Shown here: positions 1-64,000 of the stretch, in pieces
How positions within the stretch are numbered: the stretch's first letter is position 1
Layout: the number at the start of each line of letters is the position of its first letter
From: Panopea generosa
Lineage: Eukaryota > Mollusca > Bivalvia > Adapedonta > Hiatellidae
Reading direction: 5' to 3'
Assembly (NCBI GenBank): GCA_029582155.1
Contig: CM055899.1
Coordinates: 69,647,719-69,711,718, forward strand
Length of the DNA stretch: 64,000 bases
Notes under the pieces: model-generated
The model's database searches: none
Seen by the model: only the letters and a program-made list of their open reading frames with translations
Told to the model about the DNA's origin: nothing
Position numbers and translations under genes: made by a program

Positions 1-264
1 CTGTGTATTTAATTAATAGCTGTATAATAACCAAATATAGGACAAGTTGGATATTTGCCATTGTCGGTCAACTTTTATACAAGTTATTGCCTAATTTTCT
101 GTAAAAAATTGGCTTTCAATCAAGACACATTTTTAGTTAAGTTATTTGTGGATGGATGGTGGTTCTGCCTACACTTGTTTTGCAGTCACTCGCCATAAGA
201 TTTTTAACAGGCTTTCATTTATAACATATAATGTTTTAAATTGGTATTAAACCCCATCAAAAAT

Positions 265-1935
265 ATGTAAAATCATGTATCGTATGTGTGCAGACATGTA
301 TCGTATGTGTGCAGACATGTATCATATGTGTGCAGACATGTATCGTATGTGTGCAGACATGTATCATATGTGTGCAGACATGTATCGTATGTGTGCCAAC
401 ATGTATAATATGTCTGCAGACATGTATCATATGTGTGCAGACATGTATCATATGTGTGCTGACATGTATCGTATGTGTGCAGATATGTGTCGTATGTGTG
501 CCAACATGTATAATATGTGTGCAGACATGTATCATATGTGTGCAGACATGTATCATATGTGTGCAAACATGTATAATATGTGTGCAGACATGTATCGTAT
601 GTGTGCAGACATGTATCATATGTGTGCCAACATGTATAATATGTGTGCAGACATGTTTCATATGTGTGCAGACATGTATCGTATGTGTGCAGACATGTAA
701 CCTATGTGTGCCAACATGTATAATATGTGTGCAGACATGTATCGTATGTGTGCCAACATGTATAAAATGTGTGCAGACATGTATCATATGTGTGCAGACA
801 TGTATCGTATGTGTGCAGACATGTATCGTATGTGTGCAGACATTATCATATGTGTGCAGACATGTATAATTTTTCGTGTAGACATGTATCGTATGTGTGC
901 AAACATTTATCATTTGTGTGCCGATATGTATCATATGTGTGCAGACATTATCGTATGTGTGCAGACATTATCGTATGTGTGCAGACATGTATAATATGTG
1001 TGTAGACATGTATTGTATGTGTGCAGACATGTATAATATGTGTGCAGACATTATCGTATGTGTGCAGACATGTATCGTATGTGTGCAGACATGTATCGTA
1101 TGTGTGCAGACATTTATCGTTTGTGTGCCGACATGTATTGTATGTGTGCAGACATGTATCATATGTGTGCAGACATTATCGTATGTGTGCAGACATTATC
1201 ATATGTGTGCAGACATGTATAATATGTGTGCAGACATGTATCGTATGTGTGCAGACATTTATTGTTGTGTGCCGACATGTATCATATGTGTGCAGACATG
1301 TATCGTTTGTGTGCAGACATGTATCGTTTGTGTGAAGACATGTATCGTATGTGTGCAGACATGTATCATATGTGTGCAGACATGTATCGTTTGTGTGCAG
1401 ACATGTATCGTTTGTGTGAAGACATGTATTGTATGTGTGCAGACATGTATCATATGTGTGCAGACATGTATCATATGTGTGCAGACATGTATCGTATGTG
1501 TGCCGACATGTATCGTATGTGTGCCGACATGTATCATATGTGTGCAGACATTATTGTATGTGTGCAGACATGTTTTGTATGTGTGCACACATTATCGTAT
1601 GTGTGCACACATGTATCATATGTATTTAGACATGTATCATATGTGTGCAGATATGTATCATATGTGTGCAGACATGTATCATATGTGTGCAGACATCGTA
1701 TTAGTGCAGATATGTATCATATGTGTGCAAACATTTATCGTTTGTGTGCCGACATGTATCATATGTGTGCAGACATGTATCGTATGTATGCAGACATGTA
1801 TCATGTGTGCCGACATGTATCATGTGTGCAGATATGTATCATGTGTGCAGACATGTATTGTATGTGTGCAGACATTATCATATGTTTGCAGACATTATCG
1901 TATGTGTGCAGACATGTATCATATGTGTGCAGTTA
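265..1935. repeat. 21-bp minisatellite, about 79 units
   Basis: Tandem units of 21 bp built on ATGTATCGTATGTGTGCAGAC, with recurring variants (TATCAT, TATAAT, GCCAAC for GCAGAC) and some 20-bp units lacking one base. Because 21 is a multiple of three, long frames open on both strands (7-residue repeats such as MYRMCAD). They have no start context, domain or splice support, so I do not call them genes. The array ends about 60 bp before a candidate exon at 1998. Confidence 0.97.
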
Positions 1936-1997
1936 AAAAGTATCTGTGTTTGTGAGATTGATATACACAAGTGGTTTGGCTTGTTTGTAAATTTTAG

Positions 1998-2134
1998 ACA
2001 AAGATGCAATGTCAGTTCGACCACACCACTGGTGAGTTCACCCTGGAAAAGATTATAGAATATTGTTTGATCAGTATGCAGAATACATTAATGAAGTGTC
2101 TGGTGTGGCTAACAAGGCTTTGGCCATTGAAATG
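1998..2134 (+). CDS. Candidate exon of unrecognised gene, in-frame TGA near its start
   Basis: The frame DYRILFDQYAEYINEVSGVA followed by NKALAIEM (2051-2134) runs straight to a GTTGGTA donor, the same donor type as the next exon, and ends in phase 0. A good acceptor (TTTTAG) precedes 1998, but in this frame codons reading KDAMSVRPHHW are followed by TGA at 2033-2035. Either the exon starts later, for example after the AG at 2035-2036, or the TGA is a mutation or sequence error. Confidence 0.45.
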
Positions 2135-5100
2135 GTTGGTATATGTTGAACAGATGTCCATCCTAAATTTTTACAGCACGGATATTTATAATATATAAAT
2201 TTGATTTAAAGTTAGTTTAAATTTAAAAAAATAAAATTTGGTGTTTCATTATCACAAGTAAAAGTTCTCGTCTGGTGCTATTGTGGTCAAGTTGATTTCT
2301 CATCTGACGCCATTGTGGTCAAGTTGAATTTCTCATCTGGTGCCATTGTGGTCAAGTTAATTTCTCATCTGGTGCCGTTGTGGTCAAGTTGATTTCTCAT
2401 TTGATGCCATTGTCGTCAAGTTGATTTATCATCTGGCACCATTGTGGTCAAGTTGATTTCTCATCTGGTGCTGTTGTGGTCAAGTTGAATTTCTCATCTG
2501 ATGCTGTTGTGGTCAAGTTGATTTCTCATCTGGCGCCATTGTTGAAAAGTTAAATTTCTCGTCTGGCACCATTGTGGTCAAGTTTAATTCTCAAAACTTA
2601 AAAAATTTTCTTGTCAAAAACCACCAGATCAATTTTAAAACTTGGGTGACCCTTTACCAAGTTTTATTCAAGCCGTTGTGATTTGCTAAAAAAATTGACC
2701 GCCACAGTGAGGTGCTAGTGAGGTGCTAGTTTACTATATAGATAGTTATAGTAAAAACTTCAAAAGCCTTCTTGTCAGAATGTACTGATCTGATTTTGAT
2801 GTAATTTCACTGACATTTACCATGGGTGAACCTCTACCAAGTTTGAACTCTTCTACATATCTTTTACATCTTCAAAACAAATCAAAATTCTAACTACTTG
2901 CCCATGTCCTTTTTCTGGAATTTTGAGTTCACATGTATGATATAATCTACTTAAGTTGGGTGAATCAAGGTCAGTCAGGTGAGCGATATAAGACCATCTT
3001 GGCCCTCTTGTTAATTAATGTCATATAGATGAGAAACTCAATTATCACTTTGAATTATTTTGGGTTATACCAGCAGCAGAGAATTTGTTTTGTAAACAAA
3101 CTCTGGCCATTTCAACAGATTCATTAATGTCTCTGTCTCACTAGCTTTTGTTTTGATACCCCATCATTGATAAAACATTAACTTTCTGTTAAGTGTTTTA
3201 TTTGAAATAAAAAAGTACTCAACTTTCTTATTGGACTTTATCATCATAGTTTCAATTATCTTCTTTTCACTTCAATTCAGTGGAATTCCATTTTTCCATT
3301 TCCCATTACTTGCCGAGATGGGGTGTGCTCGAGTACTGGTTAACCTTTCAGGATTCCAGGAAATAGTTGTACGGTTAACTGATTGTCTGTTGCCCCTCGA
3401 TAACATAAAAATGACGCTAAGTATTCAATCAATCAATCCATTTTCCACTGTTTTATCAGTGGTCCAAGGCACTGCCGTTCAATGACTATTGTGGTCTTTT
3501 GGAAGGACAGTGTTTCTAGTCCCAAGTACTCTGATGTTTTCCTCCAACAGTACCGTTGGATATATCATAGATAATTATGTTATGTGTTGACAATAACACT
3601 TAACCCCAATAAATATCCTCAATTTTTTTTTTTATTATCAACAAACGTAATTTATATTTGTAGTAAATAAAAACTAACTCTTTCTTTCATGTAAAATAAG
3701 ATTTTATTTTCATGTAGTGATCACTGAAGTCAATTGGTCACAAATGGTGAAGACATGCAGGCCCTCTTTGATCAGTTGCTAGCCTGTCTGACTATCAGTC
3801 CAGGGGGTCATGAGTTTGAATACCGGCCAATAATTTACAACACATTCTCCGTGTTGACTGATAAATGACTATCAGTCTCATTGTCATTCGTCTCTCACCA
3901 CTGTTTCAAACGAATTATGGACAAGTCGTCCCAAAGAAAACTCGTCACAAGTTTCGAGACAACTTGTCCCATATTTAACAAATTGTCCCATCAAAAGACA
4001 TGTCCCAATTAATCATTTCCTGTACCCTTTCAAATGGAGAAAATATCAGTTAGTTGCGCAGATCAGTTAACTAATGGTCTGTTAACTCTTGCTTAAAACG
4101 TATTTATTTCACTTTGATTGTGACACAACTTATTATAACTTAGACAAATCAGGCGTGATGTATTCCTGGGTAGAACCATTACTAAGCATATATGGATATA
4201 ATCTCCGTCTCACACATAACCATGTTGGAGGATCAAACCCACGACCCTTTGATCATCTGTTAGCTCTCAATAGCATAACAATTATGCTAAATACTCAAAG
4301 AAACAATCAAATGGTAAGAGAGAAGTATACATTTTTGGCATTCAAGTGATATTTTACTGAATGTATTGTATTTTTGGGTGATTATTGCCGTTTTCAACAA
4401 CAGTTTAGTGCTGGCAGACTTCAGTACCATGCCAAACACATGACGTTCTAGACCACTAGGCCAACACAGAGGTTTATACTATGGTAGAAAACTGCGGCAA
4501 TATCATTTATAATCATAACACTATTTTGATAGTGACATTTTTAAAGTAATTCACTGCGAATACTTTTGAATACATTTAGATACATTAATTATTTATATAT
4601 ATCTATCATTGTTTTTCTAAATAAAGTACATTTTCTATATTTGTTCACTAGACAGAAATAGAAATTTGCATACGAATTACACATAAGGTGTTAAGAAAAG
4701 TTTTAATGTAAGTGATTATACTTTATTTCAATGTTTTTGCCCATGAAAGCTTGCAAGAGCTCTTCAATCAGCCATATCATCAGCCACAATGTATTTCATA
4801 ATTTTGATTTGCAGAACATAATTAAAAAAATGATTGATGATGATGGGTTTGCAAGCAGCACATACGCAACACAGAAAGTTGTGGCTTTCTCCACTACTAG
4901 GTTTACTGAACTAAGAAATCAGTTGAGACGAAAGGTTGGTACAATATCTTTGAAAACATGAAAAGTAATGAAGATCACCCAATCACTTTAACAGGCTTAA
5001 AATAACTGCTTTTAGCTCAATTGCGAAGAAAGCTTAGAACTTATATATGAAATGCTCTCGTGGCTAAAACCAGTACTGAGTGTTGTCGGGTAGAACTGGA

Positions 5101-8100
5101 GATCGAACTCGCGACCTCAGACATGAGAGGCCAACATATCCTATCGACTACACTGTCCTTCCACACAATTTTAAATGTGTAATGTGTAAATGTTTTATTT
5201 TTTATAGGGTTCGATTGATTGCAAATATTGGTTATTGCTTTATAAGTGCTGCAGCACTTTCATGATTTATATTCTATGAAATTAAAGAATAGAAGTAAAT
5301 AATAATTTTTTGAAAATAACTTTTGGTAAAATCAATTTATAGATGACCTTGTCAAAGTAATCTACAGCCTCTATAGAGCACTAACATAGCTCTTGGATAT
5401 CTTGTTAAAAGGACACATGGTAGTACAGTATAATAAAATTTTGATAGAAGTTAAATGAAATTATAACAAAAAACTTGTTACATGAGTGAGGCAAATATGA
5501 AAGGTATGTATCCAACTATGTAATTAATACTATTCAGACACCATATATTATACAAGTGCATAGTTAAATTGTACAAACATGTATGCACTGTGATTATTGT
5601 GACATTTTTTTCAATTTCATCCTTTTTAGCTAACCTGGGCCTAAATTCATAAATAATTAAAGTCTGAGAATCAGACTCAAATCTTACATATTTGTGAAAA
5701 CTGGTAAACATGCACTTATGGCTAAGAAATGTGTACCTGTAACATTTTCTGTTAAATAACCATTCAAACTACTCAATTCTGCAAATAAAGATAATGATTT
5801 GCTTGTTTCATAGCTGTAACTTGAATCTTAAATTTTTGACATTTTGAGTCTGATTCTAAATCTCAGACTCAAAGTATTTATGAATATAAGTCCAGAGCTC
5901 ACAGGTGAGTTTTTGTGATCACTCTGTGTCTTTCATTAGCTCATTGTTAAATTTTTCTTCAAACCACTTCTTCTCTGAAACCGCTTGACAGATTGTTACT
6001 TAATTTTGTGTGAACCATTCTTACATGGAGCTCTCTCCAGTTTGTTAAAATCATGACCCTGAGGTAAAATTTCGTCATGTCCCAAGGGTTTATCATTCTT
6101 TCTGTTTTTTTTAATTTCAAAAAATTTCTTTTCCCAAACTACAAGCCCTACAGCTTTTATATTGTTGCACCTAATGCGTCTCTCAGGGTTTTTCAAGCTA
6201 AAATTTACCTTGCCCTTGGGGACCAATTTAACTTGGGAACATGTGAGAAAACAGGAAATTTTTTGATTTTCTCATCCATATTAAGTAATGTCAGTCTTAA
6301 TGTCTGGATCATTGTTAAGTTGTAATAGATCATTAAATTATTATTCTCAGAACTGATGATCCAAGTTTACTTTGGTATAAGTGATCCATATACAAGCATG
6401 TTTAAGTTTGTTAAACAACAGTTAGTGTACAAGGGACTTTGATATTTATATGGGAATACTATGCAAAAAAAGATAGTTCTTCCAACAGTTGTTATAACTC
6501 TTTTTATATTCGTTCTGTAAAATCCAAACCTTTATTTTGATATATTCTACAAAAAATAACTTTTTACGAGCTTTAAATTAAATGCATGTGTTGTGCACTT
6601 AAATAATATAACTGCTGTGACCTTTTGAACATGGTATGTATCCATTTTATTCATTTCAGATAGTAGCTGAATGTCTGAAAGGCGACATTAAATCTCTGTC
6701 ACTGAGGGAACTGTGTAATCGCTTATTGTCATCTCGCACACCTGTTGGAGAGGAGGTGTGTAGCCAAGGAAGACTGTGGCTGACATTGATCATTGTAAGT
6801 ATGAAAATATGAAATTAATACTGATAAAGTGCCTGATACCAATTCCCTTTGATTTACTCTCATATTGAAATATTTACACGTTTTGATGGATGATGTCATA
6901 TAGAACAAAGAAAGAAATATGAAAATCTGATATAATGTATATAATATACTTTAAAATTACAATGCTATTTATTTAACTCAGTTAAATGGCTCTAACAGTA
7001 TTTATCTTCCAGTTGCCATTTTTTCTGCCAATGATATTTCTTTGACAGCTATCTACTCTACTGGCCAAAGGTCAGAAGGACCTATACAATTGCTGAGTAA
7101 TACATTGTATTGTCATCTGTAGTCTGTCATCCATTAGCAGCACTTTCTCTGAAACCACTTGAAATTTGGCTAGTTATACTCACATGGATTTTTTTGGTGT
7201 ATGTGAGACTATTCACAAGATTTTTCAATTTCATATTCAAGATGGCGACTTTTGCATTTATAGGAATATCATTTGGACCACGAATATTTTTGCATTCATA
7301 TGTATACACCTCAAATATCACTTATTCTTTAATCATTTTAAGCTTGACTATTCACAGAATAAAGAGAGCTATTCTACTCCTCCAAGCATTAGTGTCACAC
7401 CTTGGTTAAAGTTTTGCATGCACGTCCCTAATCAGTAACCTTTGCATGTAATGACTTGAAACTTTACACAAGCCTTCCCAGTCACCAACCCTACTACAAT
7501 AACTAAGTTGGATTACTATTGCATGAATATAATGCAAAAAATTAACCTTGTTTAACTTACCAATTCTGGTTAAAGTTTTGTTTGTAAGTTCAAGACCATA
7601 TCTCACAAACCCTTAATGTATTTGATTGAAACTTTACTTAATATGGTTTTGTAGTAATGAAACCAACTCAAATAATGAAATTAGATAACTCATACCAGAT
7701 TTGTTTGCAAATTAAAGCCTATGTTTCACCTAGCAATTTTGTAACTCAAGCAGTCACTGCATATATTTGATTAAAACTTCATACAAGGTATTGCAGTTAT
7801 AGGATCTATTCAATTTTGTTGATTTGGTAAGTAAAATAAAAAAAATCGTAATTTTAGGGGTTTCCGTTCAATCACTTACGAATGCCATAATCAAATATTT
7901 TGAAAAAAGTGGGGGACATAAATTCATTGAATTTGCTTGTTTCGTTTTATTTTAATCAATCTTTAATTTTTTACCTCAGGTATAGAAAAAATTAGTATAT
8001 TGGACCTTCAAAAATGTGTGTTGTACTCGAATGGAACAAACAATCTTTTTTTTATATTGTTTATTAATGTACCATTATTCGGTATAAGATAAAAGAAATG

Positions 8101-10398
8101 ATACATGGTGTTCATATGTAATTTTACGGAATAAACAGTCGGACGTTATATTGAGTTATATAGAGATATATTAAGAAGCAACTATTAAGTCTTACTTTAC
8201 ATTTATTGATTTATTTGTAAATTCTTACAGAGGGCTTATCTTCACAAATGCCAGTATCTTGAACAAGCTGACAGTACGTGGCAGTGGCTTTCATTTGAGA
8301 GGTATTTCCAAGATGTTATGTCCGATTCCAGAACTAATAAATGGGATTTTTACAGAGAAAGGGATTCCAAAAGGTCTGAGAGATATTCGATTGATTGATT
8401 GAATATTTAGCGTCATTTTTATGCCATTGAGGGCTAACAGATGATCAGTTAACCTAACCACTGTTTCCTGAGATTAACCAGTACTCAAGCACACCCTGTC
8501 TCCGCAAGTAACTGATAACTTTCCCACTTGAATCAGTGGTGAGAGACGAATGATAGAGATAGAGAATGAGAGATATTCAAAAGGTAAAAAATTTCATTTT
8601 AACATTAAAAGGAATATCAATTTTTTAAAGATATAATTGTCACCTTTCAATCAAACTACAAATATTTGCGACCGTTGAATTTTATCATTTCTTTGTCTGA
8701 CAATATTTATATTGAGGGGTCAATAACTGACATTATAAAATCCCACTTTAAGTATTTATGTTAAATTCACAATACCATATCAGTCATTTTAATACAGTTG
8801 CATTGTTGAAAAATCTGTATCACAAAATGCTTTGTATTTTAGTATTGATTTGACAATGTCAGTGTCATTTTATCTGTCAGATGGGAGTTGTTTTCATGAG
8901 TTCTGAGGAAAAGAAGACTCCCATTTCAAAGGTCAAGGTCATACTTAACCCTTTACTCTGTAGATACCCATTTTCCCGCACCAATCACAGAAGGCCTTTG
9001 AAAACATTGCAGGAAAGCTTAAAAAATAACACTGTCAGTCTGTTTGAGATTTCGTGTCAGGTCTGTAACTTTATCACCTATGGATAAATTTCAAAATCAC
9101 TTGGCTCAATTCATCATTGTCGTGCATAAAACCCAGACTCGTACAACACTTTGAGTCTGTTTGGGAATGTAAGTCCGGTCTGTAACTTTGTCATACATGG
9201 ATGGATTTCAAAAATACTTTGCACTATTGATCAACATGACCTGGCAACATGTCTGAGGTCAAAGTCACACTTTCAATTTGTTTGATTTTACATGTCTGAT
9301 CTGTAACTCTGTCTTAAAAGGAGGGATTTTACAATATCTTGACACATGTGATCAACATGTCATGATGATGTGTCACCTGCATTTGCCTGTAAAAATATTC
9401 ATATCTTTACATCAGATGTCAAGTTCAAATTTACACAAATGTCAAGGTCACACTTTAATGTAAAAAAACACATGAAATTGCCAGTCTAATCTGAAATGTC
9501 AGCCCATTACTCTTCATTTTAATAGATACATTTAAATCACTACCTATTATAGAATATATCATTATTTTCACAGACCCTTTGAGGGGCATGTGACACTCAT
9601 CAGTTACATTTCTTGTTTGAATATGAATTAAATATAAATTTGTGTAATTTGAGTTGATTAATACATAATTGCTACATTTCGCTGAAACAAGTGCCCTTAA
9701 CAATAGACACATCTGCATATGTGTTATTGCATAAGTTACTTTTATTTAAAAAATAAATATCACATTCCTGTAACAGTTTATTGAAAATGATCAACCTTCA
9801 AAAAATAATATCAACCTCGGCATTGCCTAAGTCATTATTTTTTTGCTCAGGATCATAATTATCAATAGCACCGTTACAGTAATATTTCAGTTTTAAGTAT
9901 CTTCTTTTTACCTCTCCTAAGCAAAGCTTAAAGTTAGTTATGATGTTTGTACTCTAGCACCTACATTTTCATTGGGTGTTTACCTAACTCTTAGCAGTTA
10001 TATAATGTTATGTTAGTTGTACTTTCAGAGGCCTGAGCACATCACCAGAAACAGAAAAGTTTGAAATGATATTGTATTAAAATCATCATTAAATATATCA
10101 ATCATATAAATCTTTTTTCTTTATTAATATATTGATGGGTAAAGGGAGTGTAGACAATAATAGGCACCTTCTTCACGAAACATCTCAACATGAGCATACA
10201 CTCGAGCTGATATTTCAAATTATTTCATTTGATGGTTGATGATATTTGTATTTGGAATGTTCAGAATACAATTATATGCATAATATTGTAAGAATTAACT
10301 TTAAAAATAATTATGTTTATAAACATGAAATTTAAGTTTCAGTGCATACTCAAATTAAGATTGTGAATATGGAACCAGAGCCTATGGACTGCCAGTGA
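1998..10398 (+). CDS. Unrecognised multi-exon gene, 3' part (exon chain)
   Basis: Five exons join in phase on the plus strand: up to 2134, 4815-4934, 6660-6794, 8231-8388 plus 8579-8583, and 10343-10398. Intron phases agree (0, 0, 0, 1), every junction is GT-AG, and the chain ends in TGA followed by AATAAA. The protein is soluble-looking, helical and rich in charged residues. It contains YAEYINEVSGVANKALAIEM, then IIKKMIDDDGFASSTYATQK, LSLRELCNRLLSSRTP and YLEQADSTWQWLSFERYFQD, and finishes MEPEPMDCQ. There is no signal peptide or membrane segment in the visible part. I do not recognise the family and assign no function. The 5' end lies upstream of the window. A SINE sits inside the fourth exon, so this copy may be damaged or polymorphic. 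Small exons between 2135 and 4814 could have been missed. Confidence 0.6.
2265..2595. repeat. 32-bp minisatellite, about 10 units
   Basis: Units begin TCTCATCTGGTGCCATTGTG and continue with GTCAAGTTGATT, 32 bp in all. They differ by scattered substitutions (CTGGCACC, CTGTTG) and 1-bp indels. The array lies in the intron between the candidate exon ending 2134 and the exon at 4815. Confidence 0.9.
2600..3013 (+). mobile_element. Dispersed non-coding repeat ending in GGCCCTCTTGTT
   Basis: AT-rich block with two internally similar parts (CACCAGATCAATTTTAAAAC near 2620 and a diverged copy near 2785). It closes with GTGAGCGATATAAGACCATC then TTGGCCCTCTTGTT. A similar terminus closes the 27.4-28.4 kb insertion. 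No coding potential is visible. I infer a non-autonomous element and do not name a family. Confidence 0.45.
3306..3448 (+). mobile_element. SINE family 2, 3' fragment
   Basis: Matches the body and tail of the fuller copy at 40577-40841: GAGATGGGGTGTGCTCGAGT, then GGTTAACTGATTGTCTGTTG, AAAATGACGCTAAGTATTC and an (AATC)n tail. The tRNA-like head is absent here. Confidence 0.8.
3735..3915 (+). mobile_element. SINE family 2-like tRNA-derived head, diverged
   Basis: Carries a degenerate B-box (GAGTTTGAATACC) about 45 bp after a B-box-free tRNA-like start, then TCGTCTCTCACCACTGTTTC, which matches the middle of the copies at 8389 and 40577. It breaks off before the tail part. Confidence 0.5.
4100..4275 (-). 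mobile_element. SINE family 1 copy
   Basis: In minus orientation it has a B-box region (GTGGGTTTGATCCTCC), the core read on the plus strand as GGTAGAACCATTACTAAGC, and the tail region (ACTTTGATTGTGACACAACT on plus). These match the clean copy at 61312-61505. Confidence 0.7.
4815..4934 (+). CDS. Exon of unrecognised gene (40 codons)
   Basis: Acceptor TTTGCAG before 4815 and donor AAG|GTTGGTA after 4934, phase 0 at both ends. Reads NIIKKMIDDDGFASSTYATQ then KVVAFSTTRFTELRNQLRRK. Codon usage looks coding, and the residues flow into the next exon without phase conflict. Confidence 0.7.
4935..6659 (+). other. Intron with SINE and dispersed-repeat remnants
   Basis: Contains a minus-strand SINE family 1 fragment at about 5061-5170 (B-box GAGTTCGATCTCC). 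A block near 5900-6260 reads like the dispersed element of 27.4 kb (CTTCTCTGAAACCGCTTGAC). Otherwise it is AT-rich with nothing recognisable. Confidence 0.6.
6660..6794 (+). CDS. Exon of unrecognised gene (45 codons)
   Basis: Acceptor CATTTCAG before 6660 and consensus donor GTAAGT at 6795, phase 0 on both sides. Reads IVAECLKGDIKSLSLRELCN then RLLSSRTPVGEEVCSQGR and LWLTLII. Good coding appearance; family unknown. Confidence 0.75.
7050..7850 (+). mobile_element. Diverged copy of the CTCTACTGGCCAAAGG element
   Basis: Begins CTCTACTGGCCAAAGGTCAG and shares AGCAGCACTTTCTCTGAAAC with the insertion at 27420-28409. It is diverged, with no intact frame. The right boundary is uncertain because similarity fades after about 7440. 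Confidence 0.55.
8231..8583 (+). CDS. Exon of unrecognised gene, split by a SINE
   Basis: Acceptor CTTACAG before 8231. Reads RAYLHKCQYLEQADSTWQWL then SFERYFQDVMSDSRTNKW and DFYRERDSKRSERYS. After 8388 a SINE intervenes; the exon resumes at 8579-8583 (AAAAG) directly before donor GTAAAA at 8584. With the insert read out as phase-1 exon end, it joins the terminal exon at 10343 in frame. With the insert present, the frame stops at TGA 8396-8398. An alternative donor at 8374 (AAAAG|GTCTGAG) would be in the wrong phase for the 10343 exon. Confidence 0.65.
8389..8566 (-). mobile_element. SINE family 2 insertion inside an exon, with 12-bp target duplication
   Basis: The element is reversed: its (GATT)n tail lies at 8389, followed by GCGTCATTTTTATGCCATTG and CAGTGGTGAGAGACGAATG, all matching the complement of the 40577 copy. 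TGAGAGATATTC occurs on both sides (8377-8388 and 8567-8578), the expected target-site duplication. It is truncated at its 5' (tRNA) end. The clean duplication suggests fairly recent insertion. Confidence 0.88.
8881..9626 (+). mobile_element. Dispersed repeat of the TCTGTAACTTTGTCAT type
   Basis: Three or four internal copies of a module of about 170 bp reading CTGTAACTTTGTCA(T/C), GGATGGATTTCAAAAT, GATCAACATG and GGTCAAGGTCACACTTT. It ends GTGACACTCATCAGTTACAT then TTCTTGTTT. The same modules recur at 47222-47612. Non-coding; the small frames are incidental. Confidence 0.7.
10343..10398 (+). CDS. Terminal exon of unrecognised gene
   Basis: Acceptor AAGTTTCAG before 10343. Starting in phase 1 it reads HTQIKIVNMEPEPMDCQ then TGA (10396-10398). 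Phase agrees with the reconstructed exon ending at 8583, and a polyadenylation signal follows 76 bp downstream. The exon is short, so this rests mainly on phase, acceptor, stop and AATAAA agreeing. Confidence 0.5.
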
Positions 10399-10473
10399 CA
10401 GAGTAGACATTAAACTTCACTCTGTTGTTTATTGTCTGTACAAGATTTGCATTTTTTAATCATTGTGTCTGTT

Positions 10474-10479
10474 AATAAA
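10474..10479 (+). terminator. Polyadenylation signal AATAAA
   Basis: Canonical AATAAA 76 bp after the TGA of the proposed terminal exon, followed by the T-rich, GT-containing TTTGTCTTAATTTGTC. It fits the 3' end of the gene on this strand; the cleavage site is not defined. Confidence 0.5.
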
Positions 10480-10577
10480 TTTGTCTTAATTTGTCATCCA
10501 GTGGTGAATATCATTAGAGGATAGTACGCACTCTATCAGCTGTGCAACTAGGGCCAATGGTGTGACATTTTCTAATT

Positions 10578-12075
10578 ATACCCCCGACAAACGAAGTTTT
10601 GAGGGGGTATACTGGAGTCACCCTGAGGTCGGTCTGTCGGTTGGTCTGTCCGTTGCAATTTTCCTTGTCCGGAGCATAATTTGAAAAGTACTGGATGGAA
10701 TTTCATCAAACGTCATACAATGGTAGAATATAATGAGAGGAAGTGCAGTGTACAAGAAACATAACTCTATTCTTGCTAATTACAGAGTTATTGCCCTTTG
10801 ATATTTTTTCTTGTCCGGAGCATAACTTGAAAAGTACCGAATGGAATTTCATCAAGCTTCATACAATGGTAGAATATAATGAGAGGAAGTGCAGTGTACA
10901 GGAAACATAACTCTATTCTTGCTAATTACAGAGTAATTGCCCTTTGATATATTTCCCTTGTCCGGAGCATTTCTTTTAAAGTACTGGATGGAGTTTCATC
11001 AAACTTCATACAATGGTAGAATATTATGACAGGAAGTGCAGTATACAAGAAACATAACTCTATTCTTGGTAATTACAGAGTTATTGCCCTTTGATATATT
11101 TCCCTTGTCTGGAGCATTACTTTTAAAGTACTGGATGGAATTTCATCAAACTTCATACAATGGTAGAATATAATGAGAGGAAGTGCAGTGTACAAGAAAC
11201 ATAACTCTATTCTTGCTAATTACAGAGTTATTGCCCTTTGATATTTTTTCTTGTCCGGAGCATTACTTGAAAAGTACCTGATGGAATTTCATCAAGCTTC
11301 ATACAATGGTAGAATATAATGAGAGGAAGTGTAGTGTACAAGAAACATAACTCTATTCTTGCTAATTACAGAGTTATTGCCCTTTGATATATTTCCCTTG
11401 TCCGGAGCATTACTTTTAAAGTACTGGATGGAATTTCATCAAACTTCATACAATGGTAGAATAAAATGACAGGAAGTGCAGTGTACAGGAAACATAACTC
11501 TATTCTTGCTAATTACAGAGTTATTGCCCTTTGATATATTTACCTTGTCCGGAGCATTACTTGTAAAGTACTGGATGGAATTTCATCAAACTTCATACAA
11601 TGGTAGAATATAATGACAGGAAGTGCAGTGTACAAGAAACATAACTCTATTCTTGCTAATTACAGAGTTATTGCCCTTTAATATATTTCCCTTGTCTGGT
11701 GCAGTACTTTTAAAGTAATGATGAATACATGGAGTTCGAGCAAAGCAGGTTCGATATTGTATTCCTAGTGCTCTTGTTTGTTTCTTATCCATAAAATTGT
11801 TGTCCCTCAACATAACTCGAAAAAGTATAACATTTATTGATTGCAATGAAAGCTTGTACACTGCACAATAATTAAAAAGACTGTTTTTAATTTTAACAAA
11901 ACCATAAAAAAATTAATAATACAAGAAACTCAATCCATAACATTCTCTTTTATTAAGAATTTTTTTGTCTGGAGCATAACTTTAAAACTATTGGATATAA
12001 TTTAATAAAACTTCATACAATGGTTAACCATTTTCTGTCATGGCGGCGTTCGGGGGTATTCATCACCTTCAGTGA
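10578..12075. mobile_element. Dispersed element bounded by CCCCCGA-type ends
   Basis: Opens with a small palindrome (TATACCCCCGACAAACGAAG, then TTTTGAGGGGGTATA), followed by GGTCTGTCGGTTGGTCTGTC. It closes with GGCGGCGTTCGGGGGTATTC. The inside is nearly all 147-bp tandem modules plus a diverged tail. No protein is encoded; the short minus-strand frame at 11586-11861 crosses repeat units and is incidental. Confidence 0.7.
10664..11840. repeat. 147-bp tandem array, 8 units
   Basis: Unit starts (CTTGTCCGGAGCA) fall at 10664, 10810, 10957, 11104, 11250, 11397, 11544 and 11691, a spacing of 146-147 bp. Each contains TTTCATCAAACTTCATACAA, GAGAGGAAGTGCAGTGTACA and ATTACAGAGTTATTGCCCTT. The last unit is degenerate. 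Diverged relatives recur at 17430-17990. Confidence 0.93.
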
Positions 12076-12087
12076 TAGGTCTAGTTA

Positions 12088-15000
12088 CGGATATGTATTG
12101 AGCTGTGATAGGGAATGAGTAATGGTATGTAGGGATAGATATTGAGTTGTGATAAGGAGTGAGTAATGATATGTAGGGATAGGTATTAAGCTGTGATAGG
12201 GAGTGAGTAATGATATGTAGGGATAGATATTGAGTTGTGATAGGGAATGAGTAATGATATGTAGGGATAGATATTAAGCTGTGATAGGGAGTGAGTAAAG
12301 GTATGTAGGGATAGATATTGAGTTGTGATAGGGAATGAGTAATGATATGTAGGGATAGGTATTAAGCTCGACAGGGAGTGAGTAATGATAAGTAGGGATA
12401 GATATTGAGTTGTGATAGGGAATGTGTAATGGTATGTAGGGATAGATATTGAGTTGTGATAGGGAATGAGTAATGATATGTAGGGATAGATATTGAGTTG
12501 TGATAGGGAATGAGTAATGATATGTAGGGATAGGTATTAAGTTATGATAGCGAGTGGATAATGATATTTAGGGATATGTATTGAGCTGTGATAGGGAGTG
12601 GGTAATGATATGTAGGGATAGATATTGAGTAGTGATAGGGAATGAGTAATGATATGTAGAGATATATATTGAGAAGTGATAGGGAATGAGTAATGATATG
12701 TAGGGATAGATATTGAGTTGTGATAGAGAATGAGTAATGGTATGTAGGGATAGATATTGAGTTGTGATAGGGAATGAGTAATGGTATGTAGGGATAGATA
12801 TTGAGTTGTGATAAGGAGTGAGTAATGATATGTAGGGATAGGTATTAAGCTGTGATAGGGAGTGAGTAATGATACGTAGGGATATATATTGAGTTGTGAT
12901 AGGGAATGAGTAATGATATGTAGGGATAGATATTGAGTTGTGATAGGGAATGAGTAATGATATGTAGGGATAGGTATTAAGTTATGATAGGGAGTGGATA
13001 ATGATATTTAGGGATATGTATTGAGCTGTGATAGGGAGTGGGTAATGATATGTAGGGATAGATATTGAGTAGTGATAGGGAATGAGTAATGATATGTAGG
13101 GATAGATATTGAGTAGTGATAGGGAATGAGTAATGATATGTAGGGATAGATATTGAGTAGTGATAGGGAATGAGTAATGATATGTAGGGATAGATATTGA
13201 GTTGTGATAGGGAATGAGTAATGATATGTAGGGACAGATATTGAGTTGTGATAGGGAATGAGTAATGACATGTAGGGATAGGTATTAAGTTATGATAGGG
13301 AGTGGATAATGATATTTAGGGATATGTATTGAGCTGTGATAGAGAGTGGGTAATGATATGTAAGGATAGATATTGAGTAGTGATAGGGAATGAGTAATGA
13401 TATGTAGGGATATATATTGAGAAGTGATAGGGAATGAGTAATGATATGTAGGGATAGATATTGAGTTGTGATAGGGAATGAGTAATGATATGTAGGAATA
13501 GGTATTAAGTTATGATAGGGAGTGGGTAATGATATTTACGGATATGTATTGAGCTGTGATAGGGAGTGGGTAATGATATGTAGGGATAGATATTGAGTAG
13601 TGATAGGGAATGAGTAGTGATATGTAGAGAAAGGTTTAAGTTGTGATTGGGAGTTGGTTATGATATTTAGGGATATGTATTGAGCTGTGATAGGGAGTGG
13701 GTATTGATATGTAAGGATAGGTATTAAGCTGTGATAGGGAGTGAGTAATGATATGTAGGGATAGATATTGAGTTGTGATAAGGAGTGAGTAATGATATGT
13801 AGGATAGATATTGAGTTGTGATAGGGAGTGAGTAATGATATGTAGGGATAGGTATTAAGCTGTGATAGGCAGTGAGTAATGATATTTAGGGATATGTATT
13901 GAGCTGTGATAGGGAGTGGGTAATGATATGTAGGGATAGATATCGAGTTGTGATAGGGAGTGGGTAATGATATGTAGGGATAGGTATTAAGCTGTGATAG
14001 GGAGTGAGTAATGATATGTAGGGATAGATATTGAGTTGCGATAGGGAGTGAGTAATGATATGTAGGGATATGTATTGAGCTGTATAGGGAGTGAGTAATG
14101 ATAGGTAGGGATAGATATTGAGTTGTGATAGGGAGTGGGTAATGATATGTAGGGATAGGTATTAAGCTGTGATAGGGAGTGAGTAATGATATGTAGGGAT
14201 AGATATTGAGTTGTGACAGGGAGTGAGTAATGATATGTAAGGATAGATATTGAGTTGTGATAGGGAATGGGTAATGATATGTAGGGATAGGTATTAAGCT
14301 GTGATAGGGAGTGAGTAATGATATGTAGGGATAGGTGTTAAGCTGTGATAGGGAGAGGGTAATGATATGTAGGAATAGGTATTAAGCTGTGGTAGGGAGT
14401 GGGTAATGATATGTAGGGATAGGTATTAAGCTGTGAAAGGGAGTGAGTAATGATATTTAGGGATATGTATTGAGCTGTGATAGGGAGTGAGTAATGATAT
14501 GTAGGGATAGATATTGAGCTGTGATAGGGAGTGAGTATTGATATATAGGGATAGATATCGAGTTGTGGAAGGGAGTGAGTAATGATATGTAGGGATAGGT
14601 ATTAAGCAGTGATAGGGAATGAGTAATGATATTTAGGGATGTGTATTGAGCTGTGATAGGGAGTGAGTAATGATATGTAGGGATAGATATTGAGTTGTGA
14701 TAGGGAGTGGGTAATGATATGTAGGGATAGGTATTAAGCTGTGATAGGGAGTGGATAATGATATGTAGGGATAGGTATTAAGCTGTGATAGGGAGTGAGT
14801 AATGATATGTAGGGATAGATATTGAGTTGTGACAGGGAGTGGGTAATGATATGTAGGGATAGGTGTTAAGCTGTGATAGGGAGAGGGTAATGATATGTAA
14901 GGATAGGTATTAAGCTGTGGTAGGGAATGGGTAATGATATGTAGGGATAGGTATTAAGCTGTGAAAGGGAGTGAGTAATGTTATGTAGGGATAGATATTG

Positions 15001-16540
15001 AGCTGTGATAGGGAGTGAGTAATGATATGTAGGGATAGATATTGAGTTGTGATAGGGAGTAAGTATTGATATATAGGGATAGATATCGAGTTGTGGTAGG
15101 GAGTGAGTAATGATATGTAGGGATAGGTATTAAGCAGTGATAGGGAATGAGTAATGATATTTAGGGATATGTATTGAGCTGTGATAAGAAGTGAGTAATG
15201 ATATGTAGGGATAGATATTGAGTTGCGATAGGGAGTGGGTAATGATATGTAGGGATAGGTATTAAGCTGTGATAGGGAGTGAGTAATGATATGTAGGGAT
15301 AGGTATTAAGCTGTGATAGGGAGAGGGTAATGATATGTAGGGATAGGTATTAAGCTGTGATAGGGAGTGGGTAATGATATGTAGGGATAGGTATTAAGCT
15401 GTGATAGGGAGTGAGTAATGATATGTAGGGATAGATATTGAGTTGTGATAGGGAGTGAGTAATGATATGTAGGGATAGATATTGAGTTGTGATAGGGAGT
15501 GGGTAATGATATGTAGGGATAGGTATTAAGCTGTGATAGGGAGTGAGTAATGATATGTAGGGATAGATATTGAATTGTGATAGGGAGTGGGTAATGATAT
15601 GAAAGGGATAGGTATTAAGCTGTGATAGGGAGTGAGTAATGATATTTAGGGATATGTATTGAGCTATGATAGGGAGTGAGTAATAATATGTAGGGATAGA
15701 TATTGAATTGTGATAGGGAGTGAGTATTGATATGTAGGGATAGATATCGAGTTGTGGTAGGGAGTGAGTAATGATAAGTCTGGATAGGTATTAAGGTGTG
15801 ATAGGGAGTGAGTAATGATATTTAGGGATATGTATTGAGCTGTGATAGGGAGTGAGTAATGATTTGTAGGGATAGATATTGAGTTGTGATAGGGAGTGGG
15901 TAATGATATGTAGGGATAGGTATTAAGCTGTGATAGGGAGTGAGTAATGATATATAGGGATAGATATTGAGTTGTGATAGGGAATGAGTAATGGTATGTA
16001 GGGATAGATATTGAGTTGTGATAAGGAGTGAGTAATGATATGTAGGGATAGGTATTAAGCTGTGATAGGGAGTGAGTAATGATATGTAGGGATAGATATC
16101 GAGTTGTGATAGGGAATGAGTAATGATATGTAGGGATAGATATTGAGTTGTGATAGGGAATGAGTAATGATATGTAGGGATAGGTATTAAGTTATGATAG
16201 GGAGTGGATAATGATATTTAGGGATATGTATTGAGTTGTGATAGGGAGTGAGTAATGTTATGTAGGGATAGATATTGAGTTGTGATAGGGAATGAGTAAT
16301 GTTATGTAGGGATAGATATTGAGCTGTGATAGGGAGTGAGTAATGATATTTAGGGATATGTGTTAAGCTGTGATAGGGAGTGAGTAATGATATGTAGGGA
16401 TATGTATTGAGCTGTGATAGGGAGTTGGTAATGATATGTAGGGATATGTATTGACTAGGGATGTATGTATTGAGTAGTGATGCAATTTATAATTGAGTAG
16501 TTATAGGTATTTAGTTGTGATAGGGAGTGACTATTGACAG
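12088..16540. repeat. 44-bp satellite-like array, about 100 units
   Basis: Unit of 44 bp: TGATAGGGAGTGAGTAATGA, then TATGTAGGGATAGATATTGA and GTTG. Three main unit types alternate (GATATTGAGTTG, GGTATTAAGCTG, and TTTAGGGATATGTATTGAGC). The TTATGATAGGGAGTGGATAA type recurs at about 12538, 12978, 13288, 13508 and 16191, spacings close to multiples of 44, which indicates block duplication. Units degrade after 16440. No frame is credible. Confidence 0.97.
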
Positions 16541-16782
16541 GTTATGGTTGTCTATTGAATGCTCATAAATGTTTTTTTTTATAGATGTTGTCTTCCTATG
16601 ACACACAGTGATTTGAGTATATTTGTATTCATTTAGGTGATATCCTTCATTTTTTTTTATTCATGTTTACAGCATTGAAATTAAAAATGTGATGTATAAT
16701 TTGATCCGACTTGGGTGAATAATTGCTAGTTTGATAGATGTTGCAAATATTTAAGTCCATTTTTTTAGTACAGATAATAAGA

Positions 16783-16853
16783 CTTCTGTGGTGTAACTGG
16801 AAAACACATCCACTATTTAAATGGAGGTTCCAGGTTCGAATCCTGGCAGAACT
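16783..16853 (+). other. tRNA-like sequence (pseudogene or SINE head)
   Basis: A perfect T-arm is visible at 16830-16846 (CCAGG, TTCGAAT, CCTGG). The 3' CAGAAC nearly pairs with 5' CTTCTG, and the D-arm region reads TGGTGTAACTGG. The anticodon stem is poor (TCCA/TGGA with a 9-base loop), so it is more likely a tRNA pseudogene or retroposon head than a working tRNA. Confidence 0.55.
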
Positions 16854-19800
16854 TAACTTTGAAAAGAAATGGCTTAAATATTATTGGCAAAAAACATCAT
16901 ACAATAGTTTTATATATATTAAAAATGTTATTGAAATTCATATTTAATGACTTTTTTAACACAGTTCATAACATGCATAGTGGTAAAGTACTAAAGGTGA
17001 TGAATCTTTTAACTGTTAATATAAGAAAGCTTGAAGTAAATCCTAAGACATCGCTACAGTTATTTGATGTATTTGTAGCCGGTGTGGTTCTGGCTAAGAA
17101 TAGAATCACTGTCAATCTCTGCAGAGGGGTAGGAATCCTCTGAATGGGTGTCGTGTTCAATTTATCATTTTTTGTCATGCTCACTATTGTGGTTAAATTA
17201 TCAACACCTGTGTGGTTCCAGGGAGCCATAAGTGATGGCAAGAATAGGATCACTGTGGCTTATGCATGTCGTAAGAAGCGACAACTTGAGTAATATAATA
17301 GAATTTGCTGAAACTCTGCAGTTCTGTAGGTATCAAGGTTTAAGGTTCATTCTGCATTTTCATTTGTTGAAGGTTTTTTTTTAATCTGTATGTTAATTTG
17401 TTGTTTTTGGACATGTAGAGTGAACCTGGAATCTTCCTGCCTGTTAAATTATCTCCCTTTACTTGCCCTCTGCATAACTCTAAAAGTGCTGAAAGCAATT
17501 TATTCAAACTATTCAAGCGATTTTGTTGAGTCTTCACACAATGACAGAGAACATTGAGAGGAAGTGAGGTGTACAAGAACCGTAACTCATCCTTGCTTAC
17601 TTTTTTAATTATCTATCTTTATTAACTTACACTTTTCAAAGCTATTCAAGTGACAGAGGACATTAAGAGGAAGTGTAGTGTACAAAAACCATAATTCTAT
17701 CCTGCTTACTTCTTTAATTATCTCCTATATTAAATTTCCTTGACCTGGGCATAACTCTAAAAGTGTGAAAACAATTTATTCAAACTGCATACAAAGACAA
17801 AGGACATTTTTTTCAATTATCCCAATTTATCACTTTTAGTATACTTGTCATAAAGATAACTCAAGAACTATTCAAAGGATTTGGTTCAAATTTCACACAA
17901 TGATATTGAGAGGAGGTGCATTGTCAAAGAACTATAGCTCTACCTTGTCCATTTTTTTATTATCTCCCTTTATCATATTTTATTATGCTGGTTCAAAACA
18001 TAACTTAAAGCTCATTAAGCTTCTGATACGGTCGCTTTTAGTTTTTAAATTAATTGAAGTCAGTTTTACTCTTCAGATGCTAGAATCATGTTTATTTGAT
18101 CACTGAGAGATTTGCAAACGAAAAAATAAATATAAAGCACATTATTAGTACATGATAAAGAACGGGATTTGTTTACAAATTAATGTTCGTTCTTTTCTGA
18201 TAAACACATTCCGCAGAAATTGGGAAGTTACGAAGCTGGTTCGGAAACACGTTGGTCGGTAATATATGGTCAATTCACTTCAGAGAGAAACTTAGTATGG
18301 GGAACTGTAAGAGATGCAGTTAAAAATTAAATAACCGCTTGTGGTTTGATTTTTCCCCTCAGTGTATTGATCAGCTGGAACTCACATGCTAATTTATTGC
18401 ACATAAGCGACGATCCATTAATATAAAATCAAAAATAAAATTATATTTTTAATAACAGTTACTGTACTAAACAAACCAAACTTGGTAACCTCTCAATATT
18501 GACTGCGATAAAGTGATATGTGAGGTAATAGTGTGTGCGATAGTATCACACGAATATGCAAGGGAGGATCCTGAGCAAGAGTTACTGGACCAAACTAGTA
18601 TTCCATACTCATTGTTTTTCAGTGCATATAAATAATATAATGCAGCTGCGTACAACGTTGGATACAGTTTTATTGCAGACATCAGTATATATTTAAAAAA
18701 AAAAGAAAACCCAATAATGATACATAATATTAATGAAGTCATAACTTTTCTAATCTTGTTAATCTAATGGTCTTAATCCGCACACTACCACTGCAGTATT
18801 CATTTGTGCACTTTTGAACACTGGCGGACGTACAGTTGGAAAGCCACCGAGTCATTACGGAGTCACAAAAATGCAAACAAAAGTTTAAAGCTCGGTCCGC
18901 TCGTCTAAGAAATATACATTGATCAAAGTTATTTATTTTCTTGCTTTATTAAAAGCATTCATTATAGGATCTACAAGAATGGTTTTAGCAATACTATAAA
19001 CACATTTAATTACATTTATTTTTGGTATTATCAAAAAGTGTGCATTTCGGAAGTTTAATGAGGCTTTAAAAAGTGTTTAAATGATTTAGTTGATAATTCT
19101 CACAATTACAGATGACATTGTGAGGAAGTGCACCAGCACTTGCGGGAATCGCGCCCGCAACACCAATATTGTTTGGATCAATATAATATTTGGTATAATA
19201 ATTCTTTTATTTGTGATATTAAAGGCTGGGTTTTCAGGAAAAAATGTCTTTACTTTTACATGGTGAAAAGTCAAATGTATGAATTGAAAAGATATCTGTA
19301 ATCATTTTTGTTTGTCTTGATCATTTATTCTTAATATAATTATATCTTATTCTTCTTACTACTTTTATCTTTGATAAATTTAGAACTACATTGTATATCA
19401 TGTTAAAAATAATGTTAAAATCAATCTTTTTGGTGGAGATCCTCTATATAATTGTCATGACTTAAAAAAACTCCCCATTTATATAGCTTGTATAATATGC
19501 ATTGTTTTTTTGTGGTTTTTATATGCTCCATGTTATACATACTAATAAAATATATATGAAAACATGCATGTAAATTATTTGTACGGTTTGTTGGGGGATG
19601 GCCCACCCTGACCCCCACAGAACTATTATGGGGTGATTAAATGGGTTGCCATATTTTTGGTGACTGAAATTAAAAAAAAAAAAAAAAAAATAAAAAAATA
19701 TTTAACAAGAAAATCATCGTGTTTTTGTTTATTGCTAAACATATATCGGTATAATAACACTCCTTTATGACATTGAATATCTGCTGCTCTATCTAATGAT

Positions 19801-21167
19801 TACAAAAAACTGGCTCTTTTTGGTCACTTTCTACACAAAAATTTGCTTTGGTTGTGGGATTGGTCACGTCTAACATGGCTGTTGTTTGTTACATTATGGT
19901 ATGTTAGAATTGTATATACATATAATACATACGACAGATTAGTATGATAGGATGACAGTTTAGTGGAGATAAATAATAAACTTTCTATATAAGTTTTTAT
20001 TTACCCTTTCTCTTTGAACCAGTCATTTTGGTGAGGAGGATAAGATGATTATTAAAAAAATAAAAGATGATTACACATGTCTGTGATGATTAATTAGTGA
20101 TGAATGAGGATGATTTCTCATAATAAGACATGTCGACATTCTAACTTGAAGTTTACTTAATTAAGTTTGACTAACTTTTTTTTATTTTATTTTTTTATTT
20201 TTGGATTCGGTGATTACAAACGTTGATTATAGTCATAATTAGATTAAATGTATAGACAGACGATTGCCTTTATGTGTAGATTAAATGACAAAATCTTTTT
20301 TTTTTGTATTAACCAATTGCAGCCTTATATAACATAAACCTATATATTAATGGTTTATTATTAGTGCATGTAATTACTTATACTGGTATTAGATAAAGTG
20401 CACCAATATAATAAGTCAAACAACGCTGGTCATAGCGCAGATCGCTTTGCTTGTATTGTCAGCGATATTCGACCTGACTATAAACTTGAGATAAAGTTTA
20501 ATTCTATCTAAAGTGTTATCTGTACACACTTATTGTGTATAGTAAATGTTACAATCGTAAAATGTAATTGGTAGTTATCTTATGTAACCATATATCCAGC
20601 GTGCCACCAATAATTGTCAATTATATAACCATCAACAAATTATGGTGTGCTGTAAAACCCCAATCATAATGTTTGGTAGTGGAAATGAACTGATCTATGG
20701 TGGTTTGGCTGCAATGGTGTATATTAGATATAGATTATTTTAGACCATATTTTGATGGTTAAAGCTACTATCATGCTACACGGGGGTTCTGTATTTATGA
20801 ACAGTATCAGCTGAATAAGGTATTATCCATCAGTATATCGCATTTTTTTTAAAAACTGACCAGTCACTGTTAATCTATCCATTTTGCATCAATAATGATA
20901 CAGAATGGTTTGTATTGAGTGTGATAAGCCATATAATCCCATACCGAAAGTACGTTATCATTTTTATGCTATGAATTTGCATAATGTGACTTATGTTATA
21001 AATGCAATAATAATTATAGTTGCGTGTATGTTGTCAACTTTTTAAAAATAAGTTGAATGTATAAGGTATATATGATTATTAAATGTATAAGCATATAAAT
21101 GATTATAAACATGTTAAAATCGCATACATGTCCACAAAGACACAATATGCCATACATTTGGCAATTT
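16854..21167. other. Intergenic or intronic DNA with repeat remnants
   Basis: At 17040-17290 two diverged copies of a GGTTCCAGG/AAGAATAGGATCACTGTGGC segment occur. At 17430-17990 there are three to four diverged modules related to the 147-bp units of 10664 (GAGAGGAAGTG, GTACAAGAACC). There are poly-A and poly-T runs at about 19669-19690 and 20170-20200. I see no supportable exon here. Confidence 0.5.
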
Positions 21168-21501
21168 TCATCTCACGGTTATTGTTTTCCCATGTACAAT
21201 CATGGATAGTACCTTAAATTTGTCGAAGCTATTACTTATCTTGGTGCTGATTGGACGATTTTCAATCAGATTTTCGCTTCAAGCTCAATTAATTGAAAAT
21301 CAGCCAATCAGCAGCAAGTACTGTGAAATTTACTGATTGGACAGATTTCAATCGGGTATATAAGTCTAGCTCGACAATTTTGGACTTGTACTAGATACTG
21401 ACATACACCACAATACAGATGCCTTCCTTTCAGTCAGCGCTCTTCAGTGGAGATGTCAGGTTGGCAAATGTAAGTAGTGTATTTACAGAACCGTGAGATG
21501 A
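21168..21501 (+). promoter_or_regulatory. CCAAT/TATA promoter-like segment between 13-bp inverted repeats
   Basis: TCATCTCACGGTT at 21168-21180 is exactly complementary to AACCGTGAGATGA at 21489-21501. Between them lie an inverted ATTGG (about 21250), CCAAT (21304-21308), another inverted ATTGG (21336-21340), and TATATAA (21357-21363). An ATG frame follows at 21419 with a GTAAGT donor at 21470. The first two CCAAT modules form an imperfect inverted repeat (GATTGGACGATTTTCAAT facing ATTGAAAATCAGCCAATC). The arrangement looks like a Pol II core promoter; whether it is a cellular gene start or a mobile-element promoter is open. Confidence 0.5.
21419..21469 (+). CDS. Possible first coding exon (17 codons)
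   Basis: MPSFQSALFSGDVRLAN runs from an ATG 56 bp after the TATA box to a GTAAGT donor, phase 0. I could not find the following exon, so the gene is unproven. No family recognised. Confidence 0.3.
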
Positions 21502-22261
21502 GAAATAGGTAATTCACTGGTGTATCCAGTGTAATTGGATGGAGTTACACAGATTTCCTATAAAAGTATGCGATATGGGATAACAGGCTGTCACTCTGGT
21601 GCAGAAACATCAAATTAAAACAATATAAATGTAAAAAAATTACTAAAAAATAGTTGGAAAATATTCCTGTTCCCTGTACACTGAATGGCCCAGTTTAGGA
21701 TAATATTAAAAAATTATAACAATATCATCAGAAGATTTGCACAGTATGAACAATGTATTTACAATAAAATATTTTATACTTCTGCACCAGAGGGGCAGCC
21801 TGCCTCCAGTTGAGCTTATATTGGCTCAAGCCTAATGAATAATGTTAATTTGTGTTATTCCACTGTGGCAGAAGCCCTATTTGTTATACCATTCTCCATA
21901 GCTGTCGCCCTGGGCCAGGTTCCCAGGCAATATATGATATATCACTTGTTCCAGGGTCAGCCATTATATTTTTATTATTGAAAGTATCTAAAGCATGTGC
22001 AAATTTAGATATATGTACTCCTTCTAGTTTTACAGCTAATAATCTGGAGAATTTTAATATCCTTTATTAAGTGATCTTGTTAAGCATTTAAATTATGCAT
22101 ATTTATTTATACAGAAAAAATAATGTGGTTAATTGCTAAGAAATATCAATAAAAACCATAAAAGTATTGAAATTTTACAAACATTTCAATAAATTATATT
22201 CAACAATATGAAATTTCATTGAATATTATTAATTTTGAAAATTTTAAAAAGTTAATGATAT
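21502..22261. other. No feature recognised
   Basis: AT-rich sequence. One less AT-rich stretch (21785-21960, including CCAGGTTCCCAGGCAATAT) has short frames, but no splice or domain support was seen. Confidence 0.4.
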
Positions 22262-25083
22262 CTATATGATGTTTGGAATCATATCTATAATATATTTACA
22301 TGGCTTGGCAATGGGGGGCAGATTAAAATCACAACCCAGGCCACATATAACTATATGTGGACTGCATTGTGGCATCCAACTCGCCCCCATATGCACTCCC
22401 CCCACTAATAGAACAGTACACAGAACGCCTGCCATCTGCAATTGAATAGTCGAGTCATACAAATATTGCTATTTTGGTTGTCCACATGGAAAACTAGGGA
22501 AGTGGATAAGTATATTAGTGCTTTGCTACATCTCTTATATTTTGTCTAACATTTCACAGTCAAGGATGTAGCACTCCAGTGCTCTAAATACTGAGGCTCA
22601 GACTGCCTTGCTGCGATTCAATATGTTTGTTATGTTAAATTCCAAACTATGTCCAGCAAGTGCAGTCTTAAGTTTGGTTCTGTGAACCCTGTCAATTGGA
22701 CAGTCCAGCAGAAAACGGTTTGTTGTGTATTTTGCCTTACACCGGGTGCAATCTCTTCCTTGTTTAATAATAAATTGCCCTTTGTTTCCTGGTAGGAGAT
22801 TGACACCCAATCTCAGACGAGTAATGCACTTATCTATTCTCTTATTGTTAGAATAGTTTGTTGGCCATCTGAAATTTACCGAGGTTCTAGGAAATGTTTG
22901 TTTTAAAGTTTTGCTACTAATATAATCTGTCCATTTTTTTTAACATGTTTTCTTGATAAAGGATATACCTTAGTAGTTGCTAAGGGAATTGAATTTGAAA
23001 TATTTGTATATTGTAAGGCATCTTTTGCAACCCTGTCAGCTTCTTCATTTCCTGATTTGTCTACATGTGTTGGACACCATTCCATTGTGACCTGTAATCC
23101 TTATTCAAGGCACTGGTTATATTAAGAAAAGATTTTTGCCAAAAGGTCAGGCCTTGATCTGCTATTATTGTTTTGAAATGATGTTAGAGCTAAAAGTGGG
23201 TTCGAGAGAATAGCAGTTTTTGTTGGTTTATTTTCTAATATACAGCACATAGATTTTTGAATTGCGGTCAGTTCAGCTGTGTATATTGACAAATTGTTGC
23301 TGAGTCTCTCAGAATACTGTATCTGTGGGGACGGAATGACATATACAGCTGCAACTTTCCCGTCATCGGGATTTTTACTACCATTAGTGTAAATTTGTGT
23401 ATGTTCAGCATAATGCCGGTCAATATGGTTTGCCGTAATGGATCTTATAAGTGCTGGCAAATCATTTTTATTGAACTCGGCGGCTAGTGATAACCTAATA
23501 TCAGGATTTTTGAGCGTCCAGGGTGATTTTAATTTAGGTCTAAAATCTGCAAGACTGACATTACTGAGACTGTACTTCTCCACCAAGTCCTGGGTATGAG
23601 CCCCAAATGGAAGCGAAACATGGGCTTTCTTTGAATATTTTGACTTGATGTAGTACCCGGTCCCAATGAGCTTGTTCACAGGGTTCCCATCCTTCCTTGT
23701 TTGAGCCCTGACCCAGTACTTAACTGATTGATCTTCCCGTCTCAATTTAAGTGGAATAATTCCTGCCTCCGCTTCTAATATATGGCCTGGTGTGGATTGG
23801 AGCGCTCTGAGTGCTAACTTGAGAGCCTTATTTTGGATGGTATCTAATTTTTGAAGTATTGAAGGGGATGCACAAGAATAGATTTGAGCTCCATAGTCTA
23901 TTTGTGGACGTATGAGAGACTTATATAGAAGTAAGAGGCTATTTTTATCAGAGCAAATATCTTTACCTCTTAGCACTCATCAAATTTATGTCTCTCTCAC
24001 ACCTGATCATGATGTCCTTTATGTGACAGTGAAAATTTAATTTCCTATCTAAAAGCATGCCTAAAATATATACATTTTTAATATGATTCAAACTGTGCTG
24101 ATTTGAATTTCCAAAAATAATACCCACTGTTTTATTCTTGCTAATTTTAAACCCCCATTCTTTGGTCCATCCCCATATTAGGTCAAGTCCTGTTTGAGCT
24201 CTGGTTTGTAATAGGTGTAAGTTGACCCCTTTTAGCCATGTACCAGAATCATCAGCAAATCGACGAGTAACCATGCCTATCCCCTTTAGTGTAGCAGGCA
24301 GATCATTATTAAAATAGAAAAGAGTAGAGGAGATAATATAGCCCCTTGAGGGGTTCCTCTTTCTACTTATTTAGTATCTGAGAGGGACCCCCCTACTTTA
24401 ACATGAATTTTGCGACCCTCTATGAAGTTCTACAGATATAGGTAGCAGTTTCCTGTTATACCATGTTCTTTAAGTTTAAATGATATGCCTGAGTGCTAGG
24501 TTTATCAAAAGCTGCTTGTAGGTCTAAAAAGATGGCTAGGATCGAGTTTCCCCTATTTTTTGCTGAATTTACGTCATGTTGCAGACGTACGAGCTGGTCT
24601 AAAGTGCTCTTCCCCTTTCTAAAGCCATAATTCCAGTGCTGAACTGGGCATATGCTTGAACATTTGATAGGACAAATTAGCAAGTCCGGAGGCGGAGTTC
24701 TTCCTGCTTTCTATTATTGATTTAAGTTCAAAAATTGAGAAACTATTGTTCAGTGGTGACCTGATGGTTTCTGGGATATAATGTATCTAGGTGATTTTTG
24801 TACAATGATTCAAATTATTTTTGGTAATTTAAAGTGTCAATGTCTACATTTGAATCACTGCTAGCTTTAGAGTAGTGCTTAACTAAAAAGTTAGCTTTTT
24901 CTACTTATGTGACCGCTAAAGCTGTATTTTTTTTTAGTAATGGTATTAGCGATGCAAATTTCCTTTAATGCTGCGGATTTTAGTACAAAATTCTTTAGAG
25001 TTCGAGTCTTTATGAATACAATTCTCGCAGAATTCTTCCCAGTTAAGCTTTTTAGCGTTAAAGATGACATTTTTAGCTTGATG
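22262..25083 (-). pseudogene. Decayed non-LTR retrotransposon with reverse transcriptase and RNase H
   Basis: Minus-strand pieces in order from 25083 down: a region between endonuclease and RT (NVIFNAKKLNWEEFCE); RT fragments GFRKGKSTLDQLVRLQHDVN and AIFLDLQAAFD (24456-24683); the catalytic-box segment RRFADDSGTWLKG (23963-24274); thumb region LLLYKSLIRPQIDYGAQIYS followed by RNase H (IYTNGSK, YTAELTAIQKS) at 23122-23976; the RNase H end GNEEADRVAK (22903-23085); and a zinc-knuckle-like CTRCKAKYTTNRFLLDCPID (22598-22810). The RNase H aspartates in IYTDGS and ILSDS contexts are Asn here, and frames are broken, so it is dead. RNase H places it near I/Jockey-type LINEs. The endonuclease is missing: the element stops where the 48-bp array begins. 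Confidence 0.88.
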
Positions 25084-28000
25084 ATACTCGTCATGACTGA
25101 CTTGATGATGACAGGACTAGTTTTATGATTGCAGCCCAGACTGGCTTGGTGACAACAGCCATGGCTAGTTTTATGACGGCAGCCCAGACTGGCTTGGTGA
25201 CAACAGCCATGACTAGTTTTATGATGGCAGCCCAGACTGGATTGATGATGACAGCTATGGCAAGTTTTATGATGGCAGCCAAGACTGGCTTGATGATGAC
25301 AGCTTTGGCAAGTTTTATGATGGCAACCAAGACTGGCTTGATGATGACAGCATTTATAAATTTTATGATGGCAGCCAAGACAATTTTTACGACGGCAGCC
25401 CAGACTGGCTTGAAGACGACAGCCATAATAAGTTTTATGATTGCATCCCAGGCTGGCTTGGTGATGACAGCCATGACAAGTTTTATGATGGCAGCCCAGA
25501 CTAGCTTGATGATGACAGTCATGACAAGTTTTATGATGGCAGCTCAAGCTGGCTTGATGATGACAGCCATGACAAGTTTTATGATGGCAGCACAGATTGG
25601 CTTGATGATGACAGCCATAATTAGTTTTATGATTGTAGTCCAGGCTGGCTCGGTGATAACAGCAATGACAAGTTTTATGATGGCTGGCTTCGTGATGACA
25701 GCAATGACTAGTTTTATGATGGCAGCCAAGACTTGCTTGATGATGAAAGCCATGACAAGTTTTATGATGGCAGCCCAGACTGGCTTGATGATGACAGCCA
25801 TTACAAATTTTATGATGGCAACCCAGACTGGCTTGATGATGACAGCAATGACATGTTTTATGATGGCAGCCCAGACTGTATTGTTGATGACAGCCATGAC
25901 TAGTTTTATGATGGCAGCCAAGACTGACTTGATGATGACAGTCATGACTATTTTTTTTTGATGGCATTTCGAGCTGGCTTGATGGTGAAAGTCATGACAA
26001 GTTTTATGATGGCAGCCCAGATTGGCTTGATGATGACAGCCAAGACAAGTTTGATGATGGCAGCACCGACTGACTTAATGACAGCCATGACAAGTTTTAT
26101 GACGGCAGCCCAGAATGGCTTGATGACATGATAAGTTTTTTGATGGCTTGATGATAGCCATGACAAGTTTTATGATGGCAGCCCAGACTGTCTTGATAAT
26201 GAAAGCCATGACAAATTTTATGATGGCAGCCAAGACTGTTTTGTTGATGAAAGCTGTGACAAGTTTTATGATAACAGCCCAGACAGGCTTGATTAAAGCC
26301 ATGACAAGTTTTATGATGGCAGCCCAGACAGGCTTGATGACAACCATAACAAGTTTTATGATAGCAGCCAAGACTGGTTTGATGATGACAGCCATGACAA
26401 GTTTAATGATAGCAGCCCAGATTGGCTTGATGATGACAGTTAAATAAGTCTGATGATGGCATCACCGACAAACTTGATGACAGTCATGACAAGTTTTATG
26501 ATGGCAGCCCAGAATGGCTTGATGACAGCCATGATAAGTTTAATGATGGCTTGATGATGACAGCAATGACAAGTTTTATGATGGCAGCCCAGACTAGCTT
26601 GATGATGACAGTCATGACAAGTTTGATGATGGCAGCTCAAGCTGGCTTGATGATGACAGCCATGACAAGTTTTATGATGGCAGCACAGATTGGCTTGATG
26701 ATGACAGCCATAATTAGTTTTATGATTGTAGTCCAGACTGGCTCGGTGATAACAGCAATGACAAGTTTTATGATGGCAGCCCAGACTAGCTTGATGATGA
26801 CAGTCATGACAAGTTTTATGATGGCAGCTCAAGCTGGCTTGATGATGACAGCCATGACAAGTTTTATGATGGCAGCACAGATTGGCTTGATGATGACAGC
26901 CATAATTAGTTTTATGATTGCAGTCCAGGCTGGCTCGGTGATAACAGCAATGACAAGTTTTATGATGGCTGGCTTCGTGATGACAGCAATGACTAGTTTT
27001 ATGATGGCAGCCAAGACTTGCTTGATGATGAAAGCCATGACAAGTTTTATGATGGCAGCCCAGACTGGCTTGATGATGACAGCCATTACAAGTTTTATGA
27101 TGGCAACCCAGACTGGCTTGATGATGACAGCAATGACATGTTTTATGATGGCAGCCCAGACTGTCTTGTTGATGACAGCCATGACTAGTTTTATGATGGC
27201 AGCCAAGACTGACTTGATGATGACAGTCATGACTATTTTTTTTTGATGGCATTTCGAGCTGGCTTGATGGTGAAAGTCATGACAAGTTTTATGATGGCAG
27301 CCCAGATTGGCTTGATGATGACAGCCAAGACAAGTTTGATGATGGCAGCACCGACTGACTTAATGACAGCCATGACAAGTTTTATGATGGCTTGATGATG
27401 ACAGCCATGACAATTTTTAGCTCTACTGGCCAAAGGCCAGAAGCGCTTATGCGTTGGCGCGTTGTCTGTCGTCCATCATCTGTCGTCTGTCGTTTGACGT
27501 CTGTCATCTGTCATCTGTTACATGTAGCAGCACTTTCTCTGAAACCACTAGGCCAATTAAACTGAAACTCCACATGGGTGTTTCTATTGCATAGGAGACT
27601 ATACAGAATATTTTTTTTTCGATCTGAAATTCAAGAGATTTGTTAGATTTGTTCAAATGGTGTCCCTACGGTTAAATATGACCCTGCCCCAAGGGTTCAA
27701 TTAAGGGACACATGTCATTATAATTTTTTTTTTTTTTTTTTTTTTTTAAATGGAAATGATATTGCCTATATCTTCACAGAAGCATTGTTTGGTGAAGGAG
27801 GTTCCGATTTGTAAAAATGACTGGGTTCCACTGTCTTAAGGGGTCAGGAGGGGCCCAAAAAGGGTAAAAATTATTACTAAATTCGTTTTCTTAAGAACCG
27901 CTATGTCAGATTTGTTCATATTTTGCATAAAATATCCCTAAGTGTAGGGGTTTGATTGCAAATAAGAATTTAGGGGCTAAAATATATAGGGGCCCTGTAA

Positions 28001-31000
28001 GGGGACTTAGAATTTTACATAGCGATACTGTGGGAAAACAAAAAATTCTCTTTTTCTTTCATCTGTTCTTACACCACTAGGCCAATGAACTGAAACTTCA
28101 CATGGATGTTTCTATTGCATAGGAGACTATACAAAAGATTTATTTTTCTATCTAAAATTCAAGATGGCCGCCATTACTAAAAATAATCCAAAACTTAAAA
28201 ATTCTTCTTCTCATAAACGGTCCAACAGATTTTCAAAATGTTTATGTAGTAATGATGACCAACTATAGTTTTGTTAGATTTGTTCAAATGGTGTCCCTAG
28301 AGTTAAAAATGACGCCGCCCCGATGTTTCTATTGCATAGTAGAATTTCAAAAAGTGCTATGGCCACTATGAGTCAGTAGAGCGTCCTCAGGCCCTCTTGG
28401 GCCTCTTGTTATGATGGCAGCCCAGAATGGCTAGATGACAGCCATGACAAGTTTTATGATGGCAGCCCAGACTGTCTTGATAATGAAAGCCATGACAAAT
28501 TTTATGATGGCAGCCAAGACTGTTTTGTTGATGAAAGCTGTGACAAGTTTTATGATAACAGCCCAGACAGGCTTGATAAAAGCCATGACAAGTTTTATGA
28601 TGGCAGCCCAGACAGGCTTGATGACAACCATAACAAGTTTTATGATAGCAGCCCAGACTGGTTTGATGATGACAGCCATGACAAGTTTTATGATAGCAGC
28701 CCAGATTGGCTTGATGATGACAGTTAAATAAGTCTGATAATGGCATCACCGACAAACTTGATGACAGTCATGACAAGTTTTATGATGGCAGCCCAGAATG
28801 GCTTGATGACAGCCATGATAAGTTTAATGATGGCTTGATGATGACAGCCATGACAATTTTTATGATGGCAGCCCAGAATTGTTTAATGACAGCCATTACA
28901 AGTTTTATGATGGCAGCCCAGACTGTCTTGATGATGACAGCCATCACACATTTTATGATGGCAGTCAAGACTGTTTTGATGATGACAGCCATGGCAAGTT
29001 TTATGATGGCAGCTCAGGCTGGCTTGATGACAGCCATGACAAATTTTATGATCACAGCCCAGACTGGTTTGATGATGACAGCCATGACAAGTTTTATGAT
29101 AGCAGCCCAGGCTGCCTTGATGATGACAGCCATGACAAGTTTTATGATGGCAGCCTAGGCTGGCTTGATGACAGCCATGACAATTTTTATGATCGCAGCC
29201 CAGACTGGCTTGATGATGACAGCCATGACAAGTTTAATGATGGCAGTCTAGAATTGCTTGATGATGACAGTCATGACAAGTTTTATGATGGCAGCCCCAG
29301 CTGGCTTGATGACGACATCCATGACAAGTTTTATGATGGCAGTCCAGACTGGCTTGATGATGACAACAATGACAAGTTTTATGATGGCAGCCATGACTAG
29401 TTTTATGATGGCAACCCAAACTGATTTGATGATGACAGTCATGACAAGTTTTATGATGGCAGCTCAAGCTGGCTTGATGATGACAGACATAACAAGTTTG
29501 ATGATGGCAGCCCAGACTGGCTTGATGACAGCCATGACACGTTTTATGATGGCAGCCCAGAATGGCTTCATGACAGCCGTGATAAGTTTTATGATGTCTT
29601 GATGACAGCCATGACAATTTTTATTATGGCAGTTCAGAATGGCTTGATGACAGCCATGACTAATTTTATGATGGCAGCCAAGACTGACTTGATGATGATG
29701 ACAGCCATGAAAAAGTTTTATGATGGCAGCTCAAGCTGGCTTGATGATGACAGCCATGACAAGTTTTATTATGGCAGCCAAGACTGTCTTGATGCTGACA
29801 GCCATGACAAATTTTATGATGGCAGCCCAGACTGTTTTAATGATGACAGCTGTGACAAGTTTTATGTTAGCAGCCCAGACAGGCTTGATGGTGACAGCCA
29901 TGACAAGTTTTATGAACGCAGCCCAGGCTGGCTTGATGATGACAGCCATGACAAGTTTTATGATGGCAGCCCAGGCTAGCTTGATGATGACAGCCATGAC
30001 AAGTTTTTTGATGGCAGCCCATACTGCCTTGATGATAACAGCCATGACAAGTTTTATGATGGCAGGCCAGGTTGGCTTGATGATGACAGCCATGACAATT
30101 TATTTATGGTGGCAGCCCAGGCTGGCTTGATAATGACAGCCATGAAAAGTTTTATGATGGCAGTCCAGGCTGGCTTGATGATGACAGCCATGACAATTAT
30201 TATGATGGCAGTCCAGACTGGCTTGATGATGACAGCCATGACAAGTTTTATTTAGCAACCCAGACTGGCTTGATGATGACAGCCATGACAAGTTTTATGA
30301 TGACAGCCCAGTCTGGCTTGATGATGACAGCCATGACAAGTTTTATGATCGCAGCCCAGACTGGCTTGATGATGACAGCCATGAATAGTTTTATGATAGC
30401 AGCCCAGACTGGCTTGATGATGACAGCCATGACAAGTTTTATGATGACAGCCCAGTCTGGCTTGATGATGACAGCCATGACAAGTTTTATGATCGCAGCC
30501 CAGACTGGCTTGATGATGACAGCCATGAATAGTTTTATGATAGCAGCCCACACTGGCTTGATGATGACAGCCATGACAAGTCTTATAATGGCAGCCCAGA
30601 CTGGCTTGATGATGACAACCAAGACAAGTTTTATGATGGCAGCCCAGACTGGCTTGATGATGACAACCATTACAAATTTTATGATGGCAGTCCAGAATGG
30701 CTTAATGGTGACAGCCATAACTAGTTTTATGATTGCAGCCCAGACTAGCTTGATGATGACAACATGACAAGTTTCATGATGGCAGCCCAGGCTGCCTTGA
30801 TAATGACAGCCATGACAAGTTTAATGATGGCAGCCAGGACTGGTTTGATAATGATAGCCATGACAAGTTTAATGATGGCAGCTCAGACTGACTTGATGAT
30901 GACAACCAAGACAAGTTTTATGATGGCAGCCCAGACTGGCTTGATGATGACAACCAAGACAAGTTTTATGATAGCAGCCCAGACTGTCTTGATGATGACG

Positions 31001-32213
31001 GCCATGACAAATTTTATGATTGCAGCCCAGACTGACTTGATGACAGCCATAGCAAGTTTTATGATTGCAGCCCTGAATGGCTTGATGATGACAGCCATGA
31101 ATAGTTTGATGATAGCAGCCCATACTGGCTTGATGATGACAGTTATGACAAGTTTTACGATGGCAGCCGATACTGGCTTGATGATGACAGCCATGACAAG
31201 TTTATGATAGCAACCCAGACTAATTTGATGACAGCAATGACAAGTTTTATGATGGCAGCCCAGACTGTCTGGTTGATAACAGCCATCACAAGTTTTATGA
31301 TGACAGCCCAGACTGTCTTGTTGATGACAGCCATGACTAGTTTTATGATGGCAGCCAAGACTGGCTTGATGATGACAACCATGACAAGTTTTATGATGGC
31401 AACCAACTGTCTTGATGATGACGGCCATGACAAATTTTATGATTGCAGCCCAGACTGACTTGATGACAGCCATAGCAAGTTTTATGATCGCAGCCCAGAA
31501 TGGCTTGATGATGCCAGCCATGAATAGTTTGATGATAGCAGCCCATACTGGCTTGATGATGACAGTTATGACAAGTTTTACGATGGCAGCCGATACTGGC
31601 TTGATGATGACAGCCATGACAAGTTTATGATAGCAACCCAGACTGATTTGATGACAGCAATGACAAGTTTTATGATGGCAGCCCAGACTGTCTGGTTGAT
31701 AACAGCCATCACAAGTTTTATGATGACAGCCCAGACTGTCTTGTTGATGACAGCCATGACTAGTTTTATGATGGCAGCCAAGACTGACTTGATCATGATG
31801 ACAGCCATGAAAAGTTTTATGATGGCAGCTCAAGCTGGCTTGATGATGACAGCCATAACAAGTTTTATGATGGCAGCCCAGACTGGCTTGATGATGACAG
31901 CCAATACAAGTTTGATGATGGCAGCTCAGACTGACTTGCTGACAGCCATGACAAGTTCAATGATGGCAGCCTAGACTACCTTGATAATGACAGTCATGAC
32001 AAGTTTTATGATGGCAGCCGAGACTGGCTTGATGATGACAGACATGACAAGTTTTATGATAGCAAGCCAGACTGGCTTGATGATGATAACAATGACAAGT
32101 TTTATGATGGCAGCACAGACTGACTTGGTGATGACAGCCATTGCTTGTTTTATGATGGCAGCCCTTACTGTCTTGATGACAGCCATGACAAGTTTATGTT
32201 GGCACCCCAGACT
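25084..32213. repeat. 48-bp minisatellite, about 130 units, with large block duplications
   Basis: Unit of 48 bp: GATGGCAGCCCAGACTGGCT, then TGATGATGACAGCCATGACA and AGTTTTAT. Many 45- or 42-bp variants lack GAT triplets. Blocks recur: 25640-25970 matches 26925-27250 (offset 1285 bp), 26160-26450 matches about 28440-28730, and 31000-31200 matches 31420-31630. All frames stay partly open because variation is in threes. One plus frame reads DGSPDWLDDDSHDKFY repeats (28879-29400) but is cut by TAG in many units. Interrupted by an insertion at 27420-28409. Confidence 0.96.
27420..28409 (+). mobile_element. 1-kb non-coding element inserted in the 48-bp array
   Basis: Starts GCTCTACTGGCCAAAGGCCA and ends CCCTCTTGGGCCTCTTGT, with repeat units on both sides and a possible TA duplication (27418-27419 and 28410-28411). 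Inside are two related halves (CACATGGGTGTTTCTATTGC near 27570 and CACATGGATGTTTCTATTGC near 28100) and a poly-T tract. No coding frame. A diverged copy is at 7050. No clear terminal inverted repeats. Confidence 0.75.
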
Positions 32214-32220
32214 GGGATTT

Positions 32221-32742
32221 CTGTACGCTGACAGACTATATATTAACATGGGTTGTCTGTACGCTGACAGACTATATACTTACATGGGTTGTCTTAAGCT
32301 GTCAAACTATCAACTTACATGAGTTGTCTTTACGCTGACAGACTCTATACCAACATGTGTTGTCTGTACGCTGACAGATTATATACTAACATGGGTTGTC
32401 TGTACGCTGACAGACTATATACTTACATGGGTTGTCTGTACACTGACAGACTATATACTAGCAAGGGTTGTCTGTACGATATACTTACATGGGTTGTCTG
32501 TATGCTGACAGACTATATACTAACATGGGTTGTCTGTATGTTGACAGACTATATACTTATATGGGCTGTCTGTATGCTGACAGACTATAGACTTACATGA
32601 GTTGTTTGTATGCTGACAGACTATATACTTACATGAGTTGTCTATATGTTGACAGACTATATACTTACATTGGCTATCTATATGCTGACAGACTATATAC
32701 TTACATGGATTGTCTGTATGCTGACAGACTATATACTTACAT
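32221..32742. repeat. 36-bp minisatellite, about 14 units
   Basis: Unit CTGTACGCTGACAGACTATA then TACTTACATGGGTTGT. Variants include TATGCTG and one unit truncated to 22 bp (32470-32495). It abuts the 48-bp array on the left and a GC-rich block on the right. Confidence 0.95.
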
Positions 32743-32745
32743 TGC

Positions 32746-33054
32746 TTCCCGGCGTCCCGGGCGCCGGGGACTTTTTTTCCGATGTATGGGATTTGCCGTA
32801 AATATGGTCACCTTAGATACGGGCACCGCACGGCCCCCGCAAACAATTTGCTGGATTAAATCGAACGGACATCTGAAGGATACCGTAAGGAGCCCGTAAG
32901 ACTATCGCAAGATACCACAACGCTATCTGACGATTGCCGGTCTGTCGTACGATTGCCGGGCTGTCATACGATAGCCGGAAGATGTTTGTGCGGCCGCCTG
33001 GCCGTATGGCGGGCAAGATACGTACGGGATACGATATTTCGCATTTTACATGGC

Positions 33055-33097
<43 letters not shown>
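32746..33097. other. GC- and CpG-rich insert ending in a (TA)n tract
   Basis: From TTCCCGGCGTCCCGGGCGCC onward, base composition jumps well above the surroundings. CGATTGCCGG-type subrepeats of about 20 bp occur three times at 32930-32980, and the block ends in about 40 bp of alternating TA (33057-33097). Probably a mobile-element fragment; no coding frame supported. Confidence 0.5.
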
Positions 33098-33100
<3 letters not shown>

Positions 33101-36100
33101 TCGGAACACCTCGCTCAATTCTCCGAATCAAACAGCGTAAGCACAAATAGTGCTAGGAGTGCCCGAGGAGTTCCGAATGAGAGTTGGCAGTAAAATCAGT
33201 TTGCCATGGATAAAATAATAATATATTATACAATCGGGGCCACCTGAGTTGTTCGACCTTAATTGCTCCATAGCCTTCAAAATGTCATTGCTCGTGAATG
33301 CCGAATGTAAGTCCTAAAACAAAAAACAAACAAACAAACAAAAATAATAAAAAATTAAACCCCTTCAAACTCATTTTTTTTCATATTTATGTTTATAATG
33401 TAAAATGTTTTCATTACTGATCTGAAGAGTTATTTACTAAAATATTGTTCAAATAATGACAAGGGAATGTTTGATTGCTTTAAACCTGAAGCCTCTTTTA
33501 ACATGTTCCAATACAATTTTACGTTCTTAAAACGAGCATCGATAAGTTTATTTGTGTTCAGCTTTTCAACATCATGCCAATGTGGCCGTAACTAACATAG
33601 TTCTGTTTATATCACTTTAATTTTGTCGAAATCGGTTAAGCATTTAAAAAAAAAGATATTTAGCATCATTACATTGTTTGTTATACCATGCATCTACTTT
33701 GTTATTGTCAAAAATATGATTTTCTTAAAAATTCGTTAAAAATATAAGCTTTATCGCCGTTCAATTTTTATTTATATAAACAGTCTTTAACTCTTTCATT
33801 TCTGCATTTTTTAAAACCATAATGAAATCAATATAAAAATGTTATCTCTTTTTTCATTTGCTGTCTATTATCCGTTTATCTGATTTGGATATTTCCGTTT
33901 TATTCATTTGTCTTATTTGAGTGAGTGTTTGTTGTCCTCTTAATTCTATCCAGAGAAGCAGATCGTTCCCTTTTATTTTTTCTCTCACATAATAAAGCCA
34001 CTAACATATCATTATTCATAGATGGGGATGGGGAGATCCTATCACTGACCAACTTTATATTTAACTTGTCTTTGACCGGTCAGTGGATCGTCATTGAGCG
34101 CAGCCACTCATGTATAACGTTGATTTGTTGCAGAACTTGTCCATAATGTGATGACCGACGGCAGCACTAATGTTTTGTTATAAATTTATGAATAAATCAC
34201 CTCACGGAGTGTATCGTTTTCATTATACGGCTTGTTGATACATGCATGAGTTGTGGGGTATTTGAGAGAGAAAATGAGAGAGAGGCTACTTGTCAGGATT
34301 TCAGTTTGTAAGTCCCCGCCGGTTTCAATTGCATTGATTATAGGTTTACTGAATGTTCCGCCGGTTATCCGTTCGTTTTCTGTCCCCAAAAATATGGATC
34401 CTGCGGTAACGAAACACGCACTCGAGAAAAAATAATACAAAACTTTGCATATTGATAGAGTGCCATGAGAAACGCGAGTATTACAACTTCACTTGAGAAG
34501 AACACTGGGCAAGAAGGCCTAGGGTAATAGTGACATGAATCGTTTCATTTCGATATATTTTATAACGCATATGTAGTTGCCATGGGAACGAAAATAACAA
34601 AACTATGCCGAAATTGGTTTATGTTTGATATTCACGATCTCAGTTTTGGTCAGATCATCATTTCACAAAGGCATACAGTATAACCCAATATCAGGAGTGA
34701 AGGGACGGGTGTGTGGGGTTGGGGTATGTTTGGAACTAGCGACAAACACCATTCAGTAGAAGACATGCGGTGTTACGGCATCTATTTTAACACTTTGTTG
34801 GTGAGTTTAGAACACAGTATTCTCAAATTTCCTCCATTGGATCTAATTCATCAGGTTTCAACAATTTAAACCACAAACATGTTCATTAAAGTTTATTAAT
34901 AACATTATTTTTTGTTAAATTTTCTTATTCAGAAACAAATAGAAGATAGTTGTAACTATATGCGGGATGAATATCGTTTAATCTTGGCGTAAAGTTGTAC
35001 GTGTAAGTATATGATAGTATGTATAAGACTATTTATACTAAACTTTATTATTTTCCTAATAGAACTATTATAAAATATAAATATTTTTCAAAGAAAAAAA
35101 CACTTTATAATAAGGTAATTTGACAAATATTTCTTTAAAACGCACGCAAACTTATGATTTTCGTTAAAGACTCTGAAAGTTAACTTAAGATAAAAAGATT
35201 CTAAAAACGTTTAAGTACCCACGTTATAATTTGTATGTGTTTTCTTAAAACCATATAAAAAGGTTGATGTGATACAGCCAATAAATATTTCTGAAATCAA
35301 GAAGATAAACGAGTAAAAAAACTTAGTTTTCAATGTATGGCGGGCTGAAGTTAGTTTGATATTCGTTTTTTGCTATTCGATATTCAAATTGAATCTCAAA
35401 CGTGTTTTTTTTTGGTGAATTATGAATCTCCAGGCATTTGGTGTTTGACGTTCAAGCATTTTTCTGTGAAAAACGAATGTTCAGTTGTTTTTCGATATTC
35501 AAACATTTTAATGAATGTCGAATATAAATTCATTTGTTATTGGGGATTCAATCAGAATGTCAAATAACGAAAAACGAATTTCGAGTTAACTTCTAGTTGT
35601 TTCAATGTATTTATTTTAAAGATTACTTAATACGTGTTATCAATATTTTTTATGATACTAGAACGATATCTTAATGACCTATTTATCAAAGTTAACACAC
35701 TTTAACATTTGACGTATCTTCTCTAAAAATTAAACAACACTAAAATGAATGGGTCAACATAATTTTTTTGTGATCATTTTCATCTCAAAGCATAATGAAA
35801 TATACTAGTATATTAATATATCTTTTAACTGAAAAACAATTGCTTTCATATTAGGAGTCAACAGTCTTAAACTATGTCATTATTTAGCAGCTGTAACATT
35901 TTACGGTTGTCATAGCAATAAATCTAAAATTAATGACGATTTTCGTAAAATGAAGATTAATTCTATAACTATGCAATTCATTTCATTACAATAGATGGCT
36001 AAACAATAGATGGCTAAAGACAGTCAAATGAAATGTGTTTGTGTACAGTCAACAACACTACAAACCTTGCTTGTTTGACATCATATATTTTCAACGTTTT

Positions 36101-36990
36101 TATTTTACATCGATTGTGAAATAATTCTTACAACATAGACAAATCATGCTCGAATTCAAAGAGTAGTTAGTATATAAATGGTCCACGCAACACTGCTCTG
36201 TTTTTTATTTGTTTATATGTAGATAGAACAGTTTTGCGCTGAACCTTCGATATACAGATATTTAAAGTGTCTTGCTTAAGGGCACTTGGAAGGAAATAAT
36301 TTTAAATTGTTTGCTTTGTATATACATTACTCATTTGTATTATTTCGCTTTGGAAAGCTTATTTTGACATTCGGACATTGAACTTCGGACACTATAATGC
36401 CCGTTTAAACCTCGTTTAATTAACGGTGAAGAAGAACACAAATACTGCCTGACCCGAATATACTCGTATAAGAGCATTAAATGGCTGCTTCAATATATCG
36501 CAAAACCACACATGCGAAGTGGACATACGTAGGTTATCTATTAGAATGCCTTTAGGGCCAAGTTTTAATGTGTTTTATTAATTCCCACTCTATTATTTTA
36601 CTTAATTAGTTTCCATTTATGATTGATCTAATATTAATTAAAGAGTATATCTCTATTATTGACTAATGCGTCACCAATGCATCAAGTTCTGCCAACTCTG
36701 GGTCTACAGTACTAACAAGTCTGGCTGACTGGTTGCGGCAGCAGCTGCCGTGTCAAAGTCATCATTAATGATAAGATAGCATCATGAAGATTTATTATTA
36801 TTTTGTTATTCATTTTCCCCAAACATCAGTGTAAAAAAGTGAGACTTCGGCCTTCGGCTACTAGTACGTCTTTTGAGACACGAATCCTAATAAATGTGTT
36901 TTATCTGTTGACCAACCATAACCACTATCTAAAACATCTGACGAATCAGGTGTGATTAATTCCAAGTGAAAGGACACTTTGTATAGAAAC
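33098..36990. other. No gene recognised; AT-rich spacer upstream of the metalloprotease gene
   Basis: Only weak items: a TTCGATATTCAAA-type self-complementary patch at 35360-35580 and a SINE family 1 tail remnant at 36100-36160 (ACATCGATTGTGAAATAATT). Small open frames at 34186-34440 (minus) and 34253-34435 (plus) overlap each other and lack domain or splice support. Confidence 0.5.
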
Positions 36991-37041
36991 TTGTTAAACA
37001 CTTGTTGATGCTGAAGGCGGTACTACACGTTTGTATTCCGG

Positions 37042-37048
37042 TATAAAA
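37042..37048 (+). promoter_or_regulatory. TATA box of the metalloprotease gene
   Basis: TATAAAA lies 91 bp before the first ATG. Transcription would then start near 37072, leaving a leader of about 65 bases. The neighbouring TTAGGCGGCGGTG is GC-rich. No experimental start site is available. Confidence 0.5.
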
Positions 37049-37138
37049 TGGAAGTTAGGCGGCGGTGTTTTACCAGAAGCCAGGTTATAGTGCATGCAAC
37101 ATTGCAGCATTTTATTTTATACACCGTACACTGCAACA

Positions 37139-37192
37139 ATGGAAAAACTATTTACTTTAGCATTAGTTTTACATTTGAATTACATCGGAGCG
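37139..37192 (+). CDS. Metalloprotease exon 1: signal peptide
   Basis: MEKLFTLALVLHLNYIGA: a charged N-terminus, hydrophobic core and small residues before the end, typical of a signal peptide. Donor GTAAGT at 37193, phase 0. It is the first ATG after the TATA box. Confidence 0.75.
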
Positions 37193-40100
37193 GTAAGTTG
37201 TTTACTTTTAATGTTAATTGACATTAATTGTTTCCTCGGCGTGTGTATGTAACTGGAGCACATCAACTAACAATTAATTATTATTATATAAAATGAGCAA
37301 CAGAAATGAGTGACGTATTTGTTAACCATGCATTGGTTTTTAATTGCACTGCATAAAACTATTTGAATCTTTGGTGATAACATTGGTAATAAAATTACAG
37401 ATGAAACAAGTAATGTTGATTCGATTTGATTTCATATTCAAGTATAATGTGGAGCACAAAAAGAAACAATATATTAAACATGTTTTTTGTATTAAAAATA
37501 ATGGCAAAGCATTTATGTATTTATACCTTATAGTATTTTTTTTATAGTATTATTCATTTTACTTCAATTACTTACATCCTAGACAAATCACGCTCGAATA
37601 CCTTATATTGTCAGCATTGGTTACAGCATACATCTCTTTTTAAGAAAAATCATGACTTAGTGTGATAATTCATTGCTAAGATTATTTACTTTAATATTAA
37701 TTTACAAGCACAGATATACGGATTAAATTTAAAAGATATAATGGAAATTAATGATTTATTTGGGAGCGGTTGGTACTTTGGAAGAGAGGCACGGGTGCAT
37801 ATATGGTTTTCCAACACAAATGTTCTTATTTATTGTATATCTTTGTTCTATGTCTTGTTCGTTCTATGTCTTCCAATTGGACACTGTTATCAGATAGTAT
37901 TGATATAAAAATTAATGTATCATAAGAAAGTGATTTATTTTATTGAAGTATTTTTTATTTAAATATCGTCGGCAATATAGAAAACATAAAAAAAGTCTTA
38001 AAAGTAATTACTTTCTTTCAATATAAATTTTATTTAGATGTTACAAGTGGGTTTATTTTCACCTGTCAACACATTACGTTTTCATTTATAAAGTGGAGCA
38101 GTTAAAACAGGAAAATATACATTAATAGTTCAGTTTCATCTTACACAAAGTGTAATTAAACGCAACACTTAAACAGTCATACTTTCAGGTTTCTTGCTGT
38201 TGACACTGGATCTGCTGAATGTTTTACGAATGGTTTGTTTTTAATAACAAACTTCAACTATTTCATGTGGACATTTACAGGATCGATCACTATTGATAAC
38301 ATATTTTCTCTTTGTACTCTTTTGAATTTAAATTAAAATTTTAATATTGAATTTCATTCTTGTCACAAATTATTCAACTCTGTTATGTCAGATGGATTAT
38401 GAAACCTCTGTTGGATGATAAATGTATTCCTGGGAAGGATATTTTACCTCTGATCGTGTACAGTAAACCTCTGTTGGATGCATAATGTGGTCCTGGGGAG
38501 GTGTTTGGACCTCTGATTGTTTTCAGTAAACCTCTGTTAGATGATTTATGTATTCCTGGGGAGATTTTTGGACCTTTGATCGTCTCGAGTAAACCTCTGT
38601 TTGATGATTAATGTATTCATGGGGAGGTTTCTGGACCTCTGATCGTCTTCAGTAAACCTCTGTTGGATGACTAAATTATTTATGTGGAGGTTTTGGGACC
38701 TCTGATCGTCTCCAGTCAACCTCGGTTGTATGATTAATGCATTCCTGGGGAAGTTTTGTATGACTGACAGTGTATCATTGATGCGAGTTTGGACATCTCG
38801 AGTTTAGATCGTCTCCCCTAAAACGCTACCTGTGGTATGGGATGTATATCACATAGAGCACTTGTGTGTCTAGAGCCAGCACAACTATTTATTTCATTAT
38901 TATAATTTGTATTAAGGTCTCATCATAGCATATACAACTTATAATGACATACGTTAATAAGACAGTAAAGTATACGCTATATCACTCTTTAAAGAGTCTC
39001 AAGAGACTGATAGTTTTTTCTCTCTCATAAAATCATACGTAGTTTAGATTTAAATATTCTATACAAAACATTAAAACATTTACCTATTTTTACGGGAATA
39101 AATTAACATAGTATATAATGTACATTAATATATGTTTGATAATATTTGATCCACAATCGTTTATTTTGAGCAAGAATTACATAATATTATACATACTTAC
39201 TTAATGCTCTAAAAATGTACTAAAAAAGAAACATGTTAAAACACATGGAATTTTTAAAACAGCACCAGGATGTCTATATAAGTGATTGATAAAAATGACA
39301 CCAGTTATCATCAGAAATTAGATTAGTTATGAACTGATTAACGTGAACTGTACAAAAATTTATTCCTGTAGAACTGCAACAATAACATAAATCTAACAAT
39401 CACAGTTTTAAGTTGTATCACAATTATGTACACTGTAAAAGTTTACTTTTATAAATAACTTAATCTCAACTGTAATAGTTGAAAGCAGGTGTTGGCACAT
39501 ATTCTTATTAAATAATTATTAAATATAAAACTTTCGTTCGTCAGTGTAATCAATAACATTTCTTTTAAATATAGAAGCATTATCGTTCAATTACAATCTT
39601 ATGTCATTATATAATGGACGCTTAGGGATAACATGAATCTCATTTTCTTAAGCGTTACTACAATATGGATCGATGGAAAGATCACAAACTGGTAACTTTT
39701 AATATCAACCTGTTTTTATGTGAATTGGTGCAATGCCACAACGAAATTTAGACCCAGATGATCTATGACTGCGTGGTAAACTCATTTGACAATATTATTC
39801 CTTTTCAAATGATGTTTTATACAATTTATATGTTCGTCGTTTATTTGACTCGTGTACTATTTCTATTATGTTCCATGTTGACAATTTAATACCATTCGTT
39901 TTTGTACTTATTGATGCAAACAACTTTAACAATATTTAGCATTTTATGTTTCACTAAAACATTGTCCATATTTGTTGTATTGATTCAACCAATGGTTGAG
40001 AAAATATTCATAACACCACTTTACAGTGATGGCATTTTATATTGTAACGCTATGTAAAAAATATTGTTAACGGAATAAGGTTTAACCGGCTACAATAATA

Positions 40101-43100
40101 AGATACAACAGTTAACTGTCTTGCACCAACCGGTTCCCGTGCATATCACCTTGCTGCTGCATGTTAATCCGAATTTCAAAGCACATAATTATTTTGGTAT
40201 CACGCATCACAAACACGTGATGAACAAATAGCATTAGATCAATCACTAGTTTGATAACAATAAATTAGCATCATTATGTCACTCATGGATAACAATAGCT
40301 TGTTTCACTTCAAACGCAGCTTACATCGAATGGTCTTGATGGAACAAATACCAATCGCAGCTACATTGAGTACCTGAGTAATTTCATTCAGAATACCTGG
40401 CATTGTTTCTATAAAACAACACATTCAATACTGTTTAATTTGGTTCACAATTCTAGGTGCTTTTAGTTATCAATACACCTAATGTCGACCAACTAAATTG
40501 CATGAGATAGAATTTCACCTTGTCTGTTTATATTTCAATATTATCGTGTTTCAATTTTCTGCTTGGTTTTTCTCATGCCGAAGCCGATTAGCTCAGTTGG
40601 TGACGCGTCTTAGTTCGAATCCCCCGCCCGGCAACAGTTTCCATGATGATTGATATACAACATTGTGTCTCATTATCATGTCTCTTACCACTGATTCAAG
40701 TAGGAAAGTAATCAATTACTTGCGGAGATGGGGTGTGTTCGAGTACTGGTTAATCCCAGGAAAAAGTAGTTAGGTTAACTGATCGTCTATTAGCTCTCGA
40801 TCGCATAAAAATGACGCTATATATTCAATCAACCAATCAATTGTTTTCTCATAACATTTTCCAACATTTACCTTTCTATATGCATTACTCATTCACATCC
40901 TGTACACTCATACTTCTTTTCTTCTCTTATGATCACATGTTCCATGGAGGATACTCGCTCACACAGAATTATTACCCTAGTATTACATTATGTGTATTGA
41001 TATATCTGTTTACAGAGCGAGAGTGGGTCTTTTAAGTCACTTTTAACTCAATCAAAAAGGGTTTTAACCGATGGAAATGTTCGATTTGATTATTTTGCTA
41101 TTCGTTTTACTTATTCTGTCCGGTGACGTCCACGACGTCCAAAGCTTTGCCCCAAAGATACACCAACTGTAAGCTGATTAATGCTCATTTTATGTATTGG
41201 CTTTCACGGAAACCTGGTTGAATAACAATACATCTGCATCGGATGTTGCCTTTTCAAACTACCAAACAACTTTCTGTAAGGATCGCCCAATTGACAGATT
41301 TGGCGGTGTCCTATGTTAAGGATACGATCACTGCTCGCCGAAGGCAAGACTTAGAGGTAAACGACATTGGATGTATATGGTTAGAATTGAAAGTGAAACA
41401 TAAACCTATGCTGTTCTGCGTTTTCTACCGTCCACCGAATTTCAATGCTGCTGTCTGTCCTTTCGTGTATTCAGGATCCCATAGCTCTAGCTGTCGATAC
41501 TCAGATTAAAGACATAGTGGTTACTTGTGATTTTAATCTCGACTGTCGCAAACCTGCATCTCGATTGAAATTTGATATTTGTATGCAATTCTTCATTTTC
41601 CAACTAATTTCAGATCCAACCAATTTCACCGAATCTTCCCAGTCCATTATCGGCCTATTCTTTGTATCCTGTCCCAATCTGGTATCCATTTGTGTTGTAG
41701 GTGAACCCTTCCTTGAGCAGAATATTTGCTATCATTGTCCAGTATTCTGTTGTATCAGAAACCCTAAACCCCGACACACACACTTCAAGCGAAAAGTCTG
41801 GAAATTTTTTGAACCAATTTTGATCTGTTGCGTACCAATGTATCCGAGTTTGATTAGGAAACTTATTTTGACGCTGATGTTGATGTGTATTCTTCTAGTC
41901 TCTCAATCAGCTTACATGTATTTACCATACCTTTTGCTAGGTTCTAGATGACGGTAAAGAGGTTCGAGCTGTCTTTTGTGATATATCTAAAGCTTTCTAC
42001 TGCGTGTGGCATAATGGACTTCTATTCAAACTTGAACGTAGTGGTATCTCTATCTCTCTTCTTCTTTGGTTCAAGGATTATTTAGCTCGCAGTACACAAA
42101 GTGTATTCATTTCATGTCCTCATCTGACACGGTTCCACTATCGGCTGGTGTTCTTCAAGGCTCAACGTTAGGTCCATTATTATTTCTTGTTTACATCAAT
42201 GATATTGTTTCTGAAATATGCTGTGCGACACAACCTTTTATGTGATTGTCGATAATCCTCAACATGCTGCTCTCCGTTTAAATTCTGACCTTCAAAAGAT
42301 CAATGACTGGGCTTCAACCTGGCTGATAACTTTCAATCCTGCTAGAACTGAATCTTTAATTATTTCTCGCAAACACGTCAAACCCAAGCACACGCCCATA
42401 TTCATGAACTCTATTAAAATACAGAAAGCCGACACTCACAAACACTTTGGAATCTCTCTCAATAGCGATGGCACATGGCACAAACACAATAAAGAATCAC
42501 CAAAAAAGCTTGGAATCGAGTCTCTCTCAAATCCACTCTGGATCATCGGTCACTTGAAACTATCTACACATCTTTCATAAGGCCTACACTCGAATACTCT
42601 GACGTGGTTTGGGATAATATAACCAAAGCTGAAGAAGAAGACCTCGAAAATATCCAAATGGAAGCAGCTAGAATCATTACGGGAGCAGCAAGCCTGGAAT
42701 CACTTAATAACGTATACAAATAATCAGCTCTTGAGCCCTTGAAGACCCGCAGACGTCAACACAAATTGGTCCACTTCTATAAAATGCTCATCAGGCCCTC
42801 TACCCCTTTCTACTTATCCAATTTGATCCCCGAAACAGTAGGTAATGTTGCAACCTACGGCCTACGCAATTCTGACCACATTAGAAACGTTCCTCCAACA
42901 CCCAACACTTCTCTGCATCTTTCCTCCCCTACACTATATCAGAATGACACACACTACCTCCTGCCACCCGGTCTGCTGCTTCCGTCTTGTCTTTCAAGCA
43001 CGCTCTGAATTCTAATAAGAAGCCTGTCTGTTCCAAAATCTTATTACGATGATAGAAGAGATTCGGCAATGTAGCACGCGCGGTTACGGAGGCACTGCAG

Positions 43101-46100
43101 TTTCTTGAAAGAGCATCTCTTTTCCAAAAACATTGTAGAAAGCCCAAACAGTGTCTGTAGAGAAATTGAGGATACGTATCACTGTTTCTTCACATGCCCT
43201 TTATATCAACGCCAAAGAACTCTACTCCATGACGTCCTTCGTCCTATTATCCGTCCAGACCTAAATATACTGCTGTTCGACAACGACACTCTTTCTGATG
43301 ATTCCAATCGACAAATAGTTCACCATGTCCAAACATACATTTCGAAGACCAAGCGTTTCATTCATTAAGTTGAACCATCCTTTATTGCCATAAAAGTCAC
43401 CACAACACATCAATAGGCTTCCCCTGTGATCACATCTTTCCTTTCCTTCTTCTATCTATCTACTTTATCTATCCAGTTCCACTTTATTTCTACTCACATA
43501 TATATATATATTTATAGTAAATAATTTAAGTTATATACGGCAAGTATTGTTCAATGCTAGTATACACAATTGTCAGTAGTTGAAGCGTCGTATACGCCGC
43601 ATCCTATATACATACCTAATCAGCTGCAACTGTATTCTCAACGATCAAATTACTTGTACATAGTTATTATTTTCATCTCAAGCGCTGCTTATAATCCGTT
43701 TGTCTAGTAATTAATTTGTTCTTTGCATTTGTATCACCATTGTATAGTCCTTGCAAGATATTCAGAAGAGAGACTTTGTATAAGCTAGAAATAGCTTTCT
43801 TCTTAATTATATTGTTATGAATCGCTGTATATTTTAATATATGTTTATGTAATATGTTGATAACAAATAAATATTGTTTAAACAAGATCACCTTCCGCTG
43901 CAGCAGACGGTGCATTATGTGTTGTTCCGCTGCAGCAGCCGGTTATTCCGCTGCAGCAGACGGTACATTACATGTTGTTCCGCTGAAGCAGATGGTGCAT
44001 TATTTGTTGTTCCGCTGAAGCAGACGGTGCATTACATGTTGTTCCGCTGCAGCAGATGGTGCATTACATGTTGTTCCGCTGCAGCAGACGGTGCATTATT
44101 TGTTGTTCCGCTGAAGCAGACGGTACATTACTTGTTGTTCCGCTGAAGCAGACGGTGCATTACATGTTGTTCCGCTGCAGCAGACGGTGCATTACATGTT
44201 GTTCCGCTGCAGCAGACGGTGCATTACATGTTGTTCCGCTGAAGCAGACGGTTCATTACGTGTTGTTCCGCTGAAGCAGACGGTGCATTACGTGTTGTTC
44301 CGCTGCAGCAGACGGTTCATTACGTGTTGTTCCGCTGAAGCAGACGGTTCATTACTTGTTGTTCCGCTGAAGCAGACGGTGCATTACTTGTTGTTCCGCT
44401 GAAGCAGACGGTGCATTACATGTTGTTCCGCTGCAGCAGACGGTGCATTACGTGTTGTTCCGCTGCAGCAGACGGTGCATTACGTGTTGTTCCGCTGAAG
44501 CAGACGGTGCATTACGTGTTGTTCCGCTGAAGCAGACGGTGCATTACGTGTTGTTCCGCTGCAGCAGACGGTGCATTACGTGTTGTTCCGCTGAAGCAGA
44601 CGGTTCATTACGTGTTGTTCCGCTGAAGCAGACGGTACATTACGTGTTGTTCCGCTGAAGCAGACGGTGCATTACGTGTTGTTCCGCTGAAGCAGACTGT
44701 GCATTACGTGTTGTTCCGCTGAAGCAGACGGTTCATTACTTGTTGTTCCGCTGAAGCAGACGGTGCATTACATGTTGTTCCGCTGAAGCAGACGGTGCAT
44801 TACATGTTGTTCCGCTGAAGCAGACGGTTCATTACTTGTTGTTCCGCTGAAGCAGACGGTTCATTACTTGTTGTTCCGCTGCAGCAGACGGTACATTACA
44901 TGTTGTTCCGCTGCAGCAGACGGTGCATTACATGTTGTTCCGCTGAAGCAGACGGTTCATTACTTGATGTTCCGCTGCAGCAGACGGTGCATTACATGTT
45001 GTTCCGCTGAAGCAGACGGTGCATTACGTGTTGTTCCGCTGAAGCAGACGGTGCATTACTTGTTGTTCCGCTGAAGCAGACGGTTCATTACTTGTTGTTC
45101 CGCTGCAGCAGACGGTACATTACATGTTGTTCCGCTGCAGCAGACGGTGCATTACGTGTTGTTCCGCTGAAGCAGACGGTTCATTACTTGTTGTTCCGCT
45201 GCAGCAGACGGTACATTACGTGTTGTTCCGCTGAAGCAGACGGTGCATTACGTGTTGTTCCGCTGAAGCAGACGGTTCATTACTTGTTGTTCCGCTGCAG
45301 CAGACGGTACATTACGTGTTGTTCCGCTGAAGCAGACGGTGCATTACGTGTTGTTCCGCTGCAGCAGACGGTGCATTACGTGTTGTTCCGCTGAAGCAGA
45401 CGGTTCATTACTTGTTGTTCCGCTGCAGCAGACGGTACATTACGTGTTGTTCCGCTGAAGCAGACGGTTCATTACTTGTTGTTCCGCTGAAGCAGACGGT
45501 TCATTACATGTTGTTCCGCTGCAGCAGACGGTACATTACGTGTTGTTCCGCTGCAGCAGACGGTGCATTACGTGTTGTTCCGCTGAAGCAGACGGTTCAT
45601 TACTTGTTGTTCCGCTGAAGCAGACGGTACATTACTTGTTGTTCCGCTGAAGCAGACGGTGCATTACATGTTGTTCCGCTGAAGCAGACGGTTCATTACT
45701 TGTTGTTCCGCTGCAGCAGACGGTACATTACATGTTGTTCCGCTGCAGCAGACGGTACATTACATGTTGTTCCGCTGCAGCAGACGGTGCATTACATGTT
45801 GTTCCGCTGATGCAGACGGTTCATTACTTGTTGTTCCGCTGCAGCAGACGGTACATTACGTGTTGTTCCGCTGAAGCAGACGGTGCATTACGTGTTGTTC
45901 GGCTGCAGCAGACGGTGCATTACGTGTTGTTCCGCTGAAGCAGACGGTTCATTACTTGTTGTTCCGCTGCAGCAGACGGTACATTACTTGTTGTTCCGCT
46001 GAAGCAGACGGTGCATTACTTGTTGTTCCGCTGAAGCAGACGGTTCATTACTTGTTGTTCCGCTGAAGCAGACGGTACATTACTTGTTGTTTCGCTGCGC

Positions 46101-49100
46101 AGACGGAGCATTACATGTTGTTCCGCTGCAGCAGACGGTGCATTACTTGTTGTTCCGCTGCGCAGACGGTGCATTACTTGTTGTTCCGCTGAAGCAGACG
46201 GTACATTACTTGTTGTTCCGCTGCGCAGACGGTGCATTACATGTTGTTCCGCTGCAGCAGACGGTTCATTACTTGTTGTTCCGCTGAAGCAGACGGTTCA
46301 TTACTTGTTGTTCCGCTGCAGCAGACGGTGCATTACTTGTTGTTCCGCTGAAGCAGACGGTGCATTACTTGTTGTTCCGCTGCGCAGACGGTGCATTACA
46401 TGTTGTTCCGCTGAAGCAGACGGTTCATTACTTGTTGTTCCGCTGCAGCAGACGATACATTACGTGTTGTTCCGCTGAAGCAGACGGTGCATTACTTGTT
46501 GTTCCGCTGAAGCAGACGGTACATTACTTGTTGTTCCGCTGAAGCAGACGGTACATTACTTGTTGTTTCGCTGCGCAGACGGAGCATTACATGTTGTTCC
46601 ACTGCAGCAGACGGTGCATTACTTGTTGTTCCGCTGCGCAGACGGTGCATTACTTGTTGTTCCGCTGAAGCAGACGGTACATTACTTGTTGTTCCGCTGC
46701 GCAGACGGTGCATTACATGTTGTTCCGCTGCAGCAGACGGTGCATTACATGTTGTTCCGCTGCAGCAGACGGTTCATTACTTGTTGTTCCGCTGCAGCAG
46801 ACGATACATTACGTGTCATACCAACAAATGCTCTCCTAGTTCTAATCTGTATTGAGTCGGTAAATGAGAAAGGTTGGGTGCTCTAATTTGCCGCACCGTA
46901 ATCAGCAACAGACCACACCATTGACTCAAACGATTCTGTGTACACTGTATTGGGTATAACGCCCAATGATTTATATTTTGCAATTAACATAGCTAGCGTA
47001 AGGGAAAGGCAGTTCTGATATTTTAGAAATGGTAGATGGCGGTGCATATCACTTCTTTATTTGTAAACCGATTTTAAATATGTTTATATGTTTAAAAAGC
47101 TGAAGATATCTTGCTTTCGAAACTGAAAAGATAATGAGAACTCCGTTATCAAATGGATGAGATACAGACATTTGAACTGAGCTGGTCATTGCGATTAAAT
47201 TTACACATTTTTTTCGCTCGAAAAAGCTGACGGTACCCGTTATTATGCCCCCAAACAAATTTTTTGGGTGGCATTTAGTAATCGCAGCGTCCGTCCGTCC
47301 GTCCGTCCTTCGGTCCGGTATTTCGTTTCCGGCCTGTAACTTTGTCATGCATAGATGGATTTTGTTGATACTTGCAACAAATGATCAACAGAGCATGACG
47401 ACGTGTCGCAAGTAAGACCCACACCCGTACCTCAAAGGTCAAGGTCACACTTTGAGTTTGTTTGACAACACTTTGAGTTTATGTGAGATTTCGTTTCTGG
47501 CCTGTAACTTTGTCATGCATAGATGCATTTTAATGATACTTGCTACAAATGATCAACATAACATCATGACATGTTGGGGGATGTGACACTTAACAGTGAC
47601 ATTTCTTGTTTTTTTCATTTATTATTCAAACAGTCTTTATATGTCTATGTTAGAAACGTATTGTTGTTCTAGAAAAGCTTAAGGTATTTTAAATCAAACA
47701 AGAATTATAGAAGCTACATCCTTAGAAAATACGTACTAAAATTAATTATTTGATATTAAATTTTGCAGTTGGAAAACCTGGTGTTCACCTTTAAATATTT
47801 ATACTTTTATTTATATGAATAGAATGCTGACGTTCTGAAATTTTATGTGATATAAACAAAATAAAATTCAGCTAATTTGAAGACAAATAATAAAGATGGC
47901 ATACTTAAATCTGACTTTAATGAATTGATTAATCGTCGAATAGAATTGTAACGCTGCTTGGAGTCAAGTTTTAACGTTGTTTGGATTAGAGTTTAAACAC
48001 TGCTTGGATTAGAGTTTTAATGCTGCTTGGAGTAGAATTTTGAAATATGTCTAGCTTTCTTCTTTGGCAAGCCGTCAGCAGCCCCAGGCTTCCAGTGCTC
48101 TCAACGCTTTGATGTTTTATGTATCATGAAATTTATAATAAGGAAATTGACCTTTCATTTCTTTCGAATTTTTCTCCTTGGAGCAGATATCCATTCTGTA
48201 TGTTGTTATAAAAGCAGGGATAGTTCTCTAAAGCGGCAACAGTACTCGCAATAGCCCATTGTCAACGTAATAGATTGGGACACATCGTATACACGTGATA
48301 ACGGTAACATTCTGTTACGTTGTTCCGAGGCAGACGAGATCTATCAATCTCCACAACACCATTTCAATACATCAATCACATTCCATTGGTCTATTAGGAC
48401 TAACTGACAATAAACACAAACTTTTGCTTATCTGATTTGAGAATTAATATTTGGTCATGGCTCATTCACATCGTCAACTGGGTTTTATTTATATATATAA
48501 CCGATATAAACATGTATATATTTCGTTTTTGCATTTATTTTCAGTTTCGCTCTGGTTTAGGACCAATTCTAAAAGGCCAACATAATTTAAACGGTATGTG
48601 TAGTCTGACCAGATTTACATTAAGTAGAAATAAGAGTAATCGAGTGAGTGATTGAGTGAATGACATAGCAATTTAGTGATTGATTATTTGAGTGAGTGAG
48701 TGAGTGAGTGAGTGAGTGAGTTAGTGAGTGAGTGAGTGGGTGGGTGGGTGGGTGGGTGGGTGGGTGAGTGAGTGAGTGAGTGAGTGAGTGAGTGAGTGAG
48801 TGAGTGAGTGAGTGAGTGAGTGAGTGAGTGAGTGAGTGAGTGAGTGAGTGAGTGAGTGGGTGGGTGGGTGGGTGGGTGGGTGGTGAGTGAGTGAGTGGGC
48901 GAGAAAGTGAGTTAGGTGATGAGTCCGTTGGCACGTCCTGAACAAATGTCTGCTTGGGTGAGCAATTTAATGTGTGAGTTCATGAGTGTGAATGGTTGAT
49001 CGGACGGGCGCATGGACGGATTAGTACGTGTGTGAAAGAGCAAATGAGTGATTCAATAGCTTTAAGATCGAATATATAAGTGAACAATGCGTATTCCAAA

Positions 49101-52100
49101 CGTCGATACAAGATACAAGAAACTTTATTTTGTGTCGGATGTACAAAATACAAAACACTAGCTGTAAAGCTATTTACCGATTAAATAAATACGTGTTAAA
49201 TCATATAAAGGCGATCTGACTGACACAATTACATCCTTTTATCAGTTTAGCTGTCATTGTTTTGTGTTTTTTTTTCTTCAATATTACAGTTCTCATATAT
49301 TTAACTCATACATTAACAACGCATTATATTCTGGTTGTATGTGTTACAGGCAATGATGGTCAAACATTGGACGGGAGAATGTATCAAGTGACGGGACACG
49401 AAAAAGGGTATGTATACCAAGACAAGTTATAACACGTGTAGTTGGTAATTGTTGGCAATATGCAACCATTTTTTTAAAAGAAATGAAATAAATACCGTAA
49501 AATTCATTTTCATGCTACTGCTAAAGAATATTATATTTAAGCTATATTTGACACAATATGTTTCTATTAGATCGGTATTATTACAGGTTATTTAACACAG
49601 ACATTGAACATGGAGAAGAATTTGATATTCATTTATTAGCTGGAAATGACCTCATTAAAATGACTCTACAACGTGGACATTCAGTCGTACATCCTGACTG
49701 CATGATTGGTGTTCGATCTCGATCCGGAAATGACGTCATAACAATTCCCGCCAATGCACGCTCTAGAGACCACTGCTATTGGACTGGCGATGTTCCTTCT
49801 CATTACGGGAAAGTCGTTTTCAACCATTGTGGCAAGACAATCGTAAGTTGTATCATTTTTTTTTTTTACTTACTTATATTACATCGACTGTGAAAGATGT
49901 TCTCACAACGTAGGTAAATCAAAGTAGAACCAGTACTAAGTATATTGCTGGGTAAAACCAGTACTAAGTATATTGCTTGGTAGAACCAGTACAAAGTATA
50001 TTGCTGGGTAGAACCACTACTAAGTATATTGCTGGGTAGAACCAGTACTAAGTATTTTGCTGGGTAGAACCACTACTAAGTATATTGTTGGGTAAAACCA
50101 GTACTAAGTATATTGCTGGGTAGACCCAGTACAAAGTATATTGCTCGGTAGAATTAGTACAAAGTTTATTGCTGGGTAGAACCAGTACTAAGTGTATTGC
50201 TGGGTAGAACCAGTACTTAGAGTACAAAGTATATTGCTGAGTAAAACCAGTACTAAGTATATTGCTGGGTAGAACCAGTACTAAATGTATTGCTGGGTAG
50301 AACCAGTACTAAGTGTATTGCTGGGTAGAACCAGTACTAAGTGTATACTAAGTGTATTGCTGGGTAGAACCAGTACTAAGTGTATTGCTTGGTAGAACCA
50401 GTACTAAGTGTATACTAAGTGTATTGCTGGGTAGAACAAGTACTAAGTGTATACTAAGTGTATTGCTGGGTAGAACCAGTACTAAGTGTATACTAAGTGT
50501 ATTGCTGGGTAGAACCAGTACTTAGAGTACAAAGTATATTGCTGAGTAAAACCAGTATTAAGTATATTGTTGGGTAGAACCAGTACTAAGTATATATAAA
50601 GATTAAAGTGTTTTGTCCAAGAACACCACACATAGGTCTGTTGTTTTTTTTGGGGGGGTGGGGGGGGAGGCGAACACATGACCGTTCGATCCTGGTTCCA
50701 TTGCTCTACCACTAGACTACGCGCTCGGCTTTATTAATTTATCATTCACTGTTACAAGTAGTCATACATACCGTAGTATGTGACGAAATTGGAACTTATC
50801 TGACATGCTGAAATAAAGTTCTATACATTTAAGGGAATGGTTTGATACACATATATGATAGAACAGTTTACACAACTGTATCATATATCATCTATCGTCT
50901 CATGTAAGTCATAATGATTGAAAATAAAAATAGGCAAAACGCATTAGATGACAAACTTCTAACGTATATGAATGCTTACAGAATGGTAATGTGGTAACAA
51001 GAAGCACTAGCTAACAAATTGATCGGTGTGACTAATTGCACGGTGTACTTCTAACGTATATAATTGTTTACAGAATGGTATTGTGGTAGCAAGAAGCACT
51101 AGGTGACAAATTGCTCGGTGTACTTCTAACGTATATGATTGTTTACAGAATGGTATTGAAGTAGCAAGAAGCACTAGGTGACAAATTGCACGGTGTACTT
51201 CTAACGTTTATAATTGTTTACAGAATGGTAGTGTCGTAACAAGAAGCACTAGGTGACAAATTGCTCGGTGTACTTCTGATGTACACAATTGTTTACAAAA
51301 TGGTATTGTGATAACAAGAAGCACTAGGTGACAAATTGCTCGGTGTACTTCTGATGTACACAATTGTTTACAAAATGGTATTGTGGTAACAAGAAGCACT
51401 AGATGACAAATTGCTCGGTGTACTTCTAACGTATATAATTGTTTACAGAATGGTATTGTGGTAACAAGAAGCAGTAGGTGACAAATTGCTCGGTGTACTT
51501 CTAACGTATATAATTGTTTACAGAATGGTATTGTGGTAACAGGAAGCACTAGGTGACAAATTGCTCGGTGTACTTCGTACGTATATAATTGTTTACAGAA
51601 TGGTATTATGGTAACAAGAAGCACTACATGACAAATTGCTCGGTGTACTTCTAGCGTATATGATTGTTTACAGAATGGTATTGTGGTAACAGGAAGCACT
51701 AGATGACAAATTGCTCGGTGAACTGCTTACGTATATGATTGTTTGCAAAATGGTATTGTGAACAAGAAGCACTAGGTGACAAATTGCTCGGTGTACTTCT
51801 GATGTACACAATTGTTTACAAAATGGTATTGTGGTAACAAGAAGCACTAGATGACAAATTGCTCAGCGTACTTCTCACGTATATGATTGTTTACAGAAGG
51901 GTATTGTGGTAACAGGAAGCACTAGATGACAAATTGCTCGGTGTTCTTCTAACGTATATAATTGTTTACAGAATGGTATTGTGGTAACAAGAAGCACTAC
52001 ATGACAAATTGCTCGGTGTACTTCTAGCGTATATGATTGTTTACAGAATGGAATTGTGGTAACAGGAAACAAAGTGACAAATTGCTCGGTGTACTTCTAA

Positions 52101-55100
52101 CGTATATGATAGATTACAGAATGGTATTGTGGTAACATGAATGACTAGGTGACAAATTGCTCGGTATACTTTTTACGTTTATAATTGTTTACAGAATGGT
52201 AGTGTCGTAACAAGAAGCACTAGATGACAAATTGCTCGGCGTACTTCTAATGTATATAATTGTTTACAGAATTGTATTGTAGTAACAGAAACTGCTAGAT
52301 GACAAATTACTCGGTGTATTTCTAACGTATATGATTGTTTACTGAATGGTATTGTGGTAACAATAAGCACTAGATGACAAATTGATCTGTGTACTTTTCA
52401 CGTATATAATTATTTACAGAATTGTATTGTGGTAACAAGAATCACTAGATGACAGATTGATCGGTGTACTTCTCGCGTATATGATTGTTTACAGAATAGT
52501 AATGTGGTAACAGGAAGCACTAAATGACAAATTGCTCGATGTACTTTTCACGTATATGTTTGTTTACAGAATGCTATTGTGGTAACAAGAAGCACTAAGT
52601 AACAAATTGCTCGGTGTACTTCTAACGCATGTAATTGTTAACATAACTGTATTGTTGTAACAGGAGGCACTAAGTGATAAATTGCTCGGTGTCCTTCTAA
52701 CATTTATCATTGTTAACAGAATGGTATTATGGTAACAAGAAGCACTAAGTTATAAATCACTCGGTGTAGTTCTAACGTATATGATTATTTACTGAGTGGT
52801 GTTGTGGTATCAAGAAGCACTAGGTGACTTATTGCTCGGTGTACTTCTCACGTATATAATTGTTTACAGAATGGTATTGAGGAAACAAGAAGCACTAAAT
52901 GTCAAATTGCTCGGTGTACTTCTCGCGTATGTGATTGTTTACAGAATGGTATTTGTAGTAACAAGAAGCAGTAGATGACAAATTGCTCGGTGTACTTCTA
53001 ACGTATATGATTGTTTACAGAATGGTATTGTGGTAACAGGAAGCACTAGGTGACAAATTGCTCGGTGTAATTCTAACGTATACAATTATTTACAGAATGG
53101 TATTGTGGTAACAAGAAGTACTAGGTGACAAATTGCTCGGTGTACTTCTAACGTATATGATTGGTTACAGAATGGTTTTGTGGTAACAAGAAGCACTAGA
53201 TGACAAATTGCTCGGTGTAATTCTAACGTATATAATTGTTTACAGAATGGTATTGTGGTAACAAAAAAGACTAGATGACAAATTGCTTAGTGAACTTCTA
53301 ACGTATATGATTGTTTACCGAATGGTATTGTAGTAAAACGAAGCAGTATATGACAAATTGCTCGGTGTACTTCTAACGTATATAATTGTTTACAGAATTG
53401 TATTGTGGTAACAAGAAGCAATAGGTGACAAATTGCTCGGTGTACTTCTAACGTATATAATTGTTTACAGAATTTTATTGTGGTAACAAGAAGCAACAGG
53501 TTACAAATTGCTCGGTGTACTTCTAACGTATATAATTGTTTACAGAATTGTATTGTGGTAACAAGAAGCAGTAGGTGACAAATTGCTCGGTGTACTTCTA
53601 ACGTATATAATTGTTTACAGAATTGTATTGTGGTAACAAGAAGCAACAGGTTACAAATTGCTCGGTGTACTTCTAACGTATATAATTGTTTACAGAATTG
53701 TATTGTGGTAACAAGAAGCAGTAGGTGACAAATTGCTCGGTGTTCTTTTAATGTATATAATTGTTTACAGAATGGTATTGTGGTAACAAGAAGCAGTAGG
53801 TGACAAATTGCTCGGCGTACTTCTAACGTATATAATTGTTTACAGAATTGTATTGTGGTAACAAGAAGCAATAGGTGACAAATTGCTCGGTGTACTTCTA
53901 ACGTATATAATTGTTTACAGAATTGTATTGTGGTAACAAGAAGCAACAGGTTACAAAATGCTCGGTGTACTTCTAACGTATATAATTGTTTACAGAATTG
54001 TATTGTGGTAACAAGAAGCAATAGGTGACAAATTGCTCGGTGTTCTTTTAACGTATATAATTGTTTACAGAATGGTATTGTGGTAACAAGACGCAGTAGG
54101 TGACAAATTGCTCGGTGTACTTCTAACGTATATAATTGTTTACAGAATTGTATTGTGGTAACAAGAAGCAACAGGTTACAAATTGCTCGGTGTACTTCTA
54201 ACGTATATAATTGTTTACAGAATTGTATTGTGGTAACAAGAAGCTGTAGGTGACAAATTGCTCGGTGTTCTTTTAACGTATATAATTGTTTACAGAATGG
54301 TATTGTGGTAACAAGAAGCAGTAGGTGACAAATTGCTCGGCGTACTTCTAACGTATATACTTGTTTACAGAATGGTATTGTGGTAACAAGAAGAAGATGA
54401 CAAATTGCATGGTGTACATCTAACGTATATAAATGTTTACAGAATTGTATTGTGGTAACAAGAAGAAGTAGATGACAAATTGCTCGGTGTACTTCTAACG
54501 TATATAATTGTTTACAGAATTGTATTGTGGTAACAAGAAGCAGTAGGTGACAAATTGCTCGGTGTACTTCTAACGTATATACTTGTTTACAGAAAAGTAT
54601 TGTGGAAACAAGAAGCACTAGAACTCAAATTGCTTGGTGAACTTCTAACGTATATGATTGTTTACAGAATGGTATTGTGGTAACAAGAAGCAGTAGGTGA
54701 CAAATTGCTCGGTGTACTTCTAACGTATATAATTGTTTACAGAATTGTATTGTGGTAACAGGAAGCAATAGGTGACAAATTGCTCGGTGTACTTATAACG
54801 TATATAATTGTTTACAGAATTGTATTGTGGTAACAAGAAGCAATAGGTGACAAATTGCTCGGTGTACTTCTAACGTATATAATTGTTTACAGAATTGTAT
54901 TGTGGTAACAAGAAGCAACAGGTTACAAATTGCTCGGTGTACTTCTAACGTATATAATTGTTTACAGAATTGTATTGTGGTAACAAGAAGCAGTAGGTGA
55001 CAAATTGCTCGGTGTTCTTTTAATGTATATAATTGTTTACAGAATGGTATTGTGGTAACAAGAAGCAGTAGGTGACAAATTGCTCGGTGTACTTCTAACG

Positions 55101-58100
55101 TATATAATTGTTTACAGAATTGTATTGTGGTAACAAGAAGCAACAGGTTACAAATTGCTCGGTGTACTTCTAACGTATATAATTGTTTACAGAATTGTAT
55201 TGTGGTAACAAGAAGCAGTAGGTGACAAATTGCTCGGTGTTCTTTTAACGTATATAATTGTTTACAGAATGGTATTATGGTAACAAGACGCAGTAGGTGA
55301 CAAATTGCTCGGTGTACTTCTAACGTATATAATTGTTTACAGAATTGTATTGTGGTAACAAGAAGCAACAGGTTACAAATTGCTCGGTGTACTTCTAACG
55401 TATATAATTGTTTACAGAATTGTATTGTGGTAACAAGAAGCTGTAGGTGACAAATTGCTCGGTGTTCTTTTAACGTATATAATTGTTTACAGAATGGTAT
55501 TGTGGTAACAAGAAGCAGTAGGTGACAAATTGCTCGGCGTACTTCTAACGTATATACTTGTTTACAGAATGGTATTGTGGTAACAAGAAGAAGATGACAA
55601 ATTGCATGGTGTACATCTAACGTATATAAATGTTTACAGAATTGTATTGTGGTAACAAGAAGAAGTAGATGACAAATTGCTCGGTGTACTTCTAACGTAT
55701 ATAATTGTTTACAGAATTGTATTGTGGTAACAAGAAGCAGTAGGTGACAAATTGCTCGGTGTACTTCTAACGTATATACTTGTTTACAGAAAAGTATTGT
55801 GGAAACAAGAAGCACTAGAACTCAAATTGCTTGGTGAACTTCTAACGTATATGATTGTTTACCGAATGGTATTGTAGTAACAATAGCAGTAGATAACAAA
55901 TTGCTCGGTGCACTTTTCACGTATATAATTGTTTACAGAATGGTATTGTGGTAACAAGAAACACTAAATGACAAATTGCTCGGTGTACTTCTAACGTATA
56001 TGATTGTTTACAGAATGGTATTGTGGTAACAAGAAACACTAGGTGACAAATTGCTCGGTGTACTTCTAACACAAATGATTTTTTACAGAATGGTATTGTG
56101 GTAACAGAGGATCACGAGTATAGTGTCGTCATGGATAAAGACAATTTACGAAAAAAGAGGGCTATTGGCCAATCAATGCCTGTAAAAGTTACTAAACGCA
56201 GTGTAGATGGTGATGTTGCTAATTTGGTTGCAGACTACCTCGAAGAATTAGAAGGTATATCTGAATATATAGACAAAGATTAACAACGTTTAATTTGCTG
56301 GCAAGTTGTAAATAGAAAATCCAATAATAACAATTCGGATTCCTAGAGCACCAAATGGTGCATCATCAATCCTTTAAGCTGACTATTAGAATCACAAAAT
56401 TTTAAGATTTCAATATAGTTTTGATAACTGTTTCCATACTATTGGTAAATATTATTGTTTTGTTTTTTTCATATGGGAAATTTTAATTATACATCCCAGA
56501 CAATCAAGATGTTCCTCATAACTCGAGTAACATCATATTTGGCATCCATGTGACAATTTTAGATTTTAATATTCAAAATATTTACAGATAATTAAAATGT
56601 ATCCTTTGAAATCAGTTGCCTGTATATGTATACACACATCAGAATATCTCTATATCGCCAAACAAGACGTGTGTAATGGAAATGCTACTAATCATTGGTA
56701 TATAAGGCTGATTATGTTGATATAATGATAAATAACAATTATCACAATTATCCATGTATCACAAATACAGCGGACACGTTGCAGGGATCTGATGGCAACC
56801 TCCGACAGAGAAGAGATACCGGAGACAATCCTACAGACACAGCGGATAGCGTGCAGGGAGCTGATGGTAACCGCCGAAACAGAAGAACTGCCGAGAACTA
56901 TCCTGCAGTCACCCTCGAGGCCGCCGTGATTGTGGACCAAGATTATAATGAGAAGAAACTCAACAATCTCAATACAATGCAGGAGAAATTCGAAGCACTA
57001 ATGCTGAAATACCACATGGTGAGTAAACTGTTTTATATATCTTATTGAATGATCGTTTGAAATCATAGAGCGAAATCAAAAGAAACAAATGACACACGCG
57101 GTTTTATTGAGAATTGTTATGAGGGGTAATGCAACATGCAACACCCATCGCGTATCCTAACACATTCTCATTCGATATTATGTTCTAAACTTTAAAGTGT
57201 CTCATGATTTTATTCTATTGAGTCAAATCAGTAATCATTTCAAGACATTCCATACTGAACGGAAAAAAAACGCTAACTGGCATGTACCAACGCAAATTTA
57301 AGCTACCCCGCCCCACCCCCACCCCCAACACCCACCATTTTATGTATTTTCTCAAAAATTATTAAAGCAATTTCAGAAAACCCGCCGCCCGACATTGTAT
57401 TTACTTTCTCAAAAGTTCCTTGAAATTTGAACTTTAATAATAAAGAACACTTCGGTGACAATGAACAACAGGGATAAGCAAAATCAACACATAATTGTCT
57501 GTTAATGCCGCATTTAACTGTTAACAACGCTGCTATTTTGACAATATATATAAGGGAAATAAAAAAAGTGGCTGGTTAGCTGCTCCGTTCAGTATAAAAT
57601 ATATACAGGTTTACAATATACATAGGTATAAAATACGGTGTTAACATATCACACAATACGTCAACACCGGGCACTGTGCCTGTTGCCATATACAAGTACA
57701 GTACATAGATATAACACGAACATTGTATTGCAGTAGTACTAAAGGTTTTATTGCGAGACGCTGAAATTACCCAAAGGTGAGTGGACATTGCACACGTTAT
57801 ACCTGTGTGACAGAAAATAATATCACAACCTATTCTTAATGTGTCACCATATCTCTAATCAAATTGCTGACTTCATAACCTGGTATTGCATACACACACT
57901 AAAAACTATTCTGCAACATTTACCTGAACACTTATTAAAGATGTTGGAATTATATAAAAAAAAAGGTGAACAGTGTTAACTATTTATCAATATATAAAAT
58001 AAACATAACGCCATCTGTATCTACCATATTGTTATGCTGGAGATATATCAAGTAGTGTAAACAACTTAGTCAATGCAACACATATACGGAATACACTTGT

Positions 58101-61100
58101 ACTATATTATTACAATATTCACACAGTTCTGAATAAAGGTAGAAGCATATCACATAACGGTTGTTTTTACAAACTGCCAATATAAAAACGTGCTTTACAA
58201 TATAACTAAAGCTGTTATAACAAGGAGTTGAACACGACATGCCGGGTGAAATATTGTTCACTTTAGAACAGTGTACTGTATTTACTAATTAAACAACGAG
58301 CAAGTATACGTCCTACAAGAGACGTTGCATAAAAAGGACAACCGCTGCACCATAAACGCAAACAATGCTTAATATAATCAGTACATTTTTAATTTATTTA
58401 CTTTCGCGACATGATCACAATATTATACAAATATAGACAATCAAACAAAACGTTTTTAACAATATGTTGTACACGGCCAAATCATACGTATCGATCAAGT
58501 ATCTTTTTGATAGCACGAACAGAACAGAACATATCTTTTTTCATACGTGTACATAGTACATCATCACATTATATATACCAATTCACAATGGTAAGTCACG
58601 TTAAGTAAATAAGTTTACAACTCATATAATAATTAAGGAATGTTTATAAATTAATGATAATCTCTAAAATGTGTATCATTCAGGTTGTTTTATCCTTTCC
58701 TTTTAGAGAGGACTACTATGTTAATTCATTTATAAGTTAAGAAATATATTTAAGTAGTACTTGGCTTGTATCAAACACAGTTTGTTCAATATAAAGATAT
58801 CACGATGTTTCAAAGTATTTATAATAACGTGGCCGTATGGAGGCCAAAGGTTGCAATATTGTATTAGCTATTTTATTTTGTTCAAATTTATAATTTGTGT
58901 TACTAAATTGTACATACATGATATTAATTTTATATTTATGTTGTTCGTATTGCATTCTGACTGTTAAACTAAGAATATAAATATAAAAAATCTTAAAACA
59001 AACATATAAAATCAACGAACACTAATTTAATTAAGCAATAGAAATAAAAAAATAAGAACATGAAAATAAAATCTACAAACACAATAAATTTACATTCAAA
59101 GTCGGTTTTAAATAACATAATACTACATACACACAAAAAAGCGACAACAAACAGATACTGTTATAAACAGTATTTTTATATTATATTGAACATTCTTATA
59201 ATGCGATGACTACTAAAATGTATTTAGACGAGTAACCGTTATAACATAAATTGAACGTCGTAGATACTTTATCATTTACGAGGGGGGGATCAGAAAATTC
59301 GTAGACTTTGGCCATATTTTTTTTATTTATTACTGTATTGTAATAAATCTGCCTGTGCCGCTATTTATTTGCAGTTATTTTTCTATCGTTAGTTTATATT
59401 CTACGGTAATTATTGAAACGTCGAGTTACGTAGTCGTAGCAGTTTTTTGCCATTTTTTTTCAACCGCTACTATTCAAACAAGCATAGCGTTGCCAAAACG
59501 GATTTTATTTCTAAATACGAATATTCAATGTGTACTGTACCGTATGCTTGCTTTATCCTTCAAGGTAATGGTACCATTTATGCACATCTCAGAATGATGT
59601 CAATATTATGACGTTACGGTGTGCCAATTTCGTTTGAATTTAATCACTTAAAAATGGATAAGCACACGAAATACCGCAGTTCCATTAAGTTCTGCTCTTT
59701 GTTAGGTTTTACCCTTGCTCAAACAGATACTCATTTAAAGGGTATGTACAGTGATTCTGATGTTTCTTTGGCTCTAATGTTTAAATGTCACAAATATTGT
59801 TGGGATGGTCGGGAATCAGTAATTAAAACGGGACGCCGATTTGAAGACATGTTGGAATTAAAACATGCTTTACAGAATATTGTGTCCCGTATACCGTTTT
59901 CAGATTTCATTCAAGTTCATTCAATGGTGTAAACAGTTGCAAAAATGTTTAAACAAAGAAAGGGAGTATTTTGAAAATGAGTGACTCAGTAAATGTGACG
60001 TGAAAGCACCTGTGTTTTTTTTTTCATATTGACATCGGTTGTTGGTTAATACAACGTCGTCATTTTGCCTCGACATATGTAGCTGTTATGCTTTAAATAG
60101 GGTCTTCTTTTATCAATAGTTGACATTTTATGCTAAAATTGTCAATATATGTCACATATACAATTATCTCAAAATCACTAACAATAAACAATATTGTGCA
60201 TATAAAATAGGCAAAAATCTACGAACTTTCCGATCTTCTCTCGTACAACAAAATTTCATCCCAGTTACAAACTAAATTTTTTAAAGATAAAGTTGTTAGA
60301 TATAACAGCATATTTATATATAGGTTAGAAGCTATATGTAACGCCAGTAGAAAATTCCATGCAACTTTAACCGGCTTAGATGTTGATTTACTGTCTCGTT
60401 CCTGGAGATATTCAATTGGCTGAGGAAGTAGGTCAACATATGATGAATGTTTTACTTGGAAAAATCTGAGCGAATTATTGGCTGAGAAAGTAGAAAAAAT
60501 ATCTAATTCAATTTAGTTTAATAGCATGTGATGTAGTGAAGCTGTACAGGGCCAAACTCTATGTATATAGTGACTAAACGATACAACATGACATAAACAG
60601 AGATTCATGCTTGAGTGCTCATTGATTTTTAGATTTAGTCCTTCTTTCTCAGCCAATGAAATCACTGAAATTTTTCAAAATTAAACATTATACATAGAAT
60701 CAGTAGATGTTGAACTTCTTCCTCAACTAATGAACTCGAAAGTAGATCAACAGCCAAGCCGGTTAGATATTATTTGGACTTTTCTACTGGCATAGCGTAG
60801 ACATTTCCATATAACTTATAACATATACATGCTTTTATCACGACTCGTTATGCAGTCTAACATACTGTTCCACATTAAGGTTTTACGAATAGAATAGAAA
60901 TAAGGGGAACTGTTCACCTGTATATTTATGATCGTTTCCACGCATAAGGAGAACTACCCAGTCGCTATATTCTTATATTATGTTTCTTTTCATGATTCAA
61001 TAGACTAAATATCATTTACTGTTAGTTATTGCCTCTTTAAAAAAATTGGTGGAAATATATCAACAGTAAATAAATATTCCAAAACATGTTTTTCTAACCA

Positions 61101-63184
61101 GGTTGCTGTTTTCCTTACCAGGTTGCTGTTTTCCTTGGCATGAAAGAAGAACTTGGATACGACATAACGCTGGTAGTAAAATACGTGGAAATATGGAAAG
61201 AAAACCCGGTAATTATGTATATAAATATTCGAGATTCCAAAATGTTTAACAATGATGCTCTCAATGTATCTTCCATTAATGCAACAATTGTTATATTTTG
61301 AAACATATTCATTTTACTTCGATTGTGAAACAAGTTCTTAGGAATTAATACAAATCACGCTCGAAGTCTTCCTGGGTGGAACCAGTACTAAGCATATGTG
61401 GAAAAATGTCTTGTTCAAGGACACCACACATAGCCGTTTGGGAGGATCGAACCCACGACCCTCTGATCATGGGTCCGATGCTCTATTACAGGACCACGCA
61501 CACCACAATTGTTATCTAAAGGGATATACAGCCATTTTGAATTTTACTCGTGTTCATTTATCAAATAACAAATCTTTAAAGTTGTGGACAAATAAACACA
61601 TGCAAATATTAATATCCAAGTATTTTTACTATAATTCATTTATTTCCCATATAAACAGTTTCCTTTTTTTAGCTGTAGCATGGTTATATTGAAATTATGA
61701 GTATTGAATTGTTATAAATACAAATTGATACTTTCTTGGACTTTTATTTACTACGAATAGCTATTAAAACTAATCAAATCAAAGTACATCTGCATATGTT
61801 GTCATAGATATGTGAAAACAGAAATCCTTTCCATCATCCCATTTCTAAGATAGAAACATATACTGATACTTAACTGTATTCCAATTTATGTCGGTAACTT
61901 GCCGAAGAACTTCGAGACTTCGAGCTCCGCTCAGTTCAAAAACAACTTTATGTATTACTAAGACAATTTTCCAGTTACTTGCAGAGGGACGGTGGTTTAA
62001 CTCAGAATCATTCTAAGGTCTTCTTTCACCAATAACTCAATACAACTGAATACGCCATATAAAACATGAAATGTGGTAAAAATGGCGTTAAACTATTAAA
62101 AAAACAACCATATAATCTTCATGTACTTGTAGTTATATAGTTTTCACAAACAGAGACAAGTAACCATTTATCGCAGTTGCCGGGTGTCCCTTTAAAATGT
62201 TGCTGTTAATTATATATTTATTATATATCCCAATATTAGAAGTGTAATCTTAATTCACGTCATACACATACATATCGCAATCACCACATATCGTAATCGT
62301 CACACTGAAATCGTAAACGCCACATATCGTAACCGTCACACTGATATCGTAATCGCTGAACATCGAAATCACCACATATCGCAATCGCCACATATCGTAA
62401 TCGTCACACTGACATCGTAATCGCCACATATCATAATCGTCACACTGATATCGTTATCGCCACACATTGAAATCGCCACATGTCGTAATTGCCACATATT
62501 TATAAGTACCATTCTATTACAATATTTATGTAGTCAATAGTACGAAACCAGCTCTCTCGATTGGGTCTGTTAGATAGCAATGATGGGAAAGCCGCATTTG
62601 ATCACGTTGATTGTTCAGTTGCTTCAACTGGAAGTTTGAATGACGCCAGAGTTAAGTCAATTGCTATGAATAATGGGAAGGCATAGAATTGTCTCCTTTT
62701 TCATTGGGGTTAATGGACATAATTAGAGAGATGTCAGGTTAAGGGATAGACTTATATTTATGCAACATGATGAAGATATTGATGGTTATGAGTATTAAGC
62801 ACGAGCTATAAATTAAATGACACCCTAAATAATCAACTTACTTGATTGTGAAATAACAGTTATTCCATGTTATTCATTTTAATAAAACAATGCATGATTG
62901 AAACGTTGGGCTATGTAAAGTAAAGCTATGTAAAGTAATGGAAGTTTGATTTTATAATATATATCATGTGGCAATCAATATAAAAAGAAAGCCCACCCAC
63001 AAATTGATCTAATATGAAAATGAAACTGTATCCGTTATCAAAAGAGTCATGTGATATGTCTTATATTGCCACAGTCCCATTATACATTGGACCACACAAT
63101 GGGAAAGTCGAGGACTTCTGCCTGTAAGAATATGACGGGTGACAGCTCAAAACCAGACTTTGATCTCATTGTACTTCACACAGG
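37139..63184 (+). CDS. Secreted M12B (reprolysin, ADAMTS-like) metalloprotease, 5' half
   Basis: Eight exons join in phase (37139-37192, 48545-48593, 49350-49407, 49587-49842, 56089-56254, 56771-57018, 61122-61208, 63075-63184), giving 342 codons plus two bases. Order: an 18-residue signal peptide, M12B prodomain (residues 19-about 200, with HCYWTGDVPSHYGK and NHCGKTINGIVV matching the prodomain pattern HCxYxG...SxxxxSxCxGLxG), three furin-type sites (RKKR, RQRR, RNRR), then the catalytic-domain start VTLEAAVIVDQDYNEKKLNN. The core strand LGYDITLVVKYVEIW follows. Family knowledge: such proteases are made as latent zymogens, cut by furin in the secretory route, and act on matrix or surface proteins. 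The HExxHxxGxxH zinc site and C-terminal modules lie past 64000, so activity and the ADAMTS versus ADAM assignment are unproven. Confidence 0.85.
38402..38760. repeat. 63-bp tandem repeat, about 5.7 units
   Basis: Unit starts (AAACCTCTGTTGGATG) at 38402, 38465, 38528, 38591, 38654 and 38717, exactly 63 bp apart. Each contains ATGTATTCCTGGGGAGGTTT and GGACCTCTGATCGTCT. Confidence 0.95.
40577..40841 (+). mobile_element. SINE family 2, near full length, tRNA-derived
   Basis: Head with A-box (TAGCTCAGTTGG) and B-box (AGTTCGAATCC), a middle with TCATGTCTCTTACCACTGAT, a body GAGATGGGGTGTGTTCGAGT, and a tail AAAATGACGCTATATATTC ending in AATC repeats. Pol III promoter boxes show it is tRNA-derived; I do not assign a published family name. 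Confidence 0.88.
41190..43370 (+). pseudogene. Decayed non-LTR retrotransposon (Jockey/CR1-like)
   Basis: Plus-strand pieces in order: endonuclease (AFTETWLNNN near 41205, then FCVFYRPPN near 41420); RT (VFCDISKAF near 41965, AGVLQGSTLGPLLFLVYIND near 42150, then DLQKINDWASTWLITFN in 42218-42580); thumb region (FIRPTLEYSDVVWDN near 42575); and a C-terminal DTYHCFFTCPLYQ (43160-43205). Several frameshifts and stops, so inactive. It lacks the RNase H of the minus-strand LINE at 22-25 kb, so the two are different families. Confidence 0.88.
43892..46817. repeat. 32-bp minisatellite, about 91 units
   Basis: Unit TTGTTCCGCTGAAGCAGACG then GTGCATTACGTG. Variation is confined to few sites: GAAG or GCAG (the latter makes PstI CTGCAG), GTG/GTT/GTA before CATT, and A, G or T before the final TG. 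A 1-bp-shorter unit (GCTGCGCAGAC) appears only near the right end and is duplicated in a 476-bp block (46084 and 46560). Frames rotate every 96 bp, so the small open frames are incidental. Confidence 0.97.
47222..47612 (+). mobile_element. Dispersed repeat with CCCCCAAACAAA end
   Basis: Starts TTATGCCCCCAAACAAATTT and GTCCGTCCGTCCGTCC, holds two modules of GGCCTGTAACTTTGTCATGC, and ends GTGACACTTAACAGTGACAT then TTCTTGTTT. Related to 8881-9626. Non-coding. Confidence 0.7.
47947..48041. repeat. 23-bp tandem repeat, 4 units
   Basis: ACGCTGCTTGGAGTCAAGTT-like units start at about 47951, 47974, 47997 and 48020. Confidence 0.85.
48545..48593 (+). CDS. Metalloprotease exon 2
   Basis: Acceptor TTTTCAG and donor GTATGTG. 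Reads FRSGLGPILKGQHNLN in phase 0 to phase 1. Short, but both its phases fit exons 1 and 3. Confidence 0.65.
48645..48898. repeat. (GTGA)n / (GGGT)n microsatellite
   Basis: Long tetranucleotide tract in which GTGA runs are twice replaced by GGGT runs (48736-48765 and 48857-48880). It is symmetrical: GTGA, GGGT, GTGA, GGGT, GTGA. It gives threonine/histidine/proline-rich frames on the minus strand that are not genes. Confidence 0.97.
49350..49407 (+). CDS. Metalloprotease exon 3
   Basis: Acceptor TGTTACAG and donor GTATGTA. Reads GNDGQTLDGRMYQVTGHEKG across phase 1 to phase 2. Confidence 0.7.
49587..49842 (+). CDS. Metalloprotease exon 4: prodomain core
   Basis: Acceptor TTACAG and donor GTAAGT, phase 2 to 0. 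Reads LFNTDIEHGEEFDIHLLAGN and onward to SRDHCYWTGDVPSHYGKVVF then NHCGKTI. The HCYWTG and NHCG cysteines correspond to conserved M12B prodomain positions. Confidence 0.88.
49872..50737 (-). mobile_element. SINE family 1 copy with internal minisatellite expansion
   Basis: On the minus strand: A-box TAGTCTAGTGG and a degenerate B-box (GGATCGAACGG) near 50690-50735, then GTGGTGTTCTTGGACAAAAC. The 3' end is at 49872-49915 (TTACATCGACTGTGAAAGAT on plus). Between them one SINE segment has expanded into a 28-bp array. A normal copy of the family (61312-61505) is under 200 bp. Confidence 0.85.
49915..50600. repeat. 28-bp tandem repeat inside a SINE, about 23 units
   Basis: Unit GGGTAGAACCAGTACTAAGT then ATATTGCT. 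The same segment occurs once in the unexpanded SINE at 61378-61400. Later units acquire a secondary GTGTATACTAA duplication. Confidence 0.92.
50941..56088 (+). repeat. 75-bp array of duplicated splice acceptor plus exon start, about 68 units
   Basis: Each unit is TGTTTACAG, then AATGGTATTGTGGTAACA, then AGAAGCACTAGGTGACAAAT and a stretch ending ACTTCTAACGTATATAAT. The AATGGTATTGTGGTAACA piece equals the first 18 bases of exon 5 (56089-56106), and the TTCTAAC...TTTACAG piece equals its 3' splice site. Unit length 75 is constant apart from a few 72- or 76-bp units. A block of about 1197 bp (16 units) is duplicated in tandem: 53.4-54.6 kb matches 54.6-55.8 kb. The 443- and 340-codon minus frames here are products of the period. 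Confidence 0.97.
56089..56254 (+). CDS. Metalloprotease exon 5: end of prodomain
   Basis: Begins at the last acceptor of the 75-bp array and ends before GTATAT at 56255 (phase 1). Reads NGIVVTEDHEYSVVMDKDNL then RKKRAIGQ, and on to LVADYLEELE. RKKR is a furin-type site. The acceptor is preceded by CTAAC and TTTTTTACAG, a somewhat better pyrimidine run than in the upstream repeat units. Without splicing at 56255 the frame would stop at 56281. Confidence 0.85.
56771..57018 (+). CDS. Metalloprotease exon 6: duplicated furin sites and catalytic-domain start
   Basis: Acceptor AATACAG, donor GTGAGT, phase 1 to 0. Two 72-bp tandem copies code for ADTLQGSDGNLRQRRDTGDN and ADSVQGADGNRRNRRTAENY, each with an RxRR site. 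Then VTLEAAVIVDQDYNEKKLNN, the first strand and helix of the M12B catalytic domain. Confidence 0.88.
59279..60243 (+). mobile_element. Mariner-family internal-deletion derivative
   Basis: Left end CGAGGGGGGGATCAGAAAAT then TCGTAGACTTT; the right end is its imperfect complement (AAATCTACGAACTTTCCGAT then CTTCTCTCG). TA flanks both ends (59277-59278 and 60244-60245). An ORF at 59654-59932 codes the N-terminal helix-turn-helix (YRSSIKFCSLLG, KCHKYCWDGRESV). After a frameshift, FIQWCKQLQKCLNKEREYFE corresponds to the transposase C-terminus. The catalytic middle is gone, so the element cannot move itself. Confidence 0.88.
60343..60791. repeat. Long imperfect inverted repeat, arms about 150 bp
   Basis: GCCAGTAGAAAATTCC at 60343 pairs with the complement of the end at 60791 (CTTTTCTACTGGC on plus). 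Further pairs are AACCGGCTTAGATGTTGAT with AACAGCCAAGCCGGTT, and TTGGCTGAGAAAG (60478-60490) with CTTTCTCAGCCAA (60644-60656). The loop is about 150 bp. No coding frame. Probably a foldback or MITE-type element. Confidence 0.75.
61122..61208 (+). CDS. Metalloprotease exon 7: catalytic-domain strand
   Basis: Reads VAVFLGMKEELGYDITLVVK then YVEIWKENP, phase 0 both ends, donor GTAATT. An identical 20-bp duplicate of the acceptor and exon start (ACCAG|GTTGCTGTTTTCCTT) lies at 61097-61116. Using that upstream AG shifts the frame and hits TGA after 13 codons, so 61122 is chosen. Confidence 0.85.
61312..61505 (-). mobile_element. SINE family 1, clean copy
   Basis: Minus orientation: tRNA-like head with B-box GGTTCGATCCT, then GTGTGGTGTCCTTGAACAAG, the single-copy core TTAGTACTGGTTCCACCCAG, and the tail ATTTGTATTAATTCCTAAGA then CAATCGAAGTAAAAT. 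The A-box region GTCCTGTAATAGAGCATCGG is partly degraded. Serves as the reference for the copies at 4100, 5061 and 49872. Confidence 0.85.
62270..62502. repeat. 36-bp tandem repeat of ATCGTAATCGCCAC type
   Basis: Alternating half-units ATATCGTAATCGTCACACTG and ATATCGTAATCGCCAC give a 36-bp period with many substitutions; about 6.5 units. Confidence 0.85.
63075..63184 (+). CDS. Metalloprotease exon 8 (probable)
   Basis: Acceptor TTGCCACAG, donor GTAGGT, phase 0 to 2. Reads SHYTLDHTMGKSRTSACKNM then TGDSSKPDFDLIVLHTG. The P-D-F-D-L-I-V-L-H-T-G stretch resembles the HDhAhLLTg strand that precedes the zinc site in M12B enzymes. The other two frames contain stops. Confidence 0.65.
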
Positions 63185-63629
63185 GTAGGTTATAGTACAA
63201 TTATATACTGAACGGAACAGCTAAACCGTCACTGTTATATTTTCAAAATATTCGTCAAAATATTGAGTAGTGTTATCAAACGACATACGACACAATCAGA
63301 CAATTGTGTATTGATATTGCATAGAAATATTCTTTCTTATTTATTTCCAAATTTCAAGGAGATTGCTTTGAAATCAAAATGCCAGGTGCGTAAAATATCA
63401 ATTGGGGGCTTGCTGTTTCGTTCAGCATACACTGGAATACCAATGGCGCAACAATATGTCATTGTAGTGACCACATGGATAGGTTATAACACATATATAT
63501 TTATGTATATTAATACCGTCACATGTGTGTGTGTGTTAAGTGATACATTCATATTTATGTACGGATATTCGTCTGTACCATCATGCATATATATTAGAAC
63601 CTTAATATCTATGAATGCATAATTAATGT

Positions 63630-64000
63630 CATAAAATTTATGTATGGACATTTGTACCATCAAATTTCTGTATGAATATTATATCAATATCATGGCATCT
63701 CCGTATGGATATAAATACCGTAACAATTATGTATGGATATAAGTACCGTGACATTTATGTGTGGATATTAGTACCGTGACATTTATGTATGAATATTAGT
63801 ACCGTGGCATTTATGTATGGATATTAGTACCGTGACATCTATGTATGGATATTAGTACCGTGACATTTATGTATGGATATTAGTACCGTGATATTTATGT
63901 CTAGATATTAGTACCGTGACATTTATATATGGATATCAGTACCGTGATATTTATGTCTAGATTTTAGTACCGTGACATTTATGTATGGATATTAGTACCG
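63630..64000. repeat. 28-bp tandem repeat, runs off the window
   Basis: Unit GTATGGATATTAGTACCGTG then ACATTTAT, about 12 units visible. Earlier units are more diverged; a degenerate start can be traced to about 63540. Confidence 0.95.

Follow-up and report, generated by a model that had tools for sequence, protein, structure and literature searches.

The Locus and Its Host Gene

The window analyzed here is a 64,000-nucleotide stretch of DNA in which three consecutive exons of what is probably an M12B-type metalloprotease gene can be read on the forward strand. Exon 4 (49,587–49,842), tentatively assigned to the propeptide, is an open frame with an acceptor and a donor (ATC/GTAAGT) recognized by sequence. 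Exon 5 (56,089–56,254; 166 nt; donor AAG/GTATAT) begins with 18 nt that recur throughout the array described below and carries a furin-like KKRA site downstream of them, and exon 6 (56,771–57,018; donor ATG/GTGAGT) follows in a frame consistent with exon 5. The donor at 49,842/49,843 and a phase 0 junction between exons 4 and 5 agree with the open frame running through exons 4, 5, and 6 in both copies of the gene. In this frame the repeated 18 nt read NGIVVT, and they are identical in the two genuine exons. Exons 4 and 5 together match the Pep_M12B_propep family (PF01562) weakly, at E = 0.032 and below the curated cut-off, and HEIGH, which has the form of an HExxH zinc motif, occurs in an open frame approximately 16 kb downstream of exon 5, beyond the window. 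No protein relatives of exons 4 and 5 were found at E 0.001 among 11 candidates from a large protein database, and their one match in the PDB has E = 0.98.

The locus is rich in tandem repeats, which make up 37% of it as counted over 14 arrays hand-picked from TRF rows. Intron 4 holds a separate 28-bp array without a splice junction (49,924–50,595, forward strand), with 22 matched units in the window versus 50 in the duplicate locus described below. Neighboring arrays that lack splice sites have changed copy number as much as the array at the exon 5 junction.

A Minisatellite Built from a Splice Acceptor

The 3′ end of intron 4 is occupied by a minisatellite on the forward strand (50,945–56,106), in which a 75-bp unit is repeated about 69 times and whose right end is the genuine exon 5 acceptor. 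An earlier note made from the sequence had described such an array, and TRF reports it at 51,028–56,106 with a period of 75, 67.9 copies, and 89% matches. With wrap-around alignment and inspection of the letters, the left edge moves outward to a 5′-deleted first unit with an acceptor at 50,981/50,982, followed by an acceptor-less partial unit (~51,003–51,027); these two occupy 50,945–51,027, with the left edge placed by eye. Next come 67 decoys, each about 75 bp long (u3–u69; 51,028–56,042), which carry a branch-like CTAAC, TTTACAG, and 18 exon 5 bases, usually followed by an in-frame stop. The last unit (56,043–56,106) contains the genuine acceptor, ACACAAATGATTTTTTACAG/AATGG at 56,088/56,089, which shares a reading frame with exons 4 and 6 and is, as the note had stated, the final member of the series; its T6 tract is absent from all decoys.

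In a typical unit, a branch-point motif is followed by an acceptor and by the 18 bases with which the exon begins. The claim that each unit contains all three elements holds for the typical unit and is not universal: over u3–u69, which excludes the deleted first unit and the partial unit, an exact CTAAC is present in 44 of 67 units, TTTACAG in 55 of 67, and an exact exon 18-mer in 21 of 67 (54 of 67 with at most one mismatch). When the first unit is counted with u3–u69, the AG is intact in 59 of 68 upstream copies, a YTNAY branch motif is found in 63 of 68, and both occur together in 54 of 68. Repetition of the 18-mer is not due to chance, since it occurs 67 times in the window at up to three mismatches and never outside the array. 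The predicted early stop on misuse was borne out, as all 59 AG-intact copies run into an in-frame stop within 35 codons.

The array also has a higher-order structure (54,025–55,892), in which a nine-unit block, units 43–51 (54,025–54,696), appears again nearly identically as units 59–67 (55,222–55,892) at an offset of 1197 bp; 52 of the 68 units are distinct. Open frames of 445 and 342 codons on the minus strand follow from a stop-free frame of the 75-bp unit, and the array was rejected as a coding repeat. The 11 bases that follow the 18-mer (AGAAGCACTAG) may derive from the exon, but by eye they look as much like the sequence to the left of the first unit as like the next bases of the exon.

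The Duplicate Locus and Copy Number

The unit was searched for over the 1.47-Gb genome with very common words skipped, so that counts are lower bounds. Within this limit it was found at only two places, both at the same junction of duplicated genes; the second array, of about 16 units, belongs to a segmental duplicate at a distance of 320 kb. The earlier note had held that dispersal of the unit would argue against a local origin by duplication across the intron–exon border; the pattern found supports a local origin and copy-number change. A 6.36-kb block extending from inside the array through 61,287 is 97.1% identical between the two gene copies, the 5′-deleted first unit is common to both arrays, and the authentic boundary is the terminal copy in both. 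The five units nearest the exon, the genuine one included, map one-to-one between the duplicates with zero or one difference, and the approximately 50 extra units of the window array are located further inside. Array length differs, about 69 versus 16 units, in a comparison confined to the two paralogues. More distant, array-free paralogues were not found using exon 4 or exon 5.

Divergence between the copies is lower in the coding sequence of exons 5 and 6 (2/396) than in noncoding sequence (84/4491; Fisher P = 0.045). The two AG columns of the array diverge by 6.0% and 7.5%, near the column mean of 6.75% and slightly above the median of 4.5%; selection that keeps or removes decoy AGs was considered and left no sign in these columns.

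Strength of the Candidate Splice Sites

An acceptor matrix was built from 22 sites of the same genome under five smoothing settings. The earlier note had reasoned that scores far below the site at 56,089, together with an absence of junction reads, would leave the array an inert repeat; instead, the median decoy scored level with the genuine site, and 54, 3, 38, 0, and 44 of the 59 AG-intact decoys equaled or exceeded it across the five settings. The upstream copies appear to be credible decoy acceptors because the matrix fails to separate them from the genuine site. Ranked against 1207 clathrin intronic AGs that are not used, the median decoy belongs to the top 5%. Among the gene's other acceptors, that of exon 6 (−0.47) lies below the decoy median and that of exon 4 (4.23) above all decoys.

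The polypyrimidine tract differs between the genuine site and its copies. A T at the column that extends the tract is found at both genuine sites, in 0 of 67 window decoys, and in 0 of 14 decoys of the duplicate. The short tract of the decoys is not disqualifying, since runs of three T or fewer are normal among real acceptors here (16 of 22); runs of six or more occur in 1 of 22. Four substitutions are private or nearly so to the genuine unit, and all lie between the branch point and the AG (P = 0.005, hypergeometric, post hoc). In the matrix, T6 raises the score of this unit, but its other changes cancel the rise.

Donor-like sites were scored with a matrix trained on 22 clathrin donors, all of which have G at −1. 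None of the 521 GTs in the array reaches the 10th percentile of the 22 real donors, none is part of GTAAGT or GTGAGT, and 1% score zero or higher, versus 6% of 1525 unused clathrin intronic GTs. The gene's own exon 4 donor, ATC/GTAAGT, scores −2.46, lower than 139 of the 521 array GTs, because every training donor carries G at −1. Scored over positions +3 to +6 only, this donor ranks above all array GTs, but 17 array GTs reach the real-donor median. Since no array GT attains the 10th percentile of real donors, exons of roughly normal length would be expected only from u69 and u68, the pair of AG-intact copies closest to exon 5, a prediction to which the low score of the exon 4 donor applies as a caveat.

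Interpretation and Alternative Explanations

The array is most likely a tolerated by-product, though most of its copies look usable as splice sites. We regard it as a large minisatellite of the mirage type (see below), mostly an inert passenger with possible leakage, and give this reading a probability of about 0.7. The array would have been founded by a local tandem duplication that took in the 3′ end of intron 4 together with 18 or more bases from the start of exon 5. The repeat pattern suggests that slippage or unequal exchange then amplified the array to about 69 units, while its right end was anchored by a coding exon kept single by selection. Splicing would most likely still join exon 4 to the last unit, because this unit lies at a normal exon distance (166 nt) from the exon 5 donor and has the sole T6 tract between branch point and AG. 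Upstream copies would mostly be ignored because few donor-like sites in the array allow exon recognition, and a small leak into u69 and u68 would lead to early stops and probably mRNA decay. Against this reading stand the overlap of decoy and genuine scores, the normality of short tracts in this genome, and the exon 4 donor, which weakens the argument from donor scarcity. Models in which the first acceptor transcribed wins would favor the upstream copies, and these too count against it.

The earlier note had proposed that the array could act as an acceptor sink that tunes output, or that its copy number could set expression. In the form weighed here, a real share of splicing would go to the upstream copies, the products would meet stops and decay, and copy number would set protease output like a rheostat. 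The intact AGs (59 of 68, 54 with a branch motif), decoy scores that overlap the genuine site and, at the median, exceed nearly all unused AGs, and stops in every AG-intact copy would suit such a sink, as would the human ABCA7 repeat, for which length-dependent expression, skipping of an exon, and a stop caused by retention of one unit are described (PMC5954066). We nevertheless consider it unlikely, as donor-like sites are few (subject to the exon 4 caveat), the AG columns are conserved no better than the mean, and arrays without splice sites are equally variable in copy number. The authors of the ABCA7 study observed no influence of repeat length on decay and do not ascribe the lower expression to mis-spliced forms (PMC5954066); amphioxus mirages are reported as normally spliced (PMC3087553, PMC3902484). 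A fuller version, in which a single donor is contested by dozens of 3′ splice sites of nearly equal strength, misuse yields an early stop, T6 strengthened the true site, and the paralogues with 69 and 16 units represent two natural settings, is more doubtful still. Less doubtful, though tentative, and compatible with the passenger reading is the suggestion that a costly array led selection to lengthen the tract of the genuine site to T6, with the copies left at T3, so that the genuine acceptor wins by strength. The restriction of T6 to the two genuine sites, the clustering of private substitutions, and the rarity of long T-runs in real acceptors point this way; against it, the matrix gain is canceled, the cluster test is post hoc, T6 could be the ancestral state, which the founding copy of the array no longer had, and its presence in both duplicates represents one observed event.

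The remaining explanations concern the origin of the array and its size. Inflation of the unit number by the assembler, for example through the 1197-bp internal duplication, is improbable: the two nine-unit blocks are nearly identical, and one amphioxus mirage is reported to have appeared aberrantly assembled in a genome draft (PMC3087553), but most units are distinct (52 of 68) and the array of the duplicate differs, with about 16 units. A dispersed satellite or transposon-borne repeat that inserted at the exon, which then recruited its start from the repeat, was rejected as very improbable on the search of the organism's own genome, in which the unit was found solely at the two duplicated junctions (a lower bound). 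The abundance of arrays at the locus would accommodate such an insertion, but the 18-mer encodes NGIVVT when translated in the gene frame and is identical in both genuine exons.

If, as the passenger reading holds, the copies are ignored, the locus puts acceptor choice by the spliceosome to an extreme natural test, with dozens of look-alikes beside the correct site. Because sequence scores barely separate the copies, the choice must then depend on position, exon definition, or the T-tract. A built-in comparison is provided by the duplicates, one gene carrying about 69 units and the other about 16.

Comparison with Known Systems

A minisatellite that multiplies a splice site within a gene has reportedly been described on the donor side in an interferon-induced transcript (IFI6).

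In the human ABCA7 gene, the unit of a variable number tandem repeat (VNTR) in intron 18 contains a splice donor, and expression varies with the length of the array (PMC5954066). Like the window array, it adjoins an exon, contains that exon's splice site, and offers a spare splice site per unit, with a large copy-number range and a stop on retention of a single unit. The ABCA7 repeat acts on the donor side with a 25-bp unit and has measured effects on expression and on exon 19 skipping, whereas the window array lies on the acceptor side with a 75-bp unit.

The earlier note knew of no named class for the array, but structures of this kind are already known: besides the ABCA7 repeat, tandem repeats of intron–exon boundaries have been named mirages in amphioxus, where they occur in Adh3, the globins BflGb6 and BflGb9, TnC, and PGBD5 (PMC3087553 and PMC3902484). 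The window array shares with them minisatellite-sized tandem units, a unit spanning the boundary, and the authentic boundary as the terminal copy. As in the BflGb6 mirage, the 3′ end of the intron and the 5′ part of the exon are repeated, and as in amphioxus mirages, splice signals are retained in many, not all, units. Unit number varies between haplotypes in amphioxus, and somatic instability is reported for the Adh3 mirage. The window array is far larger than that of BflGb6 (about 69 units versus 6 and 3), and its 75-bp unit compares with 150–160 bp in BflGb6 and 10–72 bp in Adh3. Regular splicing in amphioxus is reported from RT-PCR to be undisturbed. If the host of the window array is not a lancelet, mirages would not be confined to amphioxus.

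Host gene and structure of the array

The 75-bp array ends at the fifth exon of a gene whose exons 4 (49587-49842), 5 (56089-56254, 166 nt), and 6 (56771-57018) form an uninterrupted frame both in the window and in a duplicate locus. The gene likely encodes an M12B-type metalloprotease, although this is not proven. The exon 4+5 peptide matches the M12B propeptide family PF01562 weakly (E=0.032, under the curated cut-off), exon 5 carries a furin-like KKRA site, and an open frame beyond the window contains a HEIGH motif with a donor after it; no relatives of exons 4-5 were found in the protein database.

Tandem Repeats Finder (TRF) places the array at 51028-56106 (period 75 bp, 67.9 copies, 89% matches). 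When 50930-56130 is aligned to the consensus with wrap-around, a 5'-deleted first unit joins on the left, with its acceptor at 50981/50982 and its left edge read by eye, and the genuine exon-5 acceptor, 56088/56089, falls in the last unit; the coordinates given in the earlier note are correct. The 68 upstream copies, or decoys, are units u1 and u3-u69, a partial unit without an acceptor near 51003-51027 being left out. The AG is intact in 59 of them, a YTNAY branch motif is present in 63, and 54 have both. The earlier description of every unit as carrying CTAAC, TTTACAG, and the first 18 bases of exon 5 holds exactly for 44, 55, and 21, respectively, of the 67 aligned copies u3-u69 and fails for the rest, the exon bases being matched with at most one mismatch in 54. 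Allowing up to three mismatches, this 18-mer has 67 occurrences in the 64-kb window, all of them within the array. When spliced in phase 0 onto exon 4, all 59 AG-intact copies meet an in-frame stop within 35 codons, which bears out the early stop predicted for decoy use. Long minus-strand open reading frames also traverse the array (53290-54624, 445 codons; 54796-55821, 342 codons) with a 25-residue repeat, which is what a 75-bp unit with no stop in that frame would give.

Elsewhere in the window, 23125-24370 (minus strand) is an apparent non-LTR retroelement remnant with an RNase H match below the cut-off (E=0.017), and open frames at 41222-43365 (plus strand) resemble a second remnant by eye, the one frame scanned there (41397-41948) giving no Pfam match. 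An Hsp70-like cluster in the same genome (C7:36000279-36066517) holds at least four genes with residues ~50 to >560 in one unbroken stretch.

Duplicate locus and copy-number change

In a search of the 1.47-Gb genome (39 contigs), whose counts are lower bounds, the unit was found only in the window and at C6:69379510-69380676, the same intron-exon junction in a segmental duplicate ~320 kb upstream; the exon-4 and exon-5 peptides likewise match these two loci only. The duplication pairs window 31516-64000 with C6:69362000-69391999 and includes several arrays of unequal length, a 6.36-kb block from within the array to 61287 at 97.1% identity, and a second block of 12.8 kb at 95.1%. The duplicate array has ~16 units, and the five exon-nearest units pair one-to-one across the loci with 0, 0, 0, 1, and 0 differences, while the remaining window array has expanded further inside and contains a nine-unit block twice, offset by 1197 bp. 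These data support the local origin proposed earlier, with later change in copy number.

Such change is not peculiar to the splice junction. Matched units number 63 in the window and 14 in the duplicate for the 75-bp array. Among other arrays of the locus, containing no splice junction, two have changed as much, with 83 and 9 (32-bp) and 22 and 50 (28-bp), and two have barely changed, with 13 and 10 (36-bp) and 5 and 5 (63-bp). Fourteen tandem arrays hand-picked from TRF rows (units 4-147 bp) make up 37% of the window, and a clathrin gene of the same genome has three short repeats in the 25 kb scanned of its 35 kb.

Decoys as candidate acceptors

Acceptor and donor matrices were built from the 22 of 25 adjacent clathrin exon pairs solved in this genome. 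The genuine acceptor scored 2.12 bits, much like the median AG-intact decoy with 2.2 bits; each stands at the 27th percentile of the real sites, so the scores far below 56089 that the earlier note had associated with an inert repeat are not seen. Decoys scoring at or above the genuine site number 38 of 59, a ranking that varies with matrix smoothing (54, 3, 38, 0, and 44 over five settings). The median decoy also ranks within the top 5% when set against 1207 intronic AGs that are not used. By sequence, then, the copies are credible acceptors rather than plainly dead ones.

The genuine acceptor differs from the decoys in two respects. Only here do six consecutive T stand ahead of ACAG, runs in the decoys reaching three at most; the T that makes the run is absent from all 67 decoys in the window and all 14 in the duplicate and is present in both genuine sites. 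All four substitutions that are private to the genuine unit, or nearly so, fall in the stretch from branch point to AG, by a post hoc test (hypergeometric P=0.005). The tract should not be overrated, since T-runs are no longer than three in 16 of 22 real acceptors of this genome.

The second difference is position. Measured from the exon-5 donor (5.62 bits), the genuine acceptor is 166 nt away and the acceptors of u69, u68, and u66 are 241, 316, and 465 nt away, and 18 solved clathrin exons span 112-279 nt with one exception of 564 nt. Under exon definition, an established splicing principle, the serious rivals of the genuine site are the one or two exon-nearest copies, which score lower than it (1.44 and 0.94 against 2.12) at one matrix setting. 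The 521 GTs of the array all score below the 10th percentile of 22 real donors, five of them matching or exceeding the weakest of these donors. GTAAGT and GTGAGT are both absent, and a score of at least 0 is attained by 1% of the array GTs, versus 6% of 1525 GTs in clathrin introns that are not used. The donor matrix can miss real donors: that of exon 4 in this gene gets -2.46, less than 139 of the 521 array GTs, its C at -1 being penalized since G occupies this position in all 22 training donors. If only positions +3 to +6 are scored, the exon-4 donor exceeds every array GT, although 17 array GTs reach the real median.

Selection and the role of the array

The decoy AG columns diverge by 6.0% and 7.5% (all-column mean 6.75%, median 4.5%), and column divergence gives no sign of selection keeping decoy AGs and no clear sign of selection removing them. 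Between the duplicates, exons 5-6 are less diverged than noncoding sequence past exon 5 (2/396 vs 84/4491, Fisher P=0.045), weak evidence that both genes are under constraint though one has four times more decoys. Exons 4-6 differ at 8 of 669 nt, with 2 codons changed synonymously and 6 nonsynonymously; alone, this does not demonstrate strong constraint.

The likeliest reading is that the array rides as an inert passenger in a locus prone to repeats and that any leakage is modest at most. It is possible, though less likely, that the decoys capture a share of splicing and that copy number sets protease output, since the copies and the true site are not told apart by sequence scores.

Comparison with known systems

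IFI6 reportedly contains a minisatellite with multiple donor sites. The human ABCA7 VNTR is an array that takes in the exon 18 donor; its longer alleles are associated with lower expression and increased skipping of exon 19, and a stop results when one unit is retained (PMC5954066). The earlier note knew of no named class for the present structure; tandem repeats of an intron-exon boundary have, however, been described in amphioxus genes as mirages (PMC3087553, PMC3902484). PGBD5 was added as a mirage, with TnC cited, in one of these sources (PMC3902484). No acceptor mirage of comparable size was found in searches of the open-licence PubMed Central literature. The array is a real, large mirage minisatellite. 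In amphioxus BflGb6 the 3' end of the intron and the 5' part of the exon are likewise repeated, with 6 units in one haplotype and 3 in another, and RT-PCR suggested regular splicing (PMC3087553).
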